From the NCBI RefSeq assembly GCF_019710475.1, contig NZ_JAJFAX010000003.1, positions 62,001 through 126,000 of the forward strand: a DNA stretch of 64,000 nucleotides. The letters run 5' to 3'. The position numbers and the translations under genes are program-made. This document shows, piece after piece, positions 1-64,000 of the stretch (positions are counted from its first letter, which is position 1; each line of letters starts with the position of its first letter). The stretch comes from Glycomyces sp. TRM65418. GTDB taxonomy: Bacteria > Actinomycetota > Actinomycetes > Mycobacteriales > Micromonosporaceae. The notes below the pieces were generated by a model. That model was not told the origin of the DNA and did not search any database. It worked only from the letters and a program-made list of their open reading frames with translations.

Positions 1-43
1 GCCCCCGAATCAACGATGACCCGAGGGTGTGACGAAACGCTGT

Positions 44-73
44 TTGCCCGGACGCGAGCGCGGATCGTAAACT
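44..73 (+). promoter_or_regulatory. Candidate promoter of the LysE-type gene
   Basis: A -35-like TTGCCC (44-49) and a -10-like TAAACT (68-73) are 18 bp apart, and the GTG start follows about 30 bp later. The match is moderate and the call is inference from spacing. Confidence 0.3.
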
Positions 74-103
74 GGGGCGGCTCCGCCATGAGAGGAACCG
101 CCC

Positions 104-754
104 GTGTTCGGCACCGTCGACCTGTGGACGTACGTCGTCGCCACCGTCCTCATCATCCTGCTGCCCGGGCCCAACTCCCTGTACGTCCTGTCCGTCGCCT
201 CCCGTCGCGGACGCCGCGACGGGTTCAAGGCCGCCGCCGCCGTCTTCTGCGGCGACTCGGTCCTCATGATCGCCTCCGCCGCAGGACTCGCCTCGGTCTT
301 CGCCGCCTCGCCCCTCCTGTACGGCCTCGTCCGCTGGGCCGGCGTCGCCTACCTCTGCTACCTCGCGCTCGGCCTCATCCGCGGCGGCTGGAAGGCCTGG
401 CGCGCCGCCCGCCGCGGCGAGCTCGTCGAGTCCAGGCTCCCGCAAGCGCCCGTCCCGAACGAGCGGCCCTTCACCCGCGCGCTCATCGCGAGCCTGCTCA
501 ACCCCAAGGCGATCCTGTTCTTCGTGTCCTTCTTCGTGCAGTTCGTGGACCCGAACTACGCTTGGCCGGTGCTCAGCTACGGCGTGCTCTTCGTGATCCT
601 CCAGGTCTGCTCGCTCACCTACCTCTCGACGCTCATCCTCGCCGGAGACGGCCTCGCCCAGACCTTCCGGCGACGCCGCCGCCTCGCCGCCGCCGGCAAC
701 GGACTTGTCGGCGCGGTCATGATCGCCTTCGCCGCCAAGCTCGCGACCGGTTGA
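104..754 (+). CDS. LysE/RhtB-family amino-acid exporter
   Basis: A 216-residue membrane protein of the LysE/RhtB superfamily, which exports amino acids and related metabolites. The N-terminus carries the family signature LLPGPNSLYVL (about residues 19-29), followed by hydrophobic segments and a second conserved stretch, SLLNPKAILFF (about 130-140). The length is normal for the family. The GTG start at 104 is chosen because AGAGGA lies 7 bases upstream; an ATG at 88 is in another frame. The gene is followed by a DoxX-like gene after 140 bases. The substrate cannot be told; leucine efflux (LeuE) is one option. Confidence 0.85.
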   Translation: MFGTVDLWTYVVATVLIILLPGPNSLYVLSVASRRGRRDGFKAAAAVFCGDSVLMIASAAGLASVFAASPLLYGLVRWAGVAYLCYLALGLIRGGWKAWRAARRGELVESRLPQAPVPNERPFTRALIASLLNPKAILFFVSFFVQFVDPNYAWPVLSYGVLFVILQVCSLTYLSTLILAGDGLAQTFRRRRRLAAAGNGLVGAVMIAFAAKLATG

Positions 755-893
755 GCACGCGCGGAGGCGCGGACACCGACGCGGCCGACGAGCACACGCC
801 CTGTGACATGCCACCGGCCATATGGCGCCGACGGCCGCGTCGCCCCGACCGGACCGGCCGCCGACTTCGGCCACGAACAAGGAGACCGCCCGC

Positions 894-1265
894 ATGAACG
901 TATTCCTCTGGGTCCTGCAAGGCCTGCTCGCCGCCGCGTTCATCGTGTCGGGCACCTTGAAGGCCACCCGGCCCAAAGAGCAGCTCGCCCCGACGTTCAC
1001 CTGGGTGAACGACTTCCCGTCCTCGGTCGTGAAGTTCATCGGCATCACCCAGGTCGCCGCCGCGCTCGGCCTGATCCTGCCCGCGCTCACCGGCATCGCG
1101 GTCGTGCTGACCCCGCTCGCGGCCGTCGGCCTCGCCGTGGAGATGGTGCTCGCCGGGATCTACCACGCCCGCAAGGGCGAATGGTCCGCGCTTCCCACCA
1201 ACGCCGTCATCCTGATCCTCGCCGCCGTCGTGGCCTGGGGCCGCTTCGGTCCCCACGCCTTCTGA
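894..1265 (+). CDS. DoxX-like small membrane protein
   Basis: A 123-residue protein with four predicted membrane helices: FLWVLQGLLAAAFIVSG at the start, then VVKFIGITQVAAALGLILPAL, VVLTPLAAVGLAVEMVL and AVILILAAVVAWGRF. The pattern matches the DoxX/DoxD-like (DoxX_2) family of integral membrane proteins, whose roles are mostly unproven. The ATG at 894 is preferred over an in-frame ATG at 822 because AAGGAG lies about 10 bases upstream of it and the extra residues are not membrane-like. It faces the galactanase gene tail-to-tail across paired hairpins. Confidence 0.8.
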   Translation: MNVFLWVLQGLLAAAFIVSGTLKATRPKEQLAPTFTWVNDFPSSVVKFIGITQVAAALGLILPALTGIAVVLTPLAAVGLAVEMVLAGIYHARKGEWSALPTNAVILILAAVVAWGRFGPHAF

Positions 1266-1292
1266 GCGCCCTCCGGCCACCGCGACACGAGT

Positions 1293-1369
1293 GGGCGGCC
1301 GTGCCGCCGATCGGCCGCGCCCGGTCTTGACCCGGTCGAGCATCGGCAGATCGGACGGCACGGCCGCCC
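1293..1369. terminator. Long inverted repeat between convergent genes
   Basis: Arms GGGCGGCCGTGCCG (1293-1306) and its exact reverse complement (1356-1369) enclose a roughly 49-base loop. Pairing can extend inward through GATC after a one-base bulge. It lies between two convergent genes, so a bidirectional terminator is the likely role. There is no U-tract. Confidence 0.5.
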
Positions 1370-1384
1370 GGCTCTCGGCCGAGG

Positions 1385-1417
1385 GACGCCTGCGCGGGCA
1401 TGGGGCCCGCAGGCGTC
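1385..1417. terminator. Hairpin terminator downstream of the GH53 gene
   Basis: GACGCCTGCG at 1385 pairs with the segment ending at 1417, with a two-base bulge and an ATGGGG loop. It sits 23 bases beyond the stop of the leftward galactanase gene. Without a T-run it would be a GC-hairpin terminator of the kind common in actinomycetes. Confidence 0.5.
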
Positions 1418-1440
1418 GCCCCGGCGGTTCGAAGGCCTCC

Positions 1441-2568
1441 TTACAGGGTGCCCAGGGTCCGCAACCCCGGGAGCGCCTTGCCGTCGAAGTCGAACAGCGC
1501 CTGGTTCTCCCAGCCGTTCCCGCTGGCCGGGTCGGCCGGGTCCCAGCCCGCGCCCTCGACGCCGGTCCAGGTGGCCTCCCACCAGAACACGCCCTTGCCG
1601 AGGCCGTTCGGGACCGCCTTGACCACGGCCGCGATCTCCTCGAGCCAGTACGACTGCGCTTCGGGGCTCGACGGGTGCCCCGGCACCGGCTCGGGGTCGG
1701 TCATGATGTTCGGATGCCCGTCCGAGTCCTCGGTGGTGAACGGATAGGCCGTCTCGACCACGTAGATCGGCTTCCCGTACCGGGTCGCCAGGTCGTTCAG
1801 GTTCGCTGCGAGCGCGGACAGCTCCCCGTGCCAGTACGGGTAGTACGAGGCGCCGATCGCGTGGAACGGCACGCCGTTCGCGACGGCGTTGTCGAAGAAC
1901 CACTGGAACGCGCCGCTGTCGCCGCCCTCGGCGAGGTGCAGGATCGTCCGCGCCTTGGGGAGGACGTCGGCGACGGCGTCGCAGCCGGCGGTGAGGAGCT
2001 CGGCCATCTGCTCCAACCGGTCCCAGCGACCGTCGGGCCACAGGAGCCCGCCGTTGGTCTCGTTGCCGATCTGCACGAGGGCGGGCTTGACGCCGGCCCG
2101 TTTGAGGGCGCCGAGCACGTCCGCGGTGTGGTCGTACACGGCGGCCTTGAGGTCCGGGAACGCCAGGTCGGCCCAGGCCGCGGGCTTGAACTGCTTGCCC
2201 GGGTCGGCCCACGTGTCCGAGTAGTGGAAGTCGACCAGGAGGTCCATCCCGGCCCGCTTGGCGCGCTTGCCGAGTTCGACGACCTGGGTCTTGGTGTTGT
2301 AGCCGTCGGCGGGGTCGACCCACACCTTGGCGCGGATGCAGTTGACGCCGTGCTCGGCGAGGATCGTCACGGCGTCGCCGCGGCGGCCGTCGGCGCGGCG
2401 GTAGACCGCGCCGTAGTCCTCGTTCTTGATCAGGCCGGAGATGTCGGCGCCGCGGACGAAGCCGCCTTTGGCGGGCCGATCGGCGTGCGCCACGGCCGCA
2501 GCGGTGGTCGCGGTCGCGGCGGCGACGCCGAAGGCGCCTGCCGCGGCCAGTGCGGAACGTCGTTTCAC
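1441..2568 (-). CDS. ganB: Secreted GH53 endo-beta-1,4-galactanase
   Basis: A 375-residue glycoside hydrolase of family 53, which cuts beta-1,4-galactan side chains of plant pectin outside the cell. The N-terminus has a twin-arginine/Sec-like signal (MKRRSALAAAGAF then an Ala-rich core, cleavage near AHA). The domain starts at FVRGADISGL (about residue 37). The two catalytic glutamates of the family are visible: Glu170 in QIGNETNGG and Glu272 in YVVETAYPF. SYYPYWHG is also conserved. The GTG start at 2568 has AAGGAG 9 bases upstream. The gene follows the GH42 gene by 50 bases, so the two probably form one operon under the LacI-type operator near 4650. Confidence 0.92.
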   Translation of the reverse strand: MKRRSALAAAGAFGVAAATATTAAAVAHADRPAKGGFVRGADISGLIKNEDYGAVYRRADGRRGDAVTILAEHGVNCIRAKVWVDPADGYNTKTQVVELGKRAKRAGMDLLVDFHYSDTWADPGKQFKPAAWADLAFPDLKAAVYDHTADVLGALKRAGVKPALVQIGNETNGGLLWPDGRWDRLEQMAELLTAGCDAVADVLPKARTILHLAEGGDSGAFQWFFDNAVANGVPFHAIGASYYPYWHGELSALAANLNDLATRYGKPIYVVETAYPFTTEDSDGHPNIMTDPEPVPGHPSSPEAQSYWLEEIAAVVKAVPNGLGKGVFWWEATWTGVEGAGWDPADPASGNGWENQALFDFDGKALPGLRTLGTL

Positions 2569-2618
2569 AGGGGTTCACTCCTTGACGGTGAAAGGGTCGG
2601 TCAGAGGGGCGGAAGGAT

Positions 2619-4610
2619 TCAGCTCCCCGCGTGCGCGAGGACGACGACCGCGCCGGCGGGCACCGGCACCCCGCGGTCGTAGGCGACGCCGGTGAGGGCG
2701 TCGGCGCCCCGGAGGTCCGGGACGAACTGCTCCTGATCGGTGTGGTTGATCAGGAAACGGAAGGGGCCGCGGCGGACGACCTCGAGCCGGTCGGGCAGTC
2801 CGGTGGGCCGCTCCACCCCCGCCGCGTCGAGCACCTCGGCGAGGAGCCCGCGCAGGCCCGTCGCATCGTCGAGCGCGGTCGCGACGTACCAGGCGGTGCC
2901 CGCGCCGACCCGGTGGCGGGTGACCGCCGGGCGGCCCGCGTCGGGCCCGTCCGTGAACGCCGCGACGGCCTCGGCCCCGTCGAGGCGCACGTGCTCGGAC
3001 CAGATGCGGCCGCTCACCGGACCGGAGCGCCACCGGCTTTCGGCCGCCGCGTCGAGGGCGAGCCGCGTGCCTTCGTGGACGGGATGGAACTCCTCGACCC
3101 ACAGGCCGAGCGTCTCCCGCAGCACCGAGGCGTGCTCCCCGGGGTGGACGGCGTCGTGCTCGTCGACGATCCCGGAGAAGTAGGAGACGAGCAGATGGCC
3201 GCCGCTCTCGACGTAGCCGTGGAGGTGCTTCGCGGCCGTGGCGGTGAGCAGATACGAGGAGGGCGCGACCACGGCCTTGTATCGGCCGAGGTCGGACTCG
3301 GGATGGGCGAAGTCGACGGTGACGTGCTGCTTCCACAGGGACGTGTAGTAGGCCTCGACGCGCTCGCGGAATTCGAGGTCGACCGAGGGCCGCCATTCGA
3401 GTTCGAGCGCCCACCAGGACTCCCAGTCCCACAGGATCGCCACGTCGGCGGCCACGTCGGAACCGACCACGGAGGACAGCCGCTCGAGATCGCCGCCGAG
3501 GGCGACGACGTCGCGCCAGACGTCGGTGTCGGTGCCGCCGTGGGGGAGCATCGCGGAGTGGAACTTCTCGGCGCCGGCCCGGGAGGCCCGCCACTGGAAG
3601 AACATGAGCCCGTCGGCGCCGCGCGCCACGTGGGCGAGGGAGTTGCGGCGCATCTCGCCGGGGGTCTTGGCGATGTTGCGCGGCTGCCAGTTCACCGCGG
3701 AGGTGGAGTGCTCCATGACCATCCACGGGCCGCCCGCGACGGCGCGGGTGAGGTCGGCGCTCATCGAGAGCTCGATCTCGTGCTCGTCGCGCTCGGCGAC
3801 GAGGTAGTGGTTGTTGGAGACGATGTCCACCGTGTCCGACCAGCGGAAGTAGTCCATGTCCTTGCAGTTGGGCACCATGAAGTTCGTGGTGGCCGGGGCT
3901 TCGGAGTGGCGGGCGATGATCGCGCGCTGCATCTTGTAGTTCGCGATGTGCGCGTCGTTCGAGAAGCGCTTCCAGTCGAGCCGGAGCGCGGGATTGACGC
4001 CGGGCGGGGCCAGCGAGGGCGCCTCGACCTGGTCGAAGTCGCGGTACACCAGGCCCCAGAACGCGGTGCCCCAGGCGTCGTTGAGCCGGTCGACGTCGCC
4101 GTACTTCTCGGCGAGCCAGCCGCGGAAGGCCGCGGCGGAGACCTCGCAGTAGCAGTCCACATTGGCCCAGCCGTACTCGTTGTGCAGGTGCCACATCTGG
4201 ACGGCCGGGTGCTTGCCGTACCGCGCGGCGAGCTGCTCCACGATGGACGCGCACGCCTCGTTGTACACCGGGTGCGAGGGGCAGACGCCGTGGCGCGAGC
4301 CGGAGGCCAGCACGCGGCCCTCGAAGTCCACGAGGCGGATCTCGGGGTGGGCCCGGCGCAGCCAGGAGGGCGGGGCCGCGGTGGGGGTGCCGAGGTCGAC
4401 GCCGATGCCGTTCTCGTGGAGCAGTCCCATGATCCGGTCGAGTCCGGTCCAGTCGTACTCGCCGGGGGCGGGTTCGATGATCCCCCAGTTGAAGATCCCG
4501 AGGCTCACGAGGTTCACGCCCGCCTCGCGCATGAGGCGGACGTCCTCGTGCCAGATCTCCTCCGGCCACTGTTCGGGGTTGTAGTCGCCTCCGTAGCGAA
4601 TGGTCTGCAC
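2619..4610 (-). CDS. ganA: GH42 beta-galactosidase
   Basis: A 663-residue GH42 enzyme that releases galactose from galacto-oligosaccharides, most likely in the cytoplasm since no signal peptide is seen. The N-terminus IRYGGDYNPEQWPEE is the family hallmark. The acid/base Glu145 lies in HLHNEYGW and the nucleophile Glu300 in MEHSTSAVNW, followed by trimerisation and beta-fold regions. The GTG at 4610 is chosen because AGGAGA lies just upstream and the inferred transcript starts near 4648. An ATG at 4640 lacks a ribosome site and would leave almost no leader. First gene of a leftward operon with the exported galactanase, divergent from the transport genes. Confidence 0.9.
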   Translation of the reverse strand: MQTIRYGGDYNPEQWPEEIWHEDVRLMREAGVNLVSLGIFNWGIIEPAPGEYDWTGLDRIMGLLHENGIGVDLGTPTAAPPSWLRRAHPEIRLVDFEGRVLASGSRHGVCPSHPVYNEACASIVEQLAARYGKHPAVQMWHLHNEYGWANVDCYCEVSAAAFRGWLAEKYGDVDRLNDAWGTAFWGLVYRDFDQVEAPSLAPPGVNPALRLDWKRFSNDAHIANYKMQRAIIARHSEAPATTNFMVPNCKDMDYFRWSDTVDIVSNNHYLVAERDEHEIELSMSADLTRAVAGGPWMVMEHSTSAVNWQPRNIAKTPGEMRRNSLAHVARGADGLMFFQWRASRAGAEKFHSAMLPHGGTDTDVWRDVVALGGDLERLSSVVGSDVAADVAILWDWESWWALELEWRPSVDLEFRERVEAYYTSLWKQHVTVDFAHPESDLGRYKAVVAPSSYLLTATAAKHLHGYVESGGHLLVSYFSGIVDEHDAVHPGEHASVLRETLGLWVEEFHPVHEGTRLALDAAAESRWRSGPVSGRIWSEHVRLDGAEAVAAFTDGPDAGRPAVTRHRVGAGTAWYVATALDDATGLRGLLAEVLDAAGVERPTGLPDRLEVVRRGPFRFLINHTDQEQFVPDLRGADALTGVAYDRGVPVPAGAVVVLAHAGS

Positions 4611-4643
4611 CGCGTCTCCTGTGAGGTTCCTTGCTTCCATGCC

Positions 4644-4657
4644 TGTGAACGTGCACA
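4644..4657. promoter_or_regulatory. LacI-type operator in front of ganA
   Basis: TGTGAACGTGCACA is a 14-bp near-palindrome centred on CG, as expected for LacI/GalR-family sites. It overlaps the -10 box and the inferred start of the leftward transcript, a repressing position. It differs only slightly from the operator at 4804-4817, so one regulator (probably the LacI protein at 9971-10972) should bind both. Confidence 0.7.
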
Positions 4658-4683
4658 GTACTCGACGCTCGGCTTCATCGCAA
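4655..4683 (-). promoter_or_regulatory. Leftward promoter of ganA-ganB
   Basis: On the minus strand, TTGCGA (4683-4678) and TACTGT (4660-4655) are 17 bp apart. The -35 hexamer is identical to that of the divergent promoter. The predicted start near 4648 falls inside the operator. Confidence 0.55.
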
Positions 4684-4772
4684 CCGCCGGTCCCGCGCAA
4701 GCCTGTTTCAAAATTGTGACCGTTCCACGGCACATTCTTGCCTATGAAACCGTCATAAGGGACAAAAATAGC

Positions 4773-4801
4773 TTGCGAAGTGGGATTTCAGTCGCTAGAT
4801 T
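4773..4801 (+). promoter_or_regulatory. Rightward promoter of the transport operon
   Basis: TTGCGA (4773-4778) and TAGATT (4796-4801) are separated by exactly 17 bp. The inferred start near 4808 lies within the operator at 4804-4817, a classic repression layout. Confidence 0.6.
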
Positions 4802-4803
4802 CG

Positions 4804-4817
4804 TGTAAACGTTCACA
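4804..4817. promoter_or_regulatory. LacI-type operator in front of ganS
   Basis: TGTAAACGTTCACA is a 14-bp near-palindrome with one mismatched pair, immediately downstream of the -10 box. It matches the general LacI-family consensus and its partner at 4644-4657. The regulator gene sits at the end of this operon. Confidence 0.75.
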
Positions 4818-4879
4818 GTCTGGTGGTGCGGTTCATAGACCCGACCGGACTCCCTCACCGATCGAGACAAGGACTTGAC

Positions 4880-6232
4880 ATGCGCAGCAACGGTGCTCAC
4901 GCGGGACCCTCCATGAACCGACGCCACCTCCTCGCCGTCGGCGGCGGCGTCGCCGCGGCCGGGGCCCTCGCCGCCTGCGGCGGCCCCGAAGAGGAGCCGT
5001 CCGCGACCGAACTCGAATGGGACGCCGACGCCCAGCAGTACGTCATCGAAGAGGAGATCGCCTCCGGCGAGACCCCGCTCAAACTCTGGTTCGAGAACGA
5101 AGACCTGGCCGACGCCCAGATCGAGGCCTTCAAGACCGCCTTCAAGGACGTATACCCGGACATCAGGTTCGAGGTGGAGCCCGTCACCCAGAACGACGCC
5201 GTGCAGGAGATGTCCCTGGCCGGCGAGGCCGGCAACGGCGGCGACGTCTTCATGAGCTTCTACGACCAGGTCTCCCGCGCCATCTCCGAAGGCATCGCCG
5301 CCCCGCTCGGCGAGTACGAGAACGTCCTCAAGAGCCGCATGAGCGACACCTTCACCGGCGTCGTCACCGGCGAGGACGGCCAGATGTACGCCGTCCCGGT
5401 CACCACCGAGTCGATCGCCCTCATGTACAACAAGACCCTCCTCCAGGAGGTCACCGGCTCCGCGGAGCCCGCGACCACCTGGGAGGACCTCAAGGCCCTG
5501 GCCGCCGAGTACAACGACCCGTCGAGCAACCGGTGGGCCGTCCGCTGGGTCCCCGGCGAGATCTACTACTCGTACTCGGTCCTGTCCTCCATGGGCTGGC
5601 AGGTCTACCCGACGGGCGACGTCGAGCAGCCCGGCTACGACGACCCGGCCCTCGTCGAGGCCCTCGAGTACTACGCCGGCCTGCGCGAGATCTGGAACGT
5701 CCCGTCCGCCGACGCCACGCCCGAGACCGTCGAGGGCGAGTTCGCCGCCGGCGACACGCCGTACGTCATCACCGGCCCGTGGGCCTTCGCCGCCTTCGAC
5801 GAGGGCGCCGCCGCCAACGGCTTCGAATACGGCGTGACCACCATCCCGGCCGCCGCCTCCGGCGACCCGGCCAGCTCCTTCGCGGGCATGCACGTCATCG
5901 CCGTCTCGGCCTACACGAAGTTCCCGGCAGCCGCCCGCGTCTTCGCGAACTTCCTCGCCTCCGACGCCGGCGCCGCCGCCCTCTACGCCACCACCGGCCA
6001 GATCCCGGCGCTCAACACCGACCTGCTCGCGAACATCGAGGGCCTCTCCGAGGACCCGCACGTCGCCGGCATCGTCGCCCAGTCCTCGCAGGCCACCCTG
6101 CTCCCGCAGGTGCCCGAGTACTTCTGGAGCACCGGCAACGAGATGACCGTCGCCGCATGGGACGCGCTCTCGACGCCGCAGGAGGCACAGAGCGCCGCCA
6201 TCGCCGGCTACAACGAACTCGCCGGGCTCTAG
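4880..6232 (+). CDS. ganS: Galacto-oligosaccharide-binding lipoprotein of an ABC importer
   Basis: A 450-residue extracellular solute-binding protein of the family 1 (maltose type). The lipoprotein signal NRRHLLAVGG...ALAAC has twin arginines and an LAAC lipobox, so it is probably exported by Tat and anchored to the membrane outer face. The mature part shows the family features PLKLWFENEDLADAQIEAFK and VPVTTESIALMYNK. The ATG at 4880 is preferred because AAGGA lies 6 bases upstream; an ATG at 4913 is a shorter alternative. It heads the operon with two permeases. Substrate assignment rests on the flanking GH53 and GH42 genes. No ATPase gene is in the operon, so a shared MsmX-type ATPase elsewhere is likely. 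Confidence 0.88.
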   Translation: MRSNGAHAGPSMNRRHLLAVGGGVAAAGALAACGGPEEEPSATELEWDADAQQYVIEEEIASGETPLKLWFENEDLADAQIEAFKTAFKDVYPDIRFEVEPVTQNDAVQEMSLAGEAGNGGDVFMSFYDQVSRAISEGIAAPLGEYENVLKSRMSDTFTGVVTGEDGQMYAVPVTTESIALMYNKTLLQEVTGSAEPATTWEDLKALAAEYNDPSSNRWAVRWVPGEIYYSYSVLSSMGWQVYPTGDVEQPGYDDPALVEALEYYAGLREIWNVPSADATPETVEGEFAAGDTPYVITGPWAFAAFDEGAAANGFEYGVTTIPAAASGDPASSFAGMHVIAVSAYTKFPAAARVFANFLASDAGAAALYATTGQIPALNTDLLANIEGLSEDPHVAGIVAQSSQATLLPQVPEYFWSTGNEMTVAAWDALSTPQEAQSAAIAGYNELAGL

Positions 6233-6245
6233 GACCTCATCGACG

Positions 6246-7619
6246 ATGCGCACCGCTCAACAGGGCAGTCGCCTCCCCGCACCGGTGCCGGGCCTCGCCT
6301 CGGCGCTGGTATGGGGGGCCGGCCAACTGATCAACCGCCAAGCGGGCAAGGCCGCCTTCTTCTTCGCGTTCTTCGTCGGGACCCTGGTCTGGGAGATCGC
6401 CACCGGCAACTACTACGCCGGCATGGAGTTCACGCCGCGATCCAACGGCGGCTTCTTCGTCAAAGGCCTGTGGGGCCTGACCACCCTCGGCACCCAGCCG
6501 CGGGAGATGACCGTCACCGGCCTCTCCGAGGGCGACAACTCGATCATCCTCATGGCCAACGGCCTCATCAGCCTCCTCACGCTCGCGCTCCTCGCGATCG
6601 TGTGGATCTGGAGCATCCGCGACGCCGCCCGCTACCGCGCCGCCCGCAACGCCGGAGCCGAACCGGAGCGCTCGCGCGAGTACTTCAAGAAGCTGTGGGA
6701 CGGCGCGTTCGCCTACATCGCGCTCTCGCCCGGCCTCGTCCTCATCGTGTTCATGTCGGTCCTGCCGGTGCTCTTCGGCATCCTCGTGGCCTTCACCGAC
6801 TACAACCGCGACAACCTCCCGCCGAAGAACCTCGTCAACTGGGTCGGCTTCGAGAACTTCGCGACCGTCTTCGCCGTCCCCTCCTGGACCGGCACCTTCC
6901 TCGGCGTCCTCGCCTGGACCTTCGTGTGGGCCATCGTCTCCACGGCGACGGCCTACGCCGCCGGATTCCTCCAGGCCGTGCTCCTCGCCAACAAGAAGGT
7001 GAAGTTCCCGCGCCTGTGGCGCTCGGTCTTCCTCCTGCCGTGGGCGGTGCCCGGCATCGTCTCGGCCCTGGTGTTCCGCTCGATGTTCAACGGCCAGTTC
7101 GGCCCCGTCAGCCAATGGCTCGTCGACGTCGGCATCACCGACGAGCGCGTCTACTGGTTCACCGACGCCTCGCAGCCGAACCTCGCCCGCGCGGTCGCGC
7201 TCCTGGTCAACCTGTGGCTGAGCTTCCCCTTCTTCATGGCCCTCATCGGCGGCGTCCTCACCAACATCCCCGACAGCTACTACGAGGCCGCCCGCATGGA
7301 CGGGGCCGGACCCCTCCAGCAGCTGCGGCACATCACCCTCCCGGTGGTGCACAAGACGGTCTCGCCCCTACTGATCCTCGCGTTCGTGTCCGCCTTCAAC
7401 AACTTCGGCACCATCTACTTCCTCACCCAGGGCGGGCCCGACAACGCCGACTACCGGTTCGCCGGCAGCACCGACCTGCTCATCACGTGGCTGTTCAAAC
7501 TCACGTTGGACAACCGCCTCTACAACATCGGCGCGGTCATGAGCATGCTGATCTTCGTCATCGTCGGCACCATCTCGGTGTGGAACCTCAACCGCTCCAA
7601 GGCGATTCGGGAGCTGTGA
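6246..7619 (+). CDS. ganP: ABC sugar permease, MalF/GanP type
   Basis: A 457-residue inner-membrane permease. The N-terminal part has an extra helix (AAFFFAFFVGTLVWEIATG) and a long periplasmic stretch as in MalF. The permease domain follows from about residue 155, with the coupling motif EAARMDGAGPLQQLRHITLP near residues 350-370. It should form a heterodimer with the next gene product to import galacto-oligosaccharides captured by the binding protein. It starts 13 bases after the binding-protein stop, with only a weak ribosome site, and is followed after 3 bases by the partner permease. Confidence 0.9.
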   Translation: MRTAQQGSRLPAPVPGLASALVWGAGQLINRQAGKAAFFFAFFVGTLVWEIATGNYYAGMEFTPRSNGGFFVKGLWGLTTLGTQPREMTVTGLSEGDNSIILMANGLISLLTLALLAIVWIWSIRDAARYRAARNAGAEPERSREYFKKLWDGAFAYIALSPGLVLIVFMSVLPVLFGILVAFTDYNRDNLPPKNLVNWVGFENFATVFAVPSWTGTFLGVLAWTFVWAIVSTATAYAAGFLQAVLLANKKVKFPRLWRSVFLLPWAVPGIVSALVFRSMFNGQFGPVSQWLVDVGITDERVYWFTDASQPNLARAVALLVNLWLSFPFFMALIGGVLTNIPDSYYEAARMDGAGPLQQLRHITLPVVHKTVSPLLILAFVSAFNNFGTIYFLTQGGPDNADYRFAGSTDLLITWLFKLTLDNRLYNIGAVMSMLIFVIVGTISVWNLNRSKAIREL

Positions 7620-7622
7620 CCT

Positions 7623-8531
7623 ATGAGTGACAAACTGGGCCCCCTGACCGCGGCCGCACCTCCCCGCGAGGCCGCGGCACGACCGCGCCGCCGGCGGCGC
7701 CTGAGCGGCCGCGACAAGCTCGCCGGCGCCTTCATCCACCTCGAACTGCTCGTCGTCGCCGTCATCGTGATCTTCCCGCTCATGTGGATCGTCGGCGCCT
7801 CCTTCAGCCCGGGGACCGGCCTCGCCAACGCCACGCCGATCCCCACCGACGCCACCGTCGAGCACTACGTCGACCTGTTCACCCAGACCGACTACGGGCG
7901 CTGGTACCTCAACTCGCTCTACGTCGCCACGCTCAACATGGTCGGCTCGGTCGCGCTCTCGGCCCTGTGCGGCTGGGTGTTCTCCCGCATCCGCTTCCGG
8001 GGCCGCAAGGCCGGGCTCCTGGGGATCCTCATCCTCCAGATGTTCCCGACCTTCCTGACCGCCATCGCGGTCTACATGCTGTTCCTCAACTTCGGCCTGC
8101 TCGACTCCCTCACCGGCCTGGCCCTGGTCAGCATCGCCGCGGCCCTGCCGTACAACATCTGGCTCATGAAGGGCTACACCGACAACCTGCCCGCAAGCCT
8201 GGACGAGGCCGCGGCGATCGACGGCGCGGGACGGCTCACGATCTTCCGCAGGATCGTGCTGCCGCTCATGCGCCCGATGCTGACGTTCGTGGCGATCACG
8301 CAGTTCACGGTCCCGTGGATGGACTTCATCCTGCCGCGGTTGCTCCTCCAGAGCGCCGACAAGCAGACGGTGGCCCTGGGGCTGTTCCAGATGATCGAGG
8401 ACCAGTACCAGAACGCGTTCACCTCGTTCGCCGCCGGCGCGGTCCTCCTCGCCGTCCCGATCACGATCCTCTACATTCTCCTCCAGCGCTACCTGGTCAC
8501 CGGCGCGAGCGCCGGGGCCGAGAAGGGATGA
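7623..8531 (+). CDS. ganQ: ABC sugar permease, MalG/GanQ type
   Basis: A 302-residue permease of the MalG type with six predicted helices. An N-terminal basic tail (RPRRRRRLSGRDK) precedes the first helix. The coupling loop is clear: DEAAAIDGAGRLTIFRRIVLP (about residues 198-218). It pairs with the MalF-type protein encoded 3 bases upstream. The stop overlaps an ATGA, and the next gene starts 7 bases on, so the whole set is one transcript under the upstream LacI-type operator. Confidence 0.9.
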   Translation: MSDKLGPLTAAAPPREAAARPRRRRRLSGRDKLAGAFIHLELLVVAVIVIFPLMWIVGASFSPGTGLANATPIPTDATVEHYVDLFTQTDYGRWYLNSLYVATLNMVGSVALSALCGWVFSRIRFRGRKAGLLGILILQMFPTFLTAIAVYMLFLNFGLLDSLTGLALVSIAAALPYNIWLMKGYTDNLPASLDEAAAIDGAGRLTIFRRIVLPLMRPMLTFVAITQFTVPWMDFILPRLLLQSADKQTVALGLFQMIEDQYQNAFTSFAAGAVLLAVPITILYILLQRYLVTGASAGAEKG

Positions 8532-8537
8532 CGGGCC

Positions 8538-9788
8538 ATGGCAGTGCCAACTGACGGCTCGCAAGCCTCGCCGAAGGCGCCAACTGACGGCTCGCAAGCG
8601 TCGCCGAAGGTGCCAACTGACGGCTCGCAAGCCTCGCCGAAGGCGCACCTTGACCGCTCGCAAACGTCGCCGAAGGCGCCCATCCGAGGGGCGGACGTCT
8701 CGATGACCGCCGAGATCGAGGAGCGCGGCGCGGTCTTCCGCGCCGACGGGGTCGCACGCGACCTCTTCGGGCTCCTCGCCGAGTCGGGCGTCAACTGGAT
8801 CCGTCTGCGCCTGTGGGTCGATCCGCGCGACGAGCACGGCGAGCCCTACATGGGCGGCACCAACGACCTGGAGACGACGATCGCGCTGGCGCGCCGCGCC
8901 AAGGCCGCCGGCCAGAGGCTCCTGGTCGACCTGCACTACTCCGACTTCTGGACCGACCCGAAGAAGCAGTCCACGCCCAAGGCGTGGCGCGGCTTCAAGG
9001 GCGCCGAGCTCCAAGCGCGCGTGCACGACTGGACCGCCGAGGTCCTCGCGGCCCTCGCGGCGGCGGACGCGTCCCCGGACATGGTGCAGGTCGGCAACGA
9101 GATCACCAACGGGATGCTCTGGCCCGAAGGCAGGACGCCCAGGTTCATCGACGCCGAACGGCGCTTCGAGGGCGAGGACGAGGCGGCCTGGGACCGGCTC
9201 GCGGGCCTGCTGCGGGCCGGTGCCGCCGCCGTGCGCGAGGCCGGCCCCGAGGTGATGATCCACCTCGACTTCGGCGGCGCGAACGAGCTCTACCGGGGCT
9301 GGTTCGACCGGATGACCGCCCGCGGGCTCGACTTCGACGTGATCGGCCTGTCGTACTACCCGTACTGGCACGGCACGCTGCAGGACCTGGGGGAGAACCT
9401 GAACGACATCGCGGCCCGCTACGGCCGGGAGGTCGTGGTCGTCGAGACCGCGTACGCCTGGACCGGCGATCAGCCCCAGGGCCACCACCAGGTCTTCAAG
9501 CCGGAGCTGGCCGAGGCCTGCGCCCATCCCGTCTCGCCGGAGGGGCAGGCCGCGTTCCTGCGCGACCTGTACGCCACCGTCGCGGCCGTCCCCGAGGGCC
9601 GGGGCCTCGGCCTCGTCTACTGGGAACCCGCGTGGCTGCCGGTCGACGGCACCACCTGGGCCTCGCGCGCCGGCATGGAGTACGGCGACGACGTCGTCGA
9701 CGAGGCCGGCAACTCGTGGGCGAACCAGGCCCTCTTCGACTTCGAGGGCGAGGCGCTGCCGTCGCTCAAGGCGCTCGGCGGGGCATGA
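8538..9788 (+). CDS. Second GH53 galactanase, no signal peptide, with N-terminal repeats
   Basis: A 416-residue GH53 enzyme. The catalytic domain starts near residue 49 (PIRGADVSM) and has both glutamates: Glu188 in QVGNEITNG and Glu303 in VVVETAYAW. Unlike the exported GH53 at 1441-2568, it has no signal peptide or membrane segment. Instead residues 4-47 are four copies of an 11-residue unit of the form PTDGSQASPKA. It follows the permeases directly and precedes the LacI gene, so it may act on imported galacto-oligosaccharides in the cytoplasm. Another ATG at 8528 reads into a stop within the first repeat, so the repeats may have been inserted into the gene's 5' end. The true start is therefore uncertain. 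Confidence 0.88.
   Translation: MAVPTDGSQASPKAPTDGSQASPKVPTDGSQASPKAHLDRSQTSPKAPIRGADVSMTAEIEERGAVFRADGVARDLFGLLAESGVNWIRLRLWVDPRDEHGEPYMGGTNDLETTIALARRAKAAGQRLLVDLHYSDFWTDPKKQSTPKAWRGFKGAELQARVHDWTAEVLAALAAADASPDMVQVGNEITNGMLWPEGRTPRFIDAERRFEGEDEAAWDRLAGLLRAGAAAVREAGPEVMIHLDFGGANELYRGWFDRMTARGLDFDVIGLSYYPYWHGTLQDLGENLNDIAARYGREVVVVETAYAWTGDQPQGHHQVFKPELAEACAHPVSPEGQAAFLRDLYATVAAVPEGRGLGLVYWEPAWLPVDGTTWASRAGMEYGDDVVDEAGNSWANQALFDFEGEALPSLKALGGA
8546..8677 (+). repeat. 33-bp direct tandem repeat, four units
   Basis: Units start at 8546, 8579, 8612 and 8645. The first three differ at only a few bases and the fourth is degenerate. Each contains GGCTCGCAAGCC, a short self-complementary stretch. 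The period is a multiple of three, so the reading frame is kept. No spacers separate the units. Confidence 0.9.
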
Positions 9789-9970
9789 ACCGATCACGAA
9801 ATCGATTGGCCGCAACACATGGAGCCTCATCGCACGACATGTCCCGGCCGGGAGGCCGCCGTCCCCTTGGGCGGCCTCCCGGGCACTCCGGACCGGTCGG
9901 CGGCCCGCGGACCGGGCCGCCGGGCGAGGGGAGCGATAATCGAGTGAGACACAAGGGAGAGCTGAGCAAC

Positions 9971-10972
9971 TTGGCACGGAAACGACCGACGATCCACGAC
10001 GTGGCGGACGCCGCGGGCGTCTCCCGCGGCACGGTCTCCCGCGTCCTCAACGGCAAGTCGAACGTCTCGCTGTCGGCGGAGACGGCGGTGCGGCGGGCGG
10101 TCGCGGAGACCGGCTACGTCGTGAACCGGGCCGCGCGGAGCCTCAAGACCAGCCGGACGGGCTCCATCGTCATGGTCCTGTCGGAACCGCAGGAGCGCCT
10201 GTTCGAGGACCCGAACTTCTCGGTGCTCATGCGCGTGGCGACGAACCAGCTCGCCGAGCGCGACATGTCGCTGGTGCTCATGATCGCCGGCGACGACGGC
10301 GGTCGCGACCGGGTCGCCCGCTACCTGCGCGGCGGCCACGCCGACGGGGCGCTGCTGATCTCGGCCCACGCGGGCGACCCGCTGCTGGAGGAGATCGAGC
10401 GCGCCGGCGTCCCGGCGGTCGCCTGCGGTGCGGTGCTCGGCCGCGAGTCGGTGATCCCGTACGCGGCCGCGGACGAGCGCGGCGGCGCCCGGGCCATGAC
10501 GGAGTACCTGGTCGAACAGGGCCGCAAGAAGATCGGCATGATCACCGGTCCGCTCGACACGCCCGGCGGCTCGCTGCGCCTCGAGGGCTTCACGAGCGTG
10601 CTGGGCCGCAAGGCCGGCAAGCAGATGATCGTCCACGGGGACTACACGCAGGCCGGCGGCGAGGCCGCGATGCGCAAGCTCCTCGACACGGTCCCCGACC
10701 TGGACGCGGTGTTCGTCGCCTCCGACCTCATGGCCGCCGGGGCGCTCCAGGCGCTGCACGCGGCCGGTCGCCGGGTCCCCGACGACGTGGCCGTGGGCGG
10801 CTTCGACGACTCGGCGATCGCCTCGGCGACCCGCCCGGCCCTGACCACGGTCCGCCAGCCCCTCGCCAAGGTGGCCGAGGAGACGGTCCGGATCCTCATC
10901 GCCCTGCTGGACGACGAGGGGGTCGAGCCGGCCGTGCTTCCGACGGAACTGGTCATCCGCGACAGCGCCTGA
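9971..10972 (+). CDS. ganR: LacI-family regulator of the galactan locus
   Basis: A 333-residue LacI/GalR-type repressor. The TTG start at 9971 gives the typical N-terminus ARKRPTIHDVADAAGVSRG, with the helix-turn-helix at about residues 6-27 and the hinge helix after VLNGK. The C-terminal part is a sugar-binding domain of the periplasmic-binding fold (DAVFVASDLMAAGALQAL, then DVAVGGFDDS). AAGGGAG lies about 11 bases upstream of the TTG; an in-frame GTG at 9944 is an alternative start. It is the last gene of the galactan locus after a 180-bp gap and is the likely ligand of the two operators near 4650 and 4810. The inducer is presumably galactose or a galacto-oligosaccharide. Confidence 0.88.
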   Translation: MARKRPTIHDVADAAGVSRGTVSRVLNGKSNVSLSAETAVRRAVAETGYVVNRAARSLKTSRTGSIVMVLSEPQERLFEDPNFSVLMRVATNQLAERDMSLVLMIAGDDGGRDRVARYLRGGHADGALLISAHAGDPLLEEIERAGVPAVACGAVLGRESVIPYAAADERGGARAMTEYLVEQGRKKIGMITGPLDTPGGSLRLEGFTSVLGRKAGKQMIVHGDYTQAGGEAAMRKLLDTVPDLDAVFVASDLMAAGALQALHAAGRRVPDDVAVGGFDDSAIASATRPALTTVRQPLAKVAEETVRILIALLDDEGVEPAVLPTELVIRDSA

Positions 10973-11174
10973 GGCCTGGCGCCGTGCGGGCTGCGGCCGC
11001 CGCCGCACCGAGGATCATCGCCCCGGCGAAGCCGCCGCAGGCTCCGGCCGTGCAGGGGCCCCGGACTCCTGGGTGCACCCCGCGAGGAGCACGAGCGTTC
11101 CCGTCGCCGGGTCGAATTCCCCCCGGCGCCGTCCGACCGCGCGGCGTGGTCCGGTACGGGAGCGTGCGCACACC

Positions 11175-11987
11175 TCACCGGGCACGGACGTGCTTGAGGA
11201 GCTGCGCGTGCGCGTACTCGCAGACCACGGCGTGGCGGTAGACCGCGTGCGGCACGTCGGTGTTCGAATCGGCCCGGATCGACAGGTCCCCGTTCTGCCA
11301 TCGCAGGAAGGTCGGATCGCCCGTGATCTCGGCGAGGATCGCGAGGATCGAGTCGTCGAAGCGCATGGAGTGCACGGCCCGGCGGTACTCGTCGGGTGTC
11401 AGACACGCCGCGAACGGCAGGTTCATCAGGCACAGGGCCGTCTGTACGTCCAGGCGCATCAGCCGGAACCGGTGCGGCTCGGGGTCCAGAGGCGGCACGT
11501 CGAGGTCCGAATAGTCCAGGGGACCGACCCTGGTCATGTCGATCGCCGCGAGCACCTCGTAGACGTTGACGTCGTGCTCGATCACCGCCCGGTCGCCGAG
11601 TCCGGCGAGGGCCGCCGGCCGCAGGGCCACCGGTTCGATCCCGGTGGCGGTGTTGCGGACGATGAAGTTGAGCAGGTTCGTCTCGATCACGAAGTGGCGG
11701 ATGAGGAGTTCGACCGCGAGCGGTGAGACGAAGCGGCGCAGGAACCACAGGCACAGCCGGTCCATGAGCCGGTGCGCGGTCCACCGGACGGGGGTGAGCC
11801 GCTTGAGGACCACGATGACGACGGCGAGGACCCGCGAGACCGGCCGCGCCACCGGGTAGAGCCAGGTGCGGGTCCACCCGCGCTGGTCGTCGGTGACCAT
11901 GCGGGCGACCTCGGGTTCCAGCGGCATCGCGGGGTCGGCGATCATCGAGGCCCAGATCGGGGGGTCGGCCAGTGTCTTCTCAGACAT
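11175..11987 (-). CDS. Unrecognised protein coupled to the KAS III-diiron fusion
   Basis: A 270-residue protein that I cannot assign to a family with confidence; it resembles DUF6999-type proteins from memory only. Residues about 45-100 are rich in hydrophobic and basic residues (VSRVLAVVIVVLKRLTPV, LWFLRRFVSPLAVELLIRHF), suggesting membrane association. Further on are RHFVIETNLLNFIVRNTA and VIEHDVNVYE, with conserved-looking His, Glu and Asp. The ATG at 11987 overlaps the end of the upstream synthase gene by 8 bases, so translation of the two is probably coupled. It is likely a partner in the same pathway. Confidence 0.7.
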   Translation of the reverse strand: MSEKTLADPPIWASMIADPAMPLEPEVARMVTDDQRGWTRTWLYPVARPVSRVLAVVIVVLKRLTPVRWTAHRLMDRLCLWFLRRFVSPLAVELLIRHFVIETNLLNFIVRNTATGIEPVALRPAALAGLGDRAVIEHDVNVYEVLAAIDMTRVGPLDYSDLDVPPLDPEPHRFRLMRLDVQTALCLMNLPFAACLTPDEYRRAVHSMRFDDSILAILAEITGDPTFLRWQNGDLSIRADSNTDVPHAVYRHAVVCEYAHAQLLKHVRAR

Positions 11988-13821
11988 GGTCGAGCTCTTC
12001 GAGTTGCAGCGCGTACAACCGGGCGACGACTTTGGCGGTCTTGACGATCGCGTCGGCCGCCTCGGCGTCGACACGGGGCGAGGACAGGATGGCCTGGAGT
12101 TTCGCGAAGTGGTCGTCGTCGGCCTCGCCGTGGTAGGCGAGGAACGAGACCTGGTCGTCCCGCAGCCCCAGCAGCTCCTTGAACCGCGCGGCCCAACCGG
12201 CGGCCTTGCCGGTGCCCAGGCCCTCGATGACGAACATCGCGCCGAGCAGGCCGATCGGGTCGGGTCCGCTCGCGGAGTGGAACATGTACGCCGACAGCGC
12301 CTCCGAGCCGATGTTCTTCTCGCCGGAGCGGATGTCCTCGATCGAGCCGCCGCAGGCGGCGTAGTCGCGTTCGATCATCATGAAGTCGCGGTGCTCCTCG
12401 GCGGCGTGGGCGATCGCGGCGCTGCGCAGGTCGAACAGGTCGACCGAGAAGTTCGACGCGGCCCGGGAGATCCACCGGGCCCCGTCGGCGACCTGCTGGC
12501 GCAGGTTGAACAGCAGCCGCCGGTAGTCCTCGATCGTGGCGGCGCCCTCGGCCAGGCGCCGCATCACCGGCACCTGGTCGAGCCGCCGCTCGAAGTCCTG
12601 CCAGACCGCGTCCAAGCGGGCGTGCACGTCCGCACCGGTCGGCACGGTGGCCGCGACGGACTCGGGCGCGGCCGCCGGAGCCGCGACCGGCCTCGACACG
12701 GCCGGCTCGGCGTCCACGCAGGTCAAGTGCGCGAACGCGAACGAGAACCGGCCCGATTCGGGGACGGCCAGGAGGACCGTCTGGCCGGGCTCGAACCGCC
12801 CGGTCCGCCAGCATTCCTCCAACGCGATGAAGATCGAGGCCGCGCCGGTGTTCCCGCGGGTCTCCAGGTTCGAGAACCACCGCTCCGTGTCGACGGCCGC
12901 GCCCGAGGCGGCCAGCCGGTCGAAGACGATGTCGCGGAACGCGTTCGTCGAGTAGTGGCACAGCACGTGGTCGAGCCGCTCGAGGTCGATCAGACCTTCC
13001 CGGGCGAGCCGGGCGAACTCCTGCAGCCCGGCATCGGCCAGCGCCGGCAGGGCGCTCGTGTCCTGGCGCAGCAGCATCATCCCCGCCTGCTCGGCGGCCG
13101 CGGCGCTGCCGAGGTCCTGCCAGGTCCGCCCGGCGGCGGGAACGGGATCCCCGGCCATGCCGGCCCGCATGCACACCGGGTGCTCGTGCGCGAGCGAGAC
13201 GGTGCGCACCCAGTCCACGCGCAGCGACGGCCGGTCGGGCCGCGGCCGCGCCTCCACCAGGACCGCCCCGGCGCCGTCGGAGAGCATCCACCGCAGGAAG
13301 TGCGCGTCGCCGTCGCCCCCGCCGACGCCGCCGAAGTGGGAGCCGCGCAGCCACCGGCTCGACAGCTCGCTGCCGACCACGGCCGCGCGCCGACGGTCGC
13401 CCAGGCGCACCTTGGCGACGGCCGCGTCGAGCGCGGCGAGCCCGGAGGCGCAGACCCCGCCGGCCGAGAGCAACTGCATCGGGCCGCCGCCCAAGCGTCC
13501 GTGCACCATGGACGCGAACCCGGGCACCAGCAGGTCGCCCTGGGTCGTCGCGGTGGCGAGCATGTCGAGATCGGCCGCCCCGACGCCGCGGTCGCCCAGG
13601 GCGCCGCGCAGCGCGTTGGCGGCGAGCTCCTCGTTCAGCTCCGTGGTGCGGCCCTGCGCGTCGAGGGCATAGTGGCGCTTGGCGATCCCGTTGGCGGCCA
13701 GGACGCGGCGGCGCAGCCGGTCGCCGCGTTCGTCGACCCCGCCCAGGAGCGCCGCGATCTCGTCGTTGCCGACCGGAGGACCGGGAAGGTACGCCCCGGC
13801 GGCGGTGATGAAAGCGTTCAT
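11980..13821 (-). CDS. Ketoacyl synthase III fused to a heme-oxygenase-like diiron domain
   Basis: A 613-residue two-domain enzyme. Residues 1-365 are a FabH-like thiolase fold with the catalytic triad in order: Cys124 (GGVCASG), His289 (LCHYSTN) and Asn324 (RGNTGA). An Ala/Pro-rich linker follows at 372-397. Residues 398-613 form a helical heme-oxygenase-like domain of the iron-containing (HDO) type, with candidate ligands Asp446, Glu476, His477, Glu533, His564, Asp568-570 and His571. Known HDO enzymes do oxidative chemistry such as alkene formation (UndA) or N-oxygenation (SznF). The reaction here is unknown; condensation or acyl transfer followed by oxidation is inferred. The ATG at 13821 gives the FabH-like N-terminus. 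Direct repeats lie just upstream and a two-component system precedes it. Confidence 0.85.
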   Translation of the reverse strand: MNAFITAAGAYLPGPPVGNDEIAALLGGVDERGDRLRRRVLAANGIAKRHYALDAQGRTTELNEELAANALRGALGDRGVGAADLDMLATATTQGDLLVPGFASMVHGRLGGGPMQLLSAGGVCASGLAALDAAVAKVRLGDRRRAAVVGSELSSRWLRGSHFGGVGGGDGDAHFLRWMLSDGAGAVLVEARPRPDRPSLRVDWVRTVSLAHEHPVCMRAGMAGDPVPAAGRTWQDLGSAAAAEQAGMMLLRQDTSALPALADAGLQEFARLAREGLIDLERLDHVLCHYSTNAFRDIVFDRLAASGAAVDTERWFSNLETRGNTGAASIFIALEECWRTGRFEPGQTVLLAVPESGRFSFAFAHLTCVDAEPAVSRPVAAPAAAPESVAATVPTGADVHARLDAVWQDFERRLDQVPVMRRLAEGAATIEDYRRLLFNLRQQVADGARWISRAASNFSVDLFDLRSAAIAHAAEEHRDFMMIERDYAACGGSIEDIRSGEKNIGSEALSAYMFHSASGPDPIGLLGAMFVIEGLGTGKAAGWAARFKELLGLRDDQVSFLAYHGEADDDHFAKLQAILSSPRVDAEAADAIVKTAKVVARLYALQLEELDHV

Positions 13822-13865
13822 GCCTTCATTGGACCGCGCCTCGCGTTGTCGCGCATCGGCGCTTC

Positions 13866-13894
13866 TACTCAAAACCGCGGCCGAAAGTACTCAA
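13866..13894. promoter_or_regulatory. TACTCAA direct repeats upstream of the KAS III-diiron gene
   Basis: TACTCAA occurs at 13866-13872 and at 13888-13894, exactly 22 bp (two helical turns) apart, in the 83-bp gap between the response-regulator gene and the synthase gene. This suits a dimeric activator such as the adjacent NarL-type regulator. Read on the minus strand, the distal copy also gives a TTGAGT -35-like hexamer, but the -10 is weak. Confidence 0.4.
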
Positions 13895-13904
13895 CGTCAC
13901 CGGT

Positions 13905-14540
13905 TCAGTCGCCGTCGATGCCCTGTTCGATCGCGTATCGCACCAATTGGGACCGGTTGTGCAACTGCAGCTTGGACAGGATGTGCTGCACGTGGTTCTG
14001 CACCGTCCGCTGCGACAGGACCAGCCGCTCGGCGATCTCCCGGTAGGTCAGGCCCTTCGCGACCAGCCGCAGCACCTCGGTCTCCCGCGCCGACAGGTCC
14101 GGGCGCTCGGCCCCGCCCGCGTTCGCGAGGCGCCGGTACTCGCCGAGCACCAGTCCCGCCAGCCCGGGCGTGAACACCGCGTCGCCCGCCGCGACCCGCT
14201 CGACCGCCTCCGCGAGCTCGGCCGCCGACGCCGACTTCACCAGGTACCCCCGCGCCCCGGCCTTGATCGCCTCGAGCACATCGGACGATTCGCCGCTCGC
14301 CGAGAGGACCAGCACCGCCGTCGGGCAGTCCTCGCCCAGCCCCTGCAGCACCGCCACCCCGGACCGGTCCGGCAGCTGCAGGTCGAGGATCGCCACCTCC
14401 GGCCGCAGCTCGCGGATCGCCGTGAGCGCCGCCCGGCCTTCACCGACGGCGGCGAGCACCCGGTGGCCCGCCTCCTGGAGGTCGCGGGCGATCGCCTCCC
14501 GCCAGATCGGGTGGTCATCGACCACGATCAGGGTGGCCAT
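13905..14540 (-). CDS. NarL/LuxR-type response regulator
   Basis: A 211-residue response regulator. The receiver domain (1-120) has the acidic pair in VDDHP, the phospho-acceptor Asp in AILDLQLP, Ser in LVLSAS and Lys in YLVKSAS. A LuxR/GerE helix-turn-helix fills the C-terminus (LSARETEVLRLVAKGLTYREIAERL...TVQNHVQHILSKL). Its first 26 bases overlap the end of the histidine-kinase gene, so the pair is translationally coupled. The next gene downstream, after 83 bp, is the ketoacyl synthase fusion, a likely target. Confidence 0.92.
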   Translation of the reverse strand: MATLIVVDDHPIWREAIARDLQEAGHRVLAAVGEGRAALTAIRELRPEVAILDLQLPDRSGVAVLQGLGEDCPTAVLVLSASGESSDVLEAIKAGARGYLVKSASAAELAEAVERVAAGDAVFTPGLAGLVLGEYRRLANAGGAERPDLSARETEVLRLVAKGLTYREIAERLVLSQRTVQNHVQHILSKLQLHNRSQLVRYAIEQGIDGD

Positions 14541-15657
14541 CGGCGCCTCCTCGTTCAGTGCGCGGGCGCGGCACCCGCAACTCGACTTCCGTGCCCCACC
14601 CGGGGGACGAGACGACCGCGACGCTCCCGCCCAGCGCCCGGATCCGGCCCTCGATGGACTGCGCCACCCCCAGCCGGCCCTCCGCGGCGGCCTCCGCCAG
14701 CCGGCCCGGCGCGATCCCCGGACCGTCGTCGCGCACGCTCACCTGGACCGCGTCGCCGTCGTCCTCCACCAGCAGCCAGATCCTCGTCTCCTCCGGGCAG
14801 TGCTCCCGCACATTGTCGACCGCGCTCGCCACGGCCGCCGCCACCTCGCGGGCCGTCGCCGCGGGCAGCCGCACCGGCGTCGCCGGGGCCGACACGGTCA
14901 CCGACGCGTCGGCGTGCCGCCCCACGAGGTCGCGCAGGTCGCGCCGGCCGTCGAGCGGATGCCGGTACGCCTCCGACCAGATGAGCGCCCGCAGCGCCTC
15001 CTCTTGGCGGCCCGCCAGCCGGCCGAGCTCTTCGGCCTCGCCGCCGATCTCGTGGCCGCGCCGCTGGACGAACGCCAGCACCTGCAGCACCGAGTCGTGG
15101 ATGTCGCGGGCGAGGCGCTCGCGTTCGCGCGCGGCGGCGGTGCGCTCGGTCGCCTGCCGCGTCCGCTCCTCCGCCTCCACGCCCAACCGCACCAGATGCC
15201 CCACGGTGAAACCCGTGAGCACCAGCAGCGCCGCCTCGTTGACCGTGTTCTCGTTGATGCCGCCCCGGAACACCATCCCGAACACCGCGATCACGCCGCC
15301 GGCGACCGCGCCGCTGCGCCGCCCCCACGCCGCGCCCCAGGCGAGCACGACCCCGGCCAGCCACGGCCCCAGCGAGATCGGCACCGACCGATCGGCCACG
15401 TCCAGCGCCCATGCCGAAGCCGCCACCGCCACCGCCGTCACCGCGAGGTCCGCGTAGACGACCCGGTCCTCGTACCCCCGCCGGGTGTACCGGTAGCTGA
15501 CCGCCCCGGTCCATCCGATCAGGACGGCCACCAGCAGCGCCGCCCAGACCGGCCGCACCAGCGCCTCGAACGCCAGCGCCCCCAGCAGTACCGGATAACC
15601 CAAGGCGGCGAACCGGAACACCGCGATCGCCCGCCGCAGCTGCGTCTGCATGCCCAT
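14515..15657 (-). CDS. Membrane histidine kinase, MacS-like
   Basis: A 380-residue sensor kinase. About six hydrophobic segments fill residues 1-165 and no large external domain is seen, so it may sense something in or at the membrane. The HisKA_3-type dimerisation motif RLARDIHDSVLQVLAFVQRRG holds the phospho-accepting His, as in NarL-partner kinases. The ATPase domain has VRDDGPGIAPGRL and SSPGWGTEVELRVPR. The overall shape matches actinobacterial MacS-family kinases. AGGAT lies upstream of the ATG at 15657. It is encoded upstream of and overlapping its cognate response regulator. Confidence 0.88.
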   Translation of the reverse strand: MGMQTQLRRAIAVFRFAALGYPVLLGALAFEALVRPVWAALLVAVLIGWTGAVSYRYTRRGYEDRVVYADLAVTAVAVAASAWALDVADRSVPISLGPWLAGVVLAWGAAWGRRSGAVAGGVIAVFGMVFRGGINENTVNEAALLVLTGFTVGHLVRLGVEAEERTRQATERTAAARERERLARDIHDSVLQVLAFVQRRGHEIGGEAEELGRLAGRQEEALRALIWSEAYRHPLDGRRDLRDLVGRHADASVTVSAPATPVRLPAATAREVAAAVASAVDNVREHCPEETRIWLLVEDDGDAVQVSVRDDGPGIAPGRLAEAAAEGRLGVAQSIEGRIRALGGSVAVVSSPGWGTEVELRVPRPRTERGGADGHPDRGR

Positions 15658-15703
15658 CCGTGCATCCTCCCAGCCGCTCCGGACGCGATCCGCCCCCGCG
15701 TCC

Positions 15704-16300
15704 TCAAGCCTTCCGGACCGGATAGATCAGGTGCAGCACCCGGTCGCCCTCGATCACCCGCGGATTGTCCAGCATCATCGGCGCCCCCTCGAAGCCGCCG
15801 AAATACCGCTTCCCGGAGCCGAGCAGCACCGGCACCACGTTGCAGTGCAGCTCGTCCACGACACCGGCCCGGATCGCCTGATCGCCCGTGACGCCCGCCG
15901 CCACCGAGACGTCCCCGTCCCCGGCGAACTCGCGCGCCCGCTCCACCGCCGCGGCCACGCCCTCGGTGACGAACGTGAACGGCGCCGTGGCCGCGTGCTC
16001 CCACCCGCTCGGCGGCTCGTGGGTGACGACGAAGGCGTGCTCGCCGGCCGGCGGCACGCCCTCCCAGCCGTTCGCGAGGTCGAAGACGTGCCGGCCCACC
16101 ACGGCCGCCCGGACGGCGCTCAGCTCCCGCTGGAGGTAGCCGGCGCTGGCGGGGCTCACGTGGGACGTCCATTTGGGATCGCCGGCGACGACCTCGATCT
16201 CGCCGTTGCCGTACCAGTCGAAGAGCGGGCCGACGCTGTCGTACTCGTCGGCGATGAAGCCGTCGAGGGAGACCGTGGCGTCGACGAATACCTTGCCCAT
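15704..16300 (-). CDS. Dihydrofolate reductase-fold (RibD C-terminal) protein
   Basis: A 198-residue member of the RibD_C/dihydrofolate-reductase-like family, presumed NADPH-dependent reductases of unknown substrate. The N-terminus KVFVDATVSLDGFIAD is the usual family opening. The C-terminal part has VAAGVTGDQAIRAGVVDELHCNVVPVLLGSGKRYF, typical of the fold's second half. GAGGAGG precedes the ATG at 16300. The kinase gene follows after 46 bases, but a functional link is not evident. Confidence 0.85.
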   Translation of the reverse strand: MGKVFVDATVSLDGFIADEYDSVGPLFDWYGNGEIEVVAGDPKWTSHVSPASAGYLQRELSAVRAAVVGRHVFDLANGWEGVPPAGEHAFVVTHEPPSGWEHAATAPFTFVTEGVAAAVERAREFAGDGDVSVAAGVTGDQAIRAGVVDELHCNVVPVLLGSGKRYFGGFEGAPMMLDNPRVIEGDRVLHLIYPVRKA

Positions 16301-16389
16301 GGTGCTGACCTCCTCATTGCGGGCGCCGCGTTCGCGGTCGCCGGAGGTAAGGATGACCCGGTGGGCGCCGGCGCCTCGCCCCGGGGCCC

Positions 16390-17319
16390 TCAGCCGTGCG
16401 TCGGTCCGGCCGCGGCCTCGGCGCGCGTCGGAGCGGCCGTGCCCGCGGCGCGGCGTCGGCGCGCCCAGCGGATCGGGAGGACGATCGCGGCCGCGACCAC
16501 GGCGGCGAGCGGCAGGAACGGCAGGAGCACCCCGACGACGACCGAGAGGCCGACGAGCAGTCCCACCGCCGCGGAGAAGCCGACGCCGAGACCGTCCGAG
16601 AAGCTGTCCGGAGCCTTGGCGGCCCCGGTTCCGGATTCCTTCGCGGACGGCTGGTACACGTTGAACTCGACGGTCGACAGGGCCACCCGGTCCTCCAAGC
16701 CGTTCAACTGCGACTGGAGCGACGCCAGTTCGCCCTCGCGTTCGGCGAGTTCGGCCTCCAGCTCCAGGATGGCGTTCACCGACGTGGCCTCGGCGAGCAG
16801 GCCTCGGACGCGGTCGACGCTGGCGCTCTTGGTCGCGATGTGCGCGGCGAGGTCCACTGCGGCCTCGGTGACGTCCTCGGTGGAGACCGACCGGTACAGC
16901 TCCTCGTCGCCGAGCGCCGCGAGTCCTTCCATGGCCTCGCTGAAGTGCTCGGAGGGGATGCGCAGGATCAGGTGCGCCCGGTCGTATCCGCCTTCGTCGC
17001 CCGCCTTGCGGTCGCGTTCGTCGGCCGTCACGAATCCGCCGAAGGACTCGGCGAGGTCCCAGGCCGCCTCGGCGACCGCTTCGGGGTCGGCGTCCTGCAC
17101 GCTCAGGGCGGCCTCGTAGATGACGGCCCGATCGGCGGTCTCGACCTGGGCGGGCGGTGTCCCGCCCTCAGCTTCGACGTCGGCGGCTTCGGGGGCGGCG
17201 TGCTCGTCCAGGTCGGCGGGCTCGGCGCCGCCGCTGGAGGCGTTGTCGCCGTTCGCGCTGCAGCCGAACAGGAGCAGTGAGGCCGCGGCGAGCGCGGCTG
17301 TGTATCTGAGGAGTCGCAT
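16390..17319 (-). CDS. DUF4349-type lipoprotein
   Basis: A 309-residue lipoprotein: the signal LLRYTAALAAASLLLFGC ends with an LFGC lipobox. An acidic linker follows, then a DUF4349-like domain (AVIYEAALSVQDADPEAVAEAAW, FGGFVTADE, LILRIPSEHFSEAM) with a coiled coil (LELEAELAEREGELASLQSQL). Near the C-terminus is one membrane helix (LGVGFSAAVGLLVGLSVVVGVLLPF) and a basic tail. The protein would be tethered at both ends. No function is established for the family. It diverges from the peptide deformylase gene across a 323-bp gap. Confidence 0.82.
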   Translation of the reverse strand: MRLLRYTAALAAASLLLFGCSANGDNASSGGAEPADLDEHAAPEAADVEAEGGTPPAQVETADRAVIYEAALSVQDADPEAVAEAAWDLAESFGGFVTADERDRKAGDEGGYDRAHLILRIPSEHFSEAMEGLAALGDEELYRSVSTEDVTEAAVDLAAHIATKSASVDRVRGLLAEATSVNAILELEAELAEREGELASLQSQLNGLEDRVALSTVEFNVYQPSAKESGTGAAKAPDSFSDGLGVGFSAAVGLLVGLSVVVGVLLPFLPLAAVVAAAIVLPIRWARRRRAAGTAAPTRAEAAAGPTHG

Positions 17320-17543
17320 GGGGAGCCTCGCAGGGGTGTCGGTGCGTCAGGTCGGCCGGGCGCCGCCCGGTGTCGCCAATGGTGTGCGCTCCGTATCACG
17401 AATCGACTGCGGGAGCCTATCGATCGAGCGGGAACGTCCACCGGCGTCACTATGACGCCCGCCGGCCCCGAAGCGTTCCCGCCGCCCGTGCGATCGGCGC
17501 GCCGAGGAGGATCGGCGGGAAGCGGTGCAGCGGCTCGAGACTG

Positions 17544-17560
17544 TTGCAATATACTTGCAA
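17544..17560. promoter_or_regulatory. TTGCAA inverted repeat in the 323-bp divergent gap
   Basis: TTGCAA-N5-TTGCAA is a perfect 6-bp-arm inverted repeat, AT-rich in a GC-rich setting, 83 bases before the deformylase start. It resembles a repressor operator (MarR-like spacing), but the regulator is unknown. Nothing else was recognised in 17320-17642. Confidence 0.4.
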
Positions 17561-17642
17561 TAGCGGGATGGCCGTATGACTCGTGATAGGGCACCGCCCC
17601 CCACCGTCGGCGGCGATCGGTGGCACACCCGAAGGAGACCCA

Positions 17643-18203
17643 TTGGCGGACCAGGAGACACCGGCGACCGGACACGGGCCGGAGGCCGCCGGCGCGAACG
17701 GCCGGGCGCGCCCGATCGTCCGCTACGGCGACCCCGTGCTGCACCGGCCCTGCACACCGGTGGAGGCCTTCGACGCCGCGCTGGCGGAACTCGTCGAGGA
17801 CATGTTCGCGAGCATGTACGCGGCCGACGGCGTCGGCTTGGCGGCCAATCAGATCGGTGTGGACGCGCGTGTCTTCGTGCTCGACTGCGAGGACGCCGAC
17901 GGCGAGCGCACCGTGGCGGCGGTCGTGAACCCCGTGCTGATCCTGCCGCCCCCGCCGCGCGAGCTCATGGTCGGGGACGAGGGCTGCCTGTCGGTGCCCG
18001 GCGCGTTCGAGGACACCCCGCGGGCGGCCACGGCCGCGGTCGAGGGCTTCGACGTCCACGGCGATCCGATCACCGTCGCCGGCACCGGGACCCTCGCCCG
18101 CTGCCTCCAGCACGAGTACGACCATCTCGACGGCACGGTCTACGTGGACCGGCTGCCGAAGAAGGCCCGCAACCGGGCCCTCGCCGAGGCCGGCCTGCGC
18201 TGA
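17643..18203 (+). CDS. def: Peptide deformylase
   Basis: A 186-residue metallohydrolase that removes the formyl group from nascent proteins. All three family motifs are intact: GVGLAANQIG (63-72), EGCLSVPG with metal ligand Cys115, and QHEYDHLDG with His157, Glu158 and His161. The TTG at 17643 is chosen because AAGGAG lies 5 bases upstream. An upstream GTG at 17583 would add an unstructured stretch. Residues 1-20 are a short non-conserved extension. It is probably one of several deformylases in the genome. Confidence 0.92.
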   Translation: MADQETPATGHGPEAAGANGRARPIVRYGDPVLHRPCTPVEAFDAALAELVEDMFASMYAADGVGLAANQIGVDARVFVLDCEDADGERTVAAVVNPVLILPPPPRELMVGDEGCLSVPGAFEDTPRAATAAVEGFDVHGDPITVAGTGTLARCLQHEYDHLDGTVYVDRLPKKARNRALAEAGLR

Positions 18204-18240
18204 GAGCCGAGTGCCGCCCCCCGCCGGCATCATCGACCGC

Positions 18241-18858
18241 GTGACCTACGAAGCGCTCAAACAGGACCTGCGCCGCGCCTACGACGCCGAGGCCGACGCC
18301 CGCGAGACCATGGACGACGCCCCCTGGAAGGCCGCGGAGCGCGCCCGCTTCGCCGGCCACCTGCGTGCCGCGGGGGCGTCGCGCCTGCTCGAGAGCGGCG
18401 CCGGGCACGGGATCAGCGGCCGGTACTTCGCGGACGAGGGTTTCGCGGTCGCCTGCGTCGACCTCTCACCCGAGCTGGTGGCGCGCTGCCGTGCGAAGGG
18501 TCTCGACGCCCAGGTCATGGACTTCGGGGCGTTGGCGTTCGCGGACGCCGCCTTCGACGCGGTGTTCGGCATGAACTGCCTGCTGCACGTGCCCAAGGCC
18601 GAACTCGGGCGGGTGCTCGCCGAGGTCCGCCGCGTCCTGGTCCCCGGCGGCCTCTGCTACTGGGGCCAGTACGGCGGCCTGGAGTTCGAAGGCGTCTGGG
18701 ACGCCGACCGCTACGAGCCCAAGCGGTTCTTCTCGTTCTTCACCGCCGAGCGGATCCAGGCCGCCGCGGCCGAGCACTTCGCGGTCGTCGAGGCGAACAT
18801 CGTCGCCCTGGACGGCCACATCGACGAATACCAGGGGCTCGTCCTGCGCCGGCCCTGA
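18241..18858 (+). CDS. SAM-dependent methyltransferase
   Basis: A 205-residue class I methyltransferase if started at GTG 18241; a GTG at 18211 adds 10 residues and neither has a good ribosome site. The glycine-rich SAM motif is LLESGAGHGISGRYF, followed by VACVDLSPELVARC and the motif-IV-like FDAVFGMNCLLHVP. It ends with WGQYGGLEFEGVW and a C-terminal strand region. The substrate is unknown. It is encoded just after the deformylase gene and may be co-transcribed with it. Confidence 0.82.
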   Translation: MTYEALKQDLRRAYDAEADARETMDDAPWKAAERARFAGHLRAAGASRLLESGAGHGISGRYFADEGFAVACVDLSPELVARCRAKGLDAQVMDFGALAFADAAFDAVFGMNCLLHVPKAELGRVLAEVRRVLVPGGLCYWGQYGGLEFEGVWDADRYEPKRFFSFFTAERIQAAAAEHFAVVEANIVALDGHIDEYQGLVLRRP

Positions 18859-18951
18859 GCTCCGAGGGCCGGCCGAACCCCCGCGTCCGCTCTATCCTCA
18901 GCCTCAAACCGCCTCGCGGCCGAGCCGAGGCGCGGACCGGGGGGCGAGTCG

Positions 18952-19488
18952 TTGTCGACCGAGCAGCACCAGATCACCGAACTCATCGCCACAGGCAGCG
19001 ACGGGCGCATGTACGCGACCGAGCCGGAGCGGCTGCGCCGCCTCGTCCGCTCCGAACTCGCCCGCGCCTCCCGCCTCTCCCCGCCCGAACTGCGGCAGGC
19101 CGGCGTCGGGCTCATCGCCCTCGGCGAGTACACACGGGCGCAGCGGGTCCTCGCCGAGGCCCTCGACCGCGCGGACACGCCCCACCGGCGGGTGGCCGCC
19201 CTCGTCAACCTCGGCGACGCCCACCGCTACCCCGGCGGGCTCGCCGAAGCCGAACCGCTCTACCGCGAGGCCATCGCGCTCGCCCGGGCCGAGTGCCCCG
19301 GCGCGCTCCACTTCGCCTTGCAGCACTACGGCAAGCACCTCATCGACGCCCGCAGGCCGCACCGCGCCGTCGAGGTCCTCACCGACGTCCTCGCGATGCG
19401 CCGACGGCTCGGGGACCCCGCCCTCGTCGCCTCGACCGAGGAGGCGCTCAGCGCCGCCCGAGCGGCGGTCGGCGAGCGTACGATCTGA
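18952..19488 (+). CDS. TPR-like helical repeat protein
   Basis: A 178-residue protein with tetratricopeptide-like helical pairs (GLIALGEYTRAQRVLAEALDRA, ALVNLGDAHRYPGGLAEAEPLYREAIALAR, HFALQHYGKHLIDARRPHRAVEVLTDVLAMRR). Such proteins usually scaffold protein contacts. No catalytic motif is seen. The start is a TTG at 18952 with a GGGGGCGAG stretch upstream. The next gene follows after 40 bases and encodes a Nudix protein; a functional link is not known. Confidence 0.75.
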   Translation: MSTEQHQITELIATGSDGRMYATEPERLRRLVRSELARASRLSPPELRQAGVGLIALGEYTRAQRVLAEALDRADTPHRRVAALVNLGDAHRYPGGLAEAEPLYREAIALARAECPGALHFALQHYGKHLIDARRPHRAVEVLTDVLAMRRRLGDPALVASTEEALSAARAAVGERTI

Positions 19489-19528
19489 CGGGCTTGCCCA
19501 CTGACCGTCTTTCTCCCGAAGGAGTGCC

Positions 19529-20701
19529 ATGGCGACGAACGAACCAGCCGTCCGCACCGGAGACCCCGCAGCGCACGCCTCCGGCCTCGCCCGGCTCGCC
19601 GGGATGCTCCGCGCCGAAGCCGCCAACGGCCTGTTCTGGGGCACCGACCCCGACGAGGAGGCCCGGCTGCTGCGACTGCGGGAACTCGCGGCGGCGCTGC
19701 TCGCCGAGGTCGACCCCCGGCCCTTCGACGCGATCCTCCGGATCTTCGAGGCCGACTCGGGCCTGCGCACCCCCATGCCCGGCATCGAGTTCCGCGTCGA
19801 CTGCGCCGACGGGACGCGGATCGTGCGCCGCCGACGCCTGCGCTCGCGCACACTCGGCCAGTGCCTGGACGCGACCGCCGCCGCCCTCGGCGGCGCCGTC
19901 CCCTCCGAGCCGGTCGGCATCGCCGACACCGACCTCGCGGGCCTGCCGTGCCCGCACACCTACCTGCTCGTCTACGAATTCGCCACGGCGCTCGACGCCG
20001 ACGCGGTCGAGCAGGTGCTCGAACCGGGCGACCCCGACCTCGACGGCGACGTCCCGAGCCTGGCCCCGGCGTCGAGCGCGGTCGTCCCGGACAACGGCCC
20101 GCTGCCCGTCTCCCCGGCCGCCCATGCCCTCCTCGACGCCGTCGCCGCGCTCGCCAAGGAGTCGCTCGCGTCGGTCAGGAACGTCTACGAGGTCGAACGC
20201 CAGCACCGCATCGCCGGCCTCTGCGAGCGCGCCGTGCCGACCGAGCTCGACTATCCGCGCCTCGACTGCGGCGACCTCGCCGCCCCCGGCGTCGCCACGG
20301 GCGCTGACACGGCGATCTTCGACGACGAGGGCCGTCTGCTCGTCATCAAGCGGACCGACACCGGCCAGTGGGCGATGCCCGGCGGCGCGGCCGAAGTGGG
20401 CGAGTCCGTCGGCCTGGCCGCGGTCCGCGAGGCCTTCGAGGAGACCGGCCTGGACGTCGAGCTGACCGGCCTGGTCGTGGCGTTCGACAAGCGGGACACC
20501 GATCTCGGCGACTCCCGCATGCCGATGATCATGAGCTTCGCCGCCCGCGCGCTCGATCCCGACCAGCCGCTGCGCCTCGCGGAACTCGAGGCCTCCGACG
20601 CCCGCTGGATCACCAGGGCCGAAGCCGCCGAAGCGGATCTCTTCCGCGGCCACGAGCTGCGAGTCCCGATCGCCTTCGCCCGCAACGCCGTCGAGCGATA
20701 A
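19529..20701 (+). CDS. Nudix hydrolase with N-terminal extension
   Basis: A 390-residue protein. The C-terminal half (about 245-390) is a Nudix domain with a perfect box: G-x5-E-x7-REAFEETGL in GGAAEVGESVGLAAV. Just before it is a Nudix-associated N-terminal helical segment (LAKESLASVRNVYEVERQHRIAGL). The first 210 residues form a separate domain of unknown role. Nudix enzymes cleave nucleoside diphosphates linked to another moiety; the substrate is not readable here. AAGGAG lies upstream of the ATG at 19529. A strong hairpin follows the stop. Confidence 0.85.
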   Translation: MATNEPAVRTGDPAAHASGLARLAGMLRAEAANGLFWGTDPDEEARLLRLRELAAALLAEVDPRPFDAILRIFEADSGLRTPMPGIEFRVDCADGTRIVRRRRLRSRTLGQCLDATAAALGGAVPSEPVGIADTDLAGLPCPHTYLLVYEFATALDADAVEQVLEPGDPDLDGDVPSLAPASSAVVPDNGPLPVSPAAHALLDAVAALAKESLASVRNVYEVERQHRIAGLCERAVPTELDYPRLDCGDLAAPGVATGADTAIFDDEGRLLVIKRTDTGQWAMPGGAAEVGESVGLAAVREAFEETGLDVELTGLVVAFDKRDTDLGDSRMPMIMSFAARALDPDQPLRLAELEASDARWITRAEAAEADLFRGHELRVPIAFARNAVER

Positions 20702-20708
20702 GCAGAAC

Positions 20709-20736
20709 GGCCCGGTCCGCGGTGGCGGACCGGGCC
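20709..20736 (+). terminator. GC hairpin terminator after the Nudix gene
   Basis: GGCCCGGTCCGC (20709-20720) pairs perfectly with 20725-20736 across a GGTG loop. It begins 8 bases past the stop. No T-run follows. Confidence 0.7.
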
Positions 20737-20860
20737 GGAAGGCGCCGTTCGCTATGCGCTCGTCACGGCCGCGCGGGTCCTGTCACGACGGCCCGGTGCG
20801 GGGGCACTGATCACCGGGGGACGCGACGGGCCCGGGGGCCGGGAGAACCCGGACCGCCGG

Positions 20861-21415
20861 TCACCAGATCCAGTCGTCGCACGACTCCGCGACGGCGGTC
20901 TCGGCCTCGGCCTCCTCGGTCGAGTCGGGCGCCGTCGAGTAGAACCACTTGAGGTCGTCGAGGCAGGCCCGCATGGACTCGGCTTCGGCGGCGGCGGCCT
21001 CCGCCGCCTCCAGGCCCTCCAACTGCGTCTCGGCGGCGGCGAGGTCCTCTTCGAGCTGCGAGATCTGCGAGTCGCGGTCGCTGAGGCGCGCTTCGGCGTC
21101 CTCGAGGTCCCCGCTGGTCTTCAGCCACATCGCCAGTCCCAGGACGGCGCCGGCCAGTCCGATCACCATCACCACGGCGAGCACCGGGACCAGCGGCGAC
21201 CGGCGGGGACCGGACGGGGGCGGCTGGGGGAGCATCTGGGTCGCGTAGCCCGGCTGCGAGGGCTGGGTCGGGATCGGGGTGGGCTGCTGCGGCGGGTAAC
21301 CCGCTCCGGCCGGCTGCTGGGGCGGCTGCGGCGAGTACGCGGGCGGGACGCTCTGGGGCCGCTGCGGTTCGGGCTGCTCGCCGAAGTTGTAGTGCGGGGG
21401 CGGGTTGTAGGTCAT
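20861..21415 (-). CDS. Pro/Gln-rich single-pass membrane protein with coiled coil
   Basis: A 184-residue protein of unknown function. Residues 1-70 are Pro/Gln/Tyr-rich and likely disordered and cytoplasmic. One membrane helix follows (PLVPVLAVVMVIGLAGAVLGLAMWL), then an acidic coiled coil (LEDAEARLSDRDSQISQLEEDLAAAETQLEGLEAAEAA) outside. A small C-terminal region has two cysteines that could pair (MRACLDDLKWF and AESCDDWIW). The ATG at 21415 has a clear GAAGGAG upstream. The layout is common in actinobacterial envelope proteins. It stands alone between terminators. Confidence 0.75.
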   Translation of the reverse strand: MTYNPPPHYNFGEQPEPQRPQSVPPAYSPQPPQQPAGAGYPPQQPTPIPTQPSQPGYATQMLPQPPPSGPRRSPLVPVLAVVMVIGLAGAVLGLAMWLKTSGDLEDAEARLSDRDSQISQLEEDLAAAETQLEGLEAAEAAAAEAESMRACLDDLKWFYSTAPDSTEEAEAETAVAESCDDWIW

Positions 21416-21594
21416 GATGGGCTCCTTCAAGGGGAGGTGGTCGTCGTCCAAGGTAAGGGGGCCGTGCGAATCGACGGGGCCCTTCCAGTCTGACGCCACC
21501 GACCGGGGACCGGTCCCACCCGTGATGCAACTGTTGCACAAGAGGCTGACAGCGGCGGGCGCGGTCGCCCACGCCCGCCGTCACCGGTGTGCGG

Positions 21595-22383
21595 TCACGC
21601 CGCCTTCAGGGTCCCGCCGTCGATCACGTGGTCGGCGCCGTGGATGTTCGCCGCCCGCTCCGAGAGCAGGAACGCCACCAGGTCGGCCACCTCCTCGGGC
21701 TCGCCGATGCGGCCCGAGGCGATCCCGAACTGGTCGGGGATCGACGCGAGCAGATCGGCGTGCGCCACGCCGAACGCCTCGGCCACCTTGCCGCCGAAAC
21801 GCGCCTCGTCCCGCCACAGCGGCGAGCCGATGACGCCGGGGGAGACGGTGTTGACCCGCAGCCCCTGTGAGGCGAACTCTTCGCTGAGCCGCTTGCCGAA
21901 CATCGTCAGCGCGGCCTTGGCCTCCGCGTATCCCACCGGCGCGCCGGCGGGCGTCCGGCCGTTGACCGAGGAGACGTTCACGATCGCGCCGCGCCGCTCG
22001 AGGAGGCTCGGCAGGGCCGCCCGCGTGGTCCGCATCGCGCTCAGGAAGTTGAGTTCGAGCATCGTCTGCCACTGCTCCTCGGCGATGTCGAGGAACCCGC
22101 CGAGGCGCAACCGGTCGACGTCGCCGCCGCCCACGTTGTTCACCAGCAGGTCGATCCCGCCGACCTCCCGGAGGGCCTCGTCCACGACCGCGACCGCGCC
22201 TTCGCGGGTCGAGAGGTCGGCGCTGACCGTGGCCGCGGCGACCTTCTCCAGCTCGGGGGTGATCGTGCGGGCGGCGCCGACGACCCGTACGCCCTCGGCG
22301 GCGAGGGTCTGGGCGACGGCCAGGCCGATGCCCCGGCTGGCGCCGGTGACGAGGGCGGTCTTGCCGTTGAGTCCGAGTTCCAT
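21595..22383 (-). CDS. Short-chain dehydrogenase/reductase
   Basis: A 262-residue classical SDR. The nucleotide-binding motif TGASRGIG lies near the N-terminus, NNVGGG in the middle, and the catalytic Tyr and Lys in YAEAK, with a Ser in NVSSVNG. The product ends with the usual GADHVIDGGTLKAA. It should oxidise or reduce a small alcohol or ketone with NAD(P). The ATG at 22383 has AAAGG upstream. Its promoter region carries a site almost identical to the one in front of the TetR gene at 22478-23053, so it is the likely target of that repressor. Confidence 0.9.
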   Translation of the reverse strand: MELGLNGKTALVTGASRGIGLAVAQTLAAEGVRVVGAARTITPELEKVAAATVSADLSTREGAVAVVDEALREVGGIDLLVNNVGGGDVDRLRLGGFLDIAEEQWQTMLELNFLSAMRTTRAALPSLLERRGAIVNVSSVNGRTPAGAPVGYAEAKAALTMFGKRLSEEFASQGLRVNTVSPGVIGSPLWRDEARFGGKVAEAFGVAHADLLASIPDQFGIASGRIGEPEEVADLVAFLLSERAANIHGADHVIDGGTLKAA

Positions 22384-22403
22384 GGGTGTGCCTTTCATCT
22401 GTT

Positions 22404-22425
22404 TTCTTGAACTTGAGGTCAAAAA
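22404..22425. promoter_or_regulatory. TetR operator in front of the SDR gene
   Basis: A 22-bp site with TTCTTGA at its left end and GGTCAAAAA at its right, 21 bases upstream of the SDR start. It matches the more perfect site at 23072-23093 at most positions and has the same length. Confidence 0.6.
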
Positions 22426-22477
22426 TTTGGTCGAGAAAAACGCCCTCCGACGAGGGCGCCGTGATGGGACAGGCCGG

Positions 22478-23053
22478 TCAGAAGCCCGCCAAGGCCGTGT
22501 CGATGATCTCGCGCAGCACCGGGCCCTCGTGGGTCCGGGCCATGACGCGCAGTCCGACGATGGTGTTCATCAGGAAGTGCGCCTGGGCCTCCGCGTCGAC
22601 GCCGGGGTCGACGTCGCCCTCGCGCTGGCCCCGGCGGAGGCGCTCGGCGAGGAGCCGGATCGTCTCGTCGGTCATGCGCTTGACCGCACGGGTGGCCTCG
22701 GCGTCCTTCCCGCCCAGCTCGAGAGCGGTGTTGGCCGCCAGGCAGCCGCGCGGCGCCGGGGCCTCCAAGTCGACCTCGACCAGGAACACCAGGTAGGCGC
22801 GGATGCGCTCCTTGGCGGTGCCCGGTTCGTTCAGGTACGCCTCCGTCAGTTCGGAGCCGGCCTGCCCGTACAGGTCCAGGGCCTTGCCGAACAGCTCGCG
22901 CTTGGAGCCGAACGCGTGATACAGGCTGCCCTTGCCGACGCCGGTGGCTTCGGCGAGGTCGGCGGGGGAGGTCGCCCCGTAGCCCTTGGTCCAGAACGTC
23001 TCCATCGCCTGCGCGACGACCACGTCCGGTTCGAAGTTCTTCGGCCTGCCCAT
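22478..23053 (-). CDS. TetR-family repressor
   Basis: A 191-residue TetR regulator. The helix-turn-helix is at about residues 24-45 (SPADLAEATGVGKGSLYHAFGSKRELF). The C-terminal ligand domain contains PRGCLAANTALELGGKDAEA, a signature seen in the YezE/AcuR-like TetR subgroup (TetR_C_16-like). It precedes the SDR gene on the same strand with a 94-bp gap. Matching operator-like sites lie before both genes, implying autoregulation and control of the SDR gene. The inducer is unknown. Confidence 0.88.
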   Translation of the reverse strand: MGRPKNFEPDVVVAQAMETFWTKGYGATSPADLAEATGVGKGSLYHAFGSKRELFGKALDLYGQAGSELTEAYLNEPGTAKERIRAYLVFLVEVDLEAPAPRGCLAANTALELGGKDAEATRAVKRMTDETIRLLAERLRRGQREGDVDPGVDAEAQAHFLMNTIVGLRVMARTHEGPVLREIIDTALAGF

Positions 23054-23071
23054 GAACGCAACGCTACCCCA

Positions 23072-23093
23072 TTCTTGACTCGAAGGTCAAGAA
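23072..23093. promoter_or_regulatory. TetR operator in front of its own gene
   Basis: TTCTTGAC (23072-23079) and GTCAAGAA (23086-23093) are perfect 8-bp arms with a 6-bp spacer, 18 bases before the TetR start. A second, weaker copy lies in front of the SDR gene. Confidence 0.7.
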
Positions 23094-23176
23094 AGGGGCG
23101 GAATTTTTCTCATCGAATACCGAATCCCTTGCCGCACAACGAATTCTGGCGACCGCTCGGACACCGCAGCGGCCGG

Positions 23177-23205
23177 TTGTCGCGGTTGCGGTCCCGGGCG
23201 ATACT
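23177..23205 (+). promoter_or_regulatory. Promoter giving a leaderless HAD transcript
   Basis: TTGTCG (23177-23182) and GATACT (23200-23205) are 17 bp apart. Six bases then separate the -10 from the GTG start, so transcription probably begins at the start codon. Confidence 0.5.
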
Positions 23206-23211
23206 TGAACA

Positions 23212-24030
23212 GTGCTCAAACCCCTTGTGATCGCCTCCGACCTGGACGGCACCCTGCTCGGCCCTACCGGCACGGTGTCCGAACGGACCCGTGACGCCCT
23301 GGCCGCCGCCCGCGCCGAAGGCATCGCCGTCGTCGCCGTGACCGCCCGAACCCCGTACGGCGTCGACATGCTGCCCGACCTCCTCCCGCACCTGGACGGC
23401 GCCGTATGCGCGAACGGCGCGATCGTCTACGAGCCCGCCACGGGGCGCATCCGCATACTGCGATCGATCCGGATCTCGCTGGCGCGACGGGTCGCCGCGG
23501 TGATCGCCACGCGCCTGCCCGACGCGATGTTCGCCGTCGAGACCGGCACCGGCATCATCGGCGAAGCCGCCTACCGGCAGCTCGTCGGCTACTCGAACTG
23601 GGAGTTCGTCGACGACCTCGACGCGGTCTTCAAGCGCGCCAAGCGCGCCGTGAAGATCAAGGTCTACTGCGCCGGACGCACCGGCGAGGAGATGGCCGAG
23701 GCGGTCGAAGGCGCGAACCTCGGCGGACTCACCATGTGCCACTGGGGCGACTTCGGCATGCTCGACTTCAACGCCCGCGGCGCCGACAAGGCCTTCGGCC
23801 TGGGCACCTGGTGCCGGGAGCGCCGGGTCCGCCCCGCTTCGGTGATCGCCTTCGGCGACATGCCGAACGACGCCCCGATGCTCGCCTGGGCCGGGCGGTC
23901 CTACGCGATGGGCGACGCCCACCCCGAGGCGGTCGACGCCGCGACCGACCGCGCCGCCACCAATGCCGAGGACGGGGTCGCCCGGGTCATCGAGACGTTC
24001 CTCGCCGGAGACACCGCGGCCGCCGCCTGA
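23212..24030 (+). CDS. HAD-family (Cof-type) phosphatase
   Basis: A 272-residue HAD hydrolase of the Cof/type IIB group, which dephosphorylates small phosphorylated metabolites. Motif I is DLDGTL near residue 10, motif II a Thr in VAVTARTP, and motif IV is FGDMPNDAPML (about 220-230), with a capping domain between. The GTG start has no ribosome-binding sequence; the promoter spacing suggests leaderless translation. A decayed copy of the same gene is present at 27893-28169. Confidence 0.88.
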   Translation: MLKPLVIASDLDGTLLGPTGTVSERTRDALAAARAEGIAVVAVTARTPYGVDMLPDLLPHLDGAVCANGAIVYEPATGRIRILRSIRISLARRVAAVIATRLPDAMFAVETGTGIIGEAAYRQLVGYSNWEFVDDLDAVFKRAKRAVKIKVYCAGRTGEEMAEAVEGANLGGLTMCHWGDFGMLDFNARGADKAFGLGTWCRERRVRPASVIAFGDMPNDAPMLAWAGRSYAMGDAHPEAVDAATDRAATNAEDGVARVIETFLAGDTAAAA

Positions 24031-24137
24031 CCGCGCCGCCGCTCGGAATAACCCGTTGCGCCCCTCCGCCCCGTCTGCTGGACTGGGCGCTGCGGCGCGC
24101 GAACCGGGCGCCGCACCGGATCGGCGAAGGAGCCAGC

Positions 24138-24245
24138 ATGCGCCAACAGTTCATGTCCATCGAGAAAGGCATCCACGAACTGAAGGACATGACTGCCGTT
24201 GCGCACGCTCAATCTCGGGATCCTCGCCCATGTCGACGCCGGTAA
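24138..24245 (+). CDS. 35-residue leader ORF overlapping the ribosomal-protection gene
   Basis: ATG at 24138 has an excellent GAAGGAG 5 bases upstream. The ORF begins MRQQFMSIEKGIHELKDM, ends in a basic tail (PRPCRRR) and stops at 24245. Its end overlaps the first 47 bases of the GTPase gene in another frame, and that gene's own TTG start has a poor site. This looks like a leader peptide that couples or attenuates translation of the resistance-type gene. Coding status is inferred from the ribosome site alone. Confidence 0.45.
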   Translation: MRQQFMSIEKGIHELKDMTAVAHAQSRDPRPCRRR

Positions 24246-26277
24246 GACCAGCCTGACCGAGCGGCTGCTCCAAGCCGCCGGCGTGATCGAGGAGGTCGGC
24301 AGCGTCGACGCGGGCAGCACCCGCACCGACACGCTCGACCTCGAACGCCGCCGCGGCATCACCATCAAGTCCGCGGTCGTCTCGTTCACGCTCGGCGACA
24401 CCACGGTCAACCTCATCGACACGCCCGGCCACCCGGACTTCATCGCCGAGGTCGAACGCGTCCTGAACCTGCTCGACGGCGCGGTGCTCGTCGTCTCGGC
24501 CGTCGAAGGCGTCCAGGCTCAGACGCGCGTCCTGTTCCGGGCGCTGCGCCGCCTCGGCGTGCCCACGCTCGTGTTCGTCAACAAGATCGACCGCGCCGGG
24601 GCCCGATACCGCTCCCTCCTCGACGACCTGACCGCGAAGCTCGACTCGGCCGTGGTCGCGATGGACACCGTGGACGGCCTCGGCACGCCCGAGGCGGCGA
24701 GCCGGCCCCGCCCCGAGGACGCCGCCCTCGCGGAGGACGTCCTCGAAGCGCTCCTCGACGACACCCTGTTGAACGACTACCTCGCCGCCCAAGACCGTGC
24801 CGCACGCACCCGCGACACCCCGGCCCGAGACGGCGCCGCCGGGCGCGGCCTCACTTCCGACGGTCCCCTCGGAAGCGCTGTGGCCGGTGGCGTGTCGCAT
24901 GGCCCGCACGACGCGGTGCGCAAGGCCTTCGAGGAACGCACCAGGCGCGCCCGCGCCCACCCGGTCCACTTCGGCTCGGCCATCACGGGCGCGGGCATCG
25001 CCGGCCTCGTCGACGGGATCCGGCGCTACCTGCCCGGTTCGACCGGCGACGAGGCGGGCCCGCTGTCGGGCACCGTCTTCAAGGTCGACCGCGGTCCGGC
25101 GGGGGAGCGGATCGCCTACGCCAGGCTGTTCTCAGGCGCCGTCGGCCTGCGCGACCGGGTGACCGTCGGCGACGGCCGCGAGGCCAAGGTGACGGCGATC
25201 AGCGTCTTCGAGGACGGCACCGACCGCCCCAGCCACCGCGTCGAAGCGGGCCGGATCGCCAAGTTCCGGGGCCTGGGGGAGGTGCGCATCGGCGACGCGA
25301 TCGGACGGCCCCCGAAACTCCGCACCGAGCACTTCGCGCCGCCCGCGCTCGCCACAGTGGTCGTCCCCGCCCGAGAGTCGGACCGGCCCGCACTGCACAC
25401 CGCGCTCTCCCAGCTGGCCGAGCAGGATCCGCTCATCGGGCTGCGGCACGACGAGACGCGGCGCGAGCTCTCGGTCTCGTTGTACGGCGAAGTCCAGAAG
25501 GAGGTCATCGGTGCGACGCTGGCCGAGGAATACGGCCTCGATGTCGCCTTCCGCGAGTCCACCGTCGTCTGCGTCGAGCGACCGGTCGGCGCCGGGGCCG
25601 CCGTCGAGTACATCGCCAAGCCCCCGAACCCGTTCCTCGCCACCGTCGGCCTGCGGATCGAGCCCTCGGCCGCGCCCGGCGTCGACTTCCGGCTCGGCGT
25701 GGAACTGGGCTCGATGCCGTTCGCGTTCTTCAAGGCCGTCGAGGAGACCGTCCACGAGACGCTCCGCGAAGGCCTGCACGGCTGGCAGGTCGAACACGCC
25801 ACGGTGGTCATGACCCACTCGGGCTACTGGGCCCGCCAGTCCAGTGCCCACGGCGGCTTCGACAAGTCCATGTCGAGCACGGCCGGGGACTTCCGCGGCC
25901 TCGTGCCGCTCGTGCTCATGGCCGCGCTGCGCGAAGCGGGGACCGTCGTGTGCGAACCGCTGCACCGCTTCCGCATCGAGCTGCCCGCCGACGACCTGAG
26001 CGGGGTCCTCGCCGCGCTCGCGAAGGTCCGCGCCGTCCCCGGCCCGCCGGAGGTGCGCGGCGGTCACTGCCTGCTCGAAGGCACGATCCCGGCCGGGGCC
26101 GTCCACGGCCTCGGCCGCCGACTCCCGGGCCTCACGGCCGGCGAAGGCGTCTTGGAGAGCGCCTTCGAACGCCATGAGCCGGTGAGCGGCCCCGTCCCGA
26201 CCCGGCCTCGGACCGACGCGAACCCGCTCGACCGGGACGCGTACCTGCTGTCGGTGCTCCGCCGCGTCAGCACCTGA
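24199..26277 (+). CDS. Ribosomal-protection GTPase, OtrA/TetM type
   Basis: A 692-residue translation GTPase related to EF-G, of the group that releases tetracycline from the ribosome. The G-domain motifs are intact: AHVDAGKTSLT (G1), DTPGH (G3) and VNKIDRAG (G4). The N-terminus LNLGILAHVDAGKTSLTERL is very like OtrA. The C-terminal domains include GEVQKEVIGATLAEEYGLDV and EETVHETLREGLHGWQV. TTG at 24199 is the first in-frame start after a stop at 24190. There is a Thr/Gly-rich insert near 200-235. Resistance is plausible but not proven; some actinomycete homologues are chromosomal and intrinsic. The leader ORF overlaps its start. Confidence 0.88.
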   Translation: MRTLNLGILAHVDAGKTSLTERLLQAAGVIEEVGSVDAGSTRTDTLDLERRRGITIKSAVVSFTLGDTTVNLIDTPGHPDFIAEVERVLNLLDGAVLVVSAVEGVQAQTRVLFRALRRLGVPTLVFVNKIDRAGARYRSLLDDLTAKLDSAVVAMDTVDGLGTPEAASRPRPEDAALAEDVLEALLDDTLLNDYLAAQDRAARTRDTPARDGAAGRGLTSDGPLGSAVAGGVSHGPHDAVRKAFEERTRRARAHPVHFGSAITGAGIAGLVDGIRRYLPGSTGDEAGPLSGTVFKVDRGPAGERIAYARLFSGAVGLRDRVTVGDGREAKVTAISVFEDGTDRPSHRVEAGRIAKFRGLGEVRIGDAIGRPPKLRTEHFAPPALATVVVPARESDRPALHTALSQLAEQDPLIGLRHDETRRELSVSLYGEVQKEVIGATLAEEYGLDVAFRESTVVCVERPVGAGAAVEYIAKPPNPFLATVGLRIEPSAAPGVDFRLGVELGSMPFAFFKAVEETVHETLREGLHGWQVEHATVVMTHSGYWARQSSAHGGFDKSMSSTAGDFRGLVPLVLMAALREAGTVVCEPLHRFRIELPADDLSGVLAALAKVRAVPGPPEVRGGHCLLEGTIPAGAVHGLGRRLPGLTAGEGVLESAFERHEPVSGPVPTRPRTDANPLDRDAYLLSVLRRVST

Positions 26278-26345
26278 CCGGGCCGCCCGAACCGTCCACT
26301 CCCCAAATCCGAAATGGAATCCAATGTGCCCCAGTATATTGCATA

Positions 26346-26374
26346 TTTACGAATATAGTCCTCCTAGGTATGAT
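26346..26374 (+). promoter_or_regulatory. Promoter of the carboxypeptidase gene
   Basis: TTTACG (26346-26351) and TATGAT (26369-26374) are 17 bp apart in an unusually AT-rich 50-bp stretch. The -10 differs from consensus at one base. Confidence 0.55.
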
Positions 26375-26439
26375 TAAGATCCCTTTGACCGCCCCTTCGT
26401 TCCGCGGGCACCCCGGCGGGACGAGAAGAGAACGGACAC

Positions 26440-27768
26440 ATGCACATGAAGCGAAAGCTCGCCACCGCGGGCGTCGCGATGGTGGTCCTGACGGCCACCG
26501 GCGTCGCCGCCTTCAACGCCCAAGCCGATCCCGCCGACCCGGCCGACGGCCGGCTCGCCACCTGGTCGGTCGACGGCCTCACCGCCGACGAAGCGGCCGA
26601 ACTCGAACGGCTCGGCTTCGTCCTCGCCCACGACCACGGGGGCGAATCCCACGTCATCGGCGACACGGCCGCCGTCGAAGCCGCGCGCGAACTCGGCTAC
26701 GACCCCACGTTCCTCGACACCGTCTACAAGGACGTCCCCGTCACCGCCGAACAGGACGGCACCTACTACGGCGGCTACCGCACCGTCGACGCCTACGAGG
26801 CCGACCTCCGGGCGCTCGCCGCCGCCCACCCCGACCTCACGAGCCTCCACGACATCGGCGACTCCTGGCGCAAGACCCAGGGCCAGGGCGGCCACGACGT
26901 CTTCGCCGTCTGCATCACCAAACTCGCCGAGGGCGACTGCGAGACCGACCCCGACTCGACCAAACCGCGGTTCTCGCTCATCGCCCAGATCCACGCCCGC
27001 GAGATCGCCACCGGCGAGGTCGCCTGGCGCTGGATCGAGAAGCTCGTCGACGGCTACGGCACCGACCCCGAGGTCACCGAGCTCATGGACACCACCGAAC
27101 TGTGGGTGGTCCCGATCGCGAACCCCGACGGCGTCGACATCGTCGCCTCGGGCGGCGACGCCCCGATCCTCCAGCGCAAGAACGCGAACGACACCAACGG
27201 CAACTGCAGCCGCGGGTTCGGCGTCGACCTCAACCGCAACTCCACCTTCGAATGGGGCGCCGACTCGACCAACCCGTGCGGGCAGACCTACCAGGGCCCG
27301 TCGGCCGGCTCCGAACCCGAGACGCAGGCCGTCGAGAACTGGCTGCGCGCCCTCCACCCCGACCAGCGCGGCGAGCGCGCCACCGATCCCGCCCCCGCCG
27401 ACGCCCGCGACGTGTTCATCACCCTGCACTCCTACGGCGAGTACATCATCATCCCGTGGGGTTACGCGGATGAGGCGTCTCCGAACGACGCGCAGCTGCG
27501 CGCGCTCGGCAAGGCCATGGCCGACCACAACGGCTACTTCGTCGGCACCAACGACGACACCGTCGGCTACAGCACCAGCGGCACCACCGACGACATGTCG
27601 TACGGCGAGCTCGGCATCGCGAGCTTCACCTACGAGATCGGCCCCGACTCCGGCCGCTGCGGCGGCTTCTTCCCGGCGTTCTCCTGCGTGGACGATGCCC
27701 TGTGGCCTGAGAACGAAGGCGCGCTCATGACCGCGGCCCAGGCCGCGGCCGCACCCTATGGCGGCTAG
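26440..27768 (+). CDS. Secreted M14 zinc carboxypeptidase
   Basis: A 442-residue exported metallopeptidase that trims residues from peptide C-termini. A signal peptide covers about residues 1-28. The zinc ligands are His185 and Glu188 (QIHAREIATGE) and His330 (TLHSYGEY). The substrate-binding stretch is GVDLNRN (261-267) and the catalytic base is Glu399 (SFTYEIG). There is a pro-region-like segment before the domain. The ATG at 26440 or an in-frame ATG at 26446 could be the start. It is transcribed from its own promoter and is likely a nutritional enzyme. Confidence 0.9.
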   Translation: MHMKRKLATAGVAMVVLTATGVAAFNAQADPADPADGRLATWSVDGLTADEAAELERLGFVLAHDHGGESHVIGDTAAVEAARELGYDPTFLDTVYKDVPVTAEQDGTYYGGYRTVDAYEADLRALAAAHPDLTSLHDIGDSWRKTQGQGGHDVFAVCITKLAEGDCETDPDSTKPRFSLIAQIHAREIATGEVAWRWIEKLVDGYGTDPEVTELMDTTELWVVPIANPDGVDIVASGGDAPILQRKNANDTNGNCSRGFGVDLNRNSTFEWGADSTNPCGQTYQGPSAGSEPETQAVENWLRALHPDQRGERATDPAPADARDVFITLHSYGEYIIIPWGYADEASPNDAQLRALGKAMADHNGYFVGTNDDTVGYSTSGTTDDMSYGELGIASFTYEIGPDSGRCGGFFPAFSCVDDALWPENEGALMTAAQAAAAPYGG

Positions 27769-27892
27769 CCTCGAAGGTCCCGGCGGCACTCGGATGCCAC
27801 CGGGACCGACGGAGCACCGAACCCCTGCGACCCTCAGCGGACCGCTCGTTTCAGGGTCGCCCCGCACCGGCCCGGACACGGATACCCGACCG

Positions 27893-28169
27893 GTGCCCAC
27901 ACCCGGGCTCATCGCCACCGACCTCGACGGCGCCAGCGACCAAGGGCGCCGCGCCGGCCGCCTGGCGCGCGGAGCGGAGCATCGCCGCCGAGGTGATCGC
28001 GTTCGGCGACATGCCGAACGACGTGTCGATGCTCGCCTGGGCCGGGCGCTCCTTCGCCATGGCCGGTGCGCGCCCGGACGCCGTGGCGGCGGCGGACCGT
28101 GCGGCCGCCTCGGTCGAAGACGGCGTAGCGCAGGAGACCGAAGCGATCCTCGAACGGAGCGCCGAGTGA
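27893..28169 (+). pseudogene. Decayed HAD phosphatase with internal deletion
   Basis: The 5' piece reads VPTPGLIATDLDG, the first HAD motif, and then the frame shifts. The 3' piece, in another frame, reads TKGAAPAAWRAERSIAAEVIAFGDMPND...DGVAQETEAILERSAE and stops at 28167. Both pieces match the intact HAD gene at 23212-24030, but about 190 residues between are gone. An internal deletion with a one-base shift explains it. It is a remnant of a paralogue and cannot make the enzyme. Confidence 0.8.
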
Positions 28170-28203
28170 CCGTCAGGATCGACCGCGGCGGGGACCGCCC
28201 CGG

Positions 28204-28752
28204 TCAGCGGTCCCCGAGGACCTCCAGGAGCCGCTGGTAGGTGGCGTCGATGTCGCCCGGAACGCACTCGATCGACACCGCGTCCGGTCGCTGCGGCACG
28301 AGCGCCGCGAAACGGTCGACGTAAGCGAGCAGGCCGGCATTGCCTTCGGCGAGCGTCTCGTGCGCGTCGACGTGGGTCGGATCGGCGGCGAGCTCGGTGC
28401 GTTCGGCGAAGCGCCGCACGATGTTCGCGCCCTCGTCGAGGAGGAACACCTCATGGAACTCGGCGTCGGCCTCGGCCGCGATCGCCGCGAGCCGCTCGAT
28501 GAACTCGATCCGCACCGCCAACTGCGGTACCACCACGTCATGGCCGGATTCGAGATGCGCCCCGGCCGCCGCGAACGCGAGGGACCGGGCCAGGACTCCG
28601 GCCCGGTTCGGGTCCTCCCGCCAGCGCCCGAGCATCCGCCGAATCTGGTCGATGTCGAGCCTGAACGCGAACGGATGGTCCTCGGCGTAACGCCGAGCCA
28701 AAGTGGACTTTCCGACTGCGGGAGCGCCGTTGAGCAGGATGAGTCGGGTCAT
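28204..28752 (-). CDS. P-loop kinase-like protein
   Basis: A 182-residue nucleotide-binding protein. The Walker A motif is GAPAVGKSTLA at residues 9-19. It follows the pattern of small AAA_33/zeta-toxin-like or chloramphenicol-kinase-like kinases (RLDIDQIRRMLGRWREDP). The substrate is not recognisable. There is no ribosome-binding site before the ATG at 28752. A TACCAT hexamer lies 7 bases upstream, so the message may be leaderless. It runs opposite to the pseudogene. Confidence 0.8.
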   Translation of the reverse strand: MTRLILLNGAPAVGKSTLARRYAEDHPFAFRLDIDQIRRMLGRWREDPNRAGVLARSLAFAAAGAHLESGHDVVVPQLAVRIEFIERLAAIAAEADAEFHEVFLLDEGANIVRRFAERTELAADPTHVDAHETLAEGNAGLLAYVDRFAALVPQRPDAVSIECVPGDIDATYQRLLEVLGDR

Positions 28753-28844
28753 CGACACGATGGTAGTGAATGGTGATGAACTCGGCCATTCACCCGCTGG
28801 ATCATCGCCGCGGAAGCCGGGCGTCCGCAACCTCCCGGTCGTGC

Positions 28845-29666
28845 TCACCTGCAGCGATAGAAGACCATCGTCTTCGGGAAGTCGAACGTCTCGTGCTCGG
28901 CGAAATGCCGGGTCAGCTCTCGTTCGGCCGCGGCGAGAATGACCGCGTACGACGCGTCGTCGCATTCCGTGAACGTCTGTACGGAGGCCAGGAACCGCAT
29001 GATCGGTCCGGGCTCGGGGACTTTGACCACCCCGGCGGCCGTGAACGTCTCGACCGAGTCGAACTCGGCCTCGAGCAGCGCGGGTGCGCTGGCGGAGTCG
29101 AAATCGCGGGTCGCCCCGTTCCATGAGAACCCGTCCGGTCCGAGCACCGGGCGCGCGACCCGTTCCCAGAGCTCGGCCATCTCGGTCATGTCGCCGCGGA
29201 TGTTGGTCGAAACGAGCAAGGTGCCGCCGGGCTTGAGCACGCGACGGAACTCGGCGACGGCCTTCGCGATGTCGGGAACGTGGTAGAGCATGTGCATGGC
29301 CAGCACCGCGTCGGCGCAGGCGTCGGGGTAGGGGATCGCTTGCGCGTCGGCGACCATCACGGGGGCTTCGACTGCGGTGAGCATCCCGGGGGCCTTGTCG
29401 ATCGCCACCACGGTCGCCTCCGGGTGGTCGGCGCGGAGGCGGTCGGTGAAGCGGCCGAAGCCGGCGCCGATGTCCAGGACGAGGCCGAGGTCGCCGAGGC
29501 CGACCACGGCGTCGCCGTCCAGCGCGACGTCCTGGCCCGCGCGGACCTGACCGGTGAGGTCGTACGCGGCCTGTGCCGGGGCGGCGGCGAACGGGACAGT
29601 GAGGAACGCGAGCGCGGCGGGGAGTAGCAGGCGCGCCCGATCGAGGCTGCGGGACGGCCCCGACAT
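28845..29666 (-). CDS. SAM-dependent methyltransferase with an apparent signal peptide
   Basis: A 273-residue protein. From about residue 55 it is a class I methyltransferase: LVLDIGAGFGRFTDRL, VVAIDKAPGML, AVLAMHMLYHVPD and LKPGGTLLVST. Its first 37 residues look like a Sec signal (SLDRARLLLPAALAFLTVPFAAAPAQA), which is odd for an enzyme that needs cytoplasmic SAM. The ATG at 29666 has AAGGA upstream; a GTG at 29681 is a second option. Either the start lies further in or the 5' end was swapped. A 13-bp palindrome overlaps the start region (29669-29681). Confidence 0.75.
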   Translation of the reverse strand: MSGPSRSLDRARLLLPAALAFLTVPFAAAPAQAAYDLTGQVRAGQDVALDGDAVVGLGDLGLVLDIGAGFGRFTDRLRADHPEATVVAIDKAPGMLTAVEAPVMVADAQAIPYPDACADAVLAMHMLYHVPDIAKAVAEFRRVLKPGGTLLVSTNIRGDMTEMAELWERVARPVLGPDGFSWNGATRDFDSASAPALLEAEFDSVETFTAAGVVKVPEPGPIMRFLASVQTFTECDDASYAVILAAAERELTRHFAEHETFDFPKTMVFYRCR

Positions 29667-29851
29667 CCGTGAATCCTTCACGATTCAACCAGCTGCCCGG
29701 GGGATTTCAACGGGTGTCGGTCGGCCGCGTCGCGAACGCCGCCGCCCCGGCCACCGGAGACGCGGCCGCCGGCCGCCGCGATCGCGGCGACCCGCGTCCG
29801 GTGACGCGCAGAGCGGCCCGCGTCGCGGCGAGCCGGGTTAGGGTGGGCCGT

Positions 29852-30532
29852 ATGCATGTCGTCATCGCCGGAGGGCACGGCCAGATCGCGCTGCGCCTCA
29901 CCGAGAACCTGGCGGCCGAGGGGCATTCGGTCACCGGGCTCATCCGCAACCCCGACCACGCCGAGGATCTCACCGCCATCGGAGGGCGGCCCATCGTCCT
30001 CGACCTCGAACAGGCCGACGCCGAGCACCTCGGCGGGCTCCTCGCCTCCGATATGCACGGCGAGGTCGACGCGGTGGTCTTCGCCGCAGGGGCCGGTCCC
30101 GGCAGCGGCGCGGCCCGGAAGGACACCGTGGACCGCGCGGCCTCGGCGCTCCTCGCCGACGCCGCCGAACGCGCGGGCGTCCGCCGCTTCCTCCAGATCT
30201 CCAGCATGGGCGTCGACAAGGAACCCGATCCCGACCGGGACGAGGTCTGGGCCGCCTACATCGCCGCGAAGGCCGCGGCCGAGGAGGACCTGCGCGGCAG
30301 AGACCTCGATTGGGTGATCGTGCGTCCGGGTGCGCTCGTCAACGACCCGCCGACCGGGTCGGTGCACTTGGCGGAACCGCCGGTGGACCGCGGCGAGGTC
30401 ACGCGCTCCGATGTGGCCGCCGTCCTGGCCGAGCTGCTGCGCAACCCGGGCGTCTCGCGCCGCGTGCTCGAACTGCGCGGCGGCGACACGCCGGTGAAGG
30501 ACGCCGTGGCCGCGCTCGCCTCAGGGGGCTGA
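29852..30532 (+). CDS. NAD(P)-binding epimerase/reductase-like protein
   Basis: A 226-residue Rossmann-fold protein of the atypical SDR group (NAD(P)H-binding, YwnB/SDR_a5 like). The N-terminus HVVIAGGHGQIALRLTENLAAEGH carries the GxxGxxG-like dinucleotide site. YIAAKAAAEEDLRGRDLDWVIVRPG contains the Tyr/Lys region. The substrate is unknown. ATG at 29852 has no ribosome site. A TAGGGT hexamer ends 7 bases upstream, suggesting a leaderless transcript. Confidence 0.85.
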   Translation: MHVVIAGGHGQIALRLTENLAAEGHSVTGLIRNPDHAEDLTAIGGRPIVLDLEQADAEHLGGLLASDMHGEVDAVVFAAGAGPGSGAARKDTVDRAASALLADAAERAGVRRFLQISSMGVDKEPDPDRDEVWAAYIAAKAAAEEDLRGRDLDWVIVRPGALVNDPPTGSVHLAEPPVDRGEVTRSDVAAVLAELLRNPGVSRRVLELRGGDTPVKDAVAALASGG

Positions 30533-30600
30533 GCCGGCCCCGCCGCCGCCCGCCTCCCCGCTGAGTCGATCTGAACGCTTGCCGCCCATGCGTATGCGGA

Positions 30601-30630
30601 TTGCAACCGCATCGGGCGTTGCTCGATACT
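30601..30630 (+). promoter_or_regulatory. Promoter giving a leaderless APH-like transcript
   Basis: TTGCAA (30601-30606), an 18-bp spacer and GATACT (30625-30630) end 6 bases before the ATG at 30637. Confidence 0.5.
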
Positions 30631-30636
30631 GTACGG

Positions 30637-31563
30637 ATGCGATTCGGTGTGGTTCCCTCCTCCGTCCGCCGCGACGTCACCGCCTGGCACGGCACCGCCG
30701 GTCAGGCCTGGCTCGACGGCCTTCCCCAGACGGTCTGGCGTCTGACGCGGCTGTGGTCGCTGCGGATCGACGGCCCGCCCTACGGCGGCGGCAGCCACTC
30801 CTATGTGGTCCCGGTCCGCCGCGAGGACGGCTCCCCGGCGGTCCTCAAGGTGATCTACCGCGACGAGGAGAACCGCGCCGAACCCACGGCGCTGCACCGG
30901 TACGCGGGCGACGGGGCGGTGCAACTGTACGAATACGACCCGCAGACCGGCGCGATGCTCCTCGAGCGGGCCGTGCCCGGCAACCGGCTCAGGTCGACCC
31001 GGTTCTTCGGGCACAAGACGCCCCAGGCCGCTTGGCGGCGCATCGGGATCGCCTGCGGGCTCTACCGGCGGCTCTGGCGGTCCGCCGACGTCCCCGACGG
31101 GTATCCGGAGCTGCCGGCGGCCACCGAGATGCTCGACCACTGGCGCCGCGACTACGCCGACCCGTACGGGGAGGCGCGCCGCGGCCCGGGCGCGAACCGC
31201 CTCGACCTGGCCCTCGACCTCTGCGAGCGACTCGCCGACCCGCCTGAGCTCGGCATCGGCAACCGCGACACCCACCTGGACAACATCGTCTCCGCCGAAC
31301 GCGAATCATGGCTGGTCATCGACCCCAAGCCCTACCTCGCCGAAAGGGCCTTCGACGGCGGCTACTTCCTGTTCAAGCAGCAGCATCACGGCCCGCACGG
31401 CGGCGCCGACCTCCTCCACGCCGTCGCCGAAGGCCTCGGCGCCGATGCGGAACGGGTCAGGGCCTGGGCGCTCCTGCGCGCGATCGAGCACCTGACCGAT
31501 ACCGAGGACGAGCGGGACCGCCAAGCGGCCGAAGCGACCGTGTCCGCGCTCGAACTGGCCTGA
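30637..31563 (+). CDS. APH(6)/hydroxyurea phosphotransferase-like kinase
   Basis: A 308-residue protein of the aminoglycoside 6-phosphotransferase/hydroxyurea kinase group. The second active-site motif is canonical (LVIDPKPYL, with the metal-binding Asp). The catalytic loop reads IGNRDTHLDNIV where the family usually has HGDLHxGN, so the His-Gly before the catalytic Asp is replaced by Asn-Arg. The N-lobe has AVLKVIYRDEEN with the ATP-binding Lys. Drug substrate and activity are therefore doubtful. ATG 30637 sits 6 bases past GATACT with no ribosome site. A strong hairpin follows the stop. Confidence 0.75.
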   Translation: MRFGVVPSSVRRDVTAWHGTAGQAWLDGLPQTVWRLTRLWSLRIDGPPYGGGSHSYVVPVRREDGSPAVLKVIYRDEENRAEPTALHRYAGDGAVQLYEYDPQTGAMLLERAVPGNRLRSTRFFGHKTPQAAWRRIGIACGLYRRLWRSADVPDGYPELPAATEMLDHWRRDYADPYGEARRGPGANRLDLALDLCERLADPPELGIGNRDTHLDNIVSAERESWLVIDPKPYLAERAFDGGYFLFKQQHHGPHGGADLLHAVAEGLGADAERVRAWALLRAIEHLTDTEDERDRQAAEATVSALELA

Positions 31564-31566
31564 CCC

Positions 31567-31605
31567 GCGCCGGTCGCGGCGGCCCCGGGCCGCGGCGACC
31601 GGCGC
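31567..31605. terminator. Strong hairpin after the APH-like gene
   Basis: A nearly perfect 19-bp stem with one mismatch starts 4 bases past the stop; the left arm starts GCGCCGGTCGC. The rest of 31606-31784, between convergent genes, shows nothing recognisable. Confidence 0.7.
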
Positions 31606-31784
31606 GTCCAGATCGCTCGCGGGGCTGCCGTACCGGCCTCGATCCCTCGCGCGCATCGGCGGTTCCCCGCCTTCGAGCCTCCATTCGGGACGAGTGCCCG
31701 CGCGGCTCGATCGGGTGAAAGCGCGCCCGTCGGATTTCCGACTCCGAGACGAGTCGTCCAGCGGTCGAACAGTCCCTTCTGGAG

Positions 31785-32033
31785 CTATTCGCGGTCGCCG
31801 CGCCGAGCGGCCAGCAGACCGCGCAGCCCGATCACGCCGATGGCGACGCCCAGGCCGAAGGACGTCGCCGCCAGTGCCGCGTGGACCCAGAAATAGGTCG
31901 TCGGATCGCCCGCGGCGTCGAATGCCAGGCCGCTGACGTCCGCAAACAGGTTCTTGACGAAGGTGGTCCAGATGACCGCCGACCACACGCCGAAGGCGAG
32001 CAGGAACACCGAGACCGGGCGGCTGAGCTTCAT
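31785..32033 (-). CDS. SCO4848-family small membrane protein
   Basis: An 82-residue protein with two or three membrane helices (VSVFLLAFGVWSAVIWTTFVKNL and FWVHAALAATSFGLGVAIGVIGL). The start MKLSRPVSVFLLAFGVWS is characteristic of the actinobacterial SCO4848 family of unknown function. The ATG at 32033 has no ribosome site; GATACT ends 6 bases upstream, as in two other genes here. The C-terminus is basic. Confidence 0.78.
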   Translation of the reverse strand: MKLSRPVSVFLLAFGVWSAVIWTTFVKNLFADVSGLAFDAAGDPTTYFWVHAALAATSFGLGVAIGVIGLRGLLAARRGDRE

Positions 32034-32254
32034 GACGCCAGTATCCGGCCGCCCGAGGCGTCCGGAGGTTCCGGGCGCGTCGCGGCGGGCGCCGGTCACG
32101 TCCCGGTCGTTCCCGTGTGGCCTCCCGCTTCCGCTCCGCCGGGTGCGCCTACTATCCTGGTGATCCCAGACTCGGTGTCACACTGTGCGGCACTTGTGTG
32201 CATACCGTGGTCTGCGATGATGGAGACCGGAATGTCATCGATTCAGGAAATGAA

Positions 32255-32572
32255 ATGGCTGGCCCGGATATGAGCGGAACCGATGAACGACCACTGCCGG
32301 GCGGGTACCCCGATCCCGCCGTCGTCGGCTGGGCCCGTGCCGAGGACCTGGAGTTCGCCGGCTTCCACATCAGAATGACCATCACCCCCGGCGAGCGCAT
32401 CGTGCAGGTGTGGGAACTGAACGACGGCCACCCGGTCCGCTGGCTCGGCAACGTCTTCCGCGTCGACTCCGAACGGCCCGTCCTCTACATCAACTACCGC
32501 TACGAGCCCCATGTCGACCGGGCCCAGCGCGACGCCCTCGCCCGCATCGGCGCGAAGTTCTGGAAGGGCTGA
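32255..32572 (+). CDS. Small hypothetical protein
   Basis: A 105-residue protein that I do not recognise. It is soluble and rich in aromatic and charged residues (FHIRMTITPGERIVQVWELNDGHPVRWLGNVFRV...YINYRYEPHVDRAQRDAL), consistent with a small beta-rich fold. AGGAA lies about 7 bases upstream of ATG 32255. An in-frame ATG at 32270 is possible. It diverges from the SCO4848-like gene across 221 bp. Confidence 0.6.
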   Translation: MAGPDMSGTDERPLPGGYPDPAVVGWARAEDLEFAGFHIRMTITPGERIVQVWELNDGHPVRWLGNVFRVDSERPVLYINYRYEPHVDRAQRDALARIGAKFWKG

Positions 32573-32639
32573 ACCGCCCCCTCCTCACGGCGACACCTTC
32601 CCCGTTCACGGGAGCGCTCCCCCGGCCGGCGTGCCGCCG

Positions 32640-33128
32640 TCAGCCGAAGGCGTGCGCGATCAACCGGTCCACCACGTCCGCGAGCGGCGCGTCGGTGTCG
32701 ATCTCCAGGGTCGCTCCCGCACGCAGCAACGGCTCGACCGCCGCCTGGTCTCGCAGCGCCTGTTCCAGTTCGCCCGACGCCTTCCCGTAGTCGTTCCCCT
32801 CCCGGCCGAGGAGCCTGCGGCGCACCACTTCCGGTGCGGCACTGAGCAGGACGACCCGGTCGAAGTCGGCGTAGAAGCGGCCTTGGTTCGGCACGCATCC
32901 GCTGACGAACAGCGCTCGGCCCTCGGCCGTGTCCAGCAGCCGGCGCATGCGCGCCTCATGCCAGACCCACCCGGGCTCGGCGGTCGGCCTCGGCGGTTCC
33001 GCATCGGGCGCGGGGGAGCAGTAGCCGCCGTAGTCGGTGTCCACCACCCGATGGCCGCGTGCGCCGAGCGCCGCGATCACGGTCGACTTCCCGACGCCTG
33101 ACACGCCGGTGATGAGCACCCGTCTCAT
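32640..33128 (-). CDS. AAA/adenylate-kinase-like P-loop protein
   Basis: A 162-residue small kinase-like protein. The Walker A motif is ITGVSGVGKSTVIAAL at residues 6-21. The rest, with DTDYGGY, FVSGCVPNQGRFY and VVLLSAAPEVVRRRL, fits the shikimate/adenylate-kinase-like fold. Substrate unknown. The ATG at 33128 lies 6 bases from a TAGGTT hexamer and lacks a ribosome site, so the message may be leaderless. Its neighbour, the MarR gene, is on the same strand 46 bases upstream. Confidence 0.8.
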   Translation of the reverse strand: MRRVLITGVSGVGKSTVIAALGARGHRVVDTDYGGYCSPAPDAEPPRPTAEPGWVWHEARMRRLLDTAEGRALFVSGCVPNQGRFYADFDRVVLLSAAPEVVRRRLLGREGNDYGKASGELEQALRDQAAVEPLLRAGATLEIDTDAPLADVVDRLIAHAFG

Positions 33129-33174
33129 CCCGGGAACCTATCAGGCGGCCCGGCACGACGGACCGGTCGCCGGA

Positions 33175-33630
33175 TCAGTGGTCGCCGATGCGTTCCAGCG
33201 CTTCGACCAGCGGCTTGAAATCGGGATTCCGACGGGCTCGTTCGAGGGCCTCGGCCAGCGCCCGGTCATGGGTCGGCCGGGCCGCTTCGAGGAGCGCGTG
33301 ACCGGCCTCGGTGACGTCGGTGTAGATGCCGCGCCGGTCGTCGGCGCAGATCTTCCGCTTCAGCAGGCCGCGGTCCTCCATGCGGGTGACGAGCCGGGTC
33401 GTGGCGCTCTGGCTGAGGACGATCGCCTCGGCGACCTGGCGCATCTGCAGATGCTCGCCCTTGCCCTCGATCTGGCGGCTGAGCACCGTGAGCAGCGAGA
33501 ACTCGCGCACGGTCAGACCGTGCTCGGCCTCCAGCCGGCGTTCGATGTGGTCGGCGATGCCCTCGTGCAGGGCGGACAGGGCGCACCAGTTCTGGGCCAG
33601 CGCGGTGCTCGGTGCCGGTGCTGCAGTCAC
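33175..33630 (-). CDS. MarR-family regulator
   Basis: A 151-residue winged-helix repressor. The recognition region is MRQVAEAIVLSQSATTRLVTRMEDRGLLKRKICADDRRGIYTDVTEAG (about 65-112), with dimerisation helices at both ends. GTG at 33630 is chosen because GGAGGAG lies 4 bases upstream. The divergent gene encodes a beta-hydroxyacid dehydrogenase. An imperfect palindrome in the gap overlaps the promoter of the MarR gene, suggesting autorepression and control of the 33.8-36.6 kb genes. Confidence 0.88.
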   Translation of the reverse strand: MTAAPAPSTALAQNWCALSALHEGIADHIERRLEAEHGLTVREFSLLTVLSRQIEGKGEHLQMRQVAEAIVLSQSATTRLVTRMEDRGLLKRKICADDRRGIYTDVTEAGHALLEAARPTHDRALAEALERARRNPDFKPLVEALERIGDH

Positions 33631-33664
33631 GGTGCTCCTCCGTCTCGGTCCATCCGCGGACAAC

Positions 33665-33683
33665 TGTATCGTACAGCGATATA
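33665..33683. promoter_or_regulatory. Probable MarR operator in the divergent gap
   Basis: TGTATCG-N5-CGATATA is a 7-bp-arm inverted repeat with one mismatched pair. It overlaps the leftward promoter (TTGTTA, 17 bp, TACAGT on the minus strand). TATAAT at 33695-33700 lies just beside it on the plus strand. Confidence 0.55.
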
Positions 33684-33706
33684 CGTAACAAGCCTATAAT
33701 CGTCTC

Positions 33707-33735
33707 TTGCATTAACCGGCGTCTGCAAGTATTGT
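33707..33735 (+). promoter_or_regulatory. Rightward promoter of the dehydrogenase operon
   Basis: TTGCAT (33707-33712) and TATTGT (33730-33735) are 17 bp apart, 55 bases before the start. The consensus-like TATAAT at 33695 is an alternative -10. Confidence 0.5.
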
Positions 33736-33790
33736 GGGCGTCGCCGCCTCCGAGGGGCGACGCCCTTCAGGGCCCGCAGAGAGGAAACCC

Positions 33791-34666
33791 ATGAGCGACA
33801 AGCTCCACGTCAGCATGCTCGGCACCGGCATCATGGGGGCCGCCATGGCCCGCAACCTCGCCCGCGCCGGCCATGACGTCACCGTCTGGAACCGCAGTCG
33901 CGACAAGGCCGAACCCCTCACCGCCGACGGAGTCCGCATCGCCGACACCCCCGCCGACGCCGTCCGAGGCGCCGACGCGGTGGTCACCATGGTGCACGAC
34001 GGTCCTGCCGCCCTCGACGTCATGCGGCAGGCCGCGCCCGCCCTCCGGCCCGGACTCCGCTGGATCCAGTCCACCACCGCCGGCCTCGACGGCACCGCCG
34101 ACCTGGCCGCCTTCGCGGCCGAGCACGACCTCGTGTTCTTCGACGCGCCCGTCCTCGGCACCCGCGAACCCGCCGAAGCCGGCAAACTCACCGTCCTCGC
34201 CTCCGGACCGAACGACGACACGGCCGCGAACGCCGTGTTCGCCGCAGTCGGCGCGAAGACGGTGTGGACCGGCGCCGACGGCGCCGACGGCTCCGCCTCG
34301 CGCCTGAAACTCGTCGCCAACAGCTGGGTGTTCGTCCTCACTCACGGCATCGGCGAAGTCCTCGCGCTGGCCCGCGGCCTGGACGTCGAACCGCGGCGGT
34401 TCTTCGAGCTGATCGAGGGAGGTCCGCTCGACGCCGGGTACGCCCAAGCCAAGGGCGGACTGATCCTGAACGGCGAGACGTCGCGGACCAGCTTCGCGGT
34501 CGACACCGCCGAGAAGGACAGCCGCCTCATCGCGGAGGCCGGCCGCAGGCACGGCGTCCGGCTCGACCTGGCCGAGGCCGGGGCCGAGCGCTTCCGCCGC
34601 GCCGCCGAGCAGGGACACGGCGGGGAGGACATGGCCGCGTCCTACTTCGCGAGCTTCGACGAGTAA
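33791..34666 (+). CDS. Beta-hydroxyacid dehydrogenase-type oxidoreductase
   Basis: A 291-residue member of the 6-phosphogluconate/3-hydroxyisobutyrate dehydrogenase superfamily. The Rossmann motif is GTGIMGAAMARNLARAG (about 9-25). The active-site Lys lies in LKLVANSWVF and the substrate-binding stretch DAPVLGTREPAEAGKLTVL resembles the family's DAPVSGG motif. GAGAGGAAA precedes ATG 33791. It is the first gene of a three-gene run with a DJ-1-like and an OYE protein, all of which fit detoxification of reactive carbonyls. Confidence 0.88.
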   Translation: MSDKLHVSMLGTGIMGAAMARNLARAGHDVTVWNRSRDKAEPLTADGVRIADTPADAVRGADAVVTMVHDGPAALDVMRQAAPALRPGLRWIQSTTAGLDGTADLAAFAAEHDLVFFDAPVLGTREPAEAGKLTVLASGPNDDTAANAVFAAVGAKTVWTGADGADGSASRLKLVANSWVFVLTHGIGEVLALARGLDVEPRRFFELIEGGPLDAGYAQAKGGLILNGETSRTSFAVDTAEKDSRLIAEAGRRHGVRLDLAEAGAERFRRAAEQGHGGEDMAASYFASFDE

Positions 34667-34687
34667 TCACCAGAGAGGACGAGAACC

Positions 34688-35383
34688 ATGGCAGAGATCT
34701 TGTTCGTCATGACCGGCGCCCACGAGTGGACGCTGAAGGACGGCACCAAGCACCCGACCGGATTCTGGGCCGAGGAGGCCGTCGTCCCGCTGGAGGCCTT
34801 CAAGGCCGCGGGCCACCTGGTCACCGTCGCCACACCCGGCGGGATCGTGCCGCCGGTCGACCGCGGCAGCCTCAGCGCCGACGCCGCCGGCGGCGAGGAA
34901 CGGGCCGAACACCTCCGCACCGTGATCGAGACCGCGCCCGAGTTCGCCGACCCGATCGATCTGGCGGCAGCGGACGTGGACGACTACGACGCCGTGTACG
35001 TCCCCGGCGGCCACGGGCCCATGGAGGACCTCGCCGTCGACGCCGGCTCCGGACGCCTCCTGGCCGAGGCCGTCCGCAGCGGCAAGCCCGTCGGCGTGGT
35101 CTGCCACGGCCCGGCCGCGCTGCTCACGGCCGTCGACGACACCGGCGGCAACGCGTTCGCCGGTTACCGCGTCACCGCGTTCACCAACCAGGAGGAACAG
35201 CAGGGCGGCCTGGCCGCCAAGGCCCCGTGGCTGCTCCAGGACCGGCTCACCGAGGCCGGCGTCGACGTGGTCGCGGGCGAACCGTTCGCCTCGCATGTCG
35301 AGGTGGACCGCAATGTCGTGACCGGCCAGAACCCGCAGTCCTCTGCCGCGGCCGCCGCGGCCCTGCTTACACTCATCGGCTGA
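34688..35383 (+). CDS. DJ-1/PfpI-type protein (Hsp31-like)
   Basis: A 231-residue class I glutamine-amidotransferase-like protein. The nucleophile Cys139 and His140 lie in VGVVCHGPAALL, and a Glu in FWAEEA. VYVPGGHGPMEDL is also conserved. It is close to Hsp31-type glyoxalase III/chaperone proteins, which deal with methylglyoxal. AGAGGA precedes ATG 34688, 21 bases after the dehydrogenase stop, so they are co-transcribed. A perfect hairpin follows. Confidence 0.88.
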   Translation: MAEILFVMTGAHEWTLKDGTKHPTGFWAEEAVVPLEAFKAAGHLVTVATPGGIVPPVDRGSLSADAAGGEERAEHLRTVIETAPEFADPIDLAAADVDDYDAVYVPGGHGPMEDLAVDAGSGRLLAEAVRSGKPVGVVCHGPAALLTAVDDTGGNAFAGYRVTAFTNQEEQQGGLAAKAPWLLQDRLTEAGVDVVAGEPFASHVEVDRNVVTGQNPQSSAAAAAALLTLIG

Positions 35384-35390
35384 CGACTCA

Positions 35391-35412
35391 GGGGCCGCCG
35401 ACCGGCGGCCCC
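35391..35412 (+). terminator. Hairpin terminator after the DJ-1-like gene
   Basis: GGGGCCGCCG (35391-35400) pairs perfectly with 35403-35412; the loop is very tight. It ends in TCCC and lacks a T-run. Confidence 0.6.
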
Positions 35413-35517
35413 TCCCGTCGCCGCACCACCCGCACCCATCGCAACCGCTCGTGTCGCAGCACCACCGCTCCGACCGCCCGACCGGCGCGGCAACGCGACG
35501 AACCCAAGGAAGTGACC

Positions 35518-36612
35518 GTGACCAGCAACCTGTTCACCCCGCTGACGATCCGCGGGACCACCATCCCCAACCGGATCTGGATGGCCCCCATGTGCCAGTA
35601 CAGCGCCGACGCCTCCGGGCCCGCCACCGGCGCCCCGAACGACTGGCACCTGCAGCATTACGCGTCCCGCGCGATCGGCGGACCCGGTCTCATCCTGGTG
35701 GAGGCCAGCGGTGTCGTGCCCGAAGGCCGCATCAGCCCCGGCGACCTCGGCATCTGGAACGACGTCCAGGTCGAGGGCCACCGCCGCCTCACCGCCTTCA
35801 TGCGCGCCCACGGCGTCGTCCCCGGCATCCAGCTCGCCCACGCGGGCCGCAAGGCCAGCACGGACCTGGAGTTCAACGGCGGCGGCGCGCTCCCCGCGGA
35901 CCGGGGCGGCTGGACGGCCGTAGGCCCCAGCGCGATCGCCTTCAGCGAAGCGATGCCGGTGCCGCACGAGCTGAGCATCGAGGAGGTGGGCGGCGTCGTC
36001 ACCGCTTTCGCGGACGCGGCCCGACGTTCGCTCGAAGCCGGCTACGAGGTCGTCGAGATCCACGCCGCCCACGGCTACCTCCTCCACGAGTTCCTCTCGC
36101 CGGTGTCGAACCACCGCGAGGACGCCTACGGCGGCTCGTTCGAGGGCCGCACCCGGATCGTGCTCGAGATCGCCGACGCCGTGCGCGCCGTCGTGGGGGA
36201 GCGGACGCCGGTCTTCTGCCGGGTCTCGGCCACCGACTGGATCGAGCCCGAGGGCTGGACCGCGGACGACACCGTCCGCCTCACCGCCCTGCTGCGCGAG
36301 CACGGCGTCGACCTGCTCGACGTCTCCTCCGGCGGCAACCTCCCGCGCGCGTCCATCCCGACCGGGCCGGGCTACCAGGTGCCGTTCGCGGCGCGGGCGC
36401 GCCGCGAGGCCGGGCTGCCGACCGCCGCGGCCGGGCTCATCACCGAAGTCCGCCAGGCCGAGAAGATCATCGCCGACGGCGAGGCCGACGCGGTCATGAT
36501 CGGACGCGAGCTGCTGCGCAACCCGTACTGGCCCCGCCAGGCCGCCCGCGAACTCGGCCACTCGCACCCGCTGCCGCCGCAGTACGGACGCTCGGACCTT
36601 CGTCCGAACTGA
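35518..36612 (+). CDS. Old-yellow-enzyme NADH:flavin oxidoreductase, YqjM-like
   Basis: A 364-residue FMN enzyme of the OYE family that reduces activated C=C bonds. The N-terminus PLTIRGTTIPNRIWMAPMCQYSA has the YqjM Cys. QLAHAGRKAS and HAAHGYLLHEFLSPVSNHREDAYGG are family motifs, and the C-terminus has the FMN-phosphate loop region (ADAVMIGRELLRNPYWP). GTG at 35518 has AAGGA 7 bases upstream; another GTG at 35512 is too near that site. It follows the DJ-1-like gene after a hairpin, so a separate promoter is possible. Confidence 0.92.
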   Translation: MTSNLFTPLTIRGTTIPNRIWMAPMCQYSADASGPATGAPNDWHLQHYASRAIGGPGLILVEASGVVPEGRISPGDLGIWNDVQVEGHRRLTAFMRAHGVVPGIQLAHAGRKASTDLEFNGGGALPADRGGWTAVGPSAIAFSEAMPVPHELSIEEVGGVVTAFADAARRSLEAGYEVVEIHAAHGYLLHEFLSPVSNHREDAYGGSFEGRTRIVLEIADAVRAVVGERTPVFCRVSATDWIEPEGWTADDTVRLTALLREHGVDLLDVSSGGNLPRASIPTGPGYQVPFAARARREAGLPTAAAGLITEVRQAEKIIADGEADAVMIGRELLRNPYWPRQAARELGHSHPLPPQYGRSDLRPN

Positions 36613-36648
36613 GCGATCGGCATCGCCTCGGACCGCAGCACCACAGAA

Positions 36649-36681
36649 AGCGCGCCGAAACCCACGCGGTTCCGGCGCGCT
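36649..36681. terminator. Hairpin between convergent genes
   Basis: AGCGCGCCG (36649-36657) pairs with CGGCGCGCT (36673-36681) across a 15-base loop. It lies between the OYE gene and the leftward ABC importer. Confidence 0.6.
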
Positions 36682-36774
36682 CTCGCGTTCGGGGCCGAAA
36701 CGACGCCGTACCCCACTGGTACCGTCGCCCGCTGCTCATGCACGGCTCGCAGCGTCGCCGGAACCGGGTCCCTC

Positions 36775-38409
36775 TCATGCCCGAGGCACGGCGACCCCCC
36801 GAGACCGGCGCGGACCGGTCGACCGGACGGCGGCCGCGCCGAACTCCTCGACCGATCCGATCCGGACGATCCTGCCGGCCTCCATGACCGCCACCCGGTG
36901 CGCGAAGCCGCGCACCGCCTCCAAGTCGTGGCAGATGAACAGGTACCCCAGGCCGAGCCGCTCCTGCAGGCCGATGAGCAGCTCGAAGACCTCCTGACGC
37001 AGAGGGGCGTCGAGCGCCGACGTCGGCTCGTCCAAGACGAGCAGGCGCGGTTCGCTCGCCAGCGCCCTGGCGATGTTCACGCGCTGGCACTGCCCGCCCG
37101 AGAGCTCGTGCGGTCGCCGTTCGGCCAGCGCCGGGTCGAGACCGGTCAGCGCGAACAGCTCCCGCACTCGGGCGGGCCCGGCGACCGGGTCCCAGCGCCG
37201 CTGGACCCGGAGCGGCTCGGCGACGGCCTCGCCCGCGGTCAGCCGCGGGCTGAGCGACCCGTACGGGTCCTGCAGGACCGGCTGGATCCTCGGGCGCAGT
37301 GCCCGCAGCTCGCGCTCGGCCAGACCGGTCAGGTCCCGCCCTTCGAAGCGAACGGTCCCGCCGCCGGGTTCCACGAGCCGCAGGACCGCGGCGGCCGTCG
37401 AGGACTTCCCGGATCCCGACGGGCCGATGAGCGCCAAGGTCTCCCCGGCCGCGATCTGAAACGACACGCCGTCCACTGCTCGGAGCGTGCCGGACGACCC
37501 GGAGGAGTCCGATGCCGACGCCGCGGAGGGCCCGCGCGACCGGCCGCGGCCCTCCCGCACGAGCACCCTGGCCCGGCGGCGCATCCGCTCCGCCAACCGG
37601 TGCCGGCCGCCGTGTGACATGCGGTATTCCACTGTCAGGCCGTCGACCTCCAGCAATGCGGTCGTGTCCGGCACGGGCGAGCGCGGTGGAAGGGCCCGCC
37701 GCGTCGGCGCCGCGTCGGCGACGAGGCGGCCGTCGGCCATGGCGAGGACGCGGTCGGCGTACTCCTCGACCACGCCGAGATCGTGGGTGATGACGAGCAG
37801 CCCGGCGCCGTTCGCCGCGCAGCGCTCGCTCAGGAGGTCGAGGACCTGCCGCCCGGTGCGCGCGTCCAGGGCCGTCGTCGGTTCGTCGGCCACGATCAGC
37901 TCGGGCGCGTTGGCGGTGGCGAGGGCGATCACCGCTCGCTGCCGCATCCCGCCGGAGAACTGGTGCGGGAAGTCGCGGGCGCGAACGGCCGGATCAGGGA
38001 TGCCCACGGCCTCCAGCGCGTCGGCCGCCGCCCGCAGGGCGGCGGCCCGGCCGAGGCCGCGCACCGAGGCGATGGCGGCCGCGATCTGGTCGCCGACCCG
38101 GTGAACGGGGCTCAGCGCCGTGAGCGCGTCCTGCGGCACGTACCCGAGGGTGCCGCCGCGCAGGCGGCGGAGGACCCCGCGAGCGGCCCCGAGCACGTCG
38201 GTGCCCGCGACCGAAGCGCGGCCCGAGGTGCGCGCCGAGCGCGGCAGCAGTCCGAGGACCGCCTTGGCGGTCAAGGACTTCCCGGCGCCGGAGGCGCCGA
38301 CGAGCGCCACGGTCTCCCCGGCGTCGAGCGCGAACGACACGCCGCGGACGGCGTCCGTCCCCGGCAGCGACACGTGGAGGTCGGACACGTCGAGCATCGG
38401 TCCGCTCAT
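36775..38409 (-). CDS. Fused double ATPase of a dipeptide/nickel-type ABC importer
   Basis: A 544-residue protein with two ABC ATPase domains in one chain (DppD-DppF type). The first has GASGAGKS, the signature QFSGGMRQR and Walker B LIVADEPTTALD. The second has GPSGSGKS, ELSGGQCQRV and LLVLDEPTSALD. A basic linker joins them. It powers uptake by the fused permease and binding protein encoded upstream. ATG 38409 has GAGGAG 8 bases upstream; a short ORF overlaps it by 4 bases. It is the last gene of the leftward transport operon. Confidence 0.9.
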   Translation of the reverse strand: MSGPMLDVSDLHVSLPGTDAVRGVSFALDAGETVALVGASGAGKSLTAKAVLGLLPRSARTSGRASVAGTDVLGAARGVLRRLRGGTLGYVPQDALTALSPVHRVGDQIAAAIASVRGLGRAAALRAAADALEAVGIPDPAVRARDFPHQFSGGMRQRAVIALATANAPELIVADEPTTALDARTGRQVLDLLSERCAANGAGLLVITHDLGVVEEYADRVLAMADGRLVADAAPTRRALPPRSPVPDTTALLEVDGLTVEYRMSHGGRHRLAERMRRRARVLVREGRGRSRGPSAASASDSSGSSGTLRAVDGVSFQIAAGETLALIGPSGSGKSSTAAAVLRLVEPGGGTVRFEGRDLTGLAERELRALRPRIQPVLQDPYGSLSPRLTAGEAVAEPLRVQRRWDPVAGPARVRELFALTGLDPALAERRPHELSGGQCQRVNIARALASEPRLLVLDEPTSALDAPLRQEVFELLIGLQERLGLGYLFICHDLEAVRGFAHRVAVMEAGRIVRIGSVEEFGAAAVRSTGPRRSRGVAVPRA

Positions 38410-38501
38410 GCGCACGGCTCCTCGAAGGCCGCGGCCGGCATGCCGCGGCTCCGGAATGCGGACGCCGCGAGGACGCGGCAGCGGTGGTTCCGCTCGCTCA
38501 T
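38406..38501 (-). CDS. Possible 31-residue ORF before the ATPase gene
   Basis: ATG at 38501 has AAAGGA upstream. The ORF (MSERNHRCRVLAASAFR...EEPCA) ends in an ATGA overlap with the ATPase start, the usual mark of translational coupling. It has two cysteines. Nothing similar is recognised; the coding status is uncertain. Confidence 0.35.
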   Translation of the reverse strand: MSERNHRCRVLAASAFRSRGMPAAAFEEPCA

Positions 38502-38652
38502 GGGCGCGGTTCCTTTCCTCGTGCGGATGTCGCGGGCGTGCCGCAGACCGCCACCGCCCGGAGGCCGCGATGACGGTTCCCGGCCGGACCGGTGCGCGGC
38601 CGCTGCACGGCTGCCGCGAGCGTGCCGCGGCGGTGGCGCCGCTTTGAGCCGG

Positions 38653-40386
38653 TCATGCGTTCACCGCCGTTCGTTTCGGCAGCCTCGTGAGGTTCGCGCT
38701 CGAGACCGTCAGGGCCGCCAGGAACGCGATCGCCGCGGCCGGCGCCAGCGCCGCCGCCGGAGCGACCTCCACATACGAGCGGGACTCGTTCAGCAGGAGC
38801 CCCCATTCGGGCGTCGGCGGCTGCGTGCCCAGCCCGAGGAACCCCAGCGAGGCGATCGCCAGCGCCGTCCCCGGGAGCTTCAGGACCGCGTGCCGCGCCA
38901 GCGGACCCGTGATCTCCGGCAGGACGTGCCGGACGGTGATCCACGCCGGGCTCGCGCCCAGCGCCCGCTGCGCGGTGAGGTACGAGGCGGCGCGCGCCTC
39001 CTGCGTCAGCGCCGCCGCATGGGCGGTCAGGTTCGGCCACGACACCGCCGCGACCGCGATCGTCGCCCCGGCCGTCCCCGGTCCGAGCGCCGCCGCCACG
39101 AGCACGCCGGCGAGGACCGCCGGGACCGCGTTGGCGATGTCGGCGACGCCCGCCGAGACCCGCGGAGCGAACCCGAGGCCGAGCGAGAGGGCGAACCCGA
39201 ACGCGCACACCGCCACCGCCGCGCCGACCGTGTTGGCCGCGCCGTGGCCGAGCCGGGCCAGCACGTCGCGCCCGAGCGCGTCGGTGCCCAGCGGGTGCGT
39301 CCACGACGGATCGAGCAGCTTCGCGGCGACGTCCACAGTGAGCGGATCGCGCAGCAGCCCCCACACCACGATCACCGCGAGGACCGCCGCGAGCAGCGAC
39401 GGGACGACATACTGCCGCGTTCCCGAAGGACCCCGCGGAGGCGCCGGCGGGCTCAAGGCGGCGTCGCGCAGGCCCGTCCCGAGCATGGCGCGCCGGGCGG
39501 CGTGCCCGATCAGCCCGGCCGTCGCCCCGAGGCACATGAGCGCGAGGACGCAGCCTTGGAGGAGCGGCAGATCCTGGGACTTGGCCGCGCCCAACGCGGT
39601 CCGGCCGATGCCGGGGACGGCGAAGATCGTCTCGACGGCGACCGCGCCGCCGGTGAGGGCGACCACGACCAGCCCGAACTGCGGCATGACGGCCGGCAGC
39701 GCGCGCCGCAGCACCCCGAGGGCGAGGCGTCCCTCGGTGACGCCCGCGGAGCGCCACAGCGCGACCCACCGCTCGTCGAACGCCCCGGGGAGGGTGTCGC
39801 CCACGAGCCTGCCGATCATCGCCCCCGCCGGGACCCCCATGGCGACGGCGGGCAGCACGAGGTTCGCGGGCCCGGCCCATCCGGACGTCGGGAGCCAGCC
39901 GAGCCACACGCCCACGACGATCAGGCCGACGGTGGCGATGAGGAATTCCGGGCACGCCACGAGGATCGCGCCGACCGCACCGCCCGGGCGGCCGTCGCCG
40001 AGGCTCCCGCGCGCGCCGCGCCACACGGTCGGGGCGCACAGCGCCGCCGCCAGCAGCAGCGCCACCGCGAGCGCGCACGCCATGAGCGTCAGCGAGGTCC
40101 CCGCACCCGAGGCCACGGCGGGCCCGACCGGATGCCCCGACACCCACGAGGTGCCGAGGTCGCCGCGGGCCAGACCCGCCGCCCACCGGCCCAGGAGCGC
40201 CAGCGGCCCCGCGTCGAGCCCGAGGTCGGCACGGATCGCGTCGAGCGCCTCAGGCGTGGCCTCCTGCTCCGCGGATCTGGCGCGGAGCACCGTGAGCGCC
40301 GGATCGTTGCGCGACAGCCACGGCAGCAGGCCGACGACGGCCAGCAGCGCCACGAGGGCGGCCAGTCGGGCGAGGACGGTCCGCAC
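38653..40386 (-). CDS. Single-chain double permease of the dipeptide/nickel-type importer
   Basis: A 577-residue membrane protein that joins a DppB-like half and a DppC-like half, normally two proteins. The first half has the DppB-type opening LLPWLSRNDPALTVL and the coupling loop EDRGWALWRSAGV-like ERWVALWRSAGVTEGRLALGVLRRALP. The second half has DPSWTHPLGTDALGRDVLARLGHG and ASPAWITVRHVLPEI. The GTG at 40386 lies 2 bases after the binding-protein stop. The halves are joined by a short segment near residue 300 (LSPPAPPRGPSG). The permease-only fusion mirrors the fused ATPases downstream. Confidence 0.85.
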   Translation of the reverse strand: MRTVLARLAALVALLAVVGLLPWLSRNDPALTVLRARSAEQEATPEALDAIRADLGLDAGPLALLGRWAAGLARGDLGTSWVSGHPVGPAVASGAGTSLTLMACALAVALLLAAALCAPTVWRGARGSLGDGRPGGAVGAILVACPEFLIATVGLIVVGVWLGWLPTSGWAGPANLVLPAVAMGVPAGAMIGRLVGDTLPGAFDERWVALWRSAGVTEGRLALGVLRRALPAVMPQFGLVVVALTGGAVAVETIFAVPGIGRTALGAAKSQDLPLLQGCVLALMCLGATAGLIGHAARRAMLGTGLRDAALSPPAPPRGPSGTRQYVVPSLLAAVLAVIVVWGLLRDPLTVDVAAKLLDPSWTHPLGTDALGRDVLARLGHGAANTVGAAVAVCAFGFALSLGLGFAPRVSAGVADIANAVPAVLAGVLVAAALGPGTAGATIAVAAVSWPNLTAHAAALTQEARAASYLTAQRALGASPAWITVRHVLPEITGPLARHAVLKLPGTALAIASLGFLGLGTQPPTPEWGLLLNESRSYVEVAPAAALAPAAAIAFLAALTVSSANLTRLPKRTAVNA

Positions 40387-40388
40387 CG

Positions 40389-41870
40389 CTACACCAGGTG
40401 AGTCTCGGGCCCGACGAGCTCGCGCTCGCGCGGGTCCTTCCGCGATCCCGCGACGGTCGCCGCGTCGCCTTGGATGACCCGCTCGTGCAGGAGCGGGATC
40501 GCCGCGTCCGCGTTGAGGATCGCGGTCTCGGCGGCGAGCACCGCCGCGCGCCGCTCCTCGCCGGGCACGGCGGCCGAGGCCGTGTCGAGGGCGGCGTCCA
40601 CGCCCGCGTCCGAGACCTGCGAGAGGTTGAACGAGCCGACCGACGCGAAGTCGGAGTACATGTAGGCGACCGGGTCGCCCGAGTCGAGCACGGTCGCCCG
40701 GGAGAGCAGGAACGCGTCGAAGGCGCCGTCGAGCGCGTCGGCCTCGATGTTGGCGTACTCGCGGATGTCGAGCTCCACAGTGAAGCCGGCGTCTTGGAGC
40801 TGCTGCTGGAGGACCTGCGCCACTTCGGGCAGTTCGGCCCGGTCGGTGAAGGTGCCCAACGTGATCACGGTTCCCGCGACCGGGGCCGCGGCGGCGGGCT
40901 CGGTGCGCCCGGCGCGTTCGGCCGCCCACGGGATGGCCGGGCCGAGCAGGCCCTCGGCGAGGTCGGCGCGGCCGTCGTAGACGCCCTCGACGAGCGCGGC
41001 GGCGTCGATCGCCTCCCGGGCGGCGGCCCGCACGCCCGGGTCGCTGAAGGGGCCGCCGGAGCAGTTCAGGTAGAGCGTGCAGGTGCGCGGCATGGGCACT
41101 TCGGTGATCTGGTCCTCCTCCAGCAGTCCCGCCTGGGAGACCGGGATGGACTCGACGATGTCGGCCTCGCCCGCGCGGAGCCGTCCGGCCCGGGCGGTGC
41201 CGTCCGGGACGAAGGACGCGTCGATCCCGGCGGCCTCGACCTCGCCGCCCCACCAGTGGTCGTTGCGGTCCAGGGCGGCCGAGACGGTGCCGTCGACCGC
41301 CGTCAGGACGAACGCGCCGGTGCCCGCGCCGACGGGGTCGACGATGTCGCCTCGGTAGGCCTTCGCGGCGAGGATCGCCAGCTGCGGCGAGGAGAGGCGG
41401 TGGGGGAGGAGCGGGTCGGCTTCGGCGGTGGCGATGGTGACCGTGTTCCCGTTCGCCTCCACGGTGAGGTCCACGCCGTCGAGGATGCGCGGCTTCGGGG
41501 CGGCCTGCGCGGCGACGGCGAGCGAGTTGGCGACCGCTTCGGCGGTGAGGGGCGTGCCGTCGTGGAACTGCACGTCGTCCCGGAGGGTGAACGTCCACGC
41601 GGGGCCGTCCTGGACCCATTCGGTGGCGAGCCACGGCAGGGCGTCGCCGTCGGCGTCGAGTACCACGAGGGTTTCGGCGGTGGCCCAGCGGGACAGCTTG
41701 AACGCGTCGTCGGTCAGCGGCGACAGACCCGAACGGGGCGGCTGCATGTGGGCGACGCGGATCCGTCCGGACGCGCCGTTCCCCTCGGGCGATTCGGAGA
41801 AGCACGCGGCCAGGCCGAGGACCGGGGCGGCGGACGCGGCCGCGATGAGCGAACGACGGGAGACGGTCAA
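40389..41870 (-). CDS. Family 5 (peptide/nickel) solute-binding lipoprotein
   Basis: A 493-residue extracellular binding protein of ABC family 5. The signal SRRSLIAAASAAPVLGLAAC has twin arginines and an LAAC lipobox. Family features include WTFTLRDDVQFHDGTPLTAEAVANSL (residues about 90-115). The TTG at 41870 is chosen because GGAG lies 7 bases upstream and gives a clean signal peptide. An ATG at 41921 has no ribosome site. A Fur/Zur-like box lies at 41927-41945, just upstream. The ligand might be a zinc or nickel complex, peptide or metallophore; this is inference from the box. Confidence 0.82.
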   Translation of the reverse strand: MTVSRRSLIAAASAAPVLGLAACFSESPEGNGASGRIRVAHMQPPRSGLSPLTDDAFKLSRWATAETLVVLDADGDALPWLATEWVQDGPAWTFTLRDDVQFHDGTPLTAEAVANSLAVAAQAAPKPRILDGVDLTVEANGNTVTIATAEADPLLPHRLSSPQLAILAAKAYRGDIVDPVGAGTGAFVLTAVDGTVSAALDRNDHWWGGEVEAAGIDASFVPDGTARAGRLRAGEADIVESIPVSQAGLLEEDQITEVPMPRTCTLYLNCSGGPFSDPGVRAAAREAIDAAALVEGVYDGRADLAEGLLGPAIPWAAERAGRTEPAAAAPVAGTVITLGTFTDRAELPEVAQVLQQQLQDAGFTVELDIREYANIEADALDGAFDAFLLSRATVLDSGDPVAYMYSDFASVGSFNLSQVSDAGVDAALDTASAAVPGEERRAAVLAAETAILNADAAIPLLHERVIQGDAATVAGSRKDPRERELVGPETHLV

Positions 41871-41926
41871 GGGAGGACTCCAACGGGCGGGAGGGGCACG
41901 GACGATACGAAGCGGAACCATACAGA

Positions 41927-41945
41927 AATGAAAACCGTGTTCATT
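41927..41945. promoter_or_regulatory. Zur/Fur-like box in front of the leftward importer
   Basis: AATGAAAACCGTGTTCATT holds the 15-mer TGAAAACCGTGTTCA, a 7-1-7 inverted repeat with one mismatched pair, the geometry of Fur-family sites. It shares TGA-N3-CCG-N3-TCA with the box at 42325-42339. Confidence 0.55.
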
Positions 41946-42318
41946 TAGTCGAGCGGCCCGACTTGGTCCGGGTCACAGAACCGAAACCGCCTCACCTGTC
42001 ACGGCCCCGGGGGCGCCGCGGTCGCTCCTGGTGCGGTGGCGGCCGTTTCGCTGCGGCCGCGCCCCGGCGCTCGCGACCGTCTCCGCCCTCCCGTCCGCGG
42101 TACGGGGACGCCGTACAACCGTGACCGGACGAGCCGACGGCGGCGATGCGCCGCGGCCGTTCGTCTCCGCCGGAGCGCCGAGCTGCTCGGATTGCCGCGT
42201 CTGCATATGCGCATCTGCTTGGTATTCAAGCTCACTCGACTGCGGGCGGCCGCGTGGCCTGCGGCGACGACGTTGCGGGCGAGCGGATCGCGATGCAGGG
42301 GCACTGAGGACTCGATAA
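41946..42318. other. Divergent gap without a supported gene
   Basis: A stretch of 373 bases between the two metal-uptake arms. Both strands have only short or unlikely ORFs and no ribosome sites of note. It presumably carries parts of both promoters. No further repeats were recognised. Confidence 0.6.
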
Positions 42319-42340
42319 TGATAATGATTTCCGTTATCAT
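42319..42340. promoter_or_regulatory. Zur/Fur-like box in front of the anchored-repeat zinc operon
   Basis: AT-rich, with TGATAA (42319-42324) and TTATCA (42334-42339) as inverted arms and the 15-mer TGATTTCCGTTATCA at 42325-42339. A -10-like TATCAT (42335-42340) overlaps it. It lies 39 bases before the first gene of a zinc-type uptake operon, where a Zur site is expected. Confidence 0.65.
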
Positions 42341-42378
42341 GATCGTGCACCCCGTCCCAGAACCGCGAAGGAACCCCG

Positions 42379-44229
42379 ATGACCCTCGCCCCAGCAGTGC
42401 CGCGGACCGCCGCCCTCGCCGCGGCGCTCCTGCTGACCGCCCTCGCGGCGCCCGCTGCCGCCGAGACGACCCACGAGGGCCGCACGGTCCTCTCGGCCGG
42501 TCACACCGACGCCATGAAGGCCTACCTCGAAGGCGACCGGCTCGTCTTGCGCGTCAGCGACGACACCGGCGACACCCGAGTGGAGCGCGACCCCGAGGAG
42601 GTCCTCTTCCAGGTCCTGCCCGAGGCGGAGACGGCGATCCCGGAAGGGGGCATCCTGAGCTTCCTCGGCGAGCCGGGGGATCCGATGTGGCTGCTGCCCT
42701 TCACCCAGGACCACGACCTGCTGTGGCCGGGCTGGAGCACCGAGGCGCTGAAAGCCGGGCAGTTCCAAGGCGACCGGATCCAGATGAGCCTGGTGTCCGT
42801 CGAGGGCCCCGGCCACCTGGCCCTGTGGAGCCTCAGCAACTTCGGCTCCCCGAGCGTCCTCTTCAACTCGCGCGACGGCCTGCCGGACGCCGTCGACGTG
42901 AACGTCAACGCCCACGTCCACGCCGCGTGGGCCTTCACCGCCGAAGGCGAGTACACCCTCACCTGGAAGGTGAGCGGCACGCTCGCCGACGGCACCGCGG
43001 TCACCTCCGGAAACGTCGAGTACCGCTGGCACGTCGGCGAACTCCCCTCCGACGACCCCGGCGGCGGCGACCCCGGTGCTCCCGACCTCGGCGACCGCCT
43101 CGTCCTCGACCGCGGCCACGTCGACGTCTTCAACGCCGACGTCGACGGCGGCCGACTCGGTCTCGACGTGAAGGACGGCAGCAAGGTCCACGACGGCGAG
43201 GTCGTCCACCGCGACCCCGGTGACGTCGCCTTCCACGTCGTTCCCGACACCGAGACCACGCTGACCGAGGCGCAGCTGTCCATGCCCGGCTGGGACGTGC
43301 TCGGCGAGGCCGGCGACACCGTCTGGCTCCTGCCCGACGTCGACCAGGCCGGCAAGCTGTTCGCGGGCTGGTCGACCGAGGGCATCGCCGCCGACGAACT
43401 CGCCGAGGACCGGATCTCGCTGGCGCTCAGCGGCGCCGAAGGCCCCGGCGACCTCAAGATGTTCCAGGTGGACGACTTCGGCCAGGCCACGCTCCTGGTC
43501 GACTCCGGCGACGGCGTCCCCGACCGCATCGACACCCCCGCCAGGACGCACGCGCACGCCAACTGGATCTTCACCGAACCGGGCGTCTACACGCTCACCT
43601 GGCGGGCGGAGACCACGCTCGCCGACGGCACCCGGGTCGCCTCGGATCCCGAGGAGTACGTCTTCGTCGTCGACGAGTGGCCCGCCGACGACCCGGGCAC
43701 CGGCGGCCCGGGCGGACCCGGCGGCCCCGGCGACCCCGACCTCGAGAACACCCAGACCATCACGGCCACGGTGGACACCGATACGGGCGGACTGGTCATC
43801 AGCGTCGACCCGAACGACCGCGACGTCGTCCTCCCCGCCCTGGCGCTCGACAGCACCGCCACCCGCTGGGCCGCCGAGGGCGAACTGCGCCCGGTCACCG
43901 TCACCGACACCCGCTCGGCCGACCCCGGCTGGAACGCCGCCGCACAGGTGTCCCAGTTCGCGAGCGCCGACGGCGGCTTCAGCGGCGCCCACCTGGGCTG
44001 GCTCCCCGGCGTCGTCTCCACCGGCGAGCGCCAGCAGGTCACGCCCGGCCCCGCCGTGGCGGGCCTCCTCGACGGCGGCCCCGGCCTGTCCACCTCGCAG
44101 ATCCTCGCCGTAGCCACGGCCGGGTCCGGCAAGGGCACCTGCGTGCTCGACGCCGACCTCCGTCTGGACCTGCCCACCGATGTCGAGTCCGGCACCTACA
44201 CCGCACTCGTCACGTTCACCGCAATCTGA
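42379..44229 (+). CDS. Surface protein with two anchored-repeat (choice-of-anchor M) domains
   Basis: A 616-residue exported protein. A signal peptide ends near residue 33 (LAAPAAA). Two repeats of the anchored-repeat ABC-transporter-associated type follow: residues about 40-220 (LSAGHTDAMK...GEPGDPMWLLP...NAHVHAAWAFT) and 235-430 (LDRGHVDVFN...GEAGDTVWLLP...RTHAHANWIFT). Gly/Pro linkers separate them, and a C-terminal domain (440-616) follows. His-rich motifs (HVHAAW, HAHANW) suggest metal binding. No LPxTG or final membrane helix is seen, so anchoring may be by a partner. GAAGGAA precedes ATG 42379. It is probably Zur-controlled. Confidence 0.85.
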   Translation: MTLAPAVPRTAALAAALLLTALAAPAAAETTHEGRTVLSAGHTDAMKAYLEGDRLVLRVSDDTGDTRVERDPEEVLFQVLPEAETAIPEGGILSFLGEPGDPMWLLPFTQDHDLLWPGWSTEALKAGQFQGDRIQMSLVSVEGPGHLALWSLSNFGSPSVLFNSRDGLPDAVDVNVNAHVHAAWAFTAEGEYTLTWKVSGTLADGTAVTSGNVEYRWHVGELPSDDPGGGDPGAPDLGDRLVLDRGHVDVFNADVDGGRLGLDVKDGSKVHDGEVVHRDPGDVAFHVVPDTETTLTEAQLSMPGWDVLGEAGDTVWLLPDVDQAGKLFAGWSTEGIAADELAEDRISLALSGAEGPGDLKMFQVDDFGQATLLVDSGDGVPDRIDTPARTHAHANWIFTEPGVYTLTWRAETTLADGTRVASDPEEYVFVVDEWPADDPGTGGPGGPGGPGDPDLENTQTITATVDTDTGGLVISVDPNDRDVVLPALALDSTATRWAAEGELRPVTVTDTRSADPGWNAAAQVSQFASADGGFSGAHLGWLPGVVSTGERQQVTPGPAVAGLLDGGPGLSTSQILAVATAGSGKGTCVLDADLRLDLPTDVESGTYTALVTFTAI

Positions 44230-44249
44230 ACACCGAGAAGGGAACCCCC

Positions 44250-44894
44250 TTGCGAACCACCGCACAGTACTCGGCAGCGGCCGCTGCCGCAGCCGCCGCC
44301 GCGGTCCTCACCGCCGCTCCCGCCACCGCCGCCGAAACCCGATGCGCGATCCTGTCCGAAGGCCACGTCGACGTCTTCGGCCTCGCCTACGAGGAAGGCG
44401 AACTCGAGCTTCACGTCCACGACGGCGAGAACGACGTCGAATACGCGCCGCACGAGGTGCTCCTCCAGGTCGCCGACGAGGCCCAGACCACGGTCCCGGC
44501 CGACTACGGCTTCATCGGCGCGCCCGGCTCCAAGGTCTGGATCCTCCCCGACACCGATGTCGAGGGCCTGCTCTTCGCGGGCTGGGGCGCCGAGGAGATC
44601 GCCGCAGGCGACTTCGTCGACGACACCGTCACCTTCACCGTCCACGACGCCGAGGGCCGCGGCGACGTCGCCCTCTACACCGTGGACGACTTCGGCGGCG
44701 CGGACGTCCTGTTCGACTCCGACGAGGGCGCCGGCTCCTGGGACGCCACCGCCGGCAGCCACGGCCACATGAACTGGGCCTTCACCAAGGCGGGCCTCTA
44801 CAGGTTCACCGTCGAAGCCGAAGGCGTCGACGCGGCGACCGGCGAGGCGGTCTCGACCGGCGAGGTCGACTACTGGTTCTGGGTCGAGGCCTAG
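44250..44894 (+). CDS. Single anchored-repeat domain protein
   Basis: A 214-residue exported protein. The Ala-rich signal peptide ends near APATAA. One anchored-repeat domain fills the rest: LSEGHVDVFGLAYEEGELELHVHDGE, GAPGSKVWILPDTD and AGSHGHMNWAFTKAGLYRFT. The TTG at 44250 has GAGAAGGGAA upstream. The neighbouring genes are of the same family and the gene is in the same run, 20 bases after the two-repeat protein. The histidines (HVD, HVH, HGHMNW) may bind zinc. Confidence 0.82.
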   Translation: MRTTAQYSAAAAAAAAAAVLTAAPATAAETRCAILSEGHVDVFGLAYEEGELELHVHDGENDVEYAPHEVLLQVADEAQTTVPADYGFIGAPGSKVWILPDTDVEGLLFAGWGAEEIAAGDFVDDTVTFTVHDAEGRGDVALYTVDDFGGADVLFDSDEGAGSWDATAGSHGHMNWAFTKAGLYRFTVEAEGVDAATGEAVSTGEVDYWFWVEA

Positions 44895-44896
44895 TC

Positions 44897-45523
44897 ATGC
44901 GAAACCTCACGAAACCCGCCATCGCGGCCGCCGCGCTCGGCGCCGCCGCCGCGCTCCTGTTCGCCGGGACCGCCCAGGCCGCCACCACGGTCGGTTCCGG
45001 CCACGTCGACGTGCTCGCAATCGCGTACGACGATACGGCGAACCGGCTCGATCTGGACGTGGCGTTCGCGAACGGCTCGCACGCCGAACCGGCCGACGTG
45101 CTCTTCGACGTCCACAGCGGACATCAAGTGACCACGTCCAGCGCCCAGTCCTGCCGCTGGGACGCCGGCGCCAACTGGGTCCTCCCGAGGACGCAGGCCA
45201 CCGGGAAGATCTGGGCCGGCTGGAACACCGACGGCCTCGATCGGACCGACTTCGGCGGCGGCGTGCAGGCCGAACTCGTGTCCTACACCGCCCCGGCGGG
45301 CGGACACCTGGCGGTGTACGACTCGACGACCGGCACGCCCCGCCTCCACACCGACCCGGCCTGCGGCGCCGGCGCCATCGCGATCACCGAATCGCACCAC
45401 CACCCGACCTGGCTCTTCACCGAGCCCGGCACGTACACGCTGACCATGCGGCTCAGCGGCACCCACGCCGTCGACGGCCCGGTGACCTCCGACCAGGTCA
45501 CCTACACCTTCGACGTCGGTTAG
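44897..45523 (+). CDS. Single anchored-repeat domain protein, smaller paralogue
   Basis: A 208-residue exported protein with a signal peptide (IAAAALGAAAALLFAGTAQA). The repeat domain is divergent: VGSGHVDVLAIAYDDTANRL, then two cysteines (QSCRWDAG and DPACGAG) that may form a disulfide, and TESHHHPTWLFTEPGTYTLTMRL with a His triplet. It starts 2 bases after the previous stop, so coupling is likely. It is the third member of the family in a row. Confidence 0.82.
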   Translation: MRNLTKPAIAAAALGAAAALLFAGTAQAATTVGSGHVDVLAIAYDDTANRLDLDVAFANGSHAEPADVLFDVHSGHQVTTSSAQSCRWDAGANWVLPRTQATGKIWAGWNTDGLDRTDFGGGVQAELVSYTAPAGGHLAVYDSTTGTPRLHTDPACGAGAIAITESHHHPTWLFTEPGTYTLTMRLSGTHAVDGPVTSDQVTYTFDVG

Positions 45524-45548
45524 CAGACCGAGTTCCTCCCCACAGGAC

Positions 45549-45614
45549 GCGGGACGGTCCCCGCGCCCGGCGAAGCCCGCCAGCCGAGCATTCGCACCGC
45601 CGGGACCGTCCCGC
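45549..45614. repeat. 13-bp inverted repeat with a 40-base loop
   Basis: GCGGGACGGTCCC (45549-45561) and its exact reverse complement (45602-45614) lie in the 114-bp gap between the small anchor protein and the next operon gene. It could form an intra-operon RNA stem, a partial terminator or a processing site. Confidence 0.6.
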
Positions 45615-45637
45615 CCCCCGACCCGAGAGTCCCCCCC

Positions 45638-46819
45638 GTGAAACCCATCTCCGCGTTCGGCCGCACCGTCCTGAGCGCTGCCGTGCCGACGGCCGCCCTC
45701 CTGGCGACCGTCCTCCTCGCCGCGGGCGGCGCCACCGCCCAAGCGACGACCGAGGAGGAGCCCGCCGCCGTCACCTGGGGCGTCAACCCGTCCGGCCAGG
45801 ACGGACCGGACGGCCGCGCCGCCTTCGACTACGCGCTCGACCCCGGCGCCACCCTCGTCGACTTCGTCGGCGTCTCCAACTTCGGCACCGAGCCGATCAC
45901 GGTGCAGCTGTACGCGTCCGACGCCTACACGACCGAGACCGGCGCCTTCGACCTCCTGCCCTCGGACGAGGCGCCGATCGACGTCGGATCGTGGATCGGC
46001 TTCAACGAGCAGACGCTCGCCATCGCCCCCGGAACCCGGCTCGACGTGCCCTTCGCGCTCACCGTCCCGGCCGACGCCACCCCCGGCGACCACGTGGGCG
46101 GCATCGTCGCGGCCGTCGTCGAGGCGGCCACCGACGCGAGCGGCAACGAGATCCTCGTCGAGCGGCGCGTGGGCGCCCGCGTCCACCTCCGCGTCTCCGG
46201 CGAACTCGACCCCGAGCTCACCCCCGAGCTCGGCCACGTGAGCTACCACTACGAGTGGAACCCGGTCGAGCCCGGATCGGTCTCCTTCGAGTACGCCGTC
46301 GAGAACGCGGGCAACGTGCGCCTCCAAGGCCGACTCGTCGCCCGGATCGGCGGCCCCTGGGACCTGCTCGCGCACGAGGTCGTCCTCGCGGAGCTGCCCC
46401 AGATCCTCCCCGGCGACCGGTTCGAGGGCACCGCCGAGATCGACGCCGTCTGGCCGCTCGCGTACCTGGACGCGGCACTGATCGTCCGCCCCGAACCGGT
46501 CGACGAGGCCGACACGGCGTCCCGGCTCATACCCCGCAGCGAGGAGGCGGGCCTGTGGGCGCCGCCATGGCCGCAGGCGGCCGTCGCCGCCGCGGCGGCC
46601 CTGCTGATCGGGATCGCCGTCAAGACCCGCAAGCGGAAGCGCCGCAACCGCACGCGCGTCGCCGCCGAACCCGCCCCGGAGCCCCCTCCCGCCGACGAAG
46701 GCGACCGCACGCCCGAGCCTCCCGCCGAACCCGCGGACGCGGCCGACACCGCACCCGGTGAAGCCGCACCCGCCCCGGACCCCGCCGCCGCGCACCCGAA
46801 GGAGCCCACCGCCCCATGA
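45638..46819 (+). CDS. DUF916-like cell-surface protein with C-terminal membrane helix
   Basis: A 393-residue exported protein. The signal ends near TAQA. The body resembles the DUF916/WxL-associated peptidoglycan-binding module (WGVNPSG...FDYALDPGATLVDFVGVSNFG, SWIGFNEQTLAIAPGTRLDVPFALTVPADATPGDHVGGIVA). A membrane helix (AAVAAAAALLIGIAVKT) and a long Pro/Glu-rich tail (about 345-393) end it. GTG 45638 starts it. Its stop overlaps the start of the ZnuA-like gene (ATGA). It may help display or stabilise the anchored zinc-binding proteins. Confidence 0.75.
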   Translation: MKPISAFGRTVLSAAVPTAALLATVLLAAGGATAQATTEEEPAAVTWGVNPSGQDGPDGRAAFDYALDPGATLVDFVGVSNFGTEPITVQLYASDAYTTETGAFDLLPSDEAPIDVGSWIGFNEQTLAIAPGTRLDVPFALTVPADATPGDHVGGIVAAVVEAATDASGNEILVERRVGARVHLRVSGELDPELTPELGHVSYHYEWNPVEPGSVSFEYAVENAGNVRLQGRLVARIGGPWDLLAHEVVLAELPQILPGDRFEGTAEIDAVWPLAYLDAALIVRPEPVDEADTASRLIPRSEEAGLWAPPWPQAAVAAAAALLIGIAVKTRKRKRRNRTRVAAEPAPEPPPADEGDRTPEPPAEPADAADTAPGEAAPAPDPAAAHPKEPTAP

Positions 46820-48342
46820 GCCACCGCACCGCGCGCCGCGCCGCCACGACACACCCGCGCGCCCTCGCCGCCCTGGCCGCGGCCGTGCCGCTCGCCCTGA
46901 CCGGGTGCTCGGCCTCCGCGGACGCCGACGGCCTGCAAGTCGTCGTCACCACCGAGATCATCAAGAACTGGACCGAGATCGTCGGCGGCGACCGCGTCGC
47001 CGTCGAGACCGTCGTCCCGCCCGGAGGCGACCCGCACTCCTACGAACCCAGCCCCAACGACGCCGCCAAGGTCGCCCGCGCCGATCTCGCGTTCACCAAC
47101 CACCTGCTGCTCGAAGACCACCCGCTCATCAAGCTCTTCGACGCCAACGTGCCCCAAGACGCCCCCAACCTCTCCCTCGCCGAGAACGCCGAACCCTACG
47201 GCGCCAAGCTCATCCCGCTCGTCGAGGACGTCGGCCTCGACGTCGTCTGGCTCGGGTTCGGCGTGCGAGGCGAGACCGAGACCCGCACGGCCGAGACCGG
47301 CATCCGCCTCACCGAGGCGACCGGTCCGGGCGAGGTCGCCATGTTCCTCACCGACGCCTTCGGGACCCCCGAGATCTACTGGAACACCGCCGACGGCCTC
47401 ACCGACGCCGACGTGATCACCCTCCCGCCCGAGGCGCACACCCACGTCAACTGGACCTTCACCGAGCCCGGCGTGTACGAGCTGACGACCGAGGCCACGG
47501 TCGCCGACGACGGACGGACCGCCGAGATCGGCGAAGCCGCCTTCACGTTCGCCGTCGGAGTCAACCCCCGCGAGGTCCGCGAGGGCGCGACGATCCTCGA
47601 CGACGGCCACACCGACATCACCGCCGACCTCGACACCGAGCGCTTCGTGGTCCGCGACGACGAGCGCGGCGACCTCGCGCCCGCCGACGTGGTCATCGAC
47701 GTGCCCACCCGCTCCCTCGAGGCGATCCCCGACGCCGAGGCCTTCGCGTTCCTCGGCGAGCCGGGCCAGGAGCTCTACCAGCTGCCGCAGGCGGTGCTCG
47801 GCAAGCACGTCCACGGCGAGATCGACCCGCACCTGTGGCAGAACGTCGCCAACGCCAAGGCCTACGTCGGGGTGATCGCCGACGCGCTCATCGAGATCGA
47901 TCCCGACGGCCGCGACGCCTACGAGGCCAACCGCGACGCCTACCTCGCCGAGCTCGACGAGCTCGACGCCGAGGTCGCGGCCGCGATCGAATCCATCCCG
48001 GAGGCGAACCGCCAGCTCGTGACCACGCACGACGCCTTCGGCTACCTCGCCGACCGCTACGGCATGCAGGTCGCCGGGTTCGTCGTCCCCAACCCCGCCG
48101 CCGAACCCAGCGCCAAGCAGGTCGAGGCCCTCACCGAGACCATCGCCGACCTGCAGGTCCAGGCCGTGTTCGTGGAACCGAACCTCCACGCCCGCGCCGG
48201 AGTCCTCCGCCAGGTCGCCGAGGACCAGGGCGTCCAGGTGTGCACCCTCCACGGCGACGCCCTGCCCGAAGACGCACCCACCTATATCGACATGATGCGG
48301 CAGAACGCCTCCGAGCTGAGCCGCTGCCTGGGAGGAAACTGA
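46816..48342 (+). CDS. ZnuA-like zinc-binding lipoprotein split by an anchored-repeat domain
   Basis: A 508-residue lipoprotein (lipobox LTGC, Cys31). Residues 38-138 are the N-half of a cluster 9 metal-binding protein, with His74 in DPHSYEP. Residues about 139-328 are an inserted anchored-repeat domain (TEATGPGEVAMFLTD, HTHVNWTFTEPGVYELT, GEPGQELYQLP). The second half resumes near 329 (VHGEIDPHLWQNV with His339, TTHDAFGYLADRYG, EPNLHARAGVL). So the domain interrupts the binding protein between lobes. This is the layout of anchored-repeat-type ABC transporter substrate-binding proteins. It is followed by the LPxTG protein after an ATGA-type overlap. Confidence 0.88.
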   Translation: MSHRTARRAATTHPRALAALAAAVPLALTGCSASADADGLQVVVTTEIIKNWTEIVGGDRVAVETVVPPGGDPHSYEPSPNDAAKVARADLAFTNHLLLEDHPLIKLFDANVPQDAPNLSLAENAEPYGAKLIPLVEDVGLDVVWLGFGVRGETETRTAETGIRLTEATGPGEVAMFLTDAFGTPEIYWNTADGLTDADVITLPPEAHTHVNWTFTEPGVYELTTEATVADDGRTAEIGEAAFTFAVGVNPREVREGATILDDGHTDITADLDTERFVVRDDERGDLAPADVVIDVPTRSLEAIPDAEAFAFLGEPGQELYQLPQAVLGKHVHGEIDPHLWQNVANAKAYVGVIADALIEIDPDGRDAYEANRDAYLAELDELDAEVAAAIESIPEANRQLVTTHDAFGYLADRYGMQVAGFVVPNPAAEPSAKQVEALTETIADLQVQAVFVEPNLHARAGVLRQVAEDQGVQVCTLHGDALPEDAPTYIDMMRQNASELSRCLGGN

Positions 48343-49794
48343 TGCAGCACCGACCGAAGCGCCGCGCCGCGGCGCTCACCGGAGCCGTCGCACTGGCGGC
48401 CGGTCTCACCGCGGGCGCGCCCGCGAACGCGCAGACCCCCGAGGGGCGAGCCGCCGAAGGACTCGCGGCGCTCGCGACCTCCGGCTCCCGGCTGGAGATC
48501 GACGCCCCCGCCGCGCTGGAGACGACCCCCTCGATCGTCCCCGAACGCGAGGACTTCGCGTTCCTCGGCGAGCCGGGCGACCTCGTCTGGCTCGCCGGGA
48601 CCACCGACGGGCAGACGTTCCCGACCCTCGACGCGAGCGACGCCGACACCGACGTCACCCTCGCACTGGAGAAGACCGGCGGACCGGGTGAGGCCCGGCT
48701 CTACACGTTCGAAGGCGCCGGCTTCGCCGATCCGCTCGCCTCCACCGCGGACGGCGGCTCGTTCACCCTCGCAGCGGGGACCACCACCCCCGTCGTCCTC
48801 GCCGTCGACGAGCCCGGACAGTACACACTGGAACTCATCGCCCGCGGGGAGGGCACGGCCGAGCGCTCCGCGCCCGCCGCGGTGACCGCCGCCTACCGCC
48901 TCACCGCCGAGGACGTCACCGCCGCGGAGGCGCAGGCGATCGTCGTCGGCGACGGCGCCTCCCAGGACGACGGCGCCACCGGCGGCGCGCAGGCGGCCGC
49001 CTCATGCGAGGTGGTCGGCGACGGCCATGTCGACATCGGCCCCCGCTTCGTCGACGGCGAGTGGACCGTCCAGTTGCGCGACGACCGCGCCGCCGAGTCG
49101 GTCTGGCGCGACCTCGCCGACACCGTCGTCCACGTGCCCGACGCGGCCCGGTTCCCCATCCCCGAAGGCGACTACGGCTTCCTCGGCGAGCCCGGCCGGG
49201 AGATCTACATGCTCCCGCAGGTCCAGGCCTCCGGGATCGTCTGGCCCGGCTGGAACACCCAGGACCCGAGCGTGATCGAGGCCGTCCCCGGCTCGGTCGA
49301 CTGGAACCTCACCGCCGTCGACGGGCCCGGCGCGTTCACCCTGTTCCTCACCGGCACCTTCGGCGGCGCCGACATCCTGTTCGACTCGGCCGACGCCCTG
49401 CCCCAGACCGTCGCGGTCCCGCGCAACACCCACGCCCACGGCAACTGGACCTTCTCCGAAGCCGGGATCTACCGCCTGAGCATCGAGTTCACCGCCACCA
49501 CCGCCGACGGCGAGACGGTGACCGACAGCGCCGAGATCCAGCTCGCCGTCGGCGACGCCACCGACCCGAGCGACGCCTGCACCGGCGGCGGCAGCGGCTC
49601 GGGCGGCGACGACGACGAGGACGACGAGGGCGGCTTCCTGCCCACCACGGGCACCGGCTGGCTCCTGTGGGGGCTCGGCGCGGCCGCGCTCGCCGTCATC
49701 GTCGGCGCCGTGATCATGGCCGCCACCCGCAAGCGCCGCACCGTCGAGGGCACCGCGGACAGCGCTGCGGGAGGCAAGGCCGCCGGAGGCCCCG

Positions 49795-49805
<11 letters not shown>
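48342..49805 (+). CDS. LPxTG-anchored repeat protein of the zinc importer
   Basis: A 487-residue cell-wall-anchored protein. The signal peptide ends near residue 30 (APANA). The first part contains a degraded repeat (FLGEPGDLVWLAG) and the second (about 220-405) a good anchored-repeat domain with CEVVGDGHVDIGPRF, FLGEPGREIYMLPQV and THAHGNWTFSEAG. The C-terminus has an acidic stretch, the sortase motif LPTTG (433-437), a membrane helix and a basic tail. GGAGGAA precedes ATG 48342. Its end overlaps the ATPase start by 11 bases. Confidence 0.88.
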
Positions 49806-50561
<756 letters not shown>

Positions 50562-50565
<4 letters not shown>

Positions 50566-51428
50566 TCGAGTGGCTGGTCGAGCCCTGGTCGCACCTGTTC
50601 ATGCAGCGGGCCTTCGCGGTCGCCGTCATGTCCGCGATCGTGTGCGTCGCGGTGGGCGCGTTCGTGGTGCTGCGCGGCATGGCCTTCATCGGCGACGCGG
50701 TGGCGCACGCGGTCTTCCCGGGCGTCGCGATCGGCTTCGTCCTGCACATCAACCTGGCGTTGTCCGGAGCCGTGGCGGGGGTGGCGACGGCCCTGGCGAT
50801 CGTCCTCATCAGCCAGACGCGCCGGCTGAAGGAGGACACCGTGATCGGGATCTTCTGGGCCGCGGCGTTCGGCCTGGGCATCGTGGTGGTCTCGACGCAG
50901 GAGTCCTACACCGGCGACTTGACGTCGTTCCTGTTCGGGCAGATCCTGGCGCTCGGCGACGCCGACGTGGCCCTGGTGGGAGCGGTCGGGGCGGTCTTGC
51001 TGCTCGCCGTGTTCCTGCTGCGCCGCCAGTTCATCGCGGTGAGTCTCGACCGCGAGACCGCCCGCGCCTCGGGTCTGCCGGTGCTCGCGCTCGACATGGC
51101 CCTGTACGTGATGGTCACGGTGGCGATCGTGATCTCACTCCAGGCGGTGGGGAACATCCTGGTGCTGGCGCTGCTGGTCACTCCCGCCGCGGCGGCGCGG
51201 CTGCTCACGGACCGGCTCGGGCCCATGGTGCTCGCGGGATGCGCGGTGGCGGCGTTCGGGGCCGTGGCGGGCCTGTACCTGTCGTTCCACTACAACCTGG
51301 CGGCCGGGGGCCTGATCGTCCTGGTGATCACCGGCGTCTTCCTGCTGGCGTGGGTGTTCGCCCCCCGCCACGGTCTGGTGTCGCGCTGGGCGGGGCGGCG
51401 CGCGGCCGCGGTCAGCGCCAGGCGGTGA
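50562..51428 (+). CDS. Permease of the anchored-repeat zinc ABC importer
   Basis: A 288-residue ZnuB/MntB-type permease with about eight to nine helices. The start region FMQRAFAVAVMSAIVCVAVGAFVVLRGMAFIGDAVAHAVFPGVAIGFVL is typical for the ABC-3 family, and GNILVLALLVTPAAAARLLTDRL is the conserved coupling stretch. It should pass Zn2+ (or Mn2+) delivered by the binding protein. Its last 17 bases overlap the 3' end of the convergent lipoprotein gene. Confidence 0.92.
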
Positions 51429-52377
51429 CTTCGAGTTCGCGGGTGGTGCCGAGGTCGATCGAGTGCTCGGGCACGACCGTCTGGAGCGGCGAGCCCTCGG
51501 CGTACCCGACGTTGAGCTCGGTCGCCTCCACCGTGTCGGCCGGATCGCTCGATTCGACCTTGTTGCGCCACAGCATGCCGGCGCTCACCGATTCGCCGGG
51601 GGCGACGGTGATCGGGGTGGGCCCGGGGTCCTGCAGCGTGTCCGAGCCCTCGCGGACCTCGACGGCGATGGGGGCGGCGTTCACGAGGACCTCGATCTGC
51701 GGATACCCGTTCACCTCGATGTCCTCCGTGCCGCAGTTGACGAGGTCGATGCCGGTGGCGCGGATGCCCATGGCGGCGTTCATGCCCGAGACCGCGACCC
51801 GGAAGCCCTCCTCCGGGCAGGGCGCCGCGGTCGGGGCCTCGGTGGCCGGCTCGGTCGGTGCCGCCGGCTCGGTCGAGCCCGGCCCGGTGGGCTGCCAGGC
51901 GCCCAGGTCGAGCACGTGGCCGGCGTCCAGTGTGACCGGTTCGGCGAGCGTGAGCTCGTATCCGGCGTACACCGGCAGGGCGTTGACGAGGAACCGGTCG
52001 ACCTCCAGGACCTCGCCGGCGCCGGTCGCCACGGTCCATGACAGCGGCGCGACCGCGCCCTGACCGGGCTCCAGGGTGATCGACTCGGGGATGTTGGCGT
52101 CGCGAGACGCGACCACGTTCCCGCCGTCGACGCCGACCTGCGGCATGGAGTCGAGCACCAGCGGGGCTTCGCCGCAGTTGACCAGGCCGATCGCCATGAA
52201 GGTGCGGTCGGCGACTTCGCCCGTGGGCGTGAGCGAGAGCTGCACGCCGTGCTCGTCGCAGTCGGTGGCGCCGACGGCGCCGCTCGCCTGCGGTTCCGCT
52301 GCGCCGACGCCGCACGCCGACAGCGCCAGCGTGAGGAGGCTCGCGAGCAGGATCAGTTGCCGGGGGGCGCGTCGCAT
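51412..52377 (-). CDS. Lipoprotein with two DUF4232-like domains
   Basis: A 321-residue exported lipoprotein (signal ILLASLLTLALSAC, Cys22). Two similar modules follow: residues about 40-165 and 190-321, each with a VNCG motif (MAIGLVNCGEAPLVLDSMPQV and GIDLVNCGTEDIEVNGYPQI) and a pair of Cys, as in the DUF4232 family. A Pro/Thr/Glu-rich linker joins them. The role is unknown; such proteins are common in actinobacterial envelopes. It is convergent with the zinc permease and overlaps it. Confidence 0.78.
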   Translation of the reverse strand: MRRAPRQLILLASLLTLALSACGVGAAEPQASGAVGATDCDEHGVQLSLTPTGEVADRTFMAIGLVNCGEAPLVLDSMPQVGVDGGNVVASRDANIPESITLEPGQGAVAPLSWTVATGAGEVLEVDRFLVNALPVYAGYELTLAEPVTLDAGHVLDLGAWQPTGPGSTEPAAPTEPATEAPTAAPCPEEGFRVAVSGMNAAMGIRATGIDLVNCGTEDIEVNGYPQIEVLVNAAPIAVEVREGSDTLQDPGPTPITVAPGESVSAGMLWRNKVESSDPADTVEATELNVGYAEGSPLQTVVPEHSIDLGTTRELEVTAWR

Positions 52378-52441
52378 ACGGGAGGACTCCTCGAGATCGG
52401 CCGAAGGGGCGCGTCGCCGCCCCTTGCTATACGCGCGGCCC

Positions 52442-53602
52442 CTACGCTCCGGTTGCCCGGGGGACCTGGATGATGAGCACGGTCAGGTCGTCGGTGCGGA
52501 CGAAGCCGCCGCCCTGGAAGTCGGCTTTGAGCTTGCGGTGCAGCTGTTCGGGGTCGCGGACGCCCGAGGCGACGTGGGCGTCGACCCTCGCGATGAGGGG
52601 GAACGTCCGCCCCTCGGCGTTGCGGGCCTCGGCGATGCCGTCGGAGTAGGCGACGACGAGGTCGCCGGGCATGAGCGTCGCCTCGCGGATCTCGGTCCGG
52701 TGGACCGCGAAATCGGCCAGGCCGAGCGGCGGCATCGGCCGCGCCGACAGCGGTGTGGCGCTGCCGCGGACCAGCAGCGGCGCGGGATGTCCGCACAGGA
52801 CGACCCGGACGGTGTCGAGCCCGGGGGTCATCTCGATGAGCGCGGCGGTGGCGAAGGTCTGCGACCATTCGTCGTGGCGGCGGTTGTGGAGGCGCACGCG
52901 CCGCTCCATGCGGGCGGCCAGCGTCGCCAGATCCGGGTCGTCGAGCGCGCGCTCCCTGAACGTCCCCAGGAGCGAGTCCGTGAGATGGACGGTGGCGAGG
53001 TCGTGGCCCTGGACGTCGCCAACGACGGCGCGGACCCCGAACTCGGTGTCCTGCACGTCGTAGAAGTCGCCGCCCACCAGGCCCGGACTGCCCTCCGCGG
53101 TCCGGTAGGCGACGGCCACGCGCGCGCCCCCGATGCGCTCGGGCAGATCGGGCAGGATCGCGCCCTGGACGGTCTCGGCCACCAGGGTCATGTCGAGCAG
53201 GCGCATGACGATCCGGTTCCTGATCCAGGCGAGGGCCGTGCACAGCAGGCCGACGAACGCGATCGGCGCCAGGTCGCTCCAGCCGCTCTCCGGATAGGGG
53301 AGGAACCCGAGCGCCCCGGACCCGGCGCTGACGAGGGCGGCGACGACGAGCGTCGCGGTCGCGGTCGCGATGGGCCCGTTGACCAGGGCGGTGAAGGCGG
53401 GCAGGAGGACCAGCGCGTAGTTCGCGTACGGGACCATGACGGGGGTGACGAGGGCGATCGGCAGGGTCACGCCGAGCAGGAGGAACGGGAGCAGTCGCAG
53501 CAGCAGGGCCGAACCGGGGTGGCCGGAGGTGATGCGGTCCCACGGCGTCTCGGGGCGGACATAGGACCGGACGTAGCCCTGCATGTCGGCGGCGGCGCGC
53601 AC
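52442..53602 (-). CDS. Membrane-bound SpoIIE-type (PP2C) phosphatase
   Basis: A 386-residue protein. Residues about 30-140 hold four or five membrane helices (LLRLLPFLLLGVTLPIALV, NYALVLLPAFTALVNG). The C-terminal half is a SpoIIE-type serine/threonine phosphatase: LVGGDFYDVQDTEFGVRAVVGDVQGHD with the metal-binding Asp residues, VRVVLCGHPAPLLV and GDLVVAYSDGIAEARN. Such proteins reset partner-switching anti-sigma systems. GTG 53602 has GAAGGG just upstream; GTG 53614 is also possible. No anti-sigma partner is in the window. Confidence 0.85.
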   Translation of the reverse strand: MRAAADMQGYVRSYVRPETPWDRITSGHPGSALLLRLLPFLLLGVTLPIALVTPVMVPYANYALVLLPAFTALVNGPIATATATLVVAALVSAGSGALGFLPYPESGWSDLAPIAFVGLLCTALAWIRNRIVMRLLDMTLVAETVQGAILPDLPERIGGARVAVAYRTAEGSPGLVGGDFYDVQDTEFGVRAVVGDVQGHDLATVHLTDSLLGTFRERALDDPDLATLAARMERRVRLHNRRHDEWSQTFATAALIEMTPGLDTVRVVLCGHPAPLLVRGSATPLSARPMPPLGLADFAVHRTEIREATLMPGDLVVAYSDGIAEARNAEGRTFPLIARVDAHVASGVRDPEQLHRKLKADFQGGGFVRTDDLTVLIIQVPRATGA

Positions 53603-53897
53603 GGTGCCCTTCACCAAGTGAGCGTATGCGGGTCCGATGCGGACCGAAGCGAGAAACGCCGAAAGCGGACGCGGGCCCCTCCGGTCCGCTTCGCGTCGTC
53701 CGTCGCCTGCCGTACCGCGCGAACGGCAGAGCCCATGCTCCTCTCCCGGTCGAGGCCGTTGCGCACCGTGCCGTCCACGCCGTCGCCGGTCACGGCCCCG
53801 CCCGATCGCGGCGGCGTGCCCGGCGCACCGCGCGAGGACCGGACACCGGGTCCGACCAGCCGGCACGGCGCCGGCGTCCCGTCTGCCGGGACCGGCG

Positions 53898-53938
53898 TTG
53901 ACGGTCCCGAACCCTGCAATCTATATTTCCCATAGATT
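53898..53938 (+). promoter_or_regulatory. Promoter and overlapping palindrome of the TauE/SafE gene
   Basis: TTGACG (53898-53903), an 18-bp spacer and TATATT (53922-53927) form a good promoter. A 7-bp-arm palindrome (AATCTAT at 53918-53924, ATAGATT at 53932-53938) overlaps the -10, so a repressor is likely. The rest of the 377-bp divergent gap (53603-53979) shows no gene. Confidence 0.6.
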
Positions 53939-53979
53939 TAGTAGAGATTGAGTCCGGTCATCGCTCGGAAGGCTTCCAC

Positions 53980-54954
53980 GTGCGCACCCTCGTCCTCCTC
54001 GGCATCGTCGGCCTGGCCGCCCAACTCGTCGACGGCAGCCTCGGCATGGCCTACGGCGTCACCTCCACCACCCTGCTCCTCGCCGTCGGCGCCAACCCCG
54101 CCGCCGCCTCGGCCACCGTCCACCTCGCCGAGATCGGCACGACCCTCGCCTCCGGCGCCTCGCACTGGCGCTTCGGCAACGTGGACTGGAAGGTCGTCCT
54201 CAAGATCGGCATCCCCGGCGCGATCGGCGCCTTCGCGGGCGCTACGGTCCTGTCGCGGCTCTCCACCGAGGTCGCCGCCCCGGTCATGTCGATCATCCTG
54301 CTCTCCCTCGGCCTCTACCTGCTCATCCGCTTCGCCCTGCGGGGCCTGGACCGCAAGAACCTCGGCAAGCCGCTGCGCAAGCGATTCCTGACCCCGCTCG
54401 GCCTCGTCGGCGGCTTCCTCGACGCCACCGGCGGCGGCGGGTGGGGCCCGGTCGGCACGCCCGCGCTGCTCGCGAGCGGCCGCATCGAACCCCGCAAGGT
54501 CATCGGCTCGATCGACACCTCCGAGTTCCTCGTCGCGCTGGCCGCCTCGATCGGCTTCCTCGTCGGCATCGGCAGCGCCGGCATCGACTTCGCCTGGGTC
54601 GCGGTGCTCCTGCTCGGCGGCCTCATCGCCGCGCCGATCGCCGCCTGGCTGGTCCGCCGCGTCCCGCCGCGCGTCCTCGGCTCCGCGGTCGGGGGCGTCA
54701 TCGTCCTCACCAACACCCGCTCGCTGCTGCGCAGCGACTGGATCGCCGCCCCCGCGGGGGTCGCCGTGGCCGTGTGCATCGCCGTCCTCGTCGTGTGGAT
54801 CGCGGCGGTCGCCTACTCGGTGCGCCGCCACCTCGACGAACGCGACCTCGGCGGCCCGGTCCTCGACGAGGTCCGCCCCCGTCCCGGCGACGATCTCGGC
54901 TCGGGTGAGCCCGGCGTCGACCGGGCCGAGCACCTGGCGGTCGAGCCCGCCTGA
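53980..54954 (+). CDS. TauE/SafE-family anion exporter
   Basis: A 324-residue membrane protein of the TauE/SafE (DUF81) family, which moves sulfite or organosulfonates. The N-terminal signature LGIVGLAAQLVDGSLGMAYGVTST is typical, and the second half repeats it (LVGGFLDATGGGGWGPVGTPALLASG). About eight helices are present. GGAAGG lies 7 bases before GTG 53980. Its promoter is overlapped by a palindrome, implying control by sulfur or oxidative status, but the regulator is not in the window. A strong hairpin follows the gene. Confidence 0.88.
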   Translation: MRTLVLLGIVGLAAQLVDGSLGMAYGVTSTTLLLAVGANPAAASATVHLAEIGTTLASGASHWRFGNVDWKVVLKIGIPGAIGAFAGATVLSRLSTEVAAPVMSIILLSLGLYLLIRFALRGLDRKNLGKPLRKRFLTPLGLVGGFLDATGGGGWGPVGTPALLASGRIEPRKVIGSIDTSEFLVALAASIGFLVGIGSAGIDFAWVAVLLLGGLIAAPIAAWLVRRVPPRVLGSAVGGVIVLTNTRSLLRSDWIAAPAGVAVAVCIAVLVVWIAAVAYSVRRHLDERDLGGPVLDEVRPRPGDDLGSGEPGVDRAEHLAVEPA

Positions 54955-54965
54955 CCCGCGTCTTC

Positions 54966-54995
54966 CGGGCCCGCGCCGGCGACGGCGCGGGCCCG
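54966..54995 (+). terminator. Perfect hairpin after the TauE/SafE gene
   Basis: CGGGCCCGCGCCG (54966-54978) pairs perfectly with 54983-54995 across a GCGA loop. The T-run is missing. The stem is 13 bp. Confidence 0.7.
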
Positions 54996-55113
54996 GGCCG
55001 TGTCCGCCGGCGTCCGCCGAACTGTCCCTATTGGATTTGGATGACGACGCGAAGGTGAACTTCAAGTAGCATGTTGCCTCAACGTGGCCGTGAGCCGGAC
55101 CGTTGGAGGCGCC

Positions 55114-57027
55114 GTGACGCAGTTCTACCAGGCATTGCTCCGAGACGGGGGACAGCGGCTCGGGCCGCGACTGCGGCGCTGCTTCGCCGCCTGGGCGGGC
55201 ATCGAGGACGACGGCGCCCCCCACAGTGAACACTCGCGCGGACGCACCCGGATCGCCTTGGCCGACAGCGAGGCCTGCGGTCGCTACACCCATGACGTGC
55301 CCACCGGCGGCGGGCGGCTCCGCACCACCGCCACCTGGGCTGCGGGCCGCAAAGGCGCCCCGAGCTGGGTCCGCGTCACCGTCGAAGGCGACCTCGACGA
55401 GGCCGCGGTGACCGCGCCCGGATTCATGGGACCGTTCCTCGCCACCGGCCGCGCCACCGACGGGGCCGTGCCCGTCGAAGCCGGGCCCCACCTCGTCGGC
55501 CCCGAGGAGGTCAAGGAGCTCACCCGGTGGCTCGCCCATCCCGACCGCGCCGTCCCGATCATCGTCCTCACCGTCGACCGCAACGAATCCGGCCTGGTCA
55601 CCGCCTGCGCCGACCACCTCGCCGAGGCGCTCGCGGGCGTCGCCGTCGTCGCGCGCCTCTACGACGCCCGCACCCAGGACGACCTCAACGCCTGGCTCGG
55701 CCCCGACCTCTCGGTGTTCGGCGGCGGCCTGCGCACCTATCTGCCCGGCCTGCGACCGGGCGAGGAGTCCTACGCGATGCGCCACCAGCCCCGAGGCGGC
55801 AGTGCCATCCGCGACCAGGGGGTCCGCGCGCTCGGCGTGGTCGTCTCCGGCGTCGTCGAGCTCTCGGTCCACCGCCCGCTGCCCGTCGACGTGCGCCAGA
55901 GCGAACCCCGCGTCGGCCGCGTCCTCGCCGGCGCGCTCGCCCCCGCCGATCTCCACGCGCCCCCGCCCACTCCGGCCGCGATAGCCGTGCCCCGCGCCGC
56001 GAAGGTCCCCCGACCGCGTGAGACCTCGGCTCCCACCGCACCGGTCGAGACCCCCGCCCGCACCGCACCGGTCGAGACCCCCGGCCCGCCGGTCCCGACC
56101 GCCTCCCCGTCCGAGACCGCCGATCCGCGCTCGGAAGGCCCCGAACCCGCCGGTCCCGACGGCCTCGCCGACCAGATCGCCGCGAAGCTCGCCGACCACC
56201 TCGAGGACGGCGTCCTCGAAGCGCTCGTCGACATGGCCCGCGGCGGCGACTCCGAGACCACCGCGCTCATCAAGACCATGTCGGCCCACCTCGATGCCCT
56301 CACCCGCGCCGTCGAGTCCGCCGGTCTCCTCGGCGCGAGCGGCCCCGACCAGGAGCTCGAACGACTCCGCCGGCAATACGATCAGCTCGAACTCGACTTC
56401 GTGGAGCTCCAGGAGCGCGACCGCAAAGCCCAGGACCGGATCCGCTGGCTCGAAGGCCGCCTCGCCGAGCACGCCGACCCCGTCTACGGCGTCCAGAGCG
56501 ACCCCGACCCCGAAGGGCCCTGGGAGGCCGAGAGCCTCATGGACGTCGTCCAGCGCGCCCGCAAACGGCTGCGGCGCCTCGACCTGCCCGACGCCCTCGA
56601 CACCGAGGTGTCCAAACTCGACGTCACCTACCCGCGGGAGCGCCGGCGCTGGACCGGCCGGGCCTGGGACGCCCTGCGCGCCCTCGACGCCTACGCCGCC
56701 GCCCGGGCCGAGGCCCGCTTCACCGGCGGCTTCTACGACTGGTGCAGCCGGCCCCTGCCCGGCGCGCCCATCATCACCCCGGCCATGGTGTCGATGAAGG
56801 AGTCCGACTCGGTCTCGGACAACCCCAAGTTCTACCGGGCCCGCATCTTCCGCGTCCCCGCCGAGATCGACCCCTCCGGCAGCGTCTACATGCCCGCGCA
56901 CATCAAACTGCAGCCGGTCGGCTCGCCCGCGCCCCGGATGCACTTCCTCGACGACGCCGGCGGGACGACGGGCAAGATCTGGATCGGCTACCTGGGGGAC
57001 CACCTGCCGAACACGCGCACCAACTGA
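55114..57027 (+). CDS. Large unrecognised multi-domain coiled-coil protein
   Basis: A 637-residue soluble protein that I do not recognise. Residues 1-270 form one domain, with VPIIVLTVDRNESGLVTACADHL, RLYDARTQDDLNAWL and FGGGLRTYLPGL. A Pro/Thr/Ala linker with APVETP repeats follows at about 285-345, then helices. A coiled coil lies at about 412-452 (ELERLRRQYDQLELDFVELQERDRKAQ). The C-terminal domain (480-637) has FYDWCSRPLPG, PAHIKLQPVGSPAPRMHFLDD and GKIWIGYLGDHLPNTRTN. No membrane helix or known catalytic motif is seen. GTG 55114 has GGAGG upstream. It stands alone, and the motif-rich C-terminus hints at a shared family. Confidence 0.75.
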   Translation: MTQFYQALLRDGGQRLGPRLRRCFAAWAGIEDDGAPHSEHSRGRTRIALADSEACGRYTHDVPTGGGRLRTTATWAAGRKGAPSWVRVTVEGDLDEAAVTAPGFMGPFLATGRATDGAVPVEAGPHLVGPEEVKELTRWLAHPDRAVPIIVLTVDRNESGLVTACADHLAEALAGVAVVARLYDARTQDDLNAWLGPDLSVFGGGLRTYLPGLRPGEESYAMRHQPRGGSAIRDQGVRALGVVVSGVVELSVHRPLPVDVRQSEPRVGRVLAGALAPADLHAPPPTPAAIAVPRAAKVPRPRETSAPTAPVETPARTAPVETPGPPVPTASPSETADPRSEGPEPAGPDGLADQIAAKLADHLEDGVLEALVDMARGGDSETTALIKTMSAHLDALTRAVESAGLLGASGPDQELERLRRQYDQLELDFVELQERDRKAQDRIRWLEGRLAEHADPVYGVQSDPDPEGPWEAESLMDVVQRARKRLRRLDLPDALDTEVSKLDVTYPRERRRWTGRAWDALRALDAYAAARAEARFTGGFYDWCSRPLPGAPIITPAMVSMKESDSVSDNPKFYRARIFRVPAEIDPSGSVYMPAHIKLQPVGSPAPRMHFLDDAGGTTGKIWIGYLGDHLPNTRTN

Positions 57028-57099
57028 ACCGCGGTGCGCCGTCCGCCGGCCCGGCCGGCCGGTCACGTAGGCTCGGGAGCGAACCGGGAGGAGGCGCCG

Positions 57100-57288
57100 A
57101 TGGACTTCATGCGCCGCAACGCGAGGTGGATCGCCCTACTGGCGCTCGTGGCGATGGCGACGCCGTTCCTCGCCCAGGGACTCAACACCCTGTTCGCCGT
57201 CGACACGTTCCTCGTGGTCATGATCCTCTTCGCGGCCACGATCATCGCCGTCGTGGTCCTCGCCCGGTCGCCGAGCGACGAGGACTGA
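57100..57288 (+). CDS. Small two-helix membrane protein
   Basis: A 62-residue protein with two membrane helices (WIALLALVAMATPFLA and TFLVVMILFAATIIAVVVLA). GGGAGGAGG lies before ATG 57100, a strong ribosome site. The function is unknown. It ends 5 bases short of the convergent acylphosphatase gene. Confidence 0.7.
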   Translation: MDFMRRNARWIALLALVAMATPFLAQGLNTLFAVDTFLVVMILFAATIIAVVVLARSPSDED

Positions 57289-57293
57289 AGCCC

Positions 57294-57560
57294 TCACCGG
57301 ATCGCGAAACCCGTCAACCCCTCCGAGCGCTCCTCGACCGTCTCGACGCGGTCGACCTCGGCCTGCGGCGGACCGTGCCGCATCCACGCCGCCATCGCCT
57401 CGACCTGCGCCGCCGTCCCTTCGAACACGGCCTCGACCGTGCCGTCCGCGCGATTGCGCACCCACCCGGCCAGCCCGAGCGCCTGCGCTTCGCGGCGGCA
57501 TTCGACCCTGAAGCAGACGCCCTGCACGCGTCCTTCCACGATCATCCGTCGCCGCGGCAT
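57294..57560 (-). CDS. acyP: Acylphosphatase
   Basis: An 88-residue enzyme that hydrolyses acyl phosphates. The family motif RMIVEGRVQGVCFRVECRREA is intact, with the catalytic Arg18. The second motif, LAGWVRNRADGTVEAVFEG, has Asn36. The length is standard. AAGGGGG lies upstream of ATG 57560. It is convergent with the small membrane protein gene. Confidence 0.92.
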   Translation of the reverse strand: MPRRRMIVEGRVQGVCFRVECRREAQALGLAGWVRNRADGTVEAVFEGTAAQVEAMAAWMRHGPPQAEVDRVETVEERSEGLTGFAIR

Positions 57561-57692
57561 CACCGCCCCCTTCCCGCCGATGCCCCGGAAGTGTAGTGAT
57601 CCCGCCTCCGCTCCGCGGGCCGACCGGCGGACCGCCCGCCCACTAGGCTCGGCACCATCACCCCTTGGCCGCGCACTCCTCGAGGAGCACTC

Positions 57693-59318
57693 ATGGCACG
57701 CCGCAGACGACCCCTCTTCGCCCGCTGGTATCCGGCCGCCGCCGCCGAGCTGGAGGCCCGCGGCCTCGCCGAGCAGCGCGCACGCCTCCTCGCCCCGGTC
57801 GCCGGCCGCGTCCTGGAGATCGGCTGCGGCTTCGGCGCCAACTTCCCCCACTACCCCGACGCGGTCACCGAACTGGTCGCCGTCGAACCCGAGCCGAACT
57901 TCCGCGACCTCGCCCGCGAACGCGCCGACGAACTGGGACTGCGGGTCACGATCGTCGACGGCGCCGCCGAATCGCTGCCCGTCGAGAGCGGCTCCTTCGA
58001 CGCCGTCGTCGCCACCGCCGTCCTGTGCTCGGTCGACGACCAGGCCGCCGCGCTGGCCGAGATCATGCGCGTGCTCGAACCCGGCGGCGCGCTGATCGGC
58101 TTCGAGCACATCGCCTCCCCGGGTCGCGCACGGCGCGTGGGGGAGCGGGTCCTCGACGCGGTGATCTGGACGCGCCTGAACGGCGGCTGCCACCTCTCGC
58201 GCGACACGCGCGCCGCGATCGAGGCCGCGGGCTTCCAGACCGACGACCTCCGCGTCGAACGCTTCGCCTTCCTGCCGTTCCCCGTCTCGAAGAGCCCGCA
58301 CCTGGTCGGCGCCGCCCGCAAACCCGGAGAGCGGTTCCGCTTACGCGATGCGGCCGTACGCCTTGAGCGTCCGCAGGTTCGCGGCGGTGAGGTGCCCGCC
58401 CCATTCGTGGGCGACCACGGGCGTCCACATCGGGAAGTTCGGCGCCCAGCCGCCGTCCTCGTTCTGGGCGTCGATCAGGACGTCCAGGTGCAGGTCGATC
58501 TCGTCGTCGCTGAAGAGCGCGCGCCCCAGGGCCTCCGGCCGCGGGGCGAGGTCGAGCGGGGTGTGGACGTGGCCCTCCGCGTCCGGGTCGATCGCCGCCG
58601 CGGCCCGGAGGGGCTCGCGCAGCCGCCGGAACTCGGCCTCGGCGCGCTCGCGGTCGGGGACGCGTTCGAGGAAGGCCAGCACGCACCTCGCGTCGTACGC
58701 CTCGATCTCGGTCAGCTCGGCGATCGTGCGCCAGCAGAACTCGGTGGCCGGGCCGATCCACGGGTGCGCGACGCCGTGGGCGTGGAGCAGCCCGACGACC
58801 GGCGCGGTCGGGTTCAGCGCCGCCGGGGGCGACTCGCCCTGCGGCTGCCACCACGGGGCGCGCTCGTCGTCGACGACGCTCGGGAGCACCCACGGCACCC
58901 CGCCCTCCTCGGTGCTGTTCGCCTCGAGCCACGCGCACGCGCTCAGGACGATCGCCTCGTCGAACGCGCCGACGTCGTCCAGCGCCCACAGCGCCGTCTC
59001 GACGCCCTGCGGCTGGCTGCCCGTGCCGCGCAGGTCCGGTTCGATGGCGCTGCCGAAGCCGCCGTCCGGATTCTGGTACGCGCGCACCGCGTGCAGCACC
59101 GGGCTGACCGGGCCGTCGTGGAAGCGGTAGGCGAAGCGGGCCCGGTCGATGAGGCGGGCATTGAGGATCAGGTACCGCTCGGCGGCGGCGAATGCGGCGT
59201 GGTGGAGCGTCTGCAAAGGGAACCCCTCAGTCCGGTGTCGAACTCCCCGACCGTAGCCGAGGGGTGCGACGGCGTCAGCCGATCGCGCGCTCGAAGGCCG
59301 CGTAGACCTCGTCGGTGA
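57693..59318 (+). CDS. UbiE-like methyltransferase whose frame lacks the expected stop
   Basis: From ATG 57693 (GAGGAG upstream) the frame encodes a UbiE/Methyltransf_11-type enzyme: RVLEIGCGFGANFPHYP, VAVEPEPNFRDL, FDAVVATAVLCSVDD and LEPGGALIGFEHI, ending naturally near residue 212 (SKSPHLVGAARKPG, about 58330). No stop follows there. The frame stays open to 59318, adding about 325 residues that are antisense to the cyclase-fold gene at 58341-59216 and resemble no protein. Either the protein has a junk tail, or the stop was lost or a base miscalled near 58330; a one-base shift would give a stop at 58366. The catalytic part is well supported, its end is not. Confidence 0.65.
   Translation: MARRRRPLFARWYPAAAAELEARGLAEQRARLLAPVAGRVLEIGCGFGANFPHYPDAVTELVAVEPEPNFRDLARERADELGLRVTIVDGAAESLPVESGSFDAVVATAVLCSVDDQAAALAEIMRVLEPGGALIGFEHIASPGRARRVGERVLDAVIWTRLNGGCHLSRDTRAAIEAAGFQTDDLRVERFAFLPFPVSKSPHLVGAARKPGERFRLRDAAVRLERPQVRGGEVPAPFVGDHGRPHREVRRPAAVLVLGVDQDVQVQVDLVVAEERAPQGLRPRGEVERGVDVALRVRVDRRRGPEGLAQPPELGLGALAVGDAFEEGQHAPRVVRLDLGQLGDRAPAELGGRADPRVRDAVGVEQPDDRRGRVQRRRGRLALRLPPRGALVVDDAREHPRHPALLGAVRLEPRARAQDDRLVERADVVQRPQRRLDALRLAARAAQVRFDGAAEAAVRILVRAHRVQHRADRAVVEAVGEAGPVDEAGIEDQVPLGGGECGVVERLQREPLSPVSNSPTVAEGCDGVSRSRARRPRRPRR
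58341..59216 (-). CDS. Terpene-cyclase/prenyltransferase-fold protein
   Basis: A 291-residue helical protein with the (alpha-alpha)6 barrel features of the prenyltransferase/squalene-cyclase superfamily (YQNPDGGFGSAIEPDLRGTGSQPQGVETALWAL and NEDGGWAPNFPMWTPV). No DXDD or clear catalytic motif is visible, so its chemistry is unknown. TTG 59216 has GAGGGG 6 bases upstream. It overlaps the open frame of the convergent methyltransferase. It precedes no obvious partner. Confidence 0.75.
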   Translation of the reverse strand: MQTLHHAAFAAAERYLILNARLIDRARFAYRFHDGPVSPVLHAVRAYQNPDGGFGSAIEPDLRGTGSQPQGVETALWALDDVGAFDEAIVLSACAWLEANSTEEGGVPWVLPSVVDDERAPWWQPQGESPPAALNPTAPVVGLLHAHGVAHPWIGPATEFCWRTIAELTEIEAYDARCVLAFLERVPDRERAEAEFRRLREPLRAAAAIDPDAEGHVHTPLDLAPRPEALGRALFSDDEIDLHLDVLIDAQNEDGGWAPNFPMWTPVVAHEWGGHLTAANLRTLKAYGRIA

Positions 59319-59781
59319 ACAGCACGAAGCGGATGTCGTCCACGGTCGTCGCGGTCTCGCGGACGGCGGCCACCGCGATCTCGGCCGCCGAGTCGACGGG
59401 CCAGCCGTATACCCCTGCGGAGACGGCCGGAAACGCGATGGAGGCGGCCCCGAGATCGTCGGCGACCCGCAGGGACTCGCGGTAGCAGGAGGCCAGGAGC
59501 GCGCTGCGGTCCTCGGTCGCGGAGTAGACCGGGCCGACGGTGTGGACGACCCACCGGGCCGGCAGCCGTCCGGCGGTGGTCGCCGCGGCCTGGCCGGTGG
59601 GCAGGCCGCGCCCGTACCGGGTGTCGCGGAGCCGTCGGCACGCTTCGAGGATCTCCGGCCCGCCCGCGCGGTGGATCGCCCCGTCCACGCCGCCGCCGCC
59701 CATGAGGCTGGAGTTGGCGGCGTTGACGATCGCGTCGACGTGGACTCGGGTGATGTCGCCTTGGTGGATCGAGATGGCCAT
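59275..59781 (-). CDS. Macro-domain ADP-ribose deacetylase-like protein
   Basis: A 168-residue macro domain that should bind ADP-ribose and may hydrolyse O-acetyl-ADP-ribose. The family signatures IHQGDITRVHVDAIVNAANSSLMGGGGVDGAIHRAGG and FPAVSAGVYGWPVDSAAEIAV are complete. ATG 59781 is used; its ribosome site is weak. It lies next to the fructose operon, facing away. Confidence 0.9.
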   Translation of the reverse strand: MAISIHQGDITRVHVDAIVNAANSSLMGGGGVDGAIHRAGGPEILEACRRLRDTRYGRGLPTGQAAATTAGRLPARWVVHTVGPVYSATEDRSALLASCYRESLRVADDLGAASIAFPAVSAGVYGWPVDSAAEIAVAAVRETATTVDDIRFVLFTDEVYAAFERAIG

Positions 59782-59916
59782 GCCCGCATTCAAACACGTG
59801 AGGGCGGCTCGACCGCCGCGGACGCCGTTTCGACGCCCCGGACCGTCCGCGGCAGTAACGTTCGAGGTCAGGACCCCTGTCGTCGATCCGTGACCTGCGC
59901 ACGCCCCCGGAACGCG

Positions 59917-59946
59917 TTGACAATGCCACAAGCAACCATGTATAAC
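59917..59946 (+). promoter_or_regulatory. Promoter of the fructose PTS operon
   Basis: TTGACA (59917-59922) and TATAAC (59941-59946) are 18 bp apart. The -35 is perfect and the -10 differs at one base, the best promoter in the window. TSS is near 59953, inside the repeats that follow. Confidence 0.7.
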
Positions 59947-59947
59947 C

Positions 59948-59965
59948 AATGAAAGCCAAATGAAA
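59948..59965 (+). promoter_or_regulatory. Candidate operator for the DeoR-type regulator
   Basis: AATGAAA occurs at 59948-59954 and again at 59959-59965, a direct repeat with an 11-bp period on one helical face. It overlaps the inferred start point, as expected for autorepression by FruR-like DeoR proteins. Confidence 0.55.
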
Positions 59966-59980
59966 CGGGGGTGAAACCAC

Positions 59981-60742
59981 ATGTTCGCGGAAGAGCGCCG
60001 GCAGCGCATCGCCGAACGCGCCCGCGCCGAGGGCCGCGTCGACGTCACCGCCCTCGCGGCCGCCTTCGACGTCACCACCGAGACCATCCGCCGCGACCTC
60101 ACCGCCCTCGAACGCCAAGGCGTCGTCAAGAAGGTCCACGGCGGCGCGATCCCGCTCGAACGGCTCGGCTTCGAGCCGACCGTCGCGGCCCGCGACACCG
60201 TGCAGACCGCCGCCAAGGAGCGCATCGCCGCCGCCGCGCTGGCCGAGGTCCCCGACGAGGGCGCCATCCTCCTCGACGCCGGCACCACCACCGCCCGCAT
60301 CGCCGAGGCCCTGCCCGCGGACCGCGAGCTCACCGTCGTCACCAACTCCGTCCTCATCGCCTCCCTCCTCGCCGCCAAACCGCGCCTGACGGTCCTCATC
60401 GTCGGCGGCAAGGTGCGCGGCCGCACCATGGCCGCCGTCGACGACTGGGCCCTGCGGGCCCTCGCCGACACCTATGTGGACGTGGCCTTCGTGGGCGCCA
60501 ACGGCATCAGCGTCGAACGCGGCCTGACCACCCCGGACACCGGCGAGGCCGCCGTCAAGCGCGCCATGATCGGCGCCGCCCGCAAGACCGTCGTCACCGC
60601 CGACCACACCAAGGTCGGCAACGACTGCCTCGCCCGCTTCGGCACCCTCGACCAGGTGGACGTGTTCGTCACCGACACCGGCCTCGACGCGGACCTCGCC
60701 GCCGATCTCGAGGCCGCCGACCTGAAAGTGGTGCGCGCATGA
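59981..60742 (+). CDS. fruR: DeoR-family regulator of the fructose operon
   Basis: A 253-residue DeoR repressor. The helix-turn-helix is at about residues 20-42 (VDVTALAAAFDVTTETIRRDLTALERQGVVKKVHGGAI). The sensor part has ILLDAGTTTARIAEAL and VFVGANGISVERGLTTPD. In related operons it responds to fructose 1-phosphate. GGGGGTGAAACC precedes ATG 59981. Its stop overlaps the fruK start. Confidence 0.9.
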   Translation: MFAEERRQRIAERARAEGRVDVTALAAAFDVTTETIRRDLTALERQGVVKKVHGGAIPLERLGFEPTVAARDTVQTAAKERIAAAALAEVPDEGAILLDAGTTTARIAEALPADRELTVVTNSVLIASLLAAKPRLTVLIVGGKVRGRTMAAVDDWALRALADTYVDVAFVGANGISVERGLTTPDTGEAAVKRAMIGAARKTVVTADHTKVGNDCLARFGTLDQVDVFVTDTGLDADLAADLEAADLKVVRA

Positions 60743-61716
60743 TCGTCACCGTCACCGCCAACCCGAGCCTGGACCGCACGATCGAGGTCCCGCGGCTCCG
60801 ACGCGGCGAAGTGCAGCGGGCCGCCGGCATCCGCGTCGACCCGGGCGGCAAGGGCGTCAACGTCTCCCGCGCGCTCGTCGCCCACGGCCGCGCCACCCGC
60901 GCGGTCCTCACCACCGGCGGCCACGCCGGGACCGAGCTCATCGACCTCCTCGCCGAAGCGGGCGTGCCGGTCATCGACGTGCCCGTCTCCCGAAGCATCC
61001 GCTCGAACCTCACCATCGCCGAGGCCGACGGCACCGTCACCAAGCTCAACGAGGCCGGCCCCGCCCTGCGCGCCGAAGAGATCGAAGAGCTCCTCGCCGC
61101 CGCGATCGCCGCCCCGCCGAACTACGACGAGCAGTCGCCCTCCAGCAGCATCGACCGCCCCACCGCCTGGATCGCCGGATGCGGGAGCCTCCCGCCCGGC
61201 GTCGGCGCCGACTTCTACGCCGACCTCGTCGAACGCGCTCACGACGCCGGAGCCAAGGCCGCGGTCGACACCTCGGGCCCGGCGCTCGACGCGTGCCTCG
61301 CCGCCCGCCCCGACCTCGTCAAACCCAACCTCGACGAACTCGCCGAGGCCGCCCGCGTGCCCATCAGGACGCTCGGCGACGCCGTCGCCGCCGCCGAGGC
61401 CCTCCGCGCCGCCGGAGCCGCCGCGGTCCTCGCCAGCCTCGGCCCGGACGGCGCGATCCTCGTCGACCACACCGGCGTCACGCACGCGCGGGCCCCGCTC
61501 GCCGGGTCCGTCGCCAGCACCGTCGGCGCCGGCGACGCCGCCCTCGCGGGCTTCCTCGCCGCCGGAGGCCGCGGCCCGGAGGCGCTCACCGCGGCCGTCG
61601 CCTGGGGCACCGCCGCGGTGTCCCTGCCCGGCAGCATCATGCCCGCCCCCGACGACATCGACCTCGACGCCGTCGTGGTCACCCGATCCCCGGACCACGG
61701 CCGGGTCTTGAGCTGA
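60739..61716 (+). CDS. fruK: 1-phosphofructokinase
   Basis: A 325-residue PfkB-family kinase that makes fructose 1,6-bisphosphate from fructose 1-phosphate. The first signature is DPGGKGVNVSRALVAHG (about 34-50) and the second STVGAGDAALAGFLAAGG (about 264-281), with the catalytic Asp in GAGD. A short insert (PPNYDEQSPSSSIDR) lies near residue 130. The ATG at 60739 overlaps the fruR stop in an ATGA, implying coupled translation. Confidence 0.93.
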   Translation: MIVTVTANPSLDRTIEVPRLRRGEVQRAAGIRVDPGGKGVNVSRALVAHGRATRAVLTTGGHAGTELIDLLAEAGVPVIDVPVSRSIRSNLTIAEADGTVTKLNEAGPALRAEEIEELLAAAIAAPPNYDEQSPSSSIDRPTAWIAGCGSLPPGVGADFYADLVERAHDAGAKAAVDTSGPALDACLAARPDLVKPNLDELAEAARVPIRTLGDAVAAAEALRAAGAAAVLASLGPDGAILVDHTGVTHARAPLAGSVASTVGAGDAALAGFLAAGGRGPEALTAAVAWGTAAVSLPGSIMPAPDDIDLDAVVVTRSPDHGRVLS

Positions 61717-61734
61717 GCGACAGGAGCAACCGCA

Positions 61735-62181
61735 ATGTCCGATCTCATCACTGCAGAGCTGGTCGACCTCGACCTCACCGGGGCCGACCGCCACGAGGCC
61801 ACCGGGAAGCTCGCCGCGCTCCTCGCACAGGCCGGGCGCGTCACCGACGTCGACGGCTTCCTCGCCGACGTCCGCGCCCGCGAAGCGCAGATGCCCACCG
61901 GCATCGAAGGCGGCATCGGCATCCCGCACGCCCGCAGCGCCCACGTCACCGCGCCGAGCCTCGCCTTCGGCCGGTCCGCCGAAGGCGTCGACTTCGGCGC
62001 CGACGACGGCCCCGCCGACCTCGTATTCCTCATCGCCGCCCCCGCGGGCGGCGCCTCCGACCACATGACCATCCTCGCGTCCCTGGCGCGCAAGCTCATC
62101 CACCAGGACTTCAAGACCGCCCTCCGCGAAGCCCCCGACGCGGCGGCGGTCGCCGCCCTCATCACGAACGCGCTCGGATAG
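61735..62181 (+). CDS. Fructose PTS enzyme IIA
   Basis: A 148-residue PTS EIIA (fructose/mannitol class). The phosphorylated His65 is in GIGIPHARS. It passes phosphate from HPr to EIIB. It starts 18 bases after fruK, with CAGGAG upstream. EIIA is a separate protein here rather than fused to EIIBC. Confidence 0.92.
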   Translation: MSDLITAELVDLDLTGADRHEATGKLAALLAQAGRVTDVDGFLADVRAREAQMPTGIEGGIGIPHARSAHVTAPSLAFGRSAEGVDFGADDGPADLVFLIAAPAGGASDHMTILASLARKLIHQDFKTALREAPDAAAVAALITNALG

Positions 62182-62213
62182 CAGCGCACCGCCCGGAAGA
62201 AGGTGCTCGAACA

Positions 62214-63686
62214 ATGAAGCTCGTGGCAGTCACCTCGTGCCCCACCGGCATCGCCCACACGTACATGGCCGCCGAAGCGATCGAACAGGCCGCCAAGGAC
62301 GCCGGGCACGAGATCCACGTCGAGACCCAGGGCGCCGCCGGCGCCGAAGCGCTCGACCCGCAGTGGATCGCCGAAGCCGACGCGGTCATCTTCGCCGCCG
62401 ACGTGGACGTCCGGGACAAGGAGCGCTTCGCCGGCAAACCGGTCGTCTCCGCCGGCGTCAAGCGCGGCATCAACCACGCCGCCGACATGGTCGCCGAAGC
62501 CGTGGAGAAGGCCCAGGCCGCACCGGACTCCGGACCCGTCGCCCCCGCGCCCGCGGCACCGGCCGGGCCCCGACTCGGCCCCGGCGCGAAACTGCGCCTC
62601 TGGCTCATGACCGGCGTGTCCTACATGCTGCCGTTCGTCGCCGCCGGCGGCATCCTCATCGCCCTCGCGTTCGTCTTCGGCGGCGCCGAAGTGGCGAACC
62701 AGGTCAACGGCGGCGAATTCGAAGGCGTCGACTACGAGGCCATCACCGACCCGACCCGGATCCTCGACCAGGTCGGCATCACCGGGGTCCTCTTCTACAT
62801 CGGCGGACTCGCGTTCTCGATGCTCGTGCCGATCCTCGCCGGGTTCATCGCCTTCGGCATGGCCGACCGCATGGGCATCGCCCCCGGCGTCGTCGGCGGC
62901 CTCATCGCCGTCAACGTCGGCGCGGGCTTCCTCGGCGGTCTCGTCGCGGGCCTCCTCGCCGGCGCGATCGTCATGGCGCTCAAACTCATCAAGGCCGACC
63001 AGGCGTTCTCCGGCATCATGCGGATCGTCGTGATCCCGCTCGTGAGCGTCTTCGCCGTCGGCTTCATCATGCTCGTCCTCGTCGGCAAGCCCATCGCGAC
63101 CGCCCAGACCTGGCTCACCGACTGGCTCGCCGGACTCTCCGGCGTCAACGCCGTCCTGCTCGGCCTGCTGCTCGGCGCCATGATGGGCTTCGACCTCGGC
63201 GGCCCGGTCAACAAGGTCGCCTACCTGTTCGGCGTCGGCGCGCTCGCCAGCGGCGACTTCACCGTCATGGCCGCCGTCATGGCCGCGGGCATGGTCCCGC
63301 CGCTCGGCCTCGCGCTCGCCACGGTGGTCCGCTCCAAGCGGTTCAGCCAGGCCGAACGCCAGTCCGGCAAGGCCGCGTGGCTCCTGGGGGCCTTCTTCAT
63401 CACCGAAGGCGCGATCCCGTTCGCCGCCGCCGACCCGCTGCGGGTCATCCCGTCCACCGTCGTCGGCGGCGCCGTCGCCGGCGCGGTCTCGATGGCCTTC
63501 GGCTCCACGCTGCGGGCCCCGCACGGCGGCGTCTGGGTCCTGCCGCTCATCGGCAACCCGGGCGGCTTCATCATCGCGATCCTCGCCGGGACCGCCGCGA
63601 CGTGCCTGTGCGCCGTCGCCCTCAAGACCGCCTGGCGTTCCAAGGCCGCCGAAACCGCCGACGACCAGGCACTGGTCGCCATCTAA
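62214..63686 (+). CDS. fruA: Fructose PTS enzyme IIBC
   Basis: A 490-residue protein with two parts. The EIIB domain (1-100) has the phosphorylated Cys9 in AVTSCPTGIAHTYMAAEAIE. A Pro/Ala linker follows. The EIIC part (about 125-490) has about nine helices, including LMTGVSYMLPFVAAGGILIALAFVF and FFITEGAIPFAAADPLRVIPS. It transports and phosphorylates fructose to fructose 1-phosphate. GAAGAAGG lies upstream of ATG 62214. Confidence 0.93.
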   Translation: MKLVAVTSCPTGIAHTYMAAEAIEQAAKDAGHEIHVETQGAAGAEALDPQWIAEADAVIFAADVDVRDKERFAGKPVVSAGVKRGINHAADMVAEAVEKAQAAPDSGPVAPAPAAPAGPRLGPGAKLRLWLMTGVSYMLPFVAAGGILIALAFVFGGAEVANQVNGGEFEGVDYEAITDPTRILDQVGITGVLFYIGGLAFSMLVPILAGFIAFGMADRMGIAPGVVGGLIAVNVGAGFLGGLVAGLLAGAIVMALKLIKADQAFSGIMRIVVIPLVSVFAVGFIMLVLVGKPIATAQTWLTDWLAGLSGVNAVLLGLLLGAMMGFDLGGPVNKVAYLFGVGALASGDFTVMAAVMAAGMVPPLGLALATVVRSKRFSQAERQSGKAAWLLGAFFITEGAIPFAAADPLRVIPSTVVGGAVAGAVSMAFGSTLRAPHGGVWVLPLIGNPGGFIIAILAGTAATCLCAVALKTAWRSKAAETADDQALVAI

Positions 63687-63707
63687 CCCAACGGAGAAGG
63701 AAGAGTC

Positions 63708-63974
63708 ATGCCCGAACGCACCGTCGTCGTCGCCTCCGAAGTGGGCCTCCACGCCCGGCCCGCCGCCCTCTTCGTGCAGGCCGCCGCCGCGCAGCCCGTC
63801 GACGTCACCATCGGCAAGCCCGACGGGGAACCGGTCGACGCCCGCTCGATCCTCTCCGTCATCGGCCTCGACGCCAAAGGCGGCGAACCGGTCGTCCTCC
63901 GCGCCGAGGGCGAGGGCGCCGAAGCGGCCCTCGACGCCCTCGAAGCCGTGCTCGCCACCGACCACGACGCCTAG
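63708..63974 (+). CDS. ptsH: HPr phosphocarrier protein
   Basis: An 88-residue PTS phosphocarrier. His15 lies in EVGLHARPAA and a Ser at about 47 in VDARSILSVIGL, the usual regulatory site region. GGAGAAGGAAGAG precedes ATG 63708. Having HPr in the fructose operon makes the transport set self-contained. Confidence 0.93.
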   Translation: MPERTVVVASEVGLHARPAALFVQAAAAQPVDVTIGKPDGEPVDARSILSVIGLDAKGGEPVVLRAEGEGAEAALDALEAVLATDHDA

Positions 63975-63983
63975 GAGCCGACC

Positions 63984-64000
63984 ATGACCGCCGCTGAGAT
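63984..64000 (+). CDS. Truncated next gene, probably PTS enzyme I
   Basis: ATG at 63984 with AGGAG upstream starts a frame reading MTAAE before the window ends. Position right after HPr suggests ptsI, but the sequence is too short to confirm. Confidence 0.4.

Follow-up and report, generated by a model that had tools for sequence, protein, structure and literature searches.

Ketosynthases (KSs) of the StlD family are makers of cyclohexanediones and dialkylresorcinols (DARs). StlD and DarB, found in stilbene, dialkylresorcinol and flexirubin pathways, belong to an acyl-acyl ring-forming family with a thiolase fold and a Cys-His-Asn triad. The products of DarB are 4-carboxy-2,5-dialkylcyclohexane-1,3-diones (PMC5515871), and cyclohexanediones are described as intermediates on the way to DAR (PMC4414361). 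In the classical DAR pathway (DarAB), the KS gene adjoins that of DarA, a flavodoxin-like aromatase, the two appearing in table entries as darA, ‘DAR-aromatase’, and darB, ‘DAR-cyclase’ (PMC3949708). The heme-oxygenase-like diiron oxidases (HDOs), represented by UndA, SznF, HrmI, PolF and MboA, are a second group to be considered here: their reactions include C-C cleavage, N-oxygenation and rearrangements as well as desaturation and alkyne formation, UndA decarboxylates fatty acids, and metal-independent members of the heme-oxygenase fold are also known (PMC13108848). None of the literature matches listed describes a fusion of a KS with an HDO; the term “heme oxygenase-like” occurred in no listed paper together with DAR terms, the Pfam family PF14518 was absent from the papers searched, and a 2026 review of HDOs does not contain the words “fused”, “fusion” or “ketosynthase”.

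The window analysed here, a stretch of 64,000 nucleotides from Glycomyces sp. TRM65418, carries on its minus strand a single open reading frame of 613 residues (11,980–13,821, stop codon included), beginning with an ATG 3' of an AAGG-type site. Residues 1–369 form a KS half (12,715–13,821) and residues 400–613 an HDO half (11,983–12,624), with a low-confidence linker between them (residues 376–396, 12,634–12,696, pLDDT below 50). Both halves match their own Pfam models above the gathering score, PF08541 with 42.1 bits (26.6) and PF14518 with 40.6 bits (28.9). As originally predicted, one protein contains both a synthase and a heme-oxygenase-like domain of the diiron type, and the joining of an acyl-condensing enzyme to such an oxidase domain is confirmed as real. 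An annotation error at the join is ruled out by the one-frame fusion in 74 of 80 relatives. Long open reading frames also exist on the opposite strand, for instance at 11,866–14,046, and look like shadows of the high GC content.

The KS half had been taken for a FabH-like synthase with an intact catalytic triad. The triad is indeed present and conserved, Cys124-His289-Asn324 being identical in 30 of 30 sequences and its columns invariant in a 57-row alignment (which, like the structure model, numbers each residue one lower), but the enzyme is StlD/DarB-like instead of a plain FabH. The StlD/DarB models are its best scorers, the sequence matches the StlD structure 5gk0 with an E value of 1.4e-63, and StlD is also the nearest solved fold to the predicted one (Z 52.0, rmsd 1.6, 362 aligned residues, 36% identity), far nearer than the next enzyme (Z 39.8) or OleA, which shares the fold (Z 38.6); a plain FabH or OleA identity is therefore rejected. 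Its score against the curated StlD/DarB model NF005293 is only 328 bits, below the cut-off of 450 bits, and that of an Aquimarina fusion is 431.5 bits. The KS further differs from StlD and DarB in being joined to, or placed beside, an HDO, in lacking DarA and in having a DUF6999 protein as partner.

Like the characterised HDOs, the C-terminal half shows PF14518, a predicted helical domain, a late-helix Glu and a His-x3-Asp-x2-His motif, and unlike them it is attached to a KS. Its profile matches 3dde, a heme-oxygenase-like fold, with an E value of 3.5e-8, and E533, H564, D568 and H571 agree with that protein; a Foldseek search returned a viral row named ‘Haem oxygenase-like’ (E 1.4e-3, prob 1.00), the PDB lists being occupied by KS matches. 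Eight positions are constant in 92 of 92 sequences, namely D/E446, H472, E476, D479, E533, H564, D568 and H571, and this set of acids and histidines is kept over several phyla, also where the HDO is a separate gene. Most of the metal-binding candidates proposed earlier are among them; His477 is rejected as an invariant ligand, since it is kept in 85 of the 92 sequences only, His472, Glu476 and Asp479 being invariant instead, and Asp569 and Asp570 vary. An Asp in place of Glu on the first helix had been noted earlier, but position 446 alternates between the two (Asp in 66, Glu in 26) and the Asp is therefore no special feature. D/E446, H472, E476 and D479 are putative dimetal ligands by their constancy, and they do not cleanly fit the first-half part of the ligand pattern of characterised HDOs, in which three His and three or four carboxylates hold two metals.

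The third gene of interest (11,175–11,987, minus strand, 270 residues) lies 3' of the fusion, and its start overlaps the end of the fusion gene by exactly 8 bases (ATGTCTGA), just as originally described; it had been assigned to no known family, but it belongs to Pfam DUF6999 (PF22523, E 7e-81). Seven His, Asp and Glu residues are near-invariant (H98, H138, D139, D180, D211, H252 and E257). The protein is a probable second metal-binding enzyme and, going by its HD motif, might be Coq4-like. Fold searches gave a best Foldseek E value of 2.1 and, as the best VIA result, Z 3.3 with rmsd 6.6 over 139 aligned residues, the PolF, TenA and SznF rows not being significant; the DUF6999 profile had no match among PDB sequences, and its comparison with HDO profiles by hhalign yielded a probability of 0.2%. 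DUF6999 was named in no paper of a literature search that covered mainly papers free of subscription.

When considered across genomes, DUF6999 is bound up with the KS and the HDO. The genome-neighbourhood search suggested with the original prediction finds the same gene set again in several phyla: 80 named relatives comprise 74 fusions and five cases of KS and HDO as adjacent genes, and 78 have DUF6999 downstream. A separate HDO gene beside the KS also occurs on a Pseudoalteromonas plasmid, and the cultured genera with the module include Glycomyces, Paenibacillus, Aquimarina and Echinicola. Comparison of the open reading frames of 26 loci with all 80 left only KS-HDO and DUF6999 as common to nearly all of them. 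Conversely, the DUF6999 model found matches in 15 of 1041 genomes (three of the 15 being centre genomes chosen beforehand), with a KS adjacent in 15 of 15 and an HDO in 14 of 15. Some loci diverge from this picture: at L161 a KS is accompanied by an incomplete DUF6999 frame, with neither HDO nor DarA, and L157, L162 and L163 are split, stop codons interrupting every one of the three frames between KS and HDO. The laboratory organism Caulobacter vibrioides, used as a control genome, has matches to each of PF22523, PF14518 and NF005293 (E 1e-60).

DarA takes the place beside a DarB-type KS, that of the oxidising partner, which the HDO would take here, and the two proteins are unrelated: the flavodoxin family PF12682 was matched weakly (E 5e-4, below cut-off) by one of four DarA proteins scanned, as against PF14518 in the fusion. 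Within 1.5-kb flanks, 36 loci of StlD/DarB-type KSs divide into 19 with DarA only and 17 with an HDO only, none having both or neither. No DarA match was found at the 80 fusion loci or at the 17 HDO-type loci, and a search of the Glycomyces genome, run without a positive control, gave none either. Among 447 genomes (198 plus 249), 24 KS loci comprise 17 with DarA and seven with an HDO (16 and five without the two centre genomes). The two types form deep groups in the KS tree, so that the exclusion represents about two switches and not 36 independent events: the best tree has two partner changes, 4% of the bootstrap trees have one, and a single DarA clade is not rejected by the AU test (p 0.5). 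Near-identical relatives were dropped from both trees, and L175 (HDO type) also from that of the partner changes; further rows dropped were L068, L072, L074, L075 and L101 (KS matches shorter than 300 residues), L161 and two FabH rows.

Upstream of the fusion, also on the minus strand, lie the genes for a NarL/LuxR-type response regulator of 211 residues (13,905–14,540; receiver and LuxR/NarL output domain) and a MacS-family sensor kinase of 380 residues (14,515–15,657; 402.4 bits with the NCBIfam MacS model, cut-off 300), the families that the original prediction had named. With MacRS the pair has in common a kinase above the cut-off of that model and TGAGTAC half-sites upstream of the target, and it is unlike MacRS in adjoining one operon and in the tandem form of its box, TGAGTAC-N15-TGAGTAG (13,865–13,893, minus strand), a probable regulator site 43 bases upstream of the fusion. 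This tandem pattern has its sole match in the 5.09-Mb genome before the fusion, and the regulator is thus probably a dedicated one. The MacR target motif is the palindrome TGAGTACnnGTACTCA, which in its full form had no match in the 64-kb window at up to three mismatches; an exact palindrome, TGAGTACCGGTACTCA, is found in Phytomonospora, and an exact palindrome was noted for L048. The box occurs in 28 of 40 loci, many of them close relatives, as against 0.37% of random pieces (L075, whose KS is incomplete, is left out of the count). The kinase pair is present without the box at L046 and L047, and at L054, L056, L063, L064, L067, L070, L071 and L072 the box is present without the pair within the locus examined. 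The neighbouring system probably controls the fusion and DUF6999 genes, its regulator presumably binding the box as an activator or a repressor. The two-component control proposed earlier thus gains a recurring DNA element, but the system is no part of the core module, being present in 23 of 40 actinobacterial loci and in none of the 40 others.

Because the KS is StlD/DarB-like, the likely chemistry is formation of a ring (cyclohexanedione or resorcinol) and its oxidation, and not the hydrocarbon formation or acyl transfer put forward originally; a condensing enzyme joined to an oxidase domain, with a coupled third gene and probable control by the neighbouring two-component system, is what stands of that proposal. 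The reading we lean towards, at somewhat less than even chances, is that KS-HDO is a self-contained, O2-dependent counterpart of DarB plus DarA, in which the HDO replaces DarA, as the exclusive partners at the 36 KS loci and the lack of DarA at the 80 fusion loci suggest. Cys124 of the KS half would be loaded from a fatty acyl thioester, and condensation with a second acyl thioester would yield a 4-carboxy-2,5-dialkylcyclohexane-1,3-dione, in the manner of StlD and DarB. The new ring would then be handed to the attached HDO domain, whose constant His and carboxylate residues would hold two metals, probably iron, and oxidise it with O2. This step, classically the task of DarA, would most simply remove the carboxylate and leave a dialkylresorcinol or a ring oxidised still further. 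The product may be tailored by DUF6999 and, in some lineages, by a membrane fatty-acid hydroxylase, and in Glycomyces and its relatives the MacRS-like pair would govern both genes via the TGAGTAC box.

An alternative, unlikely but to be taken seriously, is that the HDO acts on the nascent ring other than as an aromatase, hydroxylating, contracting or cleaving the cyclohexanedione to a quinone, a cyclopentenone or a tropolone-like product that DUF6999 or a fatty-acid hydroxylase finishes. The C-C cleavage, N-oxygenation and rearrangements of the HDO repertoire (PMC13108848) are consistent with this, and so is a fatty-acid hydroxylase-like gene that 23 of the 80 loci carry directly upstream of their fusion; moreover, four genomes (Aquimarina G300, Aureibaculum G302, Dactylosporangium G310 and G887) have both the DarA and the HDO type in separate loci, an arrangement that would be superfluous with one common product, so that the products may differ. 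A simple replacement of DarA nevertheless takes fewer assumptions. Rather improbable is an action before the condensation, by which the HDO would desaturate or oxidise an acyl precursor and so supply the KS with an enoyl or keto co-substrate: HDOs do perform desaturation and alkyne formation (PMC13108848), and in two Saprospiraceae loci the gene 3' of the fusion, in place of DUF6999, has by eye the His boxes of a desaturase (a Pfam scan of one of the two genes gave no match), but the excluded partner, DarA, is tabled as an aromatase and hence as a post-condensation enzyme. The idea of a FabH- or OleA-like condensation or transfer followed by an UndA-like decarboxylation to a hydrocarbon or alkene has very little probability left, since the fold shared with OleA and the activity of UndA on fatty acids (PMC13108848) are set against the far nearer StlD, the best-scoring StlD/DarB models and the finding, from the open reading frames of 26 loci compared with all 80, that KS-HDO and DUF6999 alone come back in nearly all loci. 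A role of the HDO half without catalysis, as a scaffold of the KS or as its metal sensor, has a precedent in metal-independent members of the fold (PMC13108848) but is hardly credible given eight His/carboxylate positions that all 92 sequences, from several phyla, have retained, even in separate-gene HDOs.

The replacement of DarA by the HDO remains the preferred reading, and the recurrence of the KS-HDO set over many phyla, here in a soil actinomycete, with no usual oxidising partner found beside it, points to an undescribed O2-dependent route to signal-like lipids. More tentatively, KS-HDO and DUF6999 may be an unrecognised biosynthetic core that crosses phyla, in which a diiron enzyme, tethered to a ring-forming KS, would use O2 to decarboxylate oxidatively, or to rearrange, a fresh carboxy-cyclohexanedione, a reaction new to the HDO superfamily, and DUF6999 would be a new family of metalloenzymes acting on the product, with membrane or signal lipids of a new class as the outcome. 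One testable system joins three loose ends, namely the reaction of an HDO subfamily, the function of a Pfam family and a branch of DarB-type KSs that lacks the known aromatase; the clean exclusion of partners predicts the chemistry, oxidation of a ring derived from fatty acyl chains, and therefore the assay. If this is true, a whole branch of lipids resembling resorcinols would escape genome searches that expect DarA, and the HDO superfamily would gain the oxidation of a carbocycle coupled to its synthesis within one chain.

On the minus strand, the genes run in the order sensor kinase (14515-15657), response regulator (13905-14540), 613-residue fusion (11980-13821) and a gene for a 270-residue protein (11175-11987), which overlaps the last 8 bases of the fusion. 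The proposed joining of a ketosynthase (KS) to an oxidase is borne out, since PF08541 and PF14518, the latter marking the heme-oxygenase-like dimetal oxidase (HDO) half, lie in one open reading frame (ORF), each above its gathering score. The overlapping gene, which the original prediction had left without a family, belongs to DUF6999 (PF22523, E 7e-81), while the kinase is indeed MacS-like, scoring 402.4 bits on the MacS model against a cut-off of 300. Upstream of the kinase lie genes for a RibD_C-type reductase (15704-16300) and a DUF4349 protein (16390-17319), and nothing was seen linking either of them to the KS-HDO module.

The description of the KS half as FabH-like holds in that a thiolase-type KS is present (PF08541), but StlD, a ring-forming KS, is nearer: it is the closest solved protein by sequence (E 1.4e-63) and the closest solved fold to the predicted KS half (Z 52.0, against 39.8 for AbyA1 and 38 to 39 for FabH and OleA). 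The half nevertheless differs from StlD/DarB in that it matches the two corresponding models strongly (E 6.9e-98 and 2.1e-84) yet falls under both curated cut-offs. The AlphaFold model of the fusion has a mean pLDDT of 90.1 and a pTM of 0.63, with a low-confidence linker. For the HDO half, a profile search against solved chains gave one match, 3dde, of heme-oxygenase-like fold, in which Glu533 and His564-x3-Asp568-x2-His571 line up with identical letters, and a viral structure library returned a heme-oxygenase-like row (E 1.4e-3). Across 92 HDO domains from 93 loci (one locus, L161, having no HDO), D/E446, H472, E476, D479, E533, H564, D568 and H571 are constant, position 446 being either Asp or Glu; H477, previously put forward as a metal ligand, is Gln in seven of them and drops out as a constant one. 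With three His and five carboxylates, the set exceeds what the predicted dimetal site would need, and any of D/E446, H472, E476 and D479 may be candidate ligands; in characterised HDOs, His and Glu serve in the first-half ligand region. The window genome encodes one other PF14518 protein, on a different contig (L138:1501-2031), whose nearest PDB entry is HrmI (E 2.7e-7). DUF6999 itself is read as a second, putative metal-binding enzyme: at H98, H138, D139, D180, D211, H252 and E257 (DUF6999 numbering), 90 or 91 sequences from 93 loci were compared and no fewer than 90 have the residue, and the predicted model is helical and confident (pLDDT 91.9), with no significant structural match in a fold search.

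The finding is real, and the module is wider than had been stated. Of the 21 other Glycomyces genomes in a draw of 300 from the family, 17 encode a full-length relative (E 0 to 1e-291), and other genera have relatives as well. Of 312 stretches matched by the named scan, 295 encode relatives, and the best 80 of these were retained. They divide into 40 actinobacterial loci and 40 from Bacteroidota, Paenibacillus, Myxococcota, Pseudomonadota, Acidobacteriota, Neomarinimicrobiota, Chlorobiota, Melainabacteria and one bin titled Euryarchaeota, many of the latter 40 being bins from metagenomes and possibly misnamed. Within these best 80, the fusion is a single ORF in 74, KS and HDO are adjoining ORFs in five, and L068 has a frame break within KS; on a Pseudoalteromonas plasmid, KS, HDO (annotated "iron-containing redox enzyme family protein") and DUF6999 are three separate genes. 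In 78 of the best 80, a DUF6999 gene encoded on the same strand comes after KS-HDO, within 250 bases in 76 and at 271 and 794 bases in L110 and L108. In the remaining two, both Saprospiraceae, the gene after the fusion has desaturase-like His boxes by eye (L073:6428-7198; L089:3182-3583, ending at a contig edge); one of the two proteins gave no match in a Pfam scan, and this gene is a possible replacement of DUF6999, a hint at its role. Directly upstream of the fusion, 23 of the best 80 carry a fatty-acid hydroxylase-like gene, with PF04116 in the two scanned; such a gene also lies near the fusion in three Pseudomonadota loci, again with PF04116 in two scanned. One of the 23, in a Polyangiaceae bin (L069:8639-9985), also carries a PAP2 phosphatase domain in the same chain, perhaps a sign that the product is a membrane lipid. 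In Pseudoalteromonas THAF3, KS is directly preceded by a gene (L140:8439-8993) whose small, membrane-like product shows His motifs by eye; this protein had no match in a Pfam scan and is perhaps a counterpart of the hydroxylase. Flagellimonas algicola has two separate KS-HDO-DUF6999 copies (L116, L127).

The two-component pair is a more restricted feature, standing beside the fusion in 23 of the 40 actinobacterial loci among the best 80 and in none of the 40 others. Of those 40 actinobacterial loci, 28, the window included and many of them close relatives, have TGAGTAC or its complement in the 160-base stretch preceding KS; among 160-base pieces drawn at random from the same loci, the share is 0.37%. 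Glycomyces loci commonly have a pair of half-sites at a distance of about 22 bases, and Phytomonospora has the palindrome TGAGTACCGGTACTCA. The site upstream of the fusion is the only TGAGTAC on either strand of the window, and the 5.09-Mb genome has a single copy of the tandem pattern. The motif of MacR is TGAGTACnnGTACTCA. According to a passage in a review, a MacRS consensus sequence has been identified and MacRS positively regulates antibiotic production (PMC10345050).

The partners of StlD/DarB-type KSs were compared by gathering loci with the KS model and scoring their 1.5-kb flanks with DarA (five seeds), HDO and DUF6999 models. Among 36 KS loci, 15 of them from 12 genomes picked for carrying the fusion, 19 have DarA without HDO or DUF6999 and 17 have HDO without DarA; no locus has both DarA and HDO within these flanks, and none lacks both. 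DUF6999 falls inside the flank in 16 of the 17; in L117, identical in position to L108, it is more distant. When 198 Bacteroidota and 249 Pseudomonadota genomes were searched, 24 KS loci emerged (DarA 17, HDO 7), or 21 (DarA 16, HDO 5) without two centre genomes picked beforehand. In reverse, three genome sets searched with the DUF6999 model, each including one centre genome chosen in advance, gave matches in 4 of 396, 5 of 296 and 6 of 349, with KS adjoining in 15 of 15 and HDO in 14 of 15. The sole exception, at L161:3323-5201 in the Bacteroidota genome G924, is a DarB-like KS preceded by an incomplete DUF6999-like frame that scores under the Pfam cut-off, with neither HDO nor DarA at the locus. 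Both types occur together, at separate loci, in Aquimarina muelleri (G300), Aureibaculum flavum (G302), Dactylosporangium vinaceum (G310) and genome G887. Since a tree of 69 KS domains needs two changes of partner label and does not reject a single DarA clade, the exclusion is old and clean, not many times independent. Of four DarA proteins scanned, one gave a weak flavodoxin match. A Streptomyces linear plasmid typed as mobilizable carries an actinobacterial resorcinol-type cluster (L141:6706-14352) with a DarB-DarA pair, its DarA being 71% identical to that of genome G231, plus ACPs, an FAD monooxygenase, an SCP2 protein and a P450.

In the passages concerned, the DarB product is given as 4-carboxy-2,5-dialkylcyclohexane-1,3-diones (PMC5515871), cyclohexanediones as intermediates of the DarABC pathway (PMC4414361), and darB and darA as "DAR-cyclase" and "DAR-aromatase" in a cluster table (PMC3949708). 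From these we infer that the HDO would take the place of DarA and oxidise the ring using O2; with both activities in one chain, the reactive beta-keto acid would be handed over directly. Because the characterised HDO reactions listed in a review include C-C cleavage, desaturation, N-oxygenation and rearrangement (PMC13108848), decarboxylative aromatisation by the HDO would be plausible; the words fused, fusion, ketosynthase and resorcinol are absent from that review. Whereas the oxidising partner in the classical DarB pathway is DarA, the type found in the window has a diiron-type oxidase domain instead and a putative third enzyme, DUF6999, and the fusion together with DUF6999 is, by its predicted chemistry, a variant of the core of a DarB-type pathway.
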